NCBI GenBank assembly: GCA_029098265.1
Contig: JAQXNZ010000008.1
Coordinates: 1-41,014 of the forward strand
DNA length: 41,014 nucleotides
Source: Clostridia bacterium
GTDB lineage: Bacteria; Bacillota; Clostridia; Lachnospirales; Anaerotignaceae
Direction of reading: 5' to 3'
The notes below the pieces were generated by a model. That model saw nothing but the letters and a program-made list of their open reading frames with translations. It was not told the DNA's origin and made no database searches. Below are positions 1 through 41,014 of the stretch, one piece after another. The translations under genes were made by a program, and so were the position numbers. Position 1 is the stretch's first letter; each line of letters starts with the position of its first letter.

Positions 1-4
1 ATCG

Positions 5-44
5 AAAAATAAAAAAGTCCCTTCAGCCATATGGCTAAAGGGAC
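5..44 (-). terminator. Rho-independent terminator of the 43-aa peptide gene
   Basis: Read on the minus strand, a near-perfect stem (arms GTCCCTTTAGCC and GGCTGAAGGGAC around ATAT) is followed by a T-rich tract, TTTTTTATTTTT. It lies 34 bases after the stop codon of the small gene at 78-209. Confidence 0.85.
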
Positions 45-66
45 CCGAAGTTCATATTATAGCAGA

Positions 67-94
67 TTGCTGTCCGCTTATACGATTATATATT
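67..94 (+). promoter_or_regulatory. Possible antisense promoter facing the 43-aa peptide gene
   Basis: TTGCTG, a 16-base spacer and TATATT lie on the plus strand over the 3' end of the peptide gene. A transcript from here would run antisense through the coding region. A convergent antisense RNA overlapping the 3' end is the usual layout of type I toxin-antitoxin loci. The match is moderate and such boxes arise by chance in AT-rich DNA, so this is only a candidate. Confidence 0.25.
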
Positions 95-209
95 GCTTCG
101 TTGTCTTTGCCGATATGCCCGACTGAATTTTATCAACACTAACATCCCCATCACTAATAATGATGAGGTTAATAATGCTAATAATAATTGCGAGCATTGA
201 CATTGACAT
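78..209 (-). CDS. Small hydrophobic peptide (43 aa), possible type I toxin-like membrane peptide
   Basis: This gene is short but has every signal of real expression. A ribosome site (AGAAAGG) precedes ATG at 209, a perfect consensus promoter lies at 281-309, and a strong terminator follows at 5-44. The peptide starts MSMSMLAIIISIINLIII, so residues 5-18 form one very hydrophobic segment rich in Ile and Leu. A polar tail with Asp, Lys and Gln follows, ending YIIV. One short hydrophobic helix plus a charged tail, encoded alone, is the general form of type I toxins and other small membrane peptides of Firmicutes. I do not recognise a specific family, and a leader or regulatory peptide is also possible. 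No partner gene is visible; a candidate antisense promoter lies at 67-94. Confidence 0.6.
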   Translation of the reverse strand: MSMSMLAIIISIINLIIISDGDVSVDKIQSGISAKTTKQYIIV

Positions 210-280
210 ACGACTAAAATCCTTTCTGAAAAATAATAAATTTTGCTAAACTTTATTTCATATTCGTTTTATTGTTTGGT

Positions 281-309
281 ATTATACAGGCGTACAATAT
301 TTTTGTCAA
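281..309 (-). promoter_or_regulatory. Consensus sigma-A promoter of the 43-aa peptide gene
   Basis: On the minus strand the -35 box TTGACA (309-304) and the -10 box TATAAT (286-281) are both perfect and separated by 17 bases. Transcription would start near 274, giving a leader of about 65 bases before the ATG at 209. No other promoter in the window is this close to consensus. Confidence 0.85.
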
Positions 310-460
310 TAAAAAGTTTTTCAGATATAAATATTAGGTTTTTGCCGTAAAATCAAGGTTTTTCAAAGATACATTAAATTTATTAATGCATTTATTTTTA
401 TAATTAATGCCAAATAATTCATTGAGCTTTAAAACTATCATAGCTATAAATTTCAGTGCA

Positions 461-487
461 AAAAAATAAGCCCCTGATACGAGGCTT
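461..487 (-). terminator. Terminator of the tmRNA gene
   Basis: On the minus strand, arms AAGCCTC and GGGGCTT (one G-T pair) around GTATCA are followed by ATTTTTTT. The hairpin starts seven bases after the mature tmRNA 3' end. Confidence 0.85.
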
Positions 488-493
488 AAAGAG

Positions 494-845
494 TGGAGCT
501 GAGGAGAATCGAACTCCTGTCCGAAAACCCATCGGCAAAGACTTCTCCCATCACAGACTATCTTTTGAAATTCCCATCACGAGCCGCCGACAGTCAGGCT
601 GTCCGATCCGGTAGCTTCATCAATCTTTTTCCGCCGCAAAGCTTAGGCGGAAAAGGTCCTCACAAAGTCGACGCCGGTTACCGGAACTGTGAGCAATTCC
701 GGGCCGACGAGCCGCACTTAGGCAGCTACTAATTCTGTATTGTTGTCGTTTCTTTTTAAAAGGTTACGGCCTTGATACGCAGTTGACCGATGCTGCGGAT
801 GGCTATCTCAGCTTTCAAGACTCCCGTCGAAACCATTACAGCCCC
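494..845 (-). ncRNA. ssrA: tmRNA (ssrA), proteolysis tag DNNTELVAA
   Basis: tmRNA rescues stalled ribosomes by acting as alanyl-tRNA and then as a short message. The 5' end GGGGCTGTAATGGTTTCGAC pairs with the 3' end CAGCTCC-A to form the acceptor stem, and a T-loop (GTTCGATTC) lies near the 3' end. The CCA is not encoded: the discriminator A is followed by CTC. The tag frame reads GAC AAC AAT ACA GAA TTA GTA GCT GCC TAA (747-718), giving A-DNNTELVAA once the tRNA-borne Ala is added. GAC as resume codon is inferred from the AAAAAGAAAC context just before it. The smpB stop codon is only 12 bases upstream, so smpB and ssrA are probably co-transcribed. Confidence 0.97.
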
Positions 846-857
846 ATGTGAGAGTGC

Positions 858-1331
858 TCAAAGAGTCAGATTACGGATTTTGAATTCCTTTTCCGCCTCT
901 CTGCGCTGATCGTTTTTGGCAATGGTCTGCCTCTTGTCATAGAGCTTTTTGCCCTTGGCAATGCCGATGTCCACCTTCACAAGTCCATGATCAAAGTATA
1001 CCCTGAGGGGCACCACCGTATAGCCCGTTGCGGTAACTGCGGCGGCAATCTTGTTTATCTCATGCTTATGAAGCAACAGACGTCTTGTTCTGAGGGGCTC
1101 CTTATTGAATATGTTGCCCTGCTCATAGGGACTGATATGCATATTGTAGATAAAGGCAGACCCGTTTTCTATCCTGATAAAGCTCTCCTTAAGGGAGCAT
1201 TTGCCAAGACGCAGACTCTTGACCTCTGTTCCTGCAAGGGAAATTCCTGCCTGGTAGGTCTCCTCGATAAAATAATCGTGGTAAGCCTTTTTATTCTGGG
1301 CAATAAGCCTTGATGTCTTTTCCTTTCCCAT
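858..1331 (-). CDS. smpB: SsrA-binding protein SmpB
   Basis: SmpB binds the tRNA-like domain of tmRNA and delivers it to stalled ribosomes in the cytoplasm. The protein shows the family core: an N-terminal [28 protein letters not shown], the GNIFN region, and a basic C-terminal tail with [15 protein letters not shown] start it at ATG 1331 (157 aa), because GGAGG lies seven bases upstream. An in-frame GTG at 1337 overlaps the ribosome site too closely to be used. The tmRNA follows immediately downstream on the same strand, which fits a joint trans-translation unit. RNase R, often the neighbour upstream, is absent here. Confidence 0.97.
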
Positions 1332-1496
1332 ATGCACACCTCCGTATTGTGATTATAGCATAATCTTTTCAAAATTCAATTACAAATTCATTACAAATGA
1401 CGACACAGGCCTGCACTGTTTAGAATTATCCGTTTATCCAAGGCATATGGGGTTATATTATGCCTAATTATTAACGCCGAAAACAATTAAGTTTCA

Positions 1497-1525
1497 TTGC
1501 ATATCGGCTTCCTTTGCTGTAAAAT
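1497..1525 (+). promoter_or_regulatory. Sigma-A promoter of the ABC-F gene
   Basis: TTGCAT, a 17-base spacer and TAAAAT lie 31 bases before the ABC-F start codon at 1556. Confidence 0.6.
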
Positions 1526-1555
1526 CTATGTTATAAACTCAAAGGAGAATCCAAT

Positions 1556-3457
1556 ATGAATCTGCTTACAGTCGAGGGCATAAGCAAAGCCTTCGGAGAC
1601 AAAAAAATATTTGACGAAGTGACCTTCGGTATTGACGCCGGTGATAAGGTCGGAGTAATAGGCATAAATGGCACGGGCAAGTCCACCCTGCTTAAAATAA
1701 TAGCAGGCGAGGAAATCGCCGACAGCGGACAGATTGTAAAAATGAACGGTCTGCGTATAGGCTATCTTCCCCAGACGCCAGATTTTGACCCTGAGGACAC
1801 CGTTCTCGGTCAGGTATTCAACTGTGACAATCCAGTTATAAAGCTAATAAAGGAGTACGAACAGGCAGTCCGTGACGTAGAGCTTGGCGGCGGCAGTGAG
1901 GCCGAAAAAAGGCTCTATGCCATAAATGACAAAATGGATGCCGCCAACGCATGGAATCTTGAAAGCGATGCCAAAACAATACTTACCAAATTGAATATAA
2001 ACGATTACTACAAAAAGGCGGGAACCCTTTCCGGCGGACAAATAAAGCGAATGGCACTGGCAAGGGCGCTTATCACTCCCGTTGATCTGCTCATACTGGA
2101 CGAGCCGACAAACCATATTGATAACGAATCCATAGACTGGCTGGAAAAATATCTTGCCAAATACAAGGGCGCTCTGCTTATGGTCACCCATGACAGGTAC
2201 TTCCTTGACAGGGTTGTAAATAAGACCCTGGAGCTGGACGAGGCAAAGCTCTACTGCTATACAACCAATTACAGCGGCTTTCTCGAGGCCAAGGCCATGC
2301 GTGAGGAGCTGGCGGCGGCAAACGAAAGAAAGCGCAGAAACTTCCTCCGTACAGAATTGGAATGGGTACGCAGAGGAGCCCAGGCCAGAAGCACAAAGCA
2401 GAAGGCAAGGCTTGAGCGTTTCCGCGAAACAGCGGCAATAAAAGCGCCTAAGGAGAAGGAAAAGCTTGAAATAAGTTCCGCTTCCGCAAGGCTCGGTAGA
2501 AAAACAATAATAGCCGAAAACATCAGCAAATCCTTTGACGGTGTAAAGTACATCGATGATTTCAGCTATATAATACTCAAGCATGACCGTATCGGCATAA
2601 TCGGCCCCAACGGCTGCGGAAAGTCCACCTTGCTTAACATGCTGACGGGTCAGCTTGCGCCGGACTCAGGTCATGTGGAATTCGGAGAAACTGTAAAGCT
2701 TGGCATATTCGCCCAGCATAACGAGGTAATGGACCCGGAACAAAGAGTAATCGATTATATAAAGGATACCGCAGAATATGTTCAGACCGCCGACGGCAGA
2801 ATATCCGCTTCACAGATGCTAGAAAAATTCCTGTTCAATCCGTCAATGCAGTATTCGCCCATCGGAAAGCTGTCGGGCGGAGAAAAACGCAGACTGTATC
2901 TGCTTAAGGTTCTCATAGACGCCCCCAATATACTGTTTTTGGACGAGCCTACCAATGACCTGGATATAGAGACCCTTGCCATACTGGAGGATTATCTTGA
3001 TATATTCAACGGTGCGGTTGTTGCCGTAAGTCATGACAGATACTTCCTTGACAAGACCGCCGACCGCATATTTGCCTTTGAAGGCGGCGGAAAAATACGT
3101 CAGTATGAGGGCGGCTACAGCGACTATTTAAGACAGTATGAGGAAAGGCATGTACATGATGAGCCTGTAAAAAAGGAAAAGCCCGTTCAGGAAAAGCGTC
3201 CTGCGGAAAAGCCTCTTAAAATGACCTATCACGAACAGAAGGAATTTGAGACCATAAATGAGCGCATTGAGGTTCTTGAAAAGGCCATAGCAGACACCGA
3301 AGCCGAAATGTCGGGTATTACAACAGACTATGTGAAGCTTCAGGAGCTGACCGAGAAAAAGGACAGTCTCGAAGCCGAGCTTGAGGAAGCTATGGATAGG
3401 TGGGTATATCTCAATGAGCTTTCGGAGAAGATAGAGGAAAACAAGCGAAAAAGATAA
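1556..3457 (+). CDS. ABC-F family ATPase with C-terminal coiled coil (Uup-like)
   Basis: ABC-F proteins are soluble twin ATPases that act on the ribosome, in translation control or antibiotic protection, not in transport. Both cassettes are intact. The first has Walker A GINGTGKST (about residues 36-44), signature LSGGQ and Walker B LLILDEPTNHID. The second has GPNGCGKST, LSGGEKRR and ILFLDEPTNDLD. The charged linker between them (about residues 235-310, rich in Arg, Lys and Glu) is the P-site tRNA interaction motif region. About 75 C-terminal residues form a charged coiled coil of the kind found in Uup. There is no membrane segment. The ribosome site is AAAGGAG and the gene appears monocistronic. 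The exact subfamily cannot be fixed by eye. Confidence 0.93.
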   Translation: MNLLTVEGISKAFGDKKIFDEVTFGIDAGDKVGVIGINGTGKSTLLKIIAGEEIADSGQIVKMNGLRIGYLPQTPDFDPEDTVLGQVFNCDNPVIKLIKEYEQAVRDVELGGGSEAEKRLYAINDKMDAANAWNLESDAKTILTKLNINDYYKKAGTLSGGQIKRMALARALITPVDLLILDEPTNHIDNESIDWLEKYLAKYKGALLMVTHDRYFLDRVVNKTLELDEAKLYCYTTNYSGFLEAKAMREELAAANERKRRNFLRTELEWVRRGAQARSTKQKARLERFRETAAIKAPKEKEKLEISSASARLGRKTIIAENISKSFDGVKYIDDFSYIILKHDRIGIIGPNGCGKSTLLNMLTGQLAPDSGHVEFGETVKLGIFAQHNEVMDPEQRVIDYIKDTAEYVQTADGRISASQMLEKFLFNPSMQYSPIGKLSGGEKRRLYLLKVLIDAPNILFLDEPTNDLDIETLAILEDYLDIFNGAVVAVSHDRYFLDKTADRIFAFEGGGKIRQYEGGYSDYLRQYEERHVHDEPVKKEKPVQEKRPAEKPLKMTYHEQKEFETINERIEVLEKAIADTEAEMSGITTDYVKLQELTEKKDSLEAELEEAMDRWVYLNELSEKIEENKRKR

Positions 3458-3461
3458 CAGC

Positions 3462-3498
3462 AAAGGAGCGGGTAAATCATTTGATTTTCCTGCTCCTT
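3462..3498. terminator. Hairpin between convergent genes
   Basis: Arms AAGGAGC and GCTCCTT with A-T rich inner pairing lie between the ABC-F gene and the convergent WG-repeat gene. Neither side has a good T-tract, so it is a weak, possibly two-way terminator. Confidence 0.45.
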
Positions 3499-3511
3499 AA
3501 TAGTTTACATA

Positions 3512-4603
3512 TTAACTCACTTTCAAACTAATAATGCCGAATTTTCCGTTAACTTTAACAGCTGCATAATTGTCTTTAAACCCTCTTGCTTCATCAAATA
3601 TGGCTTCCGTTATTTTATTTCCGTTTTCATCCATATATCCGAATTTTTTGTTTTCACTGTATATGACAGCTTGTGTTTCTCCGGCAAGGCCTGCTCTGTA
3701 ATTATATATGTCTGTAGGCTCTCCTTTGTCATCATAATAATTTGACACATGCCTATGACCGCTGCACTGTGTTGAGTTTTCGTCTTCAACAATTATTTCT
3801 GTCATAAATCCAAATCCGTTTATATCTTCAAGGTTCTCAGCAAAGAAAGGCTGACTTTCCAGTGCAATTGTCTTCAATACATTTCCTTCCTTGTCCATCA
3901 CGCAAACACCATTATCCGATGATACAAATGCTGTTCCGTTATTAAAATTGCCGCCGTTTCTGCTATTGGTTTTAAAAACAGTATTCCCGTTTTTATCAAT
4001 GTAACCGAGCGTTCCTTCTTCATATACTGCGGCAAGCCCTTCTCTGAACCTCTGCGCCTGTCTGTATTTAGCTCTTATGACCTTTTCGCCCTTCATGTTT
4101 ATATAGCCGTACATATGATTTGTTGTCTCGTAGACTGCCATGCCGTCACTGAAGCTTCCCGCTTCATACAGAGTGCATGGAATAACCAGCGTTCCTGTTT
4201 TATCTATATATCCGGTCTTTTTATAGCTTGTTACCGCCGCCAATCCTTCCGAAAACGGTTCAATGCTGTCATAAAGCTCCCCGACTACCTCTTTTCCCTC
4301 AAAATTAACTACTTTAATTTTTTGGATACCGGGTACTTCAAACAGACCTTCACCCAGATAAGTCATGTACTTATAATCAAATTTTTTTAGCTTTTCATTT
4401 TTACAGTCATAAATATATGTTGTGCTGTCGTCATTAACAATATCAAGCTTAAAATACCCGTCGCCCATATTTTCAATATCACTGAAATCCGGTTTGGCCA
4501 CCCACTCTATAGTTTTTTCGGAGATGCCCTGTTCAGCATAGGCAGGCATTGTTATGCTGAACACCGCCGCCAAAACAGCAGCTGCTAAACTGTATTTTTT
4601 CAT
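3512..4603 (-). CDS. Secreted WG-repeat protein
   Basis: An N-terminal signal peptide (MKK, a hydrophobic stretch rich in Ala, Val and Leu, then AYA before residue 24) predicts export. The mature part carries several WG-type repeats of the form GYIDKTGTLVI, GYINMKGEKVI, GYIDKNGNTVF and GYMDENGNKI, each followed by an acidic/aromatic segment such as FSDGMAVY or FREGLAAVY. WG repeats build beta-rich, probably ligand- or wall-interacting surfaces; their exact role is unknown. There is no lipobox and no C-terminal anchor, so the protein is probably released or loosely wall-bound. It has its own promoter at 4624-4652 and AAGGATG as ribosome site. Confidence 0.85.
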   Translation of the reverse strand: MKKYSLAAAVLAAVFSITMPAYAEQGISEKTIEWVAKPDFSDIENMGDGYFKLDIVNDDSTTYIYDCKNEKLKKFDYKYMTYLGEGLFEVPGIQKIKVVNFEGKEVVGELYDSIEPFSEGLAAVTSYKKTGYIDKTGTLVIPCTLYEAGSFSDGMAVYETTNHMYGYINMKGEKVIRAKYRQAQRFREGLAAVYEEGTLGYIDKNGNTVFKTNSRNGGNFNNGTAFVSSDNGVCVMDKEGNVLKTIALESQPFFAENLEDINGFGFMTEIIVEDENSTQCSGHRHVSNYYDDKGEPTDIYNYRAGLAGETQAVIYSENKKFGYMDENGNKITEAIFDEARGFKDNYAAVKVNGKFGIISLKVS

Positions 4604-4623
4604 ATTATCACATCCTTAAATAC

Positions 4624-4652
4624 AGTATAGTCTGCTATATACCGTATTTCAA
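4624..4652 (-). promoter_or_regulatory. Sigma-A promoter of the WG-repeat gene
   Basis: On the minus strand, TTGAAA (4652-4647), 17 bases and TATACT (4629-4624) lie 20 bases before the start codon. Confidence 0.7.
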
Positions 4653-4700
4653 TTACCGGCATATTTCATTCATGTTACATTCTAATTACAAGTATAAAGA

Positions 4701-4720
4701 CGGCAGGAAAATCCCTGCCG
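4701..4720. terminator. Terminator after the UxaA-type large subunit
   Basis: Perfect arms CGGCAGG and CCTGCCG. On the minus strand TCTTTATACTT follows; on the plus strand CTGTTTTT follows. It most likely ends the lyase transcript. Confidence 0.7.
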
Positions 4721-4729
4721 CTGTTTTTA

Positions 4730-5893
4730 TCAGTATGTATATCCCGTTCTGAAAATACCAAACTCCCTGTGTCCGAGGGCCTCTGCCTTTGTATATTCGC
4801 CGTTGCAGACGTCTATCATCAGTTCAAAGAGCTCCTTGCCCATATCCGAAAGCTTCACGCCGTCGGTAATTATTTTTCCTGCGTTAATGTCGATATTATC
4901 GGTCATTTTGTTATATGTGCCTGTGTTGCCCGTTATCTTGATTACCGGTGCAATGGGGCTTCCCGTAGGCGTTCCTCTGCCTGTGGAGAATACAATTATC
5001 TGCGCTCCGCCTGCCACCATGCCGGTTATGGAGTCAATATCCTGTCCGGGAGTATCCATGAAGTACAGACCCTTTTTGTCATAGGGCAGTTCCTCGGCAT
5101 ATTCCAGTGTGCCCATGAACGTGCTCTTTCCTGCCTTATGCATACAGCCGAGGGATTTTTCCTCTATGGTAGTAAGTCCGCCGGCCTTGTTTCCGGGCGT
5201 AGGCTGACCCTCTCTCAAATCGTGGCCTGCCGCATAGGAACGATCCTCTACCCTTTTTACCATGTATAAGAATTTATCTCTTTCCTTTTCATCGGCAAAT
5301 CGTCTTGCCAGTATATGCTCCGCACCTATACACTCGGTTGTTTCACTTAATATACTGCTGCCGCCCGCATTTACAAGCATGTCGGAGGCAACGCCTATTG
5401 TGGGGTTAGATGCAAGGCCGCTGGTGGGGTCACTGCCGCCGCATTCCAGACCAAGTATTATTTCGCTGATGTCAAACTCCACCTTGTTCTGTTTGGCTAT
5501 CTCCCTTGCCATTTTGCCGGCTATCTCGACGCCTCTTGCCACTGTCTTGGCAGAGCCGCCCTCCTCCTGGATAACGATATATTCCACCGGCTTGCCGCTT
5601 TCGGCTATTCCGTCGGCTATTTCCTTGGCCTGTATTCCTTCACAGCCCAGTCCCACCACAAGGGCAGCACCCACGTTGGGGTTTTTGCCGAAGCCGACAA
5701 GGGTTCTCTTTGTTGTGTCAAAGTCTTCGCCTATCTCACAGCAGCCGTGCTGATGAGGTATCGCTATGGCTCCGTTTACAAGCTTTGCTATGTTTACCGC
5801 CGTTTCGCCGGCGCATACCGAAGCAGGAATTATAAGCAGGTGGTTTCTTATGCCGTATCTTCCGTTTTCTCTTTTATATCCCATCAATTTCAT
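4730..5893 (-). CDS. UxaA-family lyase, large subunit (altronate dehydratase / sulfolactate sulfo-lyase type)
   Basis: This is the catalytic part of the UxaA family, whose members remove water (altronate, galactarate) or sulfite (sulfolactate, SuyB) from 2-hydroxy sugar acids. Seen in the sequence: the start GYKRENGRYGIRNHLLIIP, HQHGCCEIGED, LGCEGI, LGLECGGSDPTSGL with the family's conserved cysteine, and FMDTPGQD. The length, 387 aa, fits the large subunit without the SAF domain, which is encoded by the gene just upstream; stop and start overlap as ATGA (5893-5890). No uronate pathway gene lies nearby, so the substrate is open. SuyAB, which is always split into two such proteins, is a fair alternative to altronate dehydratase. 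Confidence 0.88.
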   Translation of the reverse strand: MKLMGYKRENGRYGIRNHLLIIPASVCAGETAVNIAKLVNGAIAIPHQHGCCEIGEDFDTTKRTLVGFGKNPNVGAALVVGLGCEGIQAKEIADGIAESGKPVEYIVIQEEGGSAKTVARGVEIAGKMAREIAKQNKVEFDISEIILGLECGGSDPTSGLASNPTIGVASDMLVNAGGSSILSETTECIGAEHILARRFADEKERDKFLYMVKRVEDRSYAAGHDLREGQPTPGNKAGGLTTIEEKSLGCMHKAGKSTFMGTLEYAEELPYDKKGLYFMDTPGQDIDSITGMVAGGAQIIVFSTGRGTPTGSPIAPVIKITGNTGTYNKMTDNIDINAGKIITDGVKLSDMGKELFELMIDVCNGEYTKAEALGHREFGIFRTGYTY

Positions 5894-6183
5894 AATGAAC
5901 CGCCCTCCTGTTTTTTGTCTCCTCTGCCTCTTGTGCTTTCGCAGTTATGTACATGTACATAATCTCCCTTTTTTATATCGGCTGTGGCCTTTCCGATTAC
6001 CTCTCCGTATTTGTAGCACAGTCCGCCTGCTGGTATGTCCTTAACGGCCATTTTGTGGAACTGGGGAATATCCGCTCCCGCAGTAATTACTTCTCCGTCA
6101 AGCTGAACGGCTTCACCCTTTTTGATGTCTCTGAGGCAGGTCACGAGGTTATCCTTCTCATCGATGTGCAGAATAGCTTCCAT
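5890..6183 (-). CDS. UxaA-family lyase, small subunit (SAF domain)
   Basis: This 97-residue SAF-fold protein corresponds to the N-terminal domain of fused UxaA enzymes, or to SuyA. It shows the typical opening AILHIDEKDNLVTCLRDIKKGE, AGADIPQFHKMAVKDI with a conserved His, and the end IKKGDYVHVHNCEST. In this family the small domain helps bind substrate and metal next to the large subunit. Its stop overlaps the large-subunit start by four bases, so the two are translationally coupled. The ribosome site AAGGAGAG lies before ATG 6183. Confidence 0.88.
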   Translation of the reverse strand: MEAILHIDEKDNLVTCLRDIKKGEAVQLDGEVITAGADIPQFHKMAVKDIPAGGLCYKYGEVIGKATADIKKGDYVHVHNCESTRGRGDKKQEGGSL

Positions 6184-6346
6184 AAAGATCTCTCCTTAAT
6201 ATATATTTTTAGTTAATTAGGCCTGTCATAATACTGTCAGAGGGCAAACCGCACCGGACTGACGCAGAAAATTATGCCTTTTGTATAGCTTAAGTATAAA
6301 TTATTTTTATTGTATATTCAATTGTACAATTTACATATAAAAAATA
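6184..6346. other. Leader region of the UxaA-type operon with a 12-bp palindrome
   Basis: No gene is visible. On the minus strand a weak promoter can be drawn near 6265-6295 (TTATAC, 17 bases, CATAAT). At 6320-6331 lies a perfect palindrome, AATTGTACAATT, which could be an operator for a sugar-acid regulator of the GntR type. The binding protein is not in the window, and the sequence is AT-rich enough for chance. Confidence 0.3.
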
Positions 6347-6611
6347 AGCCTCGGAAAATCCAAGACTATGAGAGTGTCGACAAAGTCGACACTAAGTCGA
6401 AAACAGGTTTTCGACTTGTTTAAATTAATGCATGAATGGCTATTCCATCGGCTTTTCAAAAAGCACGAAAAGCCTTGAAACACGCCATTCTCCTCGGCGA
6501 AGAGCGCGGTCTCCGCCTGCGGATTAAACTTGGAAAACCCTTCGTTTTCCAAACCTTTCCGCTCAAAAAATCAGTTTGTCTACATTATGAAGCCTCGGAA
6601 AATCCGAGGCT
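6347..6611 (-). repeat. Structured intergenic element, copy A, with duplicated terminator hairpin
   Basis: Read on the minus strand it runs: terminator hairpin 6611-6591 (arms AGCCTCGGA and TCCGAGGCT), TGTAGACAAA at 6584, several stem-loops, the invariant hairpin with arm AAGTCGAAAAC, the palindrome GTGTCGACTTTGTCGACAC (6392-6374), and a second copy of the terminator hairpin (6367-6347) followed by TATTTTTT. It shares this order and most of its sequence with the copy at 13981-14267 and, in part, with 39601-39905. No ORF in it looks coding. It lies directly downstream of the minus-strand gene at 6638-6895. Confidence 0.8.
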
Positions 6612-6637
6612 ATTTTAAAATCTATGTCTTTTCTTAC

Positions 6638-6895
6638 TTAATTCATACCTGTCAGTGCCGCATCCGCAATGTGTCTTGCCTTTTGCTCATCGGCTTTTGC
6701 CGCATAAACATAGTACTGGCAGCTGATAGAGTTTATTTCTCCGATTCTGCCCAGTGCAGACCTGTCTTTTCTTGCGCCGTTATTTACGGTTTTTGTAGTA
6801 TATTTTATACCGGCTTCCGAAAGCGCCGTAATTACACGGCTGAATTTTTCAATGTCCAGCGTGGTAAAAACCTCAGCCTTATCCAATCCGAACAC
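6638..6895 (-). CDS. Small protein of unknown function (85 aa) downstream of the siroheme reductase
   Basis: I do not recognise this protein with confidence. I start it at GTG 6895, because GGAGG lies eight bases upstream; a TTG at 6910 is also in frame but would include the ribosome site. It begins VFGLDKAEVFTTLDIEKFSRVITALSEAGIKYTTKTVNN, a beta-alpha-beta pattern resembling the small DUF2007-type domain, followed by CQYYVYAAKADEQKARHIADAAL. It has no membrane segment and no metal motif. It starts 27 bases after the siroheme-reductase gene and is probably in one operon with it. A structured repeat element separates it from the UxaA genes. Confidence 0.7.
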   Translation of the reverse strand: MFGLDKAEVFTTLDIEKFSRVITALSEAGIKYTTKTVNNGARKDRSALGRIGEINSISCQYYVYAAKADEQKARHIADAALTGMN

Positions 6896-6922
6896 AGGCA
6901 ACACCTCCAAGGCATTATGTCA

Positions 6923-7627
6923 TCAGGCAAGGGCAAGAATGTCATCAACAAACTTCTTGTAATCGTCTGTATCCTTTACTCTTTCAAGCGTTACACAGAA
7001 TCTTTCCTTAGCCTGTCCGTGGGCTCTGTAGAACTCAAGACAGATGTCTACAGCCTTAAGGACGTTTTCAGCCTTGATTCTTCCGAGCTCTGTACCCTCG
7101 ACAACCTTTCTTCCTGCTCTGCCGCCTACGAAAATTCTTACCATACCGTTTGGTGCACCCATGATGCCAAGGTCGTTGAACTGTACCTTAACACAGTTAT
7201 TGGGACAGCCTGTTACATTGATTTTGAACTTATGAGGTGCAGGTGCTGCATAGAAAGCGTTATGGATATCCATACCGACCTTCTGTGTATCAACAAGGCC
7301 CCATTTACATTCCGTACCCTTGCAGGGAACAACGGGTCTCACTCTTGCGCCTGTGCCGCCGTAGATAATTCCGGCTTCGTCACACTCTTTCATTACCTTT
7401 TCAATGTCATCATATTTGATTCCGGGTATTTCCATGCTGAAACGTACTGTAGGCATAATTACGCCTGTACCGTATTTCTTGGCAATCTCACAGATTTTCT
7501 CCATTTTTCCGGCTTCCATAACGCCTGCGGGTACAACAAGTCTTACGTTAAAGTTCTCCTTATCTCTCATAAAGATGAAGCCTTTGCCCTTAAGCTCTGC
7601 AATTCTTTCTTCGCTGATTTCAAGCAT
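6923..7627 (-). CDS. Nitrite/sulfite reductase-domain protein (siroheme, 4Fe-4S), one-module form
   Basis: The protein has the ferredoxin-like half domain of siroheme reductases (about residues 25-85) and then the Fe-S/siroheme half. Four cysteines are placed as expected for a 4Fe-4S cluster next to siroheme: C102 and C107 in PCKGTEC, C141 and C145 in GCPNNC. Full NirA/CysI enzymes contain two such modules and exceed 450 residues; this one has a single module of 234 residues, a form found in many anaerobes. It may reduce sulfite or nitrite with an unknown electron donor, but substrate and activity are inferred only from the family. The ribosome site is AAGGAGG. Confidence 0.85.
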   Translation of the reverse strand: MLEISEERIAELKGKGFIFMRDKENFNVRLVVPAGVMEAGKMEKICEIAKKYGTGVIMPTVRFSMEIPGIKYDDIEKVMKECDEAGIIYGGTGARVRPVVPCKGTECKWGLVDTQKVGMDIHNAFYAAPAPHKFKINVTGCPNNCVKVQFNDLGIMGAPNGMVRIFVGGRAGRKVVEGTELGRIKAENVLKAVDICLEFYRAHGQAKERFCVTLERVKDTDDYKKFVDDILALA

Positions 7628-7722
7628 TTTAGTATCCTCCTTAGTTATTATTGAAAAACGCCGATTTAAATTATATAATAGTTTAATATATGGCTACAAT
7701 AAACGATGATGAAAAAGATATA

Positions 7723-8181
7723 TCAATAGCCGCCGTTGCGTCTGTTGTTTCTTTTATTGATACCGGCCTGGCGCTCATTTGACTGCTTGAGCCATTCCTT
7801 CATCTTCTCCTCAAAATCGTTTACAGGTTCCTTGGGCTGAGCCGTTTCTCCTGCAGACTGTCTTGCTCCTCTGGGCTCATAATTGTTTTTATGTTCTCTG
7901 GGCTTAAAGTTCTGCTGGTGAGAAGCTTTAGGCGCCTTGGGCAGAGCCTCTCGAATGGAAAGGGCTATCTTATGTGTTTCCTCGTCAATGGAAAGCACCT
8001 TTACCTTAACTGTATCACCTACAGCCACATGCTCGTTTATGTCATTTACAAAGCCGTTGGCTATCTGTGATATATGGACAAGACCCTGCGCTCCGTTTTC
8101 CAACTGTACTATTGCGCCAAAGGGCTTGATCCTTACGACCTTTCCTTCTACAATGCTACCTGCCTCGATTTTTTCAGCCAT
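7723..8181 (-). CDS. S1 RNA-binding domain protein (YabR-like)
   Basis: One S1 domain fills about residues 5-78 (GSIVEGKVVRIKPFGAIVQL, GLVHISQIA, VKVKVLSIDEETHKIALSIR). A disordered basic tail rich in Gln, Asn, Arg and Lys follows, with the patch NDFEEKMKEWLKQSNERQAG near the end. This layout matches YabR / general stress protein 13 of Firmicutes, which bind RNA or the ribosome and act in translation or stress responses. It is divergent from the rRNA methyltransferase gene, with 102 bases between the two starts. The ribosome site is TAGGAGTG. Confidence 0.88.
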   Translation of the reverse strand: MAEKIEAGSIVEGKVVRIKPFGAIVQLENGAQGLVHISQIANGFVNDINEHVAVGDTVKVKVLSIDEETHKIALSIREALPKAPKASHQQNFKPREHKNNYEPRGARQSAGETAQPKEPVNDFEEKMKEWLKQSNERQAGINKRNNRRNGGY

Positions 8182-8283
8182 TAATTTTTACACTCCTATA
8201 TATATTATTATTACAAGTTTATTTTTTAAGTATAGCAACAAATATATAAAAAATCAATCAAATTTCGGAGGTACCCTATAAAG

Positions 8284-9645
8284 ATGAAAAGAAATGACAT
8301 TGTTGAAGCTGTCATAACGGATATTGCCTTTCCCAACAAGGGTAAAGCTATGGCTGACGGCACGCCGATAACTATAAAAAACACCATTCCCGGTCAGAAG
8401 GTTCTTGCAAGAATAACAAAAAAGCGTAACGGTGCCGCCGAGGCTGAGCTCCGCGAAATAATTGAGCGTTCCCCTCTGGAAAGCGAACAGGGCTGTTCCC
8501 ACTGTGATATATGCGGCGGCTGTAACTACCAGCGCTTAAGCTATGAAAACGAAAATGAACTGAAAAAGAACATGGTGCTCAAAATACTTGATAATGCAGG
8601 CATAGCGGACTATGAGTTCGAGGGTCTTGTGCCCGCTCCCGAGGAAAGGGGCTACCGCAACAAATGTGAATTTTCCTTCGGCGACAGCGAAAAGGACGGC
8701 GACCTTGCCCTCGGTATGAGAAAAAGAGGCAGTTTCTACGAGGTTGTTACCCTCAGGGACTGCAACATAGTGGACGGAGATTTCCTTAAAATAATAGACA
8801 CGACCCTTAAGTTTTTCACCGAGAGGAATATCCCCTTCTATCACAAAAGGAGACGTGACGGAGAGCTTCGTCATCTGGTTGTCAGAAAGGCCGCCTTTAC
8901 GGGTGAGATACTTATAAATCTTGTAACCACAAGCAGCTATACCTTTGACCCGGACGAATACGCAAAGGCACTGCTTTCTGCTGAGCTGGACGGAAAGATA
9001 GCCGGAATACTCCACACACTCAACGACGTAATGAGCGACGTTGTCCAGAGCGACGAAACAAGAGTTCTTTACGGCTGTGATTATTTCTATGAAACACTTT
9101 TGGGGCTTAAGTTCAAAATATCGGCCTTTTCCTTCTTCCAGACCAATTCCAAAGGTGCGGAAAAGCTTTATTCCGTTGTAAGGGAATACGCAGGCGATAC
9201 ATCGGGAAAAACGGTATTTGACCTCTACTGCGGCACCGGCACCATAGGCCAGATAATGAGCAATGGCAGCAAAAAGGTAATAGGCATAGAAATAGTTGAG
9301 GAAGCCGTAGAAGCCGCCAAGGACAACGCTGTATTAAACGGCATAACCAACTGCGAATTTATAGCAGGAGACGTACTGAGCAAGGTTGAGGAGCTTTCGG
9401 ACAAGCCCGACCTTATTATCGTTGACCCTCCCAGAGACGGCATAAATCCCAAGGCCGTAATGAAGATAATAGGCTTCGGCGCAGATGAAATAGTATATGT
9501 TTCCTGCAAACCCACCTCCCTCGCCAGAGACCTTCAGATATTCGAGGCCAATGGCTATAAAGTGAAAAAAGTGAAGTGCGTGGACATGTTCCCGAGAACG
9601 GTGCATGTGGAGACGGTAGTATTGATGTCAAGAGTTAAAGAATAA
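8284..9645 (+). CDS. 23S rRNA (uracil-5-)-methyltransferase, RlmD/RlmCD family
   Basis: This cytoplasmic enzyme transfers a methyl group from S-adenosylmethionine to C5 of a uracil in 23S rRNA (or tRNA in the TrmA branch). An N-terminal TRAM domain covers about residues 1-60. Next come the iron-sulfur cysteines C71-x5-C77-GG-C80, with a further Cys in LRDCN. The SAM site is FDLYCGTGTIG, the Asp motif is VDPPRDG, and the catalytic cysteine lies in VSCKPTSLARD. The length, 453 aa, is normal. The ribosome site CGGAGG lies 12 bases before the ATG, a slightly long spacing. Which rRNA position is modified cannot be read from the sequence. Confidence 0.93.
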   Translation: MKRNDIVEAVITDIAFPNKGKAMADGTPITIKNTIPGQKVLARITKKRNGAAEAELREIIERSPLESEQGCSHCDICGGCNYQRLSYENENELKKNMVLKILDNAGIADYEFEGLVPAPEERGYRNKCEFSFGDSEKDGDLALGMRKRGSFYEVVTLRDCNIVDGDFLKIIDTTLKFFTERNIPFYHKRRRDGELRHLVVRKAAFTGEILINLVTTSSYTFDPDEYAKALLSAELDGKIAGILHTLNDVMSDVVQSDETRVLYGCDYFYETLLGLKFKISAFSFFQTNSKGAEKLYSVVREYAGDTSGKTVFDLYCGTGTIGQIMSNGSKKVIGIEIVEEAVEAAKDNAVLNGITNCEFIAGDVLSKVEELSDKPDLIIVDPPRDGINPKAVMKIIGFGADEIVYVSCKPTSLARDLQIFEANGYKVKKVKCVDMFPRTVHVETVVLMSRVKE

Positions 9646-9685
9646 AGTGAGAATAACTGCTTATAAATCACCTATTTTATATGCT

Positions 9686-9717
9686 TCGGCGCGAGTACTG
9701 TATAATACCCGCGCCGA
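9686..9717 (+). terminator. Hairpin after the rRNA methyltransferase gene
   Basis: Strong arms TCGGCGCG and CGCGCCGA with a 16-base loop, 40 bases after the stop. Only TAGCTTT follows, so termination may be partial. Confidence 0.5.
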
Positions 9718-9819
9718 TAGCTTTAATGAGATATATGTTTTACTTCACTTATCATTATTAACTAAGTTTTTTACAGCCCTTTTATAAATCACGATTTGCT
9801 GTATATTTAAATTTAACTT

Positions 9820-9896
9820 CCCGAAAAACGTATGTTTTTCTAAAGTTTAAGTCAAGCCTTTTCAAAGGCTTGCGGAGTTTGAGGCAGAGCCTCAAG
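9820..9896 (+). repeat. Hairpin repeat of the second family, copy 1
   Basis: Three short stem-loops in a row: CCGAAAAAC/GTTTTTC, AAGCCTTT/AAAGGCTT and TTGAGGC/GCCTCAA, joined by TAAAGTTTAAGTC and GCGGAG. The same ordered set, nearly identical in sequence, occurs on the opposite strand at 20360-20440. Here it lies just downstream of proC. No coding potential is seen. Confidence 0.75.
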
Positions 9897-9908
9897 GTCT
9901 TAAACACA

Positions 9909-10709
9909 TTACAGCTTTTTGTCCTTGTTGTACACAGCATCAAAGGCCTTATGCAGTGCGGACTCAAAGCCGCTGGCTTCCAGTGAGCATACACCCTCAA
10001 TGGTAGTTCCGCCAGGGGAGCATACCTGGTCAATGAGCGCCCAAGGGTGTTCGCCGCTTTCCAGCACCATTTTTGCACTGCCGAGAACGGTCTGTGCCGT
10101 AAGCTCAAGAGCCTGGGGCTTTGGCATACCTGCTTTGACTGCGGCCCTTGCAAGGGCGTCTATATACAGATATGCGAAGGCAGGTGCGGCACCACCTATA
10201 ACGCCGTGGATTGAGAAAAGCTTTTCGGGTATTTCCGTTATGGAGCCGACGGTCGAGAATAATGCTTCAACTGTTTTTTTCTGCTCATCGCTGACGGAGG
10301 CAGAGGCACAGTATGCACTGGTGGAACAGCCTACCTTGGCGTTGATGTTGGGCATTACCCTTACTATGGGCACTTCGTTAGATATGAGTTCTTCAAGATA
10401 TTCTATTGTTTTGCCTGCCGCAATGGATATTACAAGCGGGCTCTTTTTTATTATAAGCTCCTTTACGGGCGGTACTGCTTCGGGCAGTACATTGGGCTTA
10501 ACCGCAAGTACAAGTACATCGGACGCCTCTATAACTTCCGCTGACGAATCACAGACGTTTATGCCGCAGACCTTTTCCAAAGCCTCGGATTTTCCCCTTG
10601 AACGGTTGTAAACATATATATCACTGCCGTCAAAGCCGCCTCCGCCGACGGTCATTCCCTTTATGATAGCGCCCGCCATGTTTCCGGCGCCTATAAATCC
10701 GTATTTCAT
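9909..10709 (-). CDS. proC: Pyrroline-5-carboxylate reductase ProC
   Basis: ProC reduces 1-pyrroline-5-carboxylate to proline with NAD(P)H, the last step of proline synthesis, in the cytoplasm. The Rossmann motif GAGNMAGAIIKG is at residues 6-17. Further signs are VLAVKPNVLPE, the core VRVMPNINAKVGCS, GGAAPAFAYLYIDALARAAVKAG and the C-terminal SPGGTTIEGV signature. The length, 266 aa, is typical. The ribosome site is AAAGGAAG. The gene is alone and divergent from the PHP gene. A hairpin repeat (9820-9896) follows it closely and may serve as its transcript end. Confidence 0.96.
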   Translation of the reverse strand: MKYGFIGAGNMAGAIIKGMTVGGGGFDGSDIYVYNRSRGKSEALEKVCGINVCDSSAEVIEASDVLVLAVKPNVLPEAVPPVKELIIKKSPLVISIAAGKTIEYLEELISNEVPIVRVMPNINAKVGCSTSAYCASASVSDEQKKTVEALFSTVGSITEIPEKLFSIHGVIGGAAPAFAYLYIDALARAAVKAGMPKPQALELTAQTVLGSAKMVLESGEHPWALIDQVCSPGGTTIEGVCSLEASGFESALHKAFDAVYNKDKKL

Positions 10710-10853
10710 ACTATCGCTTCCTTTGCTTTTTGTAATAAATATACATCATTATGCAATAATAGACAAGTACGAAATGCCGTTTGCGGCTGTTAAATTAATA
10801 AAATCTGTAACAGCAGACATTTTTGTGGTAAACTCTATAAAGGAGATGATAGC

Positions 10854-11696
10854 ATGGAAAAATATACAGACCTGCACTGCCACTCAACGGCCTCCGACGG
10901 AACGCTGAAGCCCCAAGAGGTTGTAAAGCTGGCAGTGGACAGCGGACTTGCTTCAATAGCTCTCACCGACCATGATACGGCTGACGGTCTTGATGAATTT
11001 ATGAAGGCAGGAGAAAATTTCGGCATAGAGACAATACCCGGAATTGAGCTGGCTTCGGGATATAAAAACACAGAGCTTCACATTGTCGGACTGTTTATTG
11101 ATTATAAAAGCAGAGCGCTTAAGGAAAGCATGGAATATATAGTCGGCGAAAGAGAGGATAGGAATAAAAGAATGATTAAGGCTCTCAAGGGTCTTGGTCT
11201 GGAGGTTTCCCTTGAAGAACTGGAGGAAAACGCAGGCGGAAATATAATAACAAGGGCTCACTACGCCAATGTGCTGGTGAATAAGGGATATGTAAAGACC
11301 AAGCAGGAGGCCTTTGATAAATATATATCCGCAGGCAGACCCGGCTATGTGAAAAGAGAAACACTGACGCCTAAAAAATGTATCGAGGTAATCAGGGAGT
11401 CGGGCGGCATACCCATCCTTGCCCATGCCACACTGTATGGCTTTGGGTATCTGGAAATACACGAGACCGTCGGTTTGCTCAAGGAATACGGCCTTATGGC
11501 TATGGAGACCATGTATTCAACCTATACGGAAAAACAGGCCGAGGAAATGAGAAAAATATGCGAGTATTACAGTCTTCTTAAATCCGGCGGCAGTGACTTT
11601 CACGGGGCAAATAAGCCCGATATAATCCTCGGAACGGGTATGGGAAATTTAAGAATTCCGCAGGAATTTGCGGATAAAATGAAATCCATATTGTAA
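10854..11696 (+). CDS. PHP-domain phosphoesterase (RNase AM / TrpH-like)
   Basis: The PHP fold binds two or three metal ions to hydrolyse phosphoesters. The metal ligands are visible in order: DLHCHSTASDG near the N-terminus, ALTDHDT (about residue 42), GIELASG, ITRAHYA in the middle, ILAHATLYG, and the C-terminal GGSDFHG. This matches the YciV/TrpH group, to which E. coli RNase AM (3',5'-nucleotide bisphosphate phosphatase and 5'-3' exonuclease) belongs. The substrate here is inferred. The ribosome site AAAGGAG and ATG 10854 are well spaced. The TIGR04086-type gene begins 90 bases downstream. Confidence 0.9.
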   Translation: MEKYTDLHCHSTASDGTLKPQEVVKLAVDSGLASIALTDHDTADGLDEFMKAGENFGIETIPGIELASGYKNTELHIVGLFIDYKSRALKESMEYIVGEREDRNKRMIKALKGLGLEVSLEELEENAGGNIITRAHYANVLVNKGYVKTKQEAFDKYISAGRPGYVKRETLTPKKCIEVIRESGGIPILAHATLYGFGYLEIHETVGLLKEYGLMAMETMYSTYTEKQAEEMRKICEYYSLLKSGGSDFHGANKPDIILGTGMGNLRIPQEFADKMKSIL

Positions 11697-11786
11697 AAGG
11701 TACAGAAAGTAATATTTTTGTCCGACGTACAGTATAAATGTAATAGCAGGCGTGTTTGCCTATATTCTGTGCGGGAGGATATTGCT

Positions 11787-12218
11787 TTGAAAAGACCTGA
11801 AAAAAAGAAAACAGCTAAAAAAGAAAAAAATGTACGCAGTGAAAAAAAGGACGGCAGCGCTTCATTTGCCGCTTCGGCGCTTAAGGGAACGGGCATAGGA
11901 CTGGCCATAACCTGTATAGTGTTCGTAATATGTGCCCTTGTGCTGACCTATACCGACATCAGTGACTCATATATAGGCATCGTATCAACGATATGCACAG
12001 CGGTTTCGGCATTGGTGTCGGGCTGTATATGGGCGGCAGGCATGGGTAAAAGAGGTCTGCTTACCGGAGCGGCGGCAGGTGCGGTATACTGCGTAATTAT
12101 AATGCTTATTAGCCTTGCGGCAGGCGGCGGCCCGCTGTCACTGGGTACTCTTACATGCTTTGTTGTTTCAGTGGCAGGCGGAGGAATAGGCGGAATACTG
12201 GGAGTTAATAAAAAATAG
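11787..12218 (+). CDS. TIGR04086-type membrane protein of the SCIFF locus
   Basis: A basic N-terminus (KRPEKKKTAKKEKNVRSEKK) is followed by four hydrophobic segments rich in Gly and Ala (about residues 30-52, 60-80, 87-107 and 112-137), so it is an integral membrane protein. I start it at TTG 11787 (143 aa), because GGGAGG lies eight bases upstream; the longer open frame to 11718 has no start signal. Position and form match the TIGR04086 family, which in Clostridia commonly sits next to the SCIFF precursor and its maturase and near the SecDF genes. Its function is unknown; a role in handling the modified peptide at the membrane is only inference. Confidence 0.8.
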   Translation: MKRPEKKKTAKKEKNVRSEKKDGSASFAASALKGTGIGLAITCIVFVICALVLTYTDISDSYIGIVSTICTAVSALVSGCIWAAGMGKRGLLTGAAAGAVYCVIIMLISLAAGGGPLSLGTLTCFVVSVAGGGIGGILGVNKK

Positions 12219-12249
12219 CGTACATTAGAAAAAAGTTGCTGACAGTACT

Positions 12250-12277
12250 TTGCAAACAGTAAAAAGTATGGTACAAT
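12250..12277 (+). promoter_or_regulatory. Sigma-A promoter of the SCIFF gene
   Basis: TTGCAA, 16 bases and TACAAT lie 35 bases before the SCIFF start codon, so the precursor can be transcribed apart from the membrane-protein gene upstream. Confidence 0.65.
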
Positions 12278-12312
12278 TGAAAAAAATAATGAATATCAGG
12301 AGGATACATAAA

Positions 12313-12453
12313 ATGAAACATATCAAAACTTTAAATAACGCAATGCTTAAAGAATCTATGGTTAAGGGCGGCTGCGGCGAATGCCAGACATCTTGCCAGT
12401 CAGCATGCAAAACAAGCTGCACAGTAGCAAACCAGCCCTGCGAAAACAGATAA
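12313..12453 (+). CDS. scfA: SCIFF peptide precursor (six cysteines in forty-five)
   Basis: This 46-residue ribosomally made peptide has a leader (MKHIKTLNNAMLKESMVKGG) and a core with exactly six cysteines at positions 21, 24, 28, 32, 36 and 43. This is the SCIFF pattern (TIGR03973) that is nearly universal in Clostridia. The maturase encoded next forms a thioether (ranthipeptide) bond between a cysteine and a core residue, as shown for family members such as CteA. The biological role of the product is not firmly known. The ribosome site AGGAGG lies nine bases before ATG 12313. A hairpin at 12523-12549 separates it from the maturase gene. Confidence 0.95.
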   Translation: MKHIKTLNNAMLKESMVKGGCGECQTSCQSACKTSCTVANQPCENR

Positions 12454-12522
12454 GAGCCTGTGCTCTCAGACGGTAATTCCGATGTTTTCGGAAATTCCGC
12501 AAAAACCTGAATTTGGTTTATC

Positions 12523-12549
12523 AAAAGTGCCGACAAAATCGGCACTTTT
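12523..12549 (+). terminator. Hairpin between SCIFF precursor and maturase
   Basis: Perfect 11-bp arms AAAAGTGCCGA and TCGGCACTTTT around CAAAA, the second arm ending in four T. It lies 70 bases after the SCIFF stop and 45 bases before the maturase start. It could act as a leaky terminator that gives more precursor than enzyme mRNA. Confidence 0.75.
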
Positions 12550-12593
12550 AATATGTATGGAACAGATGAATGTGATTGAAAGGAAGAAAATCT

Positions 12594-13970
12594 ATGCTCC
12601 ACAAGTTTTCCATGAACGGCATAAACGTTCTTATGGATATTTACAGCGGTGCAGTACACGCCGTTGATGAAGTTGCCTATGAGATAGCTGACCTTTATCC
12701 CGAAACAGGCGTCGGGGAACTCTGCGAAAAATTCAGCGGCAGATTTACAGAGGAACAGATAAAAGAGGCCGTTGACGAGCTGGAGGAGCTCAGACAGGCC
12801 GATATGCTCTATACAGAGGACGAGTACGAGGGTGTTCTTGAACAGGTAAAGAACCGTGCGCCCGTTGTAAAGGCTCTCTGTCTGCATGTTGCCCATGACT
12901 GCAATCTTAAGTGCAGATACTGCTTTGCCGAGGAAGGAGAATACCACGGAAAACGCTCGCTTATGAGCACAGAGGTAGGAAAAAAGGCCATTGACTTTAT
13001 TATTGCCAACAGCGGCAACAGAAGAAACCTTGAGGTAGACTTTTTCGGCGGCGAACCTCTTATGAATTTTGACGTTGTAAAGGATATAGTCGAGTACGGA
13101 CGTGAACAGGAAAAGCTCCACAATAAGAATTTCAGGTTTACGGTGACAACCAACGGCGTTCTCCTTGACGATGAAAAACAGGAATATATCAATAAAAATA
13201 TGCATAACGTCGTACTCAGTATTGACGGCAGAAAAGAAATAAACGACTTTATGCGTCCCAGAGCCGGCGGACAGGGAAGCTATGACCTTATTGTTCCCAA
13301 ATTCCAAAAGCTTGCCGAGAGCAGACACCAGACGGATTATTATGTAAGGGGAACATTTACCCATTATAATCTTGACTTCTCTAAGGACGTGCTTCACTTT
13401 GCCGATGACCTGGGCTTCAAGCAGGTTTCCGTTGAACCCGTTGTTGCGGAGGCAACCGAGGATTACGCAATCAGAGAGGAAGACCTCGACACAATCTATA
13501 ATGAGTATGAGAAGCTTGCCGAGGAGCTTTACATAAGACATAAAACAGGCGAGAAGGACTTCAACTTCTTCCACTTTATGATTGACCTTACGGGCGGCCC
13601 CTGTGTTGCAAAGCGTCTTTCGGGCTGCGGAAGCGGCACAGAGTATCTTGCCGTTACTCCCGAGGGTGACCTCTATCCCTGCCACCAGTTTGTAGGCGAG
13701 GAGGAATATAAGATAGGCTCCGTATTCACAGGTATTGAAAATACTGAAATAAGAGAAAAGTTTGCCAACTGCAACGTATATACAAAGCCCGACTGCAAAA
13801 AGTGCTGGGCCAAGTTCTACTGCAGCGGCGGCTGTATGGCAAATGCCAGCCATTATGCAGGCGACATAAGCGGCACATACGAGCTGGGCTGTAAGCTCCA
13901 GAGAAAGAGAATAGAGTGCGCCATAATGATTAAGGCCAAGCTTATGTTGGACGAGCTTGAAAATGAATAA
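12594..13970 (+). CDS. scfB: SCIFF radical SAM maturase
   Basis: This SPASM-type radical SAM enzyme installs a thioether cross-link in the SCIFF peptide. An N-terminal RiPP recognition domain (about residues 1-85) starts MLHKFSMNGINVLMDIYSGA, as usual in the family. The radical SAM motif CNLKCRYC is at residues 103-110, followed by FFGGEPL. The C-terminal SPASM region holds two auxiliary cluster sets: CGSGTEYLAVTPEGDLYPC, CNVYTKPDCKKC, FYCSGGC and a last Cys in LGCKLQ. I start at ATG 12594 (458 aa), which fits the family start; an upstream in-frame TTG at 12576 overlaps the ribosome site. A terminator hairpin follows at 13981. Confidence 0.96.
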   Translation: MLHKFSMNGINVLMDIYSGAVHAVDEVAYEIADLYPETGVGELCEKFSGRFTEEQIKEAVDELEELRQADMLYTEDEYEGVLEQVKNRAPVVKALCLHVAHDCNLKCRYCFAEEGEYHGKRSLMSTEVGKKAIDFIIANSGNRRNLEVDFFGGEPLMNFDVVKDIVEYGREQEKLHNKNFRFTVTTNGVLLDDEKQEYINKNMHNVVLSIDGRKEINDFMRPRAGGQGSYDLIVPKFQKLAESRHQTDYYVRGTFTHYNLDFSKDVLHFADDLGFKQVSVEPVVAEATEDYAIREEDLDTIYNEYEKLAEELYIRHKTGEKDFNFFHFMIDLTGGPCVAKRLSGCGSGTEYLAVTPEGDLYPCHQFVGEEEYKIGSVFTGIENTEIREKFANCNVYTKPDCKKCWAKFYCSGGCMANASHYAGDISGTYELGCKLQRKRIECAIMIKAKLMLDELENE

Positions 13971-13980
13971 ACTATATACT

Positions 13981-14267
13981 AAGCCCCGTTTGAAAAAACG
14001 GGGCTTCAGACTGTAGACAAAACCAATTAATGATTTGAAATTATTCTGTATTAGCCGAGATAACCAGGAAAGGTTCGGAAAACCCGGAAGGTTTTCTGAG
14101 GCTTTAAACCGAGTCGGAGACCGCGCTCTTCGGCTCGGGGAAGTCCTTAGACACAAGCCGTGCGCAGTGTCAGGACTTCATACATTAATTTAAACAAGTC
14201 GAAAACTTGTTTTCGACTTAGTGTCGACTTTGTCGACACTCTCAGTCCCGTTTTTTCAAACGGGGCT
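13981..14267 (+). repeat. Structured intergenic element, copy B, with duplicated terminator hairpin
   Basis: Left hairpin 13981-14006 (arms AAGCCCCGTTT and AAACGGGGCTT) is the maturase terminator, but CAGAC, not a T-tract, follows it. Then come TGTAGACAAA (14012), stem-loops of about 200 bases, the invariant arm AAGTCGAAAAC, GTGTCGACTTTGTCGACAC (14221-14239), and a second hairpin, 14244-14267, with the same stem (one C changed to T, pairing kept) followed by TTTTTT. Copy A has the same arrangement with a different hairpin. No coding potential is seen. Confidence 0.8.
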
Positions 14268-14273
14268 TTTTTC

Positions 14274-14615
14274 TCAGTCTTCTCCTATGGGGTCGTTGAT
14301 GAGTGTTACGGCTCTGAAACGGTGTACATGGCCTCTTTCGGGCTCAACTGTATCATCTATACAGTGTACATGTCTGTCGCCTATCCAAATGGCGCCTCCG
14401 GTTCTCCCGCGGAATTCGTGGTCATGTCCCTCGTAGGTGTCTGTTGTGAAGCATACCTCGTGCACATGGTCATCGCCGCCGCAGATGGGTATTGCATCAC
14501 CTGTTACAACGGCAAATCTGTGATTGTGCGCCTCTACATTGTTAGTGGGAAGCTGTACGCTTCCTAAAAGTTCATGGTTGTGTGAATTTGATGAACGGCA
14601 TTCGCACTGTGAAAT
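14274..14615 (-). CDS. YmaF-like His-rich repeat protein, probable ATT start
   Basis: The protein is built of repeats of about 22 residues with HxH pairs: SHNHELLG, AHNHRFAVVTG, DHVHEVCFTTD, GHDHEFRGRTG, RHVHCIDDTVE and GHVHRFRAVT. This matches the YmaF family, whose function is unknown; the regular His pairs suggest metal binding or a structural surface role. The start is unusual. A perfect AGGAGG (14630-14625) is followed nine bases later by ATT (14615), and the family begins close to this point (SQCECRSSNSHNHE). The ATG at 14657 lies before that ribosome site and has none of its own. The gene follows the collagen-like gene on the same strand. Confidence 0.75.
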   Translation of the reverse strand: MSQCECRSSNSHNHELLGSVQLPTNNVEAHNHRFAVVTGDAIPICGGDDHVHEVCFTTDTYEGHDHEFRGRTGGAIWIGDRHVHCIDDTVEPERGHVHRFRAVTLINDPIGED

Positions 14616-14666
14616 ATTGTTTAACCTCCTTAATGGTTTTTGGATACATATCCGCAATGTGCGGCA

Positions 14667-15557
14667 TCAGGCAATTGACAGGGATACATCATCGATGAGA
14701 ATATTCTGATTGCCCTCGGCGTCAGCGGATATTTCTACTGTTATAGCTGTCAGTCCTGCCGGAGCGGCAGATGAAAGAATTCTGTAATAGCCGAAGCTTC
14801 TGTTGCTGTTGGGTGTATCGAGTCTGCTGACGTTAATTTCAGCGCCTGTGGTTGTTCCCGAGGCTGTGACAAACAAAAGCTTTGCGGTAAAGCCTGCGTT
14901 TGCGCCCTCGCTTCTTGCAAAGAATGAAAGCTCATAATAGCAGCCGCCGCTGACCTTTGCGGTTGTCTGCCGTATGGCCGATTTATCCTTTATGCTTACC
15001 GATGCCTGACCGGAATGTACACGGCCCTGCTGACTTACGGAGGCTACTCCGTCCGGATTTACGAATGTCCATGAAGCGGGCTTTCCGCCGGTTATGTTCT
15101 CCATATCGCCGTTTGTCAGAAGCTCTCCTCTTGATTTGCATTCACATTCACAAATTCCGGGAGGACCCTGCTCTCCGGTGTCGCCTTTATCACCCTTATC
15201 ACCCTTGTCACCTTTATCGCCCTTGTCACCTTTATCGCCCTTGTCACCTTTATCGCCCTTGTCACCTTTATCGCCCTTGTCACCTTTATCGCCCTTGTCA
15301 CCTTTATCTCCTTTTTCACCCTGTTCTCCGGTGTCACCTTTATCTCCTTTTTCGCCTTGTTCTCCGGTGTCACCTTTGTCGCCTTTGTCACCCTTGTCGC
15401 CTTTTTCACCCTTAGGACCTCTGCAGCATTCGCAGCAGTCGTCCTCGTGGGGCTCCCAAGGACAGCAAAGCTCATTATCGCATTCGTCTGTGTCTCTGTC
15501 TGCGCACCTGCAGCGGGCTCTGTTTCTTCGCTCATAATAGTCATAGTCGTTATACAT
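14667..15557 (-). CDS. Collagen-like surface protein with Cys-rich head and C-terminal beta domain
   Basis: Residues 1-46 are acidic and hold nine cysteines, including [15 protein letters not shown]. Residues 47-133 are 29 unbroken Gly-X-Y triplets, mostly GDK, GEK and GDT, able to form a triple helix. CECEC follows, then a domain of about 155 residues starting LLTNGDMEN and ending [10 protein letters not shown], typical of jelly-roll carbohydrate-binding-like domains (NTTRR-F1 type). There is no signal peptide, as in Bcl-type exosporium proteins, so a spore or cell-surface role is likely but inferred. I start at ATG 15557 (296 aa), which has GAGAGG nine bases upstream; the longer frame to 15638 lacks a start signal. 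The YmaF-like gene follows it. Confidence 0.85.
15181..15420. repeat. Tandem DNA repeat coding for the collagen-like triplets
   Basis: Nine-base units coding for GDK, GEK or GDT are repeated without break. Within 15181-15310 they alternate as an 18-base higher-order unit (TCGCCCTTGTCACCTTTA on the plus strand) repeated about five times. Such an exact array can gain or lose units by slippage, changing the length of the collagen helix in whole triplets. Confidence 0.9.
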
Positions 15558-15701
15558 ACACTTTGTCCTCTCTTTTTTATTACATGATATTCCATTTGGA
15601 TAAGCTTTGTTACAATGAAGAAAAATCACCTTGCCCAATATGCTTTTGTTTGCTAAAATATTTGATGTGTTTTTAAAATAAATTAATCAGGGAGAAACGA
15701 G

Positions 15702-17258
15702 ATGAGTATTTTAAACGTAGTCGGTCTGAGCCACGGCTTCGGCGACAGAGCGATATTTACAGATGTATCCTTTCGACTGCTTAAAGGTGAGCATGTCGGC
15801 TTTGTGGGTGCCAACGGCGAGGGAAAATCAACATTTATGAACATTATCACAGGCACACTTATGCCCGATGAGGGAAAAATAGAGTGGGCCAAAAACGTCA
15901 GAGTTGGCTATCTTGACCAGCATACGGTGCTTGAGAAGGGGCAGACCGTCAGAGACGTGCTGAAATCGGCCTTCTCATTCCTTTTCGACATGGAAGAAAA
16001 GATGAATATGTATTATGCGGAAATGGCGGATGCTGATGAGGAAAGAATGGCCTTTCTCATGGAGGAGACAGGTACAATACAGGAACTGCTGGAAAGCCAT
16101 GATTTCTATGTCACAGATGCAAAGGTGGACGAGATAGGAAGGGCGCTAGGTCTTGATGAGATAGGTTTTGACCGTGATGTTTCCGAGCTTTCGGGCGGTC
16201 AGAGGACTAAGGTACTCATGGGAAAGCTTCTGCTTGAGAAGCCCGATATACTGCTTTTGGACGAGCCTACAAACTACCTGGACGAAAACCATATAGAGTG
16301 GCTGAAAAGATATCTGAATGACTACGAAAATGCTTTTATACTCATATCCCATGATATACCGTTCCTTAACAGCGTTGTAAACCTGATATATCATGTGGAG
16401 AATGCCCATATAGACAGATATGTCGGCAACTATGACAAGTTCCTTGAGGTTTATGCGGCTAAAAAGGCACAGCTTGAGGCGGCCTACAGAAAACAGCAGC
16501 AGGAGATTGAGGACCTTAAGGACTTTGTGGCGAGAAACAAAGCCAGAATATCCACAAGAAATATGGCCATGAGCCGACAGAAAAAGCTGGACAAAATGGA
16601 CATAATAGAACTGGCGGCAGAAAGACCCAAGCCTGAGTTTAATTTCAAAGAGGCCAGGGCATCGGGAAGATATATATTCCAAACAAAGGATCTTGTCATC
16701 GGCTATGACAGGCCGCTTTCAAGACCGCTGACGCTCACTATGGAAAGAGGACAGAAAATAGCCCTTGTGGGAGCCAACGGTATAGGGAAGACTACTCTTT
16801 TGAGAAGCATAATAGGCGAAATACCTGCACTGGAGGGAACCTCGGAGCTGGGCGACTATCTCTATCCCGGATATTTTGAGCAGGAGAAAAAGTATACGGA
16901 GAATATAACCTGCATAGACGAGATATGGAAGGAGTTCCCTTCGTATACCCAGTATGAGGTAAGAAGTGCTCTGGCAAAATGCGGACTGACAACCAAGCAT
17001 ATAGAGAGCCTTGTGAAAGTACTCAGCGGCGGAGAGCAGGCAAAGGTGCGCCTGTGCAAAATAATAAACAGAGAAACAAATCTGCTGCTTCTGGACGAAC
17101 CCACCAACCACCTTGACGCCGATGCCAAGGAAGAACTGAAAAGAGCGCTCAAGGCCTATAAGGGAAGCATTCTGCTTATATGCCATGAGCCTGAATTTTA
17201 TAATGATGTTGCAACCGATGTCTGGAACTGCGAGGACTGGACAACGGTAACACTCTGA
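15702..17258 (+). CDS. ABC-F family ATPase (YkpA/YbiT-like)
   Basis: Second ABC-F protein of the window, 518 aa, soluble. Cassette 1 has Walker A GANGEGKST (residues 36-44), LSGGQRTK and ILLLDEPTNYLDENH. Cassette 2 has GANGIGKTT, LSGGEQAK and LLLLDEPTNHLD. The linker around residues 240-305 (KAQLEAAYRKQQQEIEDLKDFV, then KARISTRNMAMSRQKKLDKM) is a charged coiled coil, the P-site tRNA motif. It lacks the C-terminal coiled coil of the first ABC-F gene. It probably acts on the ribosome; resistance and housekeeping roles cannot be told apart by eye. The ribosome site is GGGAGA. It ends at a two-way terminator shared with trpB2. Confidence 0.93.
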   Translation: MSILNVVGLSHGFGDRAIFTDVSFRLLKGEHVGFVGANGEGKSTFMNIITGTLMPDEGKIEWAKNVRVGYLDQHTVLEKGQTVRDVLKSAFSFLFDMEEKMNMYYAEMADADEERMAFLMEETGTIQELLESHDFYVTDAKVDEIGRALGLDEIGFDRDVSELSGGQRTKVLMGKLLLEKPDILLLDEPTNYLDENHIEWLKRYLNDYENAFILISHDIPFLNSVVNLIYHVENAHIDRYVGNYDKFLEVYAAKKAQLEAAYRKQQQEIEDLKDFVARNKARISTRNMAMSRQKKLDKMDIIELAAERPKPEFNFKEARASGRYIFQTKDLVIGYDRPLSRPLTLTMERGQKIALVGANGIGKTTLLRSIIGEIPALEGTSELGDYLYPGYFEQEKKYTENITCIDEIWKEFPSYTQYEVRSALAKCGLTTKHIESLVKVLSGGEQAKVRLCKIINRETNLLLLDEPTNHLDADAKEELKRALKAYKGSILLICHEPEFYNDVATDVWNCEDWTTVTL

Positions 17259-17275
17259 TATTTTGTAAATAAAAG

Positions 17276-17314
17276 GCCGAAGCCAACCGCAGAATAATGC
17301 AGTCATGCTTCGGC
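17276..17314. terminator. Bidirectional terminator between ABC-F and trpB2
   Basis: Arms GCCGAAGC and GCTTCGGC. Plus strand: TGTTTCTGTTTT follows. Minus strand: CTTTTATTT follows. It serves both convergent genes. Confidence 0.8.
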
Positions 17315-17340
17315 TGTTTCTGTTTTAACAGAACTCGGAA

Positions 17341-18714
17341 TTATAAATCTACCTTCGGAAGTCCGGCAAAGCCTTTTTCAAGGTCGGCATCTGTAGGGAT
17401 ATAGTCGCTCATTTCTCCGTTGTTATACTTCTCGTAGGCTGTCATGTCGAAATAGCCGGTGCCTGTCAGGCCGAAAAGTATTGTCTTTTCTTCGCCCGTT
17501 TCCTTGCACTTAAGCGCTTCGTCTATGGCGCCTCTTATGGCATGGCTACTTTCGGGTGCGGGAAGTATTCCTTCGGTGCGGGCAAACTGTGTGGCGGCAT
17601 CGAAAACAGCTGTCTGCTCGTAGGAGCGTGCCTCCATAAGTCCGTCGTGGTAAAGCTGTGAAAGAATGGAGCTCATGCCGTGATAGCGGAGACCGCCTGC
17701 GTGGTTGGGTGAGGGTATAAAGCCGCTGCCGAGGGTGTACATCTTGGCAAGGGGGCATACCATTCCGGTATCACAGAAGTCATAGGCGAACTTGCCTCTT
17801 GTAAAGCTGGGGCATGAAGCAGGCTCAACGGCAATTATTCTGTAGTCAGCCTCTCCGCGGAGCTTTTCGCCCATGAAGGGTGAGATAAGACCGCCGAGGT
17901 TTGAGCCGCCGCCTGCACAACCGATGATAATGTCAGGCTTTATGCCGTATTTGTCAAGGGCCTTCTTTGCCTCAAGGCCGATTACCGACTGATGAAGAAG
18001 TACCTGATTGAGAACGGAGCCGAGAACATATCTGTAACCCTCCTGTGATGTGGCGGCTTCAACGGCTTCTGAAATGGCACAGCCCAGTGATCCTGTTGTT
18101 CCGGGAAATTCTTCAAGTATTTTTCTACCGATATTTGTAGTATTTGAAGGCGAAGGTGTTACAGAAGCGCCGTAGGTACGCATAACCTCACGGCGGAAGG
18201 GCTTCTGCTCATAGGATACCTTTACCATGTATACCTTGCAGTCAACGCCGAAGAATGCGCAGGCCATTGAAAGGGCTGTTCCCCACTGACCGGCTCCGGT
18301 TTCTGTGGTCACGCCATTGAGACCCTGCTTTTTGGCATAGTAGGCCTGGGCTAAAGCTGAATTTAATTTGTGACTGCCCGATGTGTTGTTACCCTCAAAT
18401 TTATAGTAAATTTTAGCCGGAGTTCCAAGGGCCTTTTCAAGGTTATAGGCTCTCATAACGGGCGAAGGACGGTACATTCTGTAGAAGTCAAGTATCTCCT
18501 CAGGTATGTCTATATATGCCGTTGTATCGTCCATCTCCTGTTTGATTAGTTCGTCACAGAATACGGGACGCAGCTCGTCAAAGGTCATTGGCTTAAGTGT
18601 TCCCGGATTGAGAAGCGGTGCAGGCTTATTTTTCATATCCGCACGGACATTGTACCACTGCCTGGGCATTTCGCTTTCTTCAAGATAAATTTTGTAGGGT
18701 ATTTTTTCTGACAT
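17341..18714 (-). CDS. trpB: TrpB2-type tryptophan synthase beta chain
   Basis: TrpB joins indole and serine to make tryptophan with pyridoxal phosphate. This is the TrpB2 form (TIGR01415-like): 457 aa, with the long N-terminal part MPRQWYNVRADMKNKPAPLLNPGTLKP. The PLP lysine is K116 in GSHKLNSA, the phosphate-binding loop is GCAGGGSN, and ETGAGQWG lies near the active site. No trpA or other trp gene is adjacent. TrpB2 enzymes often work without TrpA, using free indole or an indole-related substrate. Expression is controlled by a T-box leader (18780-19065) whose specifier codon is UGG, which supports a Trp role. The ribosome site is AAAGGAG. Confidence 0.93.
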   Translation of the reverse strand: MSEKIPYKIYLEESEMPRQWYNVRADMKNKPAPLLNPGTLKPMTFDELRPVFCDELIKQEMDDTTAYIDIPEEILDFYRMYRPSPVMRAYNLEKALGTPAKIYYKFEGNNTSGSHKLNSALAQAYYAKKQGLNGVTTETGAGQWGTALSMACAFFGVDCKVYMVKVSYEQKPFRREVMRTYGASVTPSPSNTTNIGRKILEEFPGTTGSLGCAISEAVEAATSQEGYRYVLGSVLNQVLLHQSVIGLEAKKALDKYGIKPDIIIGCAGGGSNLGGLISPFMGEKLRGEADYRIIAVEPASCPSFTRGKFAYDFCDTGMVCPLAKMYTLGSGFIPSPNHAGGLRYHGMSSILSQLYHDGLMEARSYEQTAVFDAATQFARTEGILPAPESSHAIRGAIDEALKCKETGEEKTILFGLTGTGYFDMTAYEKYNNGEMSDYIPTDADLEKGFAGLPKVDL

Positions 18715-18779
18715 GATTATTCTCCTTTCATACTGTAAAATTGATTGTCTGTGCCTGTAGGTACGGTTTTTGAGTAATA

Positions 18780-19065
18780 AAAAAACCTCTTATCCTAAAC
18801 AAATAGGACAAGAGGTATATCTCCTGCGGTGCCACCTAAATTCACCTGTACAAAAAAATACAGATGCTCCTCAAACTGCATACTATCATATGCGCTCCGC
18901 TGTAACGTGCGGACTTCCGTCTCACCTACTGACCAATGCTTTCGGTTTGCCCTCATAAGTCCATTCATCAATCCGTCATTGCCATGCTCTCAGCCCGCAT
19001 AGCTCTCTGTGAAATGATTGGGAGTGATTACTACTCTTAATCGTTGGTTTATTCTGTAAAAGTTA
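18780..19065 (-). promoter_or_regulatory. Trp-specific T-box riboswitch upstream of trpB2
   Basis: On the minus strand the conserved parts are visible in order: a stem I base with the AGAGAG motif, the specifier region GATGAATGGACTTATGAG, the T-box itself (TTTAGGTGGCACCGCAGG, 18840-18823), and a terminator with arms CCTCTTGTCCTA and TAGGATAAGAGG followed by TTTTTTT (about 18816-18780). The codon after GAA in the specifier loop is TGG (18963-18961), reading tRNA-Trp. Uncharged tRNA-Trp would stabilise the antiterminator and turn trpB2 on. Confidence 0.95.
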
Positions 19066-19071
19066 GGCTTA

Positions 19072-19099
19072 TTATTACACGATAAATCTCATTTGTCAA
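19072..19099 (-). promoter_or_regulatory. Promoter of the T-box leader and trpB2
   Basis: TTGACA (19099-19094), 16 bases and TAATAA (19077-19072), just upstream of the T-box leader. Confidence 0.75.
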
Positions 19100-19143
19100 C
19101 AAAAAATATTGTGTTTATATAAATACATGCGTCTGAAATACTG

Positions 19144-20268
19144 TCAGAGCAGTATTTCCCCGGGATTATAGCCGTATGGCAGCTTTTCCTCCGTCAGAAA
19201 TTTAAAGCTGTCGTCCCTGAGAACCGGAAGAAACGCAAAAAAAGGTACTTCCGTAAATTCACTGCCGTAATTGCTTGCTCCGAACCAACGGCCTTCCTTT
19301 TCGGCAAGATTCAGGCTTCTGGCAAACTTCGTATGATTGGAACAGTCATGGACTGCTATGGGCCACTTTTCATCATCGGCAGTCTTCATCAGCTTAAGGG
19401 AGAGCTCCCTGCTCCATATAGGCGATATGTAGCCATGTCTGGAAATATACATGTTTTCGCCCTCGTAGTTGCATATATTGTTGGCATTGAGATGAAGCTC
19501 GGCACAATTCATAAAGTCAATGCCCGTGGCAAGTATTCTATCCTTTTTGGCCATGAATGTATCATAAAGCTCGGGCGTCATAGGCGTTTCTATACCGACA
19601 GCCTTTATGTATTTTTTGGCAAGCGCCATATTTTCGATGACCTTATCGGAACAGTTCGTGGCGCCCAGGTTGAAGCGAAGCTCATCCAGACCTGCCTCAC
19701 CCAGTGCCTTAAGGTTTTTCTCGGTTGCCAGTGTGCCGTTGGTGTACATGTGCTGATAAACGCCGGCATCGCTGAATTTTTTGATTATGCCGTAATACTT
19801 TTCTATCTCCATAAAGGGCTCAAGATAAACATAGGCCACGCCTGAGGGCTTCTTCTGTATGGAAAGCAGCAGGTCAATGTCCTTTTCATAGAATTTTGTG
19901 CCGCCTATCTCCCAAAGACCCTCGCCTATGGGCATAACATCGTCAAGCTCGCCGTAGTTGTAGCAGAATTTACATTCCACATTGCATTTGTTTGTCTTTC
20001 TGATGGCTGTCAGTCCCGTGCCTGTCAGACAGCAGCGGCAGCCTTTGGCAAACTTGCTGTCGTCACCCACATAGTAGGTTCTTCCGCCTAAAGACTTAAG
20101 TCCCTTTATTTCCGACATCAGCTTTTCGTTTCTTGCGTCAACGGCCTCCTCAATCTGGGCAAAGGCCGCATATACTATTTCATACTGCATGGGAGAGAGT
20201 TCTTCGCCCTCGGGCAGAGAATCGAAAAACTCAAACCACATCAGTGCATCTTTTTTTGATATTTTCAT
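19144..20268 (-). CDS. Radical SAM protein of unknown function
   Basis: The radical SAM cluster motif CNVECKFC is at residues 95-102, followed by Y-N-Y-G. Before it lies an unusual cysteine group, CRCC (residues 77-80), in GCRCCLTGTGLTAIRKTNKC, which could bind a second metal site. Further radical SAM features are YLEPFMEIEKYYG, HMYTNGTL and ELRFNLGATN. The last 90 residues have no SPASM cysteine array. The N-terminal 75 residues are helical and acidic. No substrate peptide or partner gene is next to it, so the reaction is unknown. It resembles stand-alone radical SAM proteins of Clostridia annotated only by fold. The ribosome site is AAGGAGA. Confidence 0.85.
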   Translation of the reverse strand: MKISKKDALMWFEFFDSLPEGEELSPMQYEIVYAAFAQIEEAVDARNEKLMSEIKGLKSLGGRTYYVGDDSKFAKGCRCCLTGTGLTAIRKTNKCNVECKFCYNYGELDDVMPIGEGLWEIGGTKFYEKDIDLLLSIQKKPSGVAYVYLEPFMEIEKYYGIIKKFSDAGVYQHMYTNGTLATEKNLKALGEAGLDELRFNLGATNCSDKVIENMALAKKYIKAVGIETPMTPELYDTFMAKKDRILATGIDFMNCAELHLNANNICNYEGENMYISRHGYISPIWSRELSLKLMKTADDEKWPIAVHDCSNHTKFARSLNLAEKEGRWFGASNYGSEFTEVPFFAFLPVLRDDSFKFLTEEKLPYGYNPGEILL

Positions 20269-20359
20269 AGTGTTCTCCTTAATATTTTTTTCTAATAATA
20301 TTTATACGCAAATTTGTTTTCGGTGTCAATAGCGGTATACTATATCGGTATATATGGGA

Positions 20360-20713
20360 TTGAGGCTCTGCCTCAAACTCCGCAAGCCTTTGAAAAGGCT
20401 TGACCTAAACTTTAAACCGAAAAACATACGTTTTTCGGGGAGGCTAATTTCAAATATGTTAAGCCTCAAATACTTGGCATAGGAAAAACGAAGTTTTTCC
20501 ATAAAAGTTTTGGGGAGTTTAAGAGGGGACTTTTCCAAAAGTCCTCTCTTTATTTTCACATACAACAGTAAACCCCGACGAAATTACTTCCGTCGGGGTC
20601 AATAAACTGCGAATAAACCACTCTAAAATCAAAAGTTTCCGTGGGAACTTTTGATTTTAGTTCCGTAACAAGTTGAAATCCCCAAAGGATTTCAACTTAG
20701 CGGCTCTGCCGCT
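20360..20713. repeat. Run of about nine hairpins, including copy 2 of the second repeat family
   Basis: In plus order the stems are: TTGAGGC/GCCTCAA, AAGCCTTT/AAAGGCTT, CCGAAAAAC/GTTTTTCGG (20417-20438), AGGCTAA/TTAAGCCT, GGAAAAAC/GTTTTTCC (20482-20500), AAGAGGGGACTTTT/AAAAGTCCTCTCTT (20521-20550, then TATTTT), ACCCCGACG/CGTCGGGGT (20572-20599), CTAAAATCAAAAGTT/AACTTTTGATTTTAG (20623-20660), AAGTTGAAATCC/GGATTTCAACTT (20670-20698), and AGCGGC/GCCGCT (20699-20713). The first three repeat the block at 9820-9896 in reverse. The last hairpin contains the stop codon of the flippase gene. Short frames in this stretch do not look coding. Confidence 0.8.
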
Positions 20714-22322
20714 ATTTCATCAGTCTCATTTTCTTAAATACTCTCACCATTGCCCTGCCCTTCGGTATGCTCTCGAAATCTCTCTCGGTTATACCGTTAA
20801 TCAGCAACATGGTCACAAGATATATTATAATTGCCACAACTATGGCAAGCAATGTTGATATTGTATTTCCGAATACTATGTCAAACAGCTTATACGAAGC
20901 AAGACAGCCTATTGACATCACTATTGAACAAAGTGTCGGCTTTAGTAGCATCTGTCCGTAGTACGGTCTTACTCCCGTTATCCTTGTCAGCATTATAAGG
21001 TTGAATACAGCCGCCACCAGATAGCATACATCTGTCGATATTACCGCTCCCACTACGTTTATGCTCGGTATCGGTATAAGTATTGCATTCAGTATAACCT
21101 TGACAACGGCACCCATAAGCGCACCGATAACGGGTATCTGTATCTTTCCTATGCCCTGGAGTACACCCGTTACTATCTGGCAAAGTGAAAGGAAAGCAAC
21201 GGATACTGCTCCCGCAACTATCAATGCTCCGCCCTCATGCTGTGTGGGGAAAAGCATAAGAAGTATCTCATCAGCCAGTATGCCTATGCCGAAGGCCGCC
21301 GGTATGGAAATTACCATTGCCAACTTCAAGGCCATATTGACCTTCACTTTGACCATTTTTTTGTCACCCAGCGTGACAGAGGTTGCTATCGTCGGTATTG
21401 CCGCTGTAGCCATTGCCGAGGATATGGATACGGGAAGCGTTGTCAGTGTAACATATTTTCCCGAAAGCTGTCCGTACAGTGTATTGGCCTGACTCTCGGT
21501 ATAGCCTGAGCTCATAAGCAGTGACATTACCATCTTCATGTCGATAAGATTTGTTATACTGAATATGGCTGTTCCGGCTATTATGGGCACAGCGGTGAAC
21601 ACGATGCTTTTAAGTATCTCCTGATTGTTCTCCTGCTTAATACCTCTGTCCTCAAGCCTTATATTTTTGTATATCTGCTTCTTCTCCCGACAGTAGAATA
21701 TAATTATTACAATTAATCCCGCAAAGGCACCTATGCCTGTTCCGGCTGTTCCGCCTGCCGCACCGAGGGGTATGCTCTGCTTAACAAGTATCCATGCCAG
21801 CAGCACGCTGAATACCGCATTGAATATCTGTTCTATAATCTGTGACATGGCTGTCGGAGCCATTATGTTCATGCCCTGCAAATAGCCCCTGTATACCGAC
21901 ATAAAGCCGACTATAAGCAGTGTCGGAGCCAATGTCCTTATACAGTAAACACTGGCAGGATTATCTACGAAGTTTGCTATCGGTTCGGCAAAGACAAACA
22001 GTATTACCATTCCTATGGCGCCCAAGGTTCCGCCTATTGCCATTGCGACCCTGAATACCCTGTGGGCGTTGGAGTATTCGCCCTTGGCTATTCTTGTGGA
22101 AACAAGCCTGGAAATGGCCGCAGGAAGTCCCGCCGATGAAAGTATCAGCAGAAAAGTATATATATAGTATCCCGCACTATATATGCCGTTTCCCTCGTCG
22201 CCTATGAGCTCCGTCATCGGCAGTCTGTATAAAAAGCCGATGAATCTGACTATAAGGCTGGCGCTGGCAAGTACCGCCGCCTGAACAACAAATGAACCTC
22301 TTTTTTTATCTTTAGCCGCCAT
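20712..22322 (-). CDS. MOP-superfamily lipid flippase (YtgP/SpoVB-like)
   Basis: An integral membrane protein of 536 aa with about 14 hydrophobic segments, belonging to the polysaccharide-export/MurJ branch of the MOP superfamily. It starts with a short basic tail (AAKDKKRGSF) and then ASLIVRFIGFLYRLPMTELIGDEGNGIYSAGYYIY, the hallmark of the SpoVB/YtgP group. YtgP (B. subtilis MurJ) flips the cell-wall precursor lipid II; SpoVB acts in spore cortex synthesis. The two cannot be separated by eye, and no sporulation gene is adjacent. It is 34 bases downstream of typA on the same strand and could be co-transcribed with it. Its stop codon lies inside a hairpin. Confidence 0.88.
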   Translation of the reverse strand: MAAKDKKRGSFVVQAAVLASASLIVRFIGFLYRLPMTELIGDEGNGIYSAGYYIYTFLLILSSAGLPAAISRLVSTRIAKGEYSNAHRVFRVAMAIGGTLGAIGMVILFVFAEPIANFVDNPASVYCIRTLAPTLLIVGFMSVYRGYLQGMNIMAPTAMSQIIEQIFNAVFSVLLAWILVKQSIPLGAAGGTAGTGIGAFAGLIVIIIFYCREKKQIYKNIRLEDRGIKQENNQEILKSIVFTAVPIIAGTAIFSITNLIDMKMVMSLLMSSGYTESQANTLYGQLSGKYVTLTTLPVSISSAMATAAIPTIATSVTLGDKKMVKVKVNMALKLAMVISIPAAFGIGILADEILLMLFPTQHEGGALIVAGAVSVAFLSLCQIVTGVLQGIGKIQIPVIGALMGAVVKVILNAILIPIPSINVVGAVISTDVCYLVAAVFNLIMLTRITGVRPYYGQMLLKPTLCSIVMSIGCLASYKLFDIVFGNTISTLLAIVVAIIIYLVTMLLINGITERDFESIPKGRAMVRVFKKMRLMK

Positions 22323-22356
22323 ATAACAACCTCGCAGTCATAGACCTAAGCCTCAT

Positions 22357-24186
22357 TTAACCGTGTATTCTTATCTTTCTTCTGAGTGCCGGGTCAAGCA
22401 CCTTTTTCCTCATTCTTATGCTTAAGGGAGTAACCTCAACATATTCGTCCTCCGAAATGAACTCCAGAGACTGTTCCAGGCTCATCTCAATGGGAGGTGT
22501 AAGCTTGAGCGCCTCGTCTGCACTTGAAGAACGCATATTTGTAAGCTGTTTCTTCTTGCATACGTTTACGTCAAGGTCATCGGCCCTTGAGTTTCTGCCG
22601 ACAATCATTCCCGTATATACCTTTACGCCCGCTCCGATGAACAGGTCGCCTCTGTCCTGAGCATTGAAAAGACCGTAGGCTACGGCATCTCCGCTTTCAA
22701 AGGCTACAAGAGAGCCCTGTGCCCTTGTGGGTATATCTCCCTTATAGGGCTGGTATCCGTCAAAAATAGTATTCATAATACCGTTACCCTTTGTATCGGT
22801 AAGCAGCTCGTTCTTGTATCCGATAAGTCCTCTTGAAGGGATTGAGAACTCAAGTCTTGTATATCCGCCGTTTGTTGAGGGTGTCATATTTGTCATTTCA
22901 CCCTTGCGGCTACCCAGCTTCTCGATAACATTTCCAACAAACTCATCGGGAACATCGATAATAACCTTTTCCATAGGCTCGCACTTTTTGCCGTCTATTT
23001 CTTTGTAGAGTACCTCGGGCTTGGAAACAAGGAACTCATAGCCCTCACGTCTCATTGTTTCGATAAGTATTGAAAGGTGAAGCTCACCTCTGCCGCTTAC
23101 CTTGAAGGTCTCGGTTGTATCTGTGTCCTCTACTCTCAGGCTGACATCGGTATTAAGCTCTCTGTAAAGTCTGTCTCTGAGGTGACGTGAGGTAACATAT
23201 TTACCCTCCTGACCCGCAAAGGGACCGTCGTTTACGCTGAAATTGATGCTCAGTGTAGGCTCCTCAATCTTTACGAAAGGAAGCGCCTCGGGCTTAAGGG
23301 GTGAACATATCGTATCACCGATGCTTATGTCCGAAATACCGGATATGGCAACGATTGAGCCGTATTTGGCTTCCTTGACCTCTACCTTCTGAAGTCCTTC
23401 AAACTCGTATAGCTTGCTTATTTTAACTTTCTGCTTGTACTCAGGATTGTGGATATTGAGAAGTACAACATCGTCATTTACATGGATTGTGCCTGTCTCA
23501 ATTTTACCGATACCGATTCTTCCCACATAATCGCTGTAGTCGATGGTGGATATAAGCGCCTGGAGGGGTTCCTCCTCATCGCCTTCGGGTGCGGGAATGT
23601 GGTTGATTATAGTCTCAAACAAATCCTTCATGGAGTCGTTCTGCTTCATGGGGTCAAGGGATGATGTACCCTTTCTTGCCGAAGCGAATACGAAAGGTGA
23701 ATCAAGCTGTTTTTCATTGGCGTCAAGGTCCATGAAAAGCTCGAGAACCTCGTCAACGACCTCCTCGGGTCTGGCTTCAAATCTGTCTATCTTGTTTACG
23801 CACACTACTACCGGAAGGTCGAGGGCAAGAGCCTTCTGCAGAACGAACTTTGTCTGGGGCATAGGTCCCTCAAAGGCATCTACCACAAGGACAACGCCGT
23901 TTACCATTTTAAGCACACGCTCAACCTCGCCGCCGAAGTCCGCATGTCCGGGTGTATCGATAATATTTATTTTAATATCGCCGTAATGTACCGCCGTATT
24001 TTTGGAGAGGATTGTTATACCTCTTTCTCTCTCTATGTCGCCGGAGTCCATGACTCTTTCCTGTACCACCTGATTGGTACGGAATGTGCCGCTCTGTTTA
24101 AGCAGCTCGTCTACAAGTGTAGTCTTGCCGTGGTCAACGTGGGCGATAATAGCTATGTTCCTAATGTCTTCTCTTGCTTTTCTCAT
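22357..24186 (-). CDS. typA: Translational GTPase TypA/BipA
   Basis: TypA/BipA is a ribosome-binding GTPase related to EF-G that supports ribosome assembly and growth under stress or cold. The G motifs are clear: AHVDHGKTT (G1, about residues 15-23), RGITI (G2), DTPGHADFGGE (G3), NKIDR (G4) and a G5 SA motif (FASARKGTS). Domains II, III and V follow, then the BipA-specific C-terminal domain ending LDPALRRKIRIHG. The length, 609 aa, is standard. AAAGGAGCAG precedes ATG 24186. Confidence 0.97.
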   Translation of the reverse strand: MRKAREDIRNIAIIAHVDHGKTTLVDELLKQSGTFRTNQVVQERVMDSGDIERERGITILSKNTAVHYGDIKINIIDTPGHADFGGEVERVLKMVNGVVLVVDAFEGPMPQTKFVLQKALALDLPVVVCVNKIDRFEARPEEVVDEVLELFMDLDANEKQLDSPFVFASARKGTSSLDPMKQNDSMKDLFETIINHIPAPEGDEEEPLQALISTIDYSDYVGRIGIGKIETGTIHVNDDVVLLNIHNPEYKQKVKISKLYEFEGLQKVEVKEAKYGSIVAISGISDISIGDTICSPLKPEALPFVKIEEPTLSINFSVNDGPFAGQEGKYVTSRHLRDRLYRELNTDVSLRVEDTDTTETFKVSGRGELHLSILIETMRREGYEFLVSKPEVLYKEIDGKKCEPMEKVIIDVPDEFVGNVIEKLGSRKGEMTNMTPSTNGGYTRLEFSIPSRGLIGYKNELLTDTKGNGIMNTIFDGYQPYKGDIPTRAQGSLVAFESGDAVAYGLFNAQDRGDLFIGAGVKVYTGMIVGRNSRADDLDVNVCKKKQLTNMRSSSADEALKLTPPIEMSLEQSLEFISEDEYVEVTPLSIRMRKKVLDPALRRKIRIHG

Positions 24187-24334
24187 TTATGACTGCTCCT
24201 TTAAGTGTCGAAATAGCTTTGTACCTAACTGAATTATTTTATCACAGAAATTTTGTCATTACAATAATCATATGCCCAAACTTAAGCCTTTTAAGCAATA
24301 ATATGTAGTTCTTTTGCACAAAAAAGCCCCAAGC

Positions 24335-24366
24335 TTAAAACAAGTCGAAAACCTGTTTTCGACTTA
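24335..24366. repeat. Fragment of the first structured repeat family (copy E)
   Basis: TTAAAACAAG, then the invariant hairpin with arms AAGTCGAAAAC and GTTTTCGACTT, then A. This is identical to the end part of copy C (39871-39905), and both lack the GTGTCGAC palindrome. The rest of the element is missing. It lies just beyond the csp terminator. Confidence 0.75.
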
Positions 24367-24372
24367 TAGAAA

Positions 24373-24399
24373 AACGCTCCCTACAATGTAAGGAGCGTT
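24373..24399 (-). terminator. Terminator of the cold shock gene
   Basis: Arms AACGCTCC and GGAGCGTT; on the minus strand TTTTCTAT follows. It lies 66 bases after the csp stop. Confidence 0.75.
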
Positions 24400-24465
24400 T
24401 GCATAACCTATTAATATATATTCAAAAAACGGCTTTCGCAGTTTGGTTGGATACTAATATTAAGA

Positions 24466-24666
24466 TTAAGCCTTTACTACGTTTGCAGCCTGGGGTCCTT
24501 TAGCGCCCTGTACTACTTCAAATTCAACTTCCTGACCCTCTTCAAGAGTTTTGTAGCCGTCTGCCTGGATAGCTGAGAAGTGTACAAAAACGTCGTCCTC
24601 GCCGGGTACGGAGATAAATCCGAAGCCTTTTTCTGCATTGAACCATTTTACTGTACCTTTTTTCAT
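24466..24666 (-). CDS. CspA-family cold shock protein
   Basis: A 66-residue single OB-fold domain binding single-stranded nucleic acid, used as an RNA chaperone. RNP1 is KGFGFI and RNP2 is VFVHFSAI, both intact, with the usual start [17 protein letters not shown] and end [10 protein letters not shown]. The ribosome site TAGGAGGA is strong. A leader of about 160 bases (24667-24826) precedes the start, as in cold-regulated csp genes whose leader folding depends on temperature. It has its own promoter and terminator and so is monocistronic. Confidence 0.96.
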
Positions 24667-24862
24667 TTTGAGTCCTCCTACTAAAAGTAAATAAAGTTAA
24701 AGCGTTCGCATGGGATCCAACACCTCTGCGCTTGCGCCACGGCAGTTACCGAATGCACTTCCAAAACCGAATCGAAGCAATGATTTAATTTAAGACTATG
24801 CAGGCTTCTGCACTAATTATTGTTACAAATGAAGAATAACATACTTTGGAAATGGTGTCAAT
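24667..24862 (-). promoter_or_regulatory. Promoter and long 5' leader of the csp gene
   Basis: On the minus strand TTGACA (24862-24857), 18 bases and TATTCT (24838-24833) form a promoter. Transcription from about 24826 gives a leader of roughly 160 bases with no gene in it. Long leaders of this kind in csp genes control stability and translation by temperature; I see no sequence motif that proves it here. Confidence 0.55.
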
Positions 24863-24928
24863 AAATATTTGGCCTTTCAGGCATATTTTTACCATTTTTT
24901 AACAGACAAAATATTCTATTTTTATACA

Positions 24929-25393
24929 TTATCCTTTATAGTTTTTATCCTCCAGAAGGTTTCCGCCTTCAATCGCCGTTCTTGCCAAAAGGTCGCATCT
25001 TTCGTTTTCCTTATTGTCGGCATGACCCTTGACCCATATAAAGCTAACCTCGTGGAAATCAAGCAATTCCAGAAGTCTCTCCCACAGGTCTGTATTGAGA
25101 GCCTTTGTTTTGTCGGCCTTTTTCCAGCCGTTGGCCTTCCATTTTACAGCCCAGCCCTTGGTCACAGCGTCAACCACATATTTAGAATCGCTGTATAAAT
25201 TTACACGGCATCTTTCCTTTAGGGCCTCCAGTGCCTTTATGACCGCCAGCACCTCCATACGGTTGTTGGTGGTCAGTCTGTAGCCTGCGGAAAGCTCCTT
25301 TCTGGCGCCGTTATAGAGCATTACAACTCCGTAGCCGCCCTTGCCCGGATTTCCCGAGCACGCTCCGTCGGTATATATATCAACAGTTTTCAT
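24929..25393 (-). CDS. rnhA: Ribonuclease HI
   Basis: RNase HI cuts the RNA strand of RNA-DNA hybrids, using two metal ions. All four catalytic carboxylates are present: D9 in YTDGACSGNPG, E47 in NNRMEV, D69 in YSDSKYVVDA and D134 in ENERCD, with H124 in KGHAD. The basic handle KGWAVKWKANGWKKADK matches E. coli RnhA. The length, 154 aa, is typical. The start lies inside the ispD end (14-base overlap) with GGAGG five bases upstream, so it is translated from the ispD transcript. Confidence 0.96.
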   Translation of the reverse strand: MKTVDIYTDGACSGNPGKGGYGVVMLYNGARKELSAGYRLTTNNRMEVLAVIKALEALKERCRVNLYSDSKYVVDAVTKGWAVKWKANGWKKADKTKALNTDLWERLLELLDFHEVSFIWVKGHADNKENERCDLLARTAIEGGNLLEDKNYKG

Positions 25394-26099
25394 GTCCGCC
25401 TCCGGTCAGTATTTTTTCTCCTACAAGCAAATCGTCGGGGGTCGTTATTTTTATGTTGTCATAGCTTCCCTCGATTATTTTAACGGGATATCCTGCGTTT
25501 TCGGCGACAGCCGCATCATCGGTGCCGAATATTCCCTTTTCATAGGCCTTTTCATAGGCGTCGGTTATTATCTCTTTTCTGAAGGTCTGGGGCGTCTGTA
25601 TGGCATACACAAAACTTCTGTCGGGTGTGGAGCGCACAAAGCCTCTGTCATCGCATATCTTTACCGTATCCTTGGACTTTACTCCCGCTGCACAGGCTCC
25701 GAAGGAGACAGCCGCTTCCACGGAGTCAATAATGAGCTTCTCTTTGACAAAGGGGCGCACCCCGTCATGTATAATGACTATGCCGCACCTTTCATCGGCA
25801 GCCCTTATGCCGTTATATACGGAATCATATCTTTCGGCACCGCCGAGGACATACTTTACAGGCTTGTCCCCATTACAACCCGATAAAATTCTTCTGCATT
25901 CCTCAAGACCCGTCTCTGACGAAACGATTATTATTTCGTCAACGGCAGAACAGCCGCCGAAAACAGCGGCTGTCCTCTCTATTATAGTTTTTCCGCACAG
26001 TTCAAGAAACTGCTTGGGCCTGTCTGCACCCATTCGTTTTCCCGTGCCCGCCGCAACGATAACGGCGGAGCAGAATAAACTGTCCTTATACATCGTCAA
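25380..26099 (-). CDS. ispD: 2-C-methyl-D-erythritol 4-phosphate cytidylyltransferase IspD
   Basis: IspD transfers CMP from CTP to methylerythritol phosphate in the non-mevalonate isoprenoid pathway. The nucleotide-binding start is AVIVAAGTGKRMGADRPKQF. IIHDGVRPFV and the KDTVK and TPQTF motifs follow in the right order, and the length, 239 aa, is normal. The start is uncertain: TTG 26099 has AAGG seven bases upstream and overlaps the yacL stop, while ATG 26093 is six bases further in. The order yacL-ispD is conserved in Firmicutes; here rnhA follows, and ispF is not adjacent. Confidence 0.94.
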   Translation of the reverse strand: MTMYKDSLFCSAVIVAAGTGKRMGADRPKQFLELCGKTIIERTAAVFGGCSAVDEIIIVSSETGLEECRRILSGCNGDKPVKYVLGGAERYDSVYNGIRAADERCGIVIIHDGVRPFVKEKLIIDSVEAAVSFGACAAGVKSKDTVKICDDRGFVRSTPDRSFVYAIQTPQTFRKEIITDAYEKAYEKGIFGTDDAAVAENAGYPVKIIEGSYDNIKITTPDDLLVGEKILTGGGHENC

Positions 26100-27160
26100 T
26101 CTTTATCCTTTTCAGTCTTTATCTTCGTGAATATCATTCTTCCTGCCGAGGTCTGGAGCACACTTGTCACAACTACGTCAAGGGTTTCTCCTATGCGTCC
26201 TGCGCCGCCCTCGACAACTATCATTGTTCCGTCGTTTAGATATGCAACGCCCTGGCCGTTTTCCTTGCCGGCCTTGATTACTGTTACTCTCATTTCCTCA
26301 CCGGGCAGCAGCATGGGCTTAACGGCATTGGCAAGCTCATTGATGTTGAGCACCTTTACGCCCCTTACGCCCGCAACCTTATTGAGATTGTAATCGTTTG
26401 TAACAACATAGGCATCCATTTTCTCCGCCATTTTGAGCAGCTTGGAATCTACCTCTATTTTTTCCTTGGTGTTGAATTCCTTTATCACTACGGGAACATC
26501 AAGCTGTTTCTGTATCTCGTTGAGTATATCCAGTCCTCTCCTGCCCTTGCTTCTTTTAAGGCTGTCGGAGGAATCGGCTATATGTCTCAGCTCGTCCAGT
26601 ACGAAGGTAGGTATTATTATCTTGCCCTCTATAAAGCCCGTATGCAGCAGGTCAAGTATCCTTCCGTCGATGATAACGCTTGTATCGAGTATTTTCGGAC
26701 GTCCCGCAGTTGTTTTGGTCTGACTGCTCTTTAATATGGGCATTTCAAATTCATCGCGTTTTCTGGTTGCTACACGGTAGCCCAAAAATCCGAGAGCAAT
26801 ATTGAGTATTACCGTTATGCCTGTGCCTACAATTCCGTAGCCGCTGATGGCAACTCCGATAAGGTTGGCGATTATAAGACCGATAACACAGCCGATAACA
26901 CCGGTAACAAGCTCCTTTATGTCCATTTTGACGAGTTTGCCCTCATAAAAGCCAAGCTGTTTTATAATGGCCTCTGCGGCGTAGTCAGAAAATAATATAA
27001 AATAAATGATTCCGATAAATATACCTACAAGTATTACCACATAGTCGGGAACATAATCTTGTATTGCCCAAATATTGTCACTGTAAAAGGCATATAAAAG
27101 ACCCACCGCAACCGTCATGACCACAAGTGTTATAACGTACCTTAATATCTTCTTTATCAT
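26096..27160 (-). CDS. PIN/TRAM-domain membrane protein (YacL-like)
   Basis: Four hydrophobic segments in the first 140 residues anchor the protein. Then come a PIN nuclease-like domain with DTSVIIDGRILDL and the acidic TNDYNL (about residues 160-275), and a TRAM domain at the C-terminus (VTVIKAGKENGQGVAYLNDGTMIVVEGG). This is the layout of B. subtilis YacL, a conserved Firmicutes protein whose activity is not settled. I start at ATG 27160 (354 aa), which has AAGGAGG eight bases upstream; the in-frame GTG at 27169 overlaps the ribosome site. It is first in the operon yacL-ispD-rnhA. Confidence 0.92.
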   Translation of the reverse strand: MIKKILRYVITLVVMTVAVGLLYAFYSDNIWAIQDYVPDYVVILVGIFIGIIYFILFSDYAAEAIIKQLGFYEGKLVKMDIKELVTGVIGCVIGLIIANLIGVAISGYGIVGTGITVILNIALGFLGYRVATRKRDEFEMPILKSSQTKTTAGRPKILDTSVIIDGRILDLLHTGFIEGKIIIPTFVLDELRHIADSSDSLKRSKGRRGLDILNEIQKQLDVPVVIKEFNTKEKIEVDSKLLKMAEKMDAYVVTNDYNLNKVAGVRGVKVLNINELANAVKPMLLPGEEMRVTVIKAGKENGQGVAYLNDGTMIVVEGGAGRIGETLDVVVTSVLQTSAGRMIFTKIKTEKDKD

Positions 27161-27346
27161 TGTTTTCACCTCCTTTTATTATTTGCCGTATGACCGCCCC
27201 TTATCAGTTTTCCCCGACAAAACTAATATTACTGCTAGGTTATCATACAATTAAAGCATAACATATTTCCCATACAAGTGCAAATGAAATAGTATTACAA
27301 TAATATTAAAATTATGTCAGCCTGCCCATATACGATATATAAAAAT

Positions 27347-27370
27347 AAGCTCCGCATATCGTCGGAGCTT
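27347..27370 (-). terminator. Terminator downstream of the DUF262 gene
   Basis: Arms AAGCTCCG and CGGAGCTT with an eight-base loop; on the minus strand ATTTTTATATA follows. It lies 270 bases after the DUF262 stop and marks the left border of the AT-rich stretch. Confidence 0.8.
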
Positions 27371-27640
27371 ATCCCATGGCTTATATTAAAAACTAATTTA
27401 GAGAACCCGATAAAAATTGACTTTCATTTGCAAATCTTGCATTTGTTCAATTAAACTACAACCAATGCATTAATCTGATTGCACTGTAATTTGTACTTGT
27501 TCTCAATCATTTTTTAACATACTGTTTCTGCATGAACTGTCATTGTACAATTACTTAAAACTTTTCATTCAACAATTTGTTCACTAAGTAGGCATCTATG
27601 CGTATTTAAGTTTTCGCAGAATAATAATCTTCTTTATTAA
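27371..27640. other. AT-rich gap downstream of the DUF262 gene
   Basis: I see no gene, RNA or repeat here. The base composition matches the AT-rich gene to its right, not the yacL operon to its left, so it probably belongs to the acquired segment. Confidence 0.5.
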
Positions 27641-29488
27641 CTAATTATTAAATATGAATTTAGTGATTCTGTTACTTGCTTTGTTGGTTGCATCAATAAT
27701 ATCGTTTTTCCTCCAATATGGTTTATTAGAATCCTTATATTTAGCAACTAAATTTTGAGCAATTGGATATCTACTATCAATATAACCCGTTTTATTTTCA
27801 AGTTTTGTTGAGACTTTTGTTCTAAACCATTCGTTGCCAATTGCTCGATTGATTTTTTCTTCAAGAAGAATCTTATTACCGAGTTTGTTTGCAACTCTGT
27901 AAAATTCTTCCTCGTCTTCAATCTCAGCATCTTTTCTGATTTCCTGTAGATTGTATCCGCTATATGGCATTATATGCTCGATATCGTATTTATCTCCAAG
28001 TATAAAACTCATATTATTTTCTTTAGCAAAAAGATATTCGTTTAAATACACAAGCATATTGCCATCATAGTCATTCAGTAATGATTTTATTACATCACTG
28101 TCCCAATTTAATCTAATATGGTCATTAAAATCCTTGGTAATTTCATCAACGGAGATATCTTTATTAACGAATTTTGTTTCTTCGCTAAATAAAAATGTCT
28201 TGAAATGCTTACTTGAGTAACCTGCATCAACCAGTTCGAGAAGAGTAAATAGGCGGAGCATACATTCAGCGATAGGACATACTATTTCTTCTGTAATGTC
28301 TTCTTCGTTAAACCTATAAAAATAGCTTGCCAAAAATAGTTTTGTATTCTCATTGAATTTTAGTAAAACTTTCATTTGAGAATAATTTGAAATCTTTTTC
28401 CATATCGTAGCCAATCTAATCATATCTGTACACATAGTAATCGGATCACTAATTGGCACTTTGTTAACTTCAGTGAAGTATCTTCTTAAACCCGGCGTTG
28501 TAACATTGATTGCACCCGTATCGCTAATAGTTTCTTTGTTTACAGTACGGATATAATACATGTACTGCATTAAGATTGAATTTATATCTGCAATATGATT
28601 GCTTTCCAAATCACTAATAATGTCATTTAACTTTTTCCATAAATCTGCAAATATCTTTGCTTCTCCTCTCTTTTCTGCTGCAGCATATAGTTTTGCAGAG
28701 ATGATATCAGAATCATAAAGAGGCAGACCATCTGAGTTGAGGGAGTTAAACATCGTGATAGCCTGTTCAACTTGCCAGCTTTTTATTTCAATTACTTCGC
28801 AGTTATCTGTAATGGATTTTGCAATACTGTTTAATTGAGAATCTGATAAATCACTTATTTTGTTATAAAAGAATTTAAAATTCCTGAAGAAATTAGTATA
28901 TCTATTATCTTTTTGCTTGTACTTAATTTTGATTACTCTCGCTTCTGCCGAGGCGTAATCAGTTGCTTGTAGAATTGTTTTTAATTCATCTTTATACTGT
29001 TCATTTATTGAAAAGTTTTCAAGGATAATTTCACGCTGACAAATTTCAGAGTCTTTCGCAGAATCGGGGTTATCTGGTATATCTTCAGTTTCAACCTTGT
29101 ACAGTATACCCATAATTCTTCTCCTGCGTTCCTTCAACCCACGACAAAGGCTTGCGGAATCCTCATCACTTGCAGTTCTCTCGATAGCTATATTAATTCT
29201 TACCAACAACGCCTTCAACAATAAAAGAAATGTGGTAGTACGCTGTTGACCGTCAATTAATCCATATTTCATATCATTATCCTGACAGTTAATAATAATC
29301 GTCCCAAAGAAGTACCTGTCCCTACTTTCACTTTCAACAAATTCATTTATGTCCTGCCACAACTTGTCACAGTTATCAATCCCCCAAGAATAAGCACGTT
29401 GGTATTCCGGTATGATGAATACAGTTTCTTCTTCAAGTTTTAGATAGTCTCCAATTTTTTTAAGTTTTGGCTCTATATTCTTTGCCAC
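27641..29488 (-). CDS. DUF262/DUF1524 protein (GmrSD-like type IV restriction or anti-phage nuclease)
   Basis: The N-terminal DUF262 (ParB-like NTPase fold) has PEYQRAYSW (residues 27-35) and IDGQQRTTTF (78-87), the nucleotide-binding signature. A long helical middle follows. The C-terminal DUF1524 HNH-type nuclease domain has DIEHIMPYSG and NKLGNKILLEEKINRAIGN. Fused GmrSD enzymes cut glucosylated hydroxymethylcytosine phage DNA; SspE and BrxU have the same domains and other triggers. The length, 615 aa, is complete. No methylase, dnd/ssp or brx gene is adjacent, so it acts alone or the target is a phage DNA modification. The gene is clearly richer in A and T than its neighbours, a sign of transfer. 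It starts at GTG 29488 after a GGGGG site. Confidence 0.88.
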   Translation of the reverse strand: MAKNIEPKLKKIGDYLKLEEETVFIIPEYQRAYSWGIDNCDKLWQDINEFVESESRDRYFFGTIIINCQDNDMKYGLIDGQQRTTTFLLLLKALLVRINIAIERTASDEDSASLCRGLKERRRRIMGILYKVETEDIPDNPDSAKDSEICQREIILENFSINEQYKDELKTILQATDYASAEARVIKIKYKQKDNRYTNFFRNFKFFYNKISDLSDSQLNSIAKSITDNCEVIEIKSWQVEQAITMFNSLNSDGLPLYDSDIISAKLYAAAEKRGEAKIFADLWKKLNDIISDLESNHIADINSILMQYMYYIRTVNKETISDTGAINVTTPGLRRYFTEVNKVPISDPITMCTDMIRLATIWKKISNYSQMKVLLKFNENTKLFLASYFYRFNEEDITEEIVCPIAECMLRLFTLLELVDAGYSSKHFKTFLFSEETKFVNKDISVDEITKDFNDHIRLNWDSDVIKSLLNDYDGNMLVYLNEYLFAKENNMSFILGDKYDIEHIMPYSGYNLQEIRKDAEIEDEEEFYRVANKLGNKILLEEKINRAIGNEWFRTKVSTKLENKTGYIDSRYPIAQNLVAKYKDSNKPYWRKNDIIDATNKASNRITKFIFNN

Positions 29489-29894
29489 ATTTATACCCCC
29501 AATCTAAAAAACACGCAATAATATATTGGTATCTCTTGACAGAAAATTTTTACAACCCAACCTTAAACTCTTATTCAAGAATCAGCATTTGATTGTAGAA
29601 TTCATAAAACATGAATATCTTTGGGCAAAAATAATTCTAGAATTTTAGCATAAATCATATTGTTACTAAAATCAAGGATTATAATGAAATTATATTTATT
29701 AGGATAAGATATAGTGGCTCAAAGACTATTATAAGACCAATTACATCTTCTATTGCACTCTTTATAAATGCCTGATAATACTATAGGTTTAAATCAAATC
29801 CAACGACACAAATTACTCCAGTTCAATTTAATAATATTAGGGATTCATTATTTTTTGAAAATTAATATAAACAATTTGAAAACTTTTTTAGTAC
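29489..29894. other. AT-rich gap upstream of the DUF262 gene
   Basis: This stretch should hold the promoter of the DUF262 gene, but no box pair stands out. There is no convincing ORF and no repeat until 29895. Its composition is like that of the DUF262 gene. Confidence 0.4.
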
Positions 29895-29970
29895 CGCAAA
29901 GATGTGCGGACGCGAAGCGGTTTTGCTTTAGCAAAATACTGACTTTACTTAGTGTCGACTTTGTCGACAC
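29895..29970 (+). repeat. Fragment of the first structured repeat family (copy D)
   Basis: The right end TTAGTGTCGACTTTGTCGAC (29949-29968, then AC) is identical to copies A and B. In front of it lie two hairpins not found in them, CCGCA/TGCGG and TTTTGC/GCAAAA. It abuts the terminator hairpin of the gene at 30032-30241 at a distance of five bases. Confidence 0.65.
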
Positions 29971-29975
29971 CAAAA

Positions 29976-30008
29976 GATATCCCCCCGAAACAGATCCGGA
30001 GGGATATC
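29976..30008 (-). terminator. Terminator of the 69-aa gene
   Basis: Arms GATATCCCTCCGG and CGGGGGGATATC (with a G-T pair) around ATCTGTTT; TTTTGG follows on the minus strand. It lies 24 bases after the stop. Confidence 0.65.
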
Positions 30009-30031
30009 AAATGGCTTATATCTTTTTTAAA

Positions 30032-30241
30032 TTATGCTATTGCTTCTTCATAATAGCTGGGAATGTAGCTGTACTCTGTAGCGTTGTTAACGCTGAGACC
30101 TATCATTTCTTCATTTGCGTAGATTGCAAATGTTGTTCCGGGATAGTCATGTACTACTTCAGCAAACAATTCGTACGCTCTTTCAGGGCAGCCGTTAATT
30201 TTTTCTTCACAAGCTTTGTTAAATAATTTTTCACACGTCAT
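30032..30241 (-). CDS. Small acidic protein of unknown function (69 aa)
   Basis: I do not recognise this protein. It has a clear ribosome site (AAGGGGG) before ATG 30241 and a terminator after its stop. The sequence is acidic and probably helical: FNKACEEKINGCPERAYELFAEVVHDYPGTTFAIYANEEMIGL looks like one TPR-like helix pair (the pattern A-x-E-L-F-x-x-V-V-x-x-Y-P). The end, SYIPSYYEEAIA, is rich in Tyr. It has no membrane segment. It lies between the AT-rich DUF262 segment and the PhzF gene and shares no transcript with either. Confidence 0.7.
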   Translation of the reverse strand: MTCEKLFNKACEEKINGCPERAYELFAEVVHDYPGTTFAIYANEEMIGLSVNNATEYSYIPSYYEEAIA

Positions 30242-30403
30242 ATTAAATCCCCCTTAGATTATAGTCTGATTAGTCAATGTTTTAAGTATTTTTAATAATT
30301 TGCTCTTTATCTTTTATGACTTTTTTGTTTTCTTTATCTTGACTATATTGTAAAACTATTAACGAAGTTTGTCAAGAGTTAAACAAATAAATGGTATACA
30401 AAA

Positions 30404-30428
30404 AACCTCTCCTATATTTGGAGAGGTT
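30404..30428 (-). terminator. Terminator of the PhzF gene
   Basis: Perfect arms AACCTCTCC and GGAGAGGTT around TATATTT; TTTTGTATA follows on the minus strand. It lies about 60 bases after the stop. Confidence 0.85.
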
Positions 30429-30489
30429 TCACATCATTACATTACAATATACTTAAGTCTGAAATATAATAACATTACCAAAACTTATA

Positions 30490-31452
30490 TCAGTCAACAT
30501 ATATATCCGCCTCGGAATAGAGCACGGCCTTTCCGCAGAGTCTCACCCTGCCCTCCTTGAACATCTTGCAGTAAACGGTGCCGCCTCTTTTTGAAACCTG
30601 CCTTGACACCAGCACATTCTGTCCGAGCTTTTCCTTCCAGTAGGGCGCAATATAGCAGTGTCCCAGACCACAGACAGGGTCCTCGTCAACGCCCAGCTTA
30701 GGCGAAAAGGAACGGGCAACACAGTCATAGCGGCTGCCCCTTGCCGTCACATGGGTCTCCAGACCGTGGAGCTGTTTGAGCTTTTCCATATCCGGCTTAA
30801 GGTTTATTACGGTATCCTCGCTGTCCAGCACCAGAAGCAGGTCTCTGCCGAGGAATGCCTCTTTGGGAACAGCGCCTACGGCCTCTGCCATGTCATCGGT
30901 AACGGGTATCTTTTTAAGCTGATACTGTGGAAAATCCATTTCAAACACATCATCGTTTTTAAATATGCTTATTTTTCCGTCCAGCGTGTCAAGCTCTATG
31001 ACATCTCTGTTCTTTTCATAAAAGTTCATTATTACATAGGCCGCCGCCAAAACGGCATGACCGCACATATCTATTTCGCCCCTGGCAGTAAACCACCTGA
31101 GATTATAGGAATTGCCCTTTTTGAGCACAAAGGTTGTCTCCACCAGTCTGTTTTCAACGGCTATCTTCTGCATAAGCTCATCGGATATGGGGCTGTTAAG
31201 CATACATATAGCGGCAGGATTACCCGAAAACACCTCATCGGTGAAGGAATCTACTATATACTGCTTTATACATCTGCTCTTTTTGTTCTTGCCCGTTCTT
31301 TCCTTGAGATAGGCAACATCAAAATCTTCGCCCGTTATTTTTTTGTAATCTTCTGTATCTATAAGCCCCTTTGTAACTGCGTCCTTTACCTGATTAGGCG
31401 ACCAGAGACCGTGTTCAAAGTAGCACTTTACCATTTCGTATTTGCGCGCCAT
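30490..31452 (-). CDS. PhzF-family isomerase with an N-terminal XkdX-type phage domain
   Basis: Residues 1-45 (ARKYEMVKCYFEHGLWSPNQ, then VKDAVTKGLIDTEDYKKITGEDF) match XkdX, a small protein normally encoded alone in the tail region of PBSX-like prophages. After a basic linker (KERTGKNKKSRC), residues from about 62 form a complete PhzF-type domain: YIVDSFTDEVFSGNPAAI, a Glu in ENRLVETTF, GEIDMCGHAVLAAA, and DEDPVCGLGHC instead of the usual DPVTGSAH. PhzF enzymes isomerise small metabolites by proton shift; the substrate here is unknown. ATG 31452 has AGGAAG eight bases upstream and no break separates the two parts, so the fusion seems real. No other phage gene is near. Confidence 0.85.
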   Translation of the reverse strand: MARKYEMVKCYFEHGLWSPNQVKDAVTKGLIDTEDYKKITGEDFDVAYLKERTGKNKKSRCIKQYIVDSFTDEVFSGNPAAICMLNSPISDELMQKIAVENRLVETTFVLKKGNSYNLRWFTARGEIDMCGHAVLAAAYVIMNFYEKNRDVIELDTLDGKISIFKNDDVFEMDFPQYQLKKIPVTDDMAEAVGAVPKEAFLGRDLLLVLDSEDTVINLKPDMEKLKQLHGLETHVTARGSRYDCVARSFSPKLGVDEDPVCGLGHCYIAPYWKEKLGQNVLVSRQVSKRGGTVYCKMFKEGRVRLCGKAVLYSEADIYVD

Positions 31453-31541
31453 CAATATTGCTTCCTTTCAAAACATTTTTATATGCCGCGTATAAGCCGC
31501 TGTTATTATTATAACCGTTTTATTCCCTGCGGACAAGGCGT

Positions 31542-32960
31542 TTATTCCACAAGACTGAGTATATTTATAAGAAGTATCCATACTATGCCGTAATATGCGG
31601 CTACGGCGGCCAGGTCGTTTACCGTGGTGATAAGCGGTCCCGAAGCCACCGCCGGGTCAACATGAATCTTTTTGAAGAATATAGGCACATAGGTACCTAC
31701 AGCGCTGGAAATAACCATTGCCGCCGCCAGCGATACGCCTATACAGCCCGATACCGCAAAGGAGAAAAACGGAGTTTTTGCCTTAGCAATCATAATATAG
31801 AAGCCTGCCATAAAAAACGAAAGCAGTCCCAGTATAAGTCCGTTGCACAGACCGACCTTCATTTCCTTAAGCACAAGGCTCCTCTCCTGTTTCCTTGATA
31901 TGTTTTCGTCCATAAGCACTCTGATTGTGACGGCCAGTGACTGGGTTCCCGCATTTCCCGCCATGTCCAGTATGAGGGACTGGAAACATACAACCAGTGT
32001 TATCTGGGATACTACCGTTTCAAACATACCCACAACGGTGGACACCACAAGACCCAAAAACAGCAGAAGCACAAGCCAGGGCAGTCTCTTTTTGATACTC
32101 TCACGGAAGGGTTCGTCCAAATCCTCCTCTGCCGTAAGACCTGCCAGCTTTGCATAGTCCTCGCCCATTTCCTCATCGACAGCCTCTACGATGTTCTGGG
32201 AGGTTATGGCGCCTATTATCCTGTTTTCATTGTCCAGCACGGGTATGGAGTCCTCTGAGTAATCCTTCAGGTTTTCAATACAGTCTGTTGTTTTTTCATC
32301 GGCGTATACATAGGGATAGGACGAAGCCGTTATGCTGTCCAGCTCCATATAGTCCCTTGCCACGATAAGGTCCTTAAGGTCTATGGCTCCGCAGAACCTG
32401 CCGTCGTCGTCGGTAACATACAGCGTTGATATATTGTCATTGTCTGCCGCCTGCTCCACAAGGGCCTTCATGGCCTGCCTTATGGTATATCCCTTTTTGA
32501 TTGAGACAAAGTTTGTCGTCATCCTGCTGCCTATGGTGTCCTCATCATAGGACTGGATAAGGTCGATATCCTGTCTGGCTTCCTCCTCCATCAGGTCTTT
32601 GAGCTCATCGCTCTTTTCCTCCTCCAGTTCCTCCAGCAGGTCGGCGGCGTCGGCAGAGTCCATTGTCTCTATGATGTCCGCCGCCCTTTCGGGGTCTAGC
32701 TCATTAATGTACTTGTCAATATCGTCCTCGATGTAGGCGAATATTTCAGATATTCTCTCATCGTCAAGGGCGCTGTAAAGCTTTTGTCTTTCTTCCTCGC
32801 TCAGTTCCTCCAGTACAGAGGCAATATCATTTTCGTGGTAATTTTCAAGTTTTTCACGCAGGGCTTCTCCGCCTCTGCATTTTCTGATTATTCTTGCCAG
32901 CTCCATGCCGTAATCGGGCTTTTGGGGCATGACATTCTTTCTCTTTTCTTCAGCCATCAT
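31542..32960 (-). CDS. mgtE: Magnesium transporter MgtE
   Basis: MgtE is a dimeric Mg2+ channel gated by intracellular Mg2+. The layout is complete: an acidic N domain (about residues 30-135, with ELDPERAADIIETMDSADAA and DLLEELEEEK), two CBS domains (about 140-265, with DEDTIGSRMTTNF), a plug helix, and five transmembrane helices to the end, including FQSLILDMAGNAGTQSLAVT. The length is about 472 aa. GGAGG lies five bases before ATG 32960 and eight before ATG 32957; either may be the start. A long leader with a terminator (33006-33268) precedes it, suggesting control by a riboswitch. Confidence 0.96.
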   Translation of the reverse strand: MMAEEKRKNVMPQKPDYGMELARIIRKCRGGEALREKLENYHENDIASVLEELSEEERQKLYSALDDERISEIFAYIEDDIDKYINELDPERAADIIETMDSADAADLLEELEEEKSDELKDLMEEEARQDIDLIQSYDEDTIGSRMTTNFVSIKKGYTIRQAMKALVEQAADNDNISTLYVTDDDGRFCGAIDLKDLIVARDYMELDSITASSYPYVYADEKTTDCIENLKDYSEDSIPVLDNENRIIGAITSQNIVEAVDEEMGEDYAKLAGLTAEEDLDEPFRESIKKRLPWLVLLLFLGLVVSTVVGMFETVVSQITLVVCFQSLILDMAGNAGTQSLAVTIRVLMDENISRKQERSLVLKEMKVGLCNGLILGLLSFFMAGFYIMIAKAKTPFFSFAVSGCIGVSLAAAMVISSAVGTYVPIFFKKIHVDPAVASGPLITTVNDLAAVAAYYGIVWILLINILSLVE

Positions 32961-33005
32961 TGACACCTCCTATTTCTTTGCGGATTTTCGCCTGAAAACG
33001 GGCAT

Positions 33006-33268
33006 AAAAAATCCACCGCTTTTTCTCAGCAGTCAGAAACAAGTTTCATTGCAGGTCAAAGTGATGGGCATAGTAAATCAATAAAAACGCATGGAAAAAC
33101 AGTCCGCCGTCGCTCTAGGCAGTACCGTACTGCGGTTTTATTGCAATATTATGCCTGTCTATCATATGTTGCCCGCAACTGCCGCAGTTATCCATTACGT
33201 TTCCACCTCACATTATTATTGGAATCTGATACTATAAGGACTGATTAAACAGCCGATTCTTATATATT
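33006..33268 (-). promoter_or_regulatory. Long structured mgtE leader with terminator, possible M-box (Mg2+) riboswitch
   Basis: Transcription from the promoter at 33276-33304 gives about 300 bases before mgtE. Near the 5' end GTGAGG (33211-33206) is followed by GGATAACTGCGGCAG, and later comes CTATGCCC (33072-33065). These recall the GGTGAGG, TGCTGCC and CTATGCC blocks of M-box leaders, but the match is loose. A hairpin (arms ACTGCT/AGCGGT, 33033-33015) followed by TTTTTT lies just before the ribosome site, as an off-switch would. An Mg2+-responsive role is likely from the gene, not proven by the sequence. Confidence 0.5.
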
Positions 33269-33275
33269 AATTATT

Positions 33276-33304
33276 ATCATACCATAAAAGCATGTTTTTG
33301 TCCA
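33276..33304 (-). promoter_or_regulatory. Promoter of the mgtE leader
   Basis: TGGACA (33304-33299), 17 bases and TATGAT (33281-33276) on the minus strand. Confidence 0.65.
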
Positions 33305-33319
33305 CAAATTAAGATTCTA

Positions 33320-33348
33320 TTGATTATTATTTTTGAAAGTGTCATACT
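33320..33348 (+). promoter_or_regulatory. Promoter of the unknown anchored-protein gene
   Basis: TTGATT, 17 bases and CATACT on the plus strand, 24 bases before ATG 33373 and back to back with the mgtE promoter. Confidence 0.5.
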
Positions 33349-33372
33349 TAAACAGGAAAAGAGCTGAGATAT

Positions 33373-34197
33373 ATGAAAATAAAGAAAAAAATAATAGTTC
33401 CCGTTATAGTCCTGCTAATCCTTTTGTCGCCCCCTGCGGCGGTATTCAGAAGCATGGCTGTCATGTCCGTGTACAGTCACTCTTTTGAAAAAAATTCCGT
33501 ACAGCGTCAGCACGGCTTTGACATAAAAATACCCGGCGGTCTTTCGACCCCGGAGTCCGACTGGTATCCGTTTGTTATGACCTTCAGCGACAGTGCGGGC
33601 TTTCAAAGCTTTACAAAAAATAATGACCTGTCGCTCACAATAATGTATAACTTTCCTGCTTTCTCGCCTGTCAGGGGCTGCAGTCATCTATTTAACCCCT
33701 ACTCGCCCTATCTCGGCAGTTTTTACGGCGCATACGCAGTCAGCGACAGCTCCGGCGGAAAATACGGTTTTCTTGAGGACGGCTCCCTTGATACCGCTTC
33801 CGTGTCTCAGGTACCCATGTTCGATATGCAGCGGCTTGTTCTCAGCGATTTCGGGCTGAAACAGCAGGACATGGTATTCGACTGGAGCATAACCGACACA
33901 TCGGAAGTCTCCTATGCGGGCAGTGACGGCTGGACAAAATGCGATGCGGAAATTATAACAAACAGTCCGACCCATACTCCAAAGGCCTTTGCCATGTCAT
34001 ATTTGCAGTACGGCGTCCCATCGTACAATGTCAAGCCTAAATTTGCGCCCGTCAGAATGTACGGCAGGGTATACTCCAAATATATTGAGGAATATGACAC
34101 CTCGGTTTTCTTTTATATAATCTGCCATGACAAAGATGCCCTTGAAAAATGCGACAGAGACATACTTTCAAAAAGTGAAATCATTCCCGTCAAATAA
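33373..34197 (+). CDS. Membrane-anchored or secreted protein of unknown function (274 aa)
   Basis: I do not recognise a family. The N-terminus (KIKKKIIVPVIVLLILLSPP) is a basic patch plus one hydrophobic helix, so the rest is outside the membrane. There is no lipobox Cys. The outer part is rich in Ser, Tyr, Phe and Pro with short beta-type stretches (LSLTIMYNFP, VRMYGRVYSKYIEEYDTSVFFYIICHD). Its body looks like one globular domain without repeats or metal motifs. The ribosome site is weak (GGAAAAGAGCTGAG). Its end overlaps the convergent chromate-transporter gene by eight bases. Codon use resembles that of the neighbours. Confidence 0.75.
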   Translation: MKIKKKIIVPVIVLLILLSPPAAVFRSMAVMSVYSHSFEKNSVQRQHGFDIKIPGGLSTPESDWYPFVMTFSDSAGFQSFTKNNDLSLTIMYNFPAFSPVRGCSHLFNPYSPYLGSFYGAYAVSDSSGGKYGFLEDGSLDTASVSQVPMFDMQRLVLSDFGLKQQDMVFDWSITDTSEVSYAGSDGWTKCDAEIITNSPTHTPKAFAMSYLQYGVPSYNVKPKFAPVRMYGRVYSKYIEEYDTSVFFYIICHDKDALEKCDRDILSKSEIIPVK

Positions 34198-34747
34198 TAC
34201 CTGACACAGCAGACCATGCGATTTCCATTGCGCCGCATATAAGCATGACCGCCACAGGCCCCATTTTCCTGACCCTCAGCAGTATAATGGCAACAATGAA
34301 TATGACAGCTATATCAAGCCTAAAGGATATAAGCCCTTCGGGAAAAACCGCATCGGCTATTACGGAAATTCCTGCCGAGGCTATCATTGCAACTACGGCA
34401 GGGCGCAGTGCTCCGAGTATGCCCTGCATCATTCCCATGCTTTGGTATTTGAAATATATAACCGCCAGCAGAGTAACTATAATACACGAAGGCAGTATAC
34501 AGCCCAGTGTTGCCGCAGCCGCCCCTGCCGCTCCTGCCAGCTTCATTCCCACAAAGGTGGCGGCATTTATGGCAATGGGGCCGGGTGTCATCTGGGATAT
34601 GGTCAGCAGGTCGCCGAACTCCCTTACCGTCAGCCAGCCGTTGACGTCCACCACCTGATTCTGTATCAGCGGCAAAGCCGCATAGCCCCCTCCGAAGCTG
34701 AAAAGTCCTATCTGTATAAAGCTAATAAAAAGGCGCAGATATATCAT
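34190..34747 (-). CDS. Chromate (CHR family) transporter, half-size subunit 2
   Basis: A single CHR domain of 185 aa with about six hydrophobic segments. The family motif is FSFGGGYAALPLIQ near the N-terminus, and LLTISQMTPGPIAINAATFVG follows. Full ChrA proteins are tandem duplications; short ones like this work as pairs. ATG 34747 overlaps the stop of the partner gene as ATGA, so the two are coupled. CHR proteins export chromate, probably by anion exchange. Here the pair is the last part of the molybdenum-enzyme operon, so another oxyanion such as molybdate or tungstate may be its substrate; this is inference. The open frame extends to 34768, but that start has no ribosome site. Confidence 0.9.
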   Translation of the reverse strand: MIYLRLFISFIQIGLFSFGGGYAALPLIQNQVVDVNGWLTVREFGDLLTISQMTPGPIAINAATFVGMKLAGAAGAAAATLGCILPSCIIVTLLAVIYFKYQSMGMMQGILGALRPAVVAMIASAGISVIADAVFPEGLISFRLDIAVIFIVAIILLRVRKMGPVAVMLICGAMEIAWSAVSGII

Positions 34748-35313
34748 TTCCGACACCCCGCAATCCATGTTTTTACCGCACCCAGTATACCGCAGGCAAT
34801 AACTATGAATGCGGCATTTACCTTAAAAAAGTACGAAAGTATAAAAGCCGCCGCCATTACTGATATGGAAAGTATATTTTTTGACTTCACCATAGGCGCC
34901 GCCATATCGTACACCACCGAGGAAATGACCGCACCTACTCCCGCCAACATTCCCTCCAGTGCCGAAGCTATATACGGATTTTTGCTGAAGGCCTCATAAA
35001 ACAGCGACACTATAGAAATGATTATAAACGGCGGCAGTATGGTACCCAATACCGCCGTTATCATTCCGGGAAGCCCCGCCAGCTTATAGCCCACCGCAAT
35101 GGCACCGTTTACGGCTATGGGGCCGGGTGCGCTTTGGGCAATGGCTGTAAGGTTAAGCATTTCCTTTTCATCTATCCAGTGATATTCATCGGCAAACTTC
35201 TTTTTCATAAGCGTAATAATCACATATCCGCCGCCAAAGGTAAAGGCGCTCAGGTAAAATGATGATATGAACAGCTTCACCAGAAGCTCTTTTTTTGATA
35301 TATCCTTTTCCAT
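34744..35313 (-). CDS. Chromate (CHR family) transporter, half-size subunit 1
   Basis: A single CHR domain of 189 aa, partner of the next gene. The signature FTFGGGYVIITLMKKKF is followed by ALTAIAQSAPGPIAVNGAIAVGYKL-type sequence, then by four or five hydrophobic helices. I start at ATG 35313, with GGAG six bases upstream; a TTG at 35325 is in frame but overlaps that site. It begins 15 bases after the stop of the molybdopterin oxidoreductase gene and so belongs to the same transcript. Two short CHR genes in tandem usually have opposite membrane topology and form a heterodimer. Confidence 0.9.
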   Translation of the reverse strand: MEKDISKKELLVKLFISSFYLSAFTFGGGYVIITLMKKKFADEYHWIDEKEMLNLTAIAQSAPGPIAVNGAIAVGYKLAGLPGMITAVLGTILPPFIIISIVSLFYEAFSKNPYIASALEGMLAGVGAVISSVVYDMAAPMVKSKNILSISVMAAAFILSYFFKVNAAFIVIACGILGAVKTWIAGCRK

Positions 35314-35328
35314 AGCACTCTCCAAATT

Positions 35329-37329
35329 TTATTTTAATCGTATATCAACGGTATTGTCGTTCATCGTCGTGGCCTCGCCCAAATCCGAAAGCCTGTCATG
35401 CTGAAGGGCATTTACCCCAAGTCCGTTAAATGTATGCTCACCCTTGAATATTCCCACGGAAGCCACCGCTCCCTCTGCTATGCCGTCCGTTACAAGGGCT
35501 TCATATTCCACCTCTGCCAGGTCATTGAAGCATATTATTCTGTCTCCGTTTTTTATGCCTCTTTTTTCGGCATCCGAGGTATGTACAGCCAGCTTCATTT
35601 TTCCCTTGGGAGCGTTCATATCGTCCCTTTCGGTAAATATGGAGTTAAGCGTATGAGCACTGGGTACAGATACAAGCTTTAGCGGATATTCGCCGCCGTG
35701 GCACTCGGTATATTTCGGTATGGGCTCAGCCAGCTTTTCGTTTACTATTTTAATTTTGCCGCTCTTAGTTCCCCATTTTGTATGGTCTGCAAATGGAATA
35801 CTGACAGAACCGCCGTTGTTAAGCTTTTCCCTGTCCTCATCGGAAAGTCCTGCCACTGCCTTTGTGGGATGGGAAAGAACCTCGTCTATCATCTGCTCCG
35901 CCGTTCTATTGAAATAATCGTCCTCATAGCCCATTGCTTCGGCAAGGATTCTGAAAGTATCCCAGTTGCTTTTACACTGTCCCGGCGCTTCTACCGCCTT
36001 ATTGGCTGTGGAAAGGGTACAGTAGCCGTAGGCCTCGTATATATCGCTCTGTTCCACCGAGAAGCATGCAGGCAGTATTATATCCGCATACCTTGCCGTA
36101 TCGGTCATAAACCTCTCATGCACCACCGTAAACAGATCGTCTCTCTTAAGTCCCTCGATGACGGCACCAGTATCGCTGACCGACGCCGCAGGATTGCTGC
36201 CGTATACATACAGACTTTTTATGCCTCCGTCCTTTACCGCCCTGCCCAGCTGATTGATATTTATTTTTCTTGCGGGCTTTTCTCTGAAATCGGGGCGTTT
36301 TATTATGTTTCCGTCTATATAGCTCTGTCCCGTGGGGCCGCAGCCGCAGAGTCCGCCGCCTTTTTTAAGCCATGCTCCCGTAACGCAGGAAAGTATTGTT
36401 ATAAGTCTTACAGTCATGGCTCCGTTGCCGTATCTGGAATTTCCGCTTCCCAGTATTACGGCGGGCGCATTTGCTCTGCCGTATTCCATCGCCAGCTTTT
36501 CTATGGTATCGGCGGGTATTCCCGTTATTTCTTCCGCCCAGACGGGAGTATACTCGGGCAGTGTATCTCTGAAAATATCCCAGCCCTCGGCATTGTTTTT
36601 CAAAAATTCTTCATCGGCAAGACCCTCTCTGACAATCACATGCATCATCGCCAGCGCCAAGGCTCCGTCTGTACCCGGTCTTATGGTCACAGCTTCATCG
36701 CAGTAAGCCGACATGGGCTCTGTATATACATCTATCAGAACAACCCTTTTGCCGTTTTTTCTGCCCTCAACAATGTCCTTCATGGACTGTATTCGGGTTG
36801 CCGTCATGTTTGAGCCCCATATCAAATAGAAGTCACTGTCACACAGCTCCCTTGGGTCAAGACAGCCCGTTTTGCCCATGACGTTGGCATAGCCCACGCC
36901 CTTTGCCGAGGAACAGAGGGTCTTTATAAGCTCACAGGCGCCCATCTTGTTGAAGAAAGCCTCCCCGCAGTGTCTTTGTATATCGCTCATTACTCCCGAA
37001 TATACACAGCTGGCTATGGCTTCGGGGCCGTCCTCTGCAATTACGGCCTTCCACCTGTCACTTATGAGCCTGACCGCCTCGTCCCAGCTGATAGGCAGAA
37101 ACTCACCGCTTCCCTTTTTGCCGTTTCTTATGAGCGGAGTAAGTATACGTTTTTCCGAGTTTATCGAGCGTTCATAGTGTCTCATTTTTCTGCAAATCAG
37201 TCCGCCCGATGCAGGGTCGTTGGGGTCGGGTCTGATTCCGACCACTTTATTGTCCTCGACTTCCGCAAAAAATCCGCAGGTCGTCGGACAGTCATAGGGA
37301 CATACTGTTCTTTTTAAAACGATACTCAT
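35329..37329 (-). CDS. Molybdopterin oxidoreductase (DMSO reductase superfamily)
   Basis: A 666-residue Mo/W-bisMGD enzyme. The N-terminal 4Fe-4S cluster is held by C10, C14, C18 and C46 (TVCPYDCPTTCGFF and GLICRK). The metal ligand is probably C139 in TLCSSAKGVGY, which resembles the Cys site of periplasmic nitrate reductases. The MGD-binding regions are visible (IWGSNMTATR, VLIDVYTEP, IRPGTDGALALAMMH, LGSGNSRYGNG, YVYGSNPAAS, HERFMTDTARYADIILPA), and the C-terminal MGD domain ends the protein. There is no Tat signal, so it is cytoplasmic. The reaction cannot be read; no electron-transfer subunit is adjacent. ATG 37329 follows GGAGG and is one base after the mobB stop. Confidence 0.92.
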   Translation of the reverse strand: MSIVLKRTVCPYDCPTTCGFFAEVEDNKVVGIRPDPNDPASGGLICRKMRHYERSINSEKRILTPLIRNGKKGSGEFLPISWDEAVRLISDRWKAVIAEDGPEAIASCVYSGVMSDIQRHCGEAFFNKMGACELIKTLCSSAKGVGYANVMGKTGCLDPRELCDSDFYLIWGSNMTATRIQSMKDIVEGRKNGKRVVLIDVYTEPMSAYCDEAVTIRPGTDGALALAMMHVIVREGLADEEFLKNNAEGWDIFRDTLPEYTPVWAEEITGIPADTIEKLAMEYGRANAPAVILGSGNSRYGNGAMTVRLITILSCVTGAWLKKGGGLCGCGPTGQSYIDGNIIKRPDFREKPARKININQLGRAVKDGGIKSLYVYGSNPAASVSDTGAVIEGLKRDDLFTVVHERFMTDTARYADIILPACFSVEQSDIYEAYGYCTLSTANKAVEAPGQCKSNWDTFRILAEAMGYEDDYFNRTAEQMIDEVLSHPTKAVAGLSDEDREKLNNGGSVSIPFADHTKWGTKSGKIKIVNEKLAEPIPKYTECHGGEYPLKLVSVPSAHTLNSIFTERDDMNAPKGKMKLAVHTSDAEKRGIKNGDRIICFNDLAEVEYEALVTDGIAEGAVASVGIFKGEHTFNGLGVNALQHDRLSDLGEATTMNDNTVDIRLK

Positions 37330-37330
37330 A

Positions 37331-37804
37331 CTATTCCTCCCTGCCTTCAAAATAATTCATTATAAAATCTGCTGTCTTTTCTGTCTCGTCTTTATCAAAG
37401 CATGGCTGACCGTCCCGTCCAATCCACGCTATTATATTTTTAATGCTTTCATCGTCTTTCGGCTTTTCATCGGAGCATACCCAAAGCTTCGGATATTCCG
37501 AATGCTTAAAGCCCTCCAGCATTATTATATCCGCCTCGGGAAACATAGCGGTCAATTCCTTTTCGTCCGCTCTGCACCTTTTTACAAGCTGAAACTTTTC
37601 GCCGTCAAACACCGCTGTACCGACAGCCCCTGCATCATAGAACCGCCTTGTATCAGTTCCTTTCATATCCGGTTCAAAGCTGTGTCCGTCATGCTTTATG
37701 ACTGCCGTTTTCATTTCCCTTGCCGAAAAGACTTTTACAAGCTTTTCAATTACCGTTGTTTTGCCCGAATTTTTATATCCGCTGACAGCTATTATCACAG
37801 ACAC
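37331..37804 (-). CDS. mobB: MobB, molybdopterin-guanine dinucleotide synthesis GTP-binding protein
   Basis: MobB is a P-loop GTP-binding helper of MobA in building the MGD form of the cofactor. The P-loop is SGYKNSGKTTVIEKL (about residues 8-22). DGHSFEPDMKGTDTRRFYDAGA and IIMLEGFKHSEYPKL are typical of the family. The length, 157 aa, is normal. It starts at GTG 37804, inside the moeA end (10-base overlap), with the GGCGGTG site upstream. It lies directly before the molybdoenzyme gene in the operon. Confidence 0.94.
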   Translation of the reverse strand: MSVIIAVSGYKNSGKTTVIEKLVKVFSAREMKTAVIKHDGHSFEPDMKGTDTRRFYDAGAVGTAVFDGEKFQLVKRCRADEKELTAMFPEADIIMLEGFKHSEYPKLWVCSDEKPKDDESIKNIIAWIGRDGQPCFDKDETEKTADFIMNYFEGREE

Positions 37805-38979
37805 AGTATCACCGCCCTGTCTCCTGTCTTAAGTTCGCCGCTGTTTTGCGGCACTTCTATATAGCAGTTGCATTCCGCCGTTGACCTGACAGAGCCGTTG
37901 CCCTGGGCTTCGGGTATATATACTTTTCCGCCCCTTTCCACAGCCTTTACAAACCGCATCGAAGCACTGCTTTTGGCAAAGCCGTTTAAAAGCACTGCCT
38001 CTTTCCGTCTGCATTCATATTGCCTGTCGCCGCTTAAAGACGCCAGCATAGGTCTTATAAGCACCTCAAAACCTACCGCCGCCGCAAAGGGGTTGCCCGA
38101 AAGTCCTGCAATGGGCACACCGTTTTTCGACATTGCGAACATTGTCGGCATACCGGGCTTTACGGCAACGCCGTGGAATATTATTTGGCCTCCTGCCGCC
38201 TCAACCGCCTTTGGTATAAGGTCCTTTTCTCCTACGGAAACGCCGCCCGTGGTTATGACTATGTCTGCCGAAAGACATGCTTCTTCAACGGCAATCTTAA
38301 TGTTTTCCATATCGTCGCCTGCCCTTTTTCTTATAACCGTTTCGACTCCCAGCTCCTCCAGCCGCATGGACACATATATAAGATTTGTATCATATATCTG
38401 CCCGTACTCCAGCTTTTCTCCCTCGGCCTTAAGCTCATCGCCTGTGGATATTACCGCCGCCCGTATTTTAGGACAGACAAGCATATCGCTGTTTCCTCCT
38501 GCGGCGGCAAGGGCCGCATAGGCCGCATTTATCTTTGTTCCGCCTGCTATGAGCATATCACCCCTGCGGAAGTCCTCTCCTCGTCTTATATAGTTGTCAT
38601 AGGCTGAATAAGGCTTTTTTACGACAACAAATCCGTCTTTTATATCCGTCTGCTCCTGCGGAACTATGCAGTCGGCTCCCTCGGGTATAGCTCCGCCTGT
38701 CATTATCCTTACCGCCTGTCCTCTATGTACACATTTATCCGACGGTACTCCCGCAAAGCTTTCGCCTATCACCTCAAGGGGCTGTCCGCAGGCGGTATCG
38801 GAAGCCTTAAGGGCATAGCCGTCATAGGGTGAACGGTCAAATGGCGGATTATCCGTCTGTGAAAAGACCGCCTCTGCCGCAGTTCTGCCCGGACTTTCCC
38901 AAAGGGATATGCGCTCAGGCTCTTTACTTTTTATATTTTTATGTATCAGGCTCAGTGCCTCATCAAGGCTTATTTTCAT
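37795..38979 (-). CDS. moeA: MoeA, molybdopterin molybdenumtransferase
   Basis: MoeA inserts molybdenum into adenylated molybdopterin. The domains are in order: the N-terminal part with NPPFDRSPYDGYALKASD, VRIMTGGAIPEGADCIVPQE, the MoaB-like fold (ISTGDEL, GQIYDTNLIYV and TTGGVSVGEKD), HGVAVKPGMPTMFA with the AGLSGNPFAAAVGFE motif, and the C-terminal domain. The length, 394 aa, is standard. It overlaps mobA by 17 bases at its start and mobB by 10 at its end, as expected for tight coupling in a cofactor operon. No moaA or moaC is in the window; the pterin steps are encoded elsewhere. Confidence 0.96.
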   Translation of the reverse strand: MKISLDEALSLIHKNIKSKEPERISLWESPGRTAAEAVFSQTDNPPFDRSPYDGYALKASDTACGQPLEVIGESFAGVPSDKCVHRGQAVRIMTGGAIPEGADCIVPQEQTDIKDGFVVVKKPYSAYDNYIRRGEDFRRGDMLIAGGTKINAAYAALAAAGGNSDMLVCPKIRAAVISTGDELKAEGEKLEYGQIYDTNLIYVSMRLEELGVETVIRKRAGDDMENIKIAVEEACLSADIVITTGGVSVGEKDLIPKAVEAAGGQIIFHGVAVKPGMPTMFAMSKNGVPIAGLSGNPFAAAVGFEVLIRPMLASLSGDRQYECRRKEAVLLNGFAKSSASMRFVKAVERGGKVYIPEAQGNGSVRSTAECNCYIEVPQNSGELKTGDRAVILCL

Positions 38980-39547
38980 ATTCCGCTTCCGTTATCCTTT
39001 CATAATCCTCAGGTGTATTTATATTTGTAAATTCGTGTGCCTCCGCTCCGATTTCCGCCGCAGAAACATAGTTCATATTAAGTCCGTCAAGTATTCTATT
39101 CATTGAATATATTCCGCTTTCTATGCAGTTTCCGAAATGTGCGGCAGTGCTTTTTCTGTATACGGCAAACAGCGGCTCAATGCGTTCTCCGTTTTTTACT
39201 GCTGTTCCATCGCAGTCACCCAAAAGTCCGAACAGCCCTTTTATCGTTTCACTCCGTATAAACGGCATATCGCAGGCAGTGACAAACAGCGCATCGGCTT
39301 CGCAGTTTTCCAGTGCGGTATATATCCCTCCGGCAGGCCCGCAGTTCTTATATATATCTGTCATCACCCGTCCGTATTTTTCATACTTTTCCGTATCATT
39401 GGAGGATATTATTATTTCGTCAAAAAAATCAAGCTCTTGTCTTATCCTCTCAAATATGCTCCTGTCCCCTATAATAAGGTCTGCCTTGCATGTACCGCCC
39501 ATTCTGCGGCTTTTTCCACCCGCAAGTATTACGGCACCTGTTTTCAT
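38963..39547 (-). CDS. mobA: MobA, molybdenum cofactor guanylyltransferase
   Basis: MobA transfers GMP from GTP to molybdopterin, forming the MGD cofactor used by DMSO-reductase-type enzymes such as the one encoded in this operon. The N-terminal motif is AVILAGGKSRRMGG (about residues 5-18), then KADLIIGDRSIFERI, GPAGGIYTALENC and VTACDMPFI. I start at ATG 39547 (194 aa); a GTG at 39556 is also in frame, but the ribosome-like GGCGGTG overlaps it. It is the first gene of the operon, 24 bases from a good promoter (39571-39599). Confidence 0.94.
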   Translation of the reverse strand: MKTGAVILAGGKSRRMGGTCKADLIIGDRSIFERIRQELDFFDEIIISSNDTEKYEKYGRVMTDIYKNCGPAGGIYTALENCEADALFVTACDMPFIRSETIKGLFGLLGDCDGTAVKNGERIEPLFAVYRKSTAAHFGNCIESGIYSMNRILDGLNMNYVSAAEIGAEAHEFTNINTPEDYERITEAEYENKP

Positions 39548-39570
39548 CTGTATCACCGCCGTTTGATAAA

Positions 39571-39599
39571 ATTATACTATCACTGTTTATATGTGGCAA
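39571..39599 (-). promoter_or_regulatory. Promoter of the molybdenum cofactor operon
   Basis: TTGCCA (39599-39594), 17 bases and TATAAT (39576-39571) on the minus strand, directly upstream of mobA. Confidence 0.8.
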
Positions 39600-39600
39600 T

Positions 39601-39905
39601 AAAGCCGAAGAAAATTAATTCTCCGGCTTTAAGCTGTATACAAACCCAATTAAATATTTGAAATTATTCAGTAATAGCCAAAACAACCGGGAAAGGTTCG
39701 GAAAACCAGGAAGGTTTTCTGAAGCTTTAAACCGTCGGCGGAATTCATTTCCGCTGACGGAGAAGTCCGAATACACAAGCTGTGCGCAGTGTAATGTGCA
39801 AACCGCGTGAAAGTCGCGGCGCCGTAGGCGTTCCCGTAGGGAATTTGAGAACCTGCCAGACTTCATGCATTAATTTAAACAAGTCGAAAACCTGTTTTCG
39901 ACTTA
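39601..39905 (+). repeat. Structured intergenic element, copy C, with one flanking hairpin
   Basis: The left hairpin (39601-39630, arms AAAGCCG/CGGCTTT) is followed by TGTATACAAA (39635), the block GGAAAGGTTCGGAAAACC, a stem CCGTCGGCGGAA/TTTCCGCTGACGG, a long stem GAAGTC/GACTTC with three extra hairpins inside (CCGCG/CGCGG, GCC/GGC, TTCCC/GGGAA), and the invariant arm AAGTCGAAAAC. It ends there, without the GTGTCGAC palindrome and without a second terminator copy. It fills the whole gap between mobA and luxS. Seen from luxS it lies downstream in reverse orientation. Confidence 0.78.
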
Positions 39906-39911
39906 CCGTAG

Positions 39912-40358
39912 TTATAATAAGTGATATTCATGCTCCCATTTGCTTTCAATGAAGAGCTTAGCATCGGCTTTGGCACCCTCCAAATCCATGTAGGTATAGT
40001 TTCCGCATTCCTCAGGCTTGGCTCCGGGTATCTCTGCATTCCATACCGAAATTTCCTCAAATATCTCTCTTACAAGCCCCTTTACCGTTTCAAGGTCAAG
40101 TTCTCTTACAAGCAGGTAAAAGCCCGTCATACAGCCCATAGGGCCGAAATATATTATCTTGTCCTTTAAGCGTCCGTTTCTGAGCAGTGTGGCGCCTATA
40201 TGCTCTATGGTATGGGCGGCTTTTGGATCAAGGGGTGTATCCACATTGGGCTTGCACATTCTTATGTCATAGGTGATTATATCTCCGTCTATCCTTGAAA
40301 CATAAATTCCCTTGTTGAGCTTTCTATGGTCCACGCTGAAGCTTGTTATTCTTTCCAT
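39912..40358 (-). CDS. luxS: S-ribosylhomocysteine lyase LuxS
   Basis: LuxS splits S-ribosylhomocysteine into homocysteine and the precursor of autoinducer 2. The metal site HTIEH is at residues 49-53, the third ligand is C118 in PEECGNY, and the catalytic Cys lies in GCMTGFY (C76). The start MERITSFSVDHRKLNKGIYV is typical and the length, 148 aa, is near normal. The ribosome site AAGGAAG precedes ATG 40358. The gene is monocistronic; the structured repeat copy C follows only six bases after its stop, so the mRNA end may form inside it. Confidence 0.96.
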   Translation of the reverse strand: MERITSFSVDHRKLNKGIYVSRIDGDIITYDIRMCKPNVDTPLDPKAAHTIEHIGATLLRNGRLKDKIIYFGPMGCMTGFYLLVRELDLETVKGLVREIFEEISVWNAEIPGAKPEECGNYTYMDLEGAKADAKLFIESKWEHEYHLL

Positions 40359-40383
40359 ATTATTCTTCCTTTCAAATTAAAAT

Positions 40384-40422
40384 AACACTCCTGTTTACAG
40401 TATAGCGTAAATCAGGAGTGTT
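40384..40422 (-). terminator. Terminator of the SDR gene
   Basis: Arms AACACTCCTG and CAGGAGTGTT; ATTTTAATTT follows on the minus strand. It lies between the SDR stop and luxS. Confidence 0.75.
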
Positions 40423-40445
40423 TTCCACAGTTTATTTATAAGTTA

Positions 40446-41014
40446 TCACCATGTACGGGAATTAAGATTTCTGAACTGAGCCACAGTTGGTACATGGGAG
40501 TTAAGTCCGCCGTCCACATTTACAACCTGTCCGGTCACATAGGCACTTTCGTCCGATGCAAAGTAAACGCACATGCCTGCTATATCCTCGGGGCAGCCGT
40601 AGCGGTTGACCATTATGTTATCCATAAATATATCCTTAAGCATCTGGGGAACATGTGCCTCATTTTCAGGTGTTACAATAAGACCGGGACGTACGCAGTT
40701 ACAGCGGATATTGTCCTTGCCGCACTGGAGTGCCGTGTACTTAGTGAGCATATCAACACCTGCCTTGGCACAGGCATAGGCCGTTGAGCTGAGGTCGCCT
40801 CCGCAGGACGCCATAGAGCCGATATTTATAATCGAACCGCCCTTTTCGTTTTTCTTCATATAGGGTATTACGCATTTTGTGGCATAGAAAGTTCCTCTTA
40901 TGTCACTCTGGAAAATATCGTCCCACATTTCAAGAGTAAGCTCCTCGATACTGCCGTCCTTAAGTGCCACATTGGCGGCATTGTTTACAAGTATATCTAT
41001 TTTGCCGTACTTTT
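40446..41014 (-). CDS. Short-chain dehydrogenase/reductase, N-terminal part beyond the window
   Basis: The reading frame stays open to the right edge, so the first part of the gene (about 75 residues with the cofactor-binding TGxxxGxG) is missing. The visible part starts KYGKIDILVNNAANVALKDG, the NNA motif. It goes on with the catalytic Ser in INIGSMAS, the YACAKAG site (Tyr and Lys of the YxxxK motif), IRCNCVRPGLIVTPE and the C-terminal YVTGQVVNVDGGLNSH. This is the classical SDR family; the substrate cannot be inferred. A GTG inside (40970) is not the true start. Confidence 0.92.
   Translation of the reverse strand, partial: KYGKIDILVNNAANVALKDGSIEELTLEMWDDIFQSDIRGTFYATKCVIPYMKKNEKGGSIINIGSMASCGGDLSSTAYACAKAGVDMLTKYTALQCGKDNIRCNCVRPGLIVTPENEAHVPQMLKDIFMDNIMVNRYGCPEDIAGMCVYFASDESAYVTGQVVNVDGGLNSHVPTVAQFRNLNSRTW

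Follow-up and report, generated by a model that had tools for sequence, protein, structure and literature searches.

What kind of element comes to lie between two copies of its host gene's terminator, and how is the second copy made? The question is raised by two loci, copies A and B, in the window, by which we mean the whole 41,014-nucleotide stretch of a Clostridia contig analysed here (Table 1). An initial annotation had proposed that the element inserted into a terminator and thereby duplicated more than 20 bases; this is supported by the present analysis and can be refined, in that the duplicated unit is the whole stem-loop, from foot to foot. We consider it highly probable that the elements are MITEs mobilised in trans by a DDE transposase of the IS1182 family, which would target stem-loops and duplicate the entire hairpin.

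Table 1. Elements, flanking stem-loops and host gene in the window
Feature	Position	Strand	Basis
Left copy of host terminator stem-loop, copy A (ATAGCCTCGGATTTTCCGAGGCTT)	6613-6590	-	Sequence reading
MITE copy A, second subtype, with TCCGCAGG..CGCCGAGGAG hairpin	6589-6370	-	Sequence reading, alignment
Right copy of host stem-loop with T-tract, copy A	6369-6339	-	Sequence reading
Host gene of copy B, SCIFF-maturase-like radical SAM protein	12576-13970	+	Name from sequence resemblance only
Left copy of host terminator stem-loop without T-tract, copy B (AAGCCCCGTTTGAAAAAACGGGGCTT)	13981-14006	+	Sequence reading
MITE copy B: left end CAGACTGTAGACAAA, several internal hairpins, right end TGTCGACTTTGTCGACACTCTC	14007-14243	+	Sequence reading
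Right copy of host stem-loop with T-tract, copy B; loop inverted relative to left copy	14244-14272	+	Repeat comparison, terminator scan
Lone right-end hairpin fragment	24335-24366	+	
Right end of decayed MITE, nested hairpin module upstream	29953-29969	+	
Decayed MITE copy C; left hairpin and body kept, right terminal hairpin and right duplication missing; adjoins luxS-like gene	39604-39905	+	

For copy A, the second stem-loop reads ATAGTCTTGGATTTTCCGAGGCTT (6369-6346), is followed by ATTTTTT, and forms a direct 24-bp duplication with the first, with 2 differences. For copy B, the sequence from 14244 onwards reads AGTCCCGTTTTTTCAAACGGGGCTTTTTT, with AGTCCCGTTTTTTCAAACGGGGCT as the stem-loop part, followed by TTTTT. 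The first stem-loops of both copies are devoid of a T-run, and a strong T-tract is found only at the second; in a consensus scan, a plus-strand terminator was called at the second stem-loop of copy B (14244) and none at the first (13981). Sequence and terminator scan alike confirm what had first been described, namely that A and B lie between two copies of the host terminator stem with the T-tract only at the second. Orthologues of the copy B host gene are present in 56 of 58 genomes of the family.

That the two flanking copies represent the same stem holds for copy A as a direct repeat; in copy B, the second stem-loop has an inverted loop. It differs from the first at 2 of 26 positions when compared as reverse complement and at 6 of 26 as a direct repeat, so its loop is flipped relative to the first, and the pair was listed as inverted in the repeat search. 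This state is found in a minority of the copies in the window's own genome, with B, L036 and L054 as the clear cases scoring better inverted than direct, and would be explained by a later flip of a palindrome, i.e. a secondary event. The start AGTC of both second copies, initially read as a shared change, is taken as a coincidence, with right stem-loops of other copies in the genome starting AAAA, AAGG, TAGC and so on.

The window elements belong to a population of short, protein-less copies of jumping DNA, of which there are about 60 in the genome of the window (G000; 2.14 Mb, 197 contigs). A DNA search with the element yielded 77 matches there, and 63 occurrences of the right-end palindrome TGTCGACTTTGTCGACA were counted, versus 0 for a reversed control. 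Copies were read from about 90 loci, and their number is approximate and uncertain, with many contigs ending inside a copy. For 40 distinct copies with both flanks, direct stem-loop duplication was scored against all mismatched pairings of left and right flanks, whose 99th percentile was 10.0; 25 copies exceeded this value, with 0.4 expected, and thus the paired terminators to be looked for at other copies are indeed found there. Identical duplicated stem-loops of 29 bp were obtained at L050 and L040, and of 30 bp at L044.

The duplicated hairpins are a target site duplication and not part of the element. They abut the terminal inverted repeats CAGACTGTAGACAAA(G), mostly flush with CAG on the left, and start 2-5 bases past TGTCGACA on the right. 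In the duplicated copies, right stem-loops are more stable than left ones (mean -15.6 vs -12.7 kcal/mol; Wilcoxon p 0.013 for all copies), consistent with decay of one copy, and to decay we tentatively also attribute the missing duplications in the 14-15 of 40 own-genome copies in which none was recognisable.

Several further repeats were noted alongside these copies. In many of them (window 29851-29969, L031, L032, L042, L137, L148), a hairpin module CCGCAAAGATGTGCGGACGCGAAGCGGTTTTGCTTTAGCAAAATACTGACTATA is located inside the AAGTCGAAAACCTGTTTTCGACTT stem of the element, as a nested repeat that also landed in a hairpin. A second repeat family, unrelated to the element, is present at 9806-9895 and 20360-20453 of the window, with 55-nt arms that are 98% complementary and form a hairpin CAAGCCTTT..AAAGGCTTG. 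The open reading frame at 14667-15638 on the minus strand contains a long collagen-like GXX tandem repeat with a 9-bp period.

Beyond this genome, the same ends and duplicated terminators were found in the congener G003, elsewhere in the family in other genera, and among MAGs of rumen Clostridia. A scan of named genomes gave 0 exact matches for the long right end of G000, and 54 loci in Anaerotignum and rumen Clostridia for a shorter palindrome; in viral contigs, 2 matches were obtained, both in unrelated-looking context, with no element seen. Across genomes, 22 of 29 MITE pairs, three of them own-genome re-reads, had flanking duplications, with a median length of 26.5 bp and a range of 20-37 bp. 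In genus g17 (L111-L129), solitary GGGTGTCGACTTTGTCGACACCC palindromes are located by gene ends with the rest of the element absent; these are perhaps minimal or decayed copies.

For both window loci, related sites devoid of the element were expected to show one hairpin plus T-tract, and this is what is seen in G002, after the orthologue of the copy B host gene as well as after that of the gene near copy A; as the G002 terminators differ in sequence from their G000 counterparts, these are empty sites at the level of the locus, not of the base. In G001, an independent insertion of a related element, in opposite orientation, is present at the copy A gene; it is flanked on either side by the exact duplication GAGGGTACCTGTTACAGGTACCCTT, of which the outer copy bears the T-tract. 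The copy B gene there also carries an insertion of this kind, with degenerate hairpins on both sides.

For identification of an autonomous partner, CAGNNTGTMGACAAAG was searched in 392 genomes of the order, with matches in 67 of them, including inward-facing pairs 1.6 kb apart. The elements L244 (1649 bp), L245 (1648 bp) and L246 (1610 bp) each contain one long open reading frame, and their 16-bp ends are identical at the two termini. The proteins of L243, L244 and L246 match the IS1182 transposase model NF033551 (E 1e-138 to 1e-141), with scores of 461-470 bits against a cut-off of 270, and the transposases of these 1.6-kb elements comprise the Pfam domains DUF772 and DDE_Tnp_1_6. All three elements are flanked by exact stem-loop duplications, of 35 bp in L244 (AAGACTGTGCCTTCTAAAAAAGAGGGCACAGTCTT), 22 bp in L245 (AAGAGACCATTTATGGTCTCTT) and 28 bp in L246 (ACATATCCGGTCAATAAACCGGATATGT).

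In an independent NF033551 search of the family, the closed genome G071 was found to contain 11 IS1182 copies with ends CAGACTGTCAAARAA, whose transposases are 52-54% identical to those of the 1.6-kb elements. Duplications of 20-35 bp are present at 10 of the 11 copies (9 distinct sites, two loci sharing one flank), and these are complete stem-loops, folding over their entire length or very nearly. With a single open reading frame between matching inverted-repeat ends and lengths of 1610-1649 bp and 1483-1484 bp, the elements are within the size range of the IS1182 family, which is about 1.3-2 kb.

The end of copy B, CAGACTGTAGACAAAA, is identical to the insertion sequence end CAGACTGTAGACAAAG at 15 of 16 positions, and the window elements and the autonomous insertion sequences have the same kind of target site duplication; on these sequence comparisons, the 1.6-kb elements are likely the autonomous partner of the window elements. 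Beyond the ends, comparison by eye revealed no evident shared sequence between MITEs and 1.6-kb insertion sequences. A MITE usually, though not necessarily, shares its genome with an autonomous source. NF033551 matches are present in G071 and G006, both of the same family, and no IS1182 transposase was detected with this model in G000, whose draft assembly of 197 contigs is 95% complete, or in its three congeners G001, G002 and G003. For this reason we infer, rather than observe, the enzyme mobilising the window copies, which may have disappeared from the genome, escaped detection in the draft or been acquired only transiently.

The ends also bear on an origin from an IS30-family element of the IS1630 type, which would have made the duplications and given rise to the MITEs. 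The motif TGTAGA, which occurs in IS30 ends too, is present in these MITE ends. The title of its original report presents IS1630 as targeting and duplicating inverted repeats, and duplications of 16-26 bp are reported for it (PMC3317919). Still, the window's own genome yielded no IS30 transposase, these MITE ends are absent from the IS30 elements that the family was found to contain, and the 16-bp ends belong to IS1182-family elements, so that this origin is largely refuted and we regard it as extremely improbable.

The duplicated sites argue against an account devoid of recent transposition, in which local slippage around an old intergenic repeat, or selection there for double terminators, would have produced the paired terminators. 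Palindromes are indeed prone to rearrangement, and copy B shows an inverted loop; however, across several genera the same ends directly adjoin duplicated hairpins, dozens in all and unrelated to each other, and this is seen at insertion sequences of 1.5-1.65 kb as well; moreover, single-hairpin sites exist in G002. The precision of the boundaries across genomes already contradicts this account, which we consider hardly tenable.

For the favoured IS1182-type transposition, we infer the following order of events. The IS1182-family DDE transposase would act in trans on the non-autonomous MITE, whose ends are CAGACTGTAGACAAA(G) and its imperfect inverse. The target would be a stem-loop, probably extruded as a DNA cruciform and typically a rho-independent terminator, to which the transposon would be joined by its two 3' ends, each at the 5' foot of the hairpin on one of the two strands. 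The entire hairpin would then be copied in the course of gap repair, such that the length of the duplication (about 20-37 bp) would equal that of the hairpin. Afterwards, one hairpin would remain a terminator beside its own T-tract, and the other would decay.

The interior of the element folds strongly (z -9 to -10), and an alignment of 13 copies yielded a multi-hairpin consensus with compensatory double changes in 9 of 60 pairs, mostly in one variable hairpin. Such changes could result from selection on RNA or DNA structure, or from palindrome-templated correction. Nested hairpin modules are present within many copies, and interiors vary by lineage, with motifs such as TCCGCAGG..GAGGAG common to different genera. 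In the congener G003, L082, L083 and L087 contain AGTCATGACTTTYGC...GGTCAATAG-type modules within internal hairpins, as if tips had been swapped or invaded.

Strong folding and compensatory stem changes would also be expected if the element were a structured RNA, or an RNA-guided element or retroelement (group IIC intron, bridge-RNA or TPRT type) homing to terminators, and group IIC introns likewise insert beside terminator hairpins. An Rfam scan of the window, however, returned a tmRNA gene (491-845, minus strand) and a T-box leader (18801-19053, minus strand) only, with nothing matching the element and no intron RNA. None of the loci read showed a reverse transcriptase or an IS110 gene, and the inverted-repeat ends and long, foot-to-foot flanking duplications are shared with the DDE insertion sequences described above and set the elements apart from group IIC introns; we thus judge such an RNA-based or retroelement origin very unlikely. 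In addition to being part of a MITE, the conserved interior has a small chance of acting as a functional structured RNA or a bidirectional terminator or insulator, that is, a ready-made 3' UTR moved between gene ends.

With respect to transcription, the element had been proposed to form a 3' extension of the host mRNA. For A and B this fits, as the element comes downstream of a host gene of the same orientation and the first hairpin has no T-tract, which makes read-through into the element and a stop at the second hairpin plausible. It is not general, since 23 of the 30 copies mapped have a right-hand gene pointing towards the element, and this gene often lies within 33-66 bases of it (rough orientation from codon-scored open reading frames). 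Many right stem-loops keep an A-run, the T-tract for a facing right-hand gene, and transcripts of such genes should therefore end before the element. At L268 (G003:C4, about 234819), the reversed right end of the element directly adjoins the maturase gene and provides its TAA stop codon.

Of known systems, IS1272 of Staphylococcus is alike in its IS1182-family transposase and in its stem-loop targets, which are often terminators and without sequence consensus (PMC5678879, PMC4923244). The segments duplicated here, which fold foot to foot, are likewise inverted repeats or terminators; in contrast, IS1272 replaces or deletes the stem-loop without duplication, whereas here the whole stem-loop is duplicated, and the window elements are non-autonomous. 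For IS1272, the stem-loop was proposed to be deleted when the ends join a cruciform at its 3' feet, and joining at the 5' feet, drawn as hypothetical pathway b, would duplicate it (Wan et al., 2017; PMC5678879); TnSha1/IS1272 was described to target terminators with deletion and without duplication (Furi et al., 2016; PMC4923244).

IS1630, an IS30-family element of Mycoplasma fermentans, is autonomous and unlike the present elements in transposase family and ends. Its inverted repeats derive from terminators, and we know of no MITE swarm for it. Going by the title of the original report, it is a precedent for duplicated inverted repeats (Calcutt et al., 1999, via PMC3317919). With bacterial MITEs (reviewed in PMC10969869), the window elements share small size, absence of coding sequence, inverted-repeat ends, intergenic location, richness in hairpins and decaying flank duplications; they differ from MITEs in general in their stem-loop target and in a duplication of 20-37 bp set by hairpin length. 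In the open literature, with most subscription journals outside the search, no paper was found that brings together IS1182, MITEs and duplicated terminators. ISfinder lists very variable duplications for IS1182 members, and specialists may not be wholly surprised.

Transposases usually give a duplication of fixed length; here, in dozens of natural cases, the target duplication of a DDE transposon is a complete stem-loop of variable length, and it appears to be the shape of the target that fixes how far apart the two joining events occur. The duplication outcome, previously drawn only as a hypothetical alternative, is thereby realised within the IS1182 family and can be compared directly with the replacement by IS1272. 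The transposon would aim at DNA shape rather than sequence and leave the gene with a working stop signal, and because a working terminator remains, this suggests how hundreds of bases may insert at gene ends at little cost.
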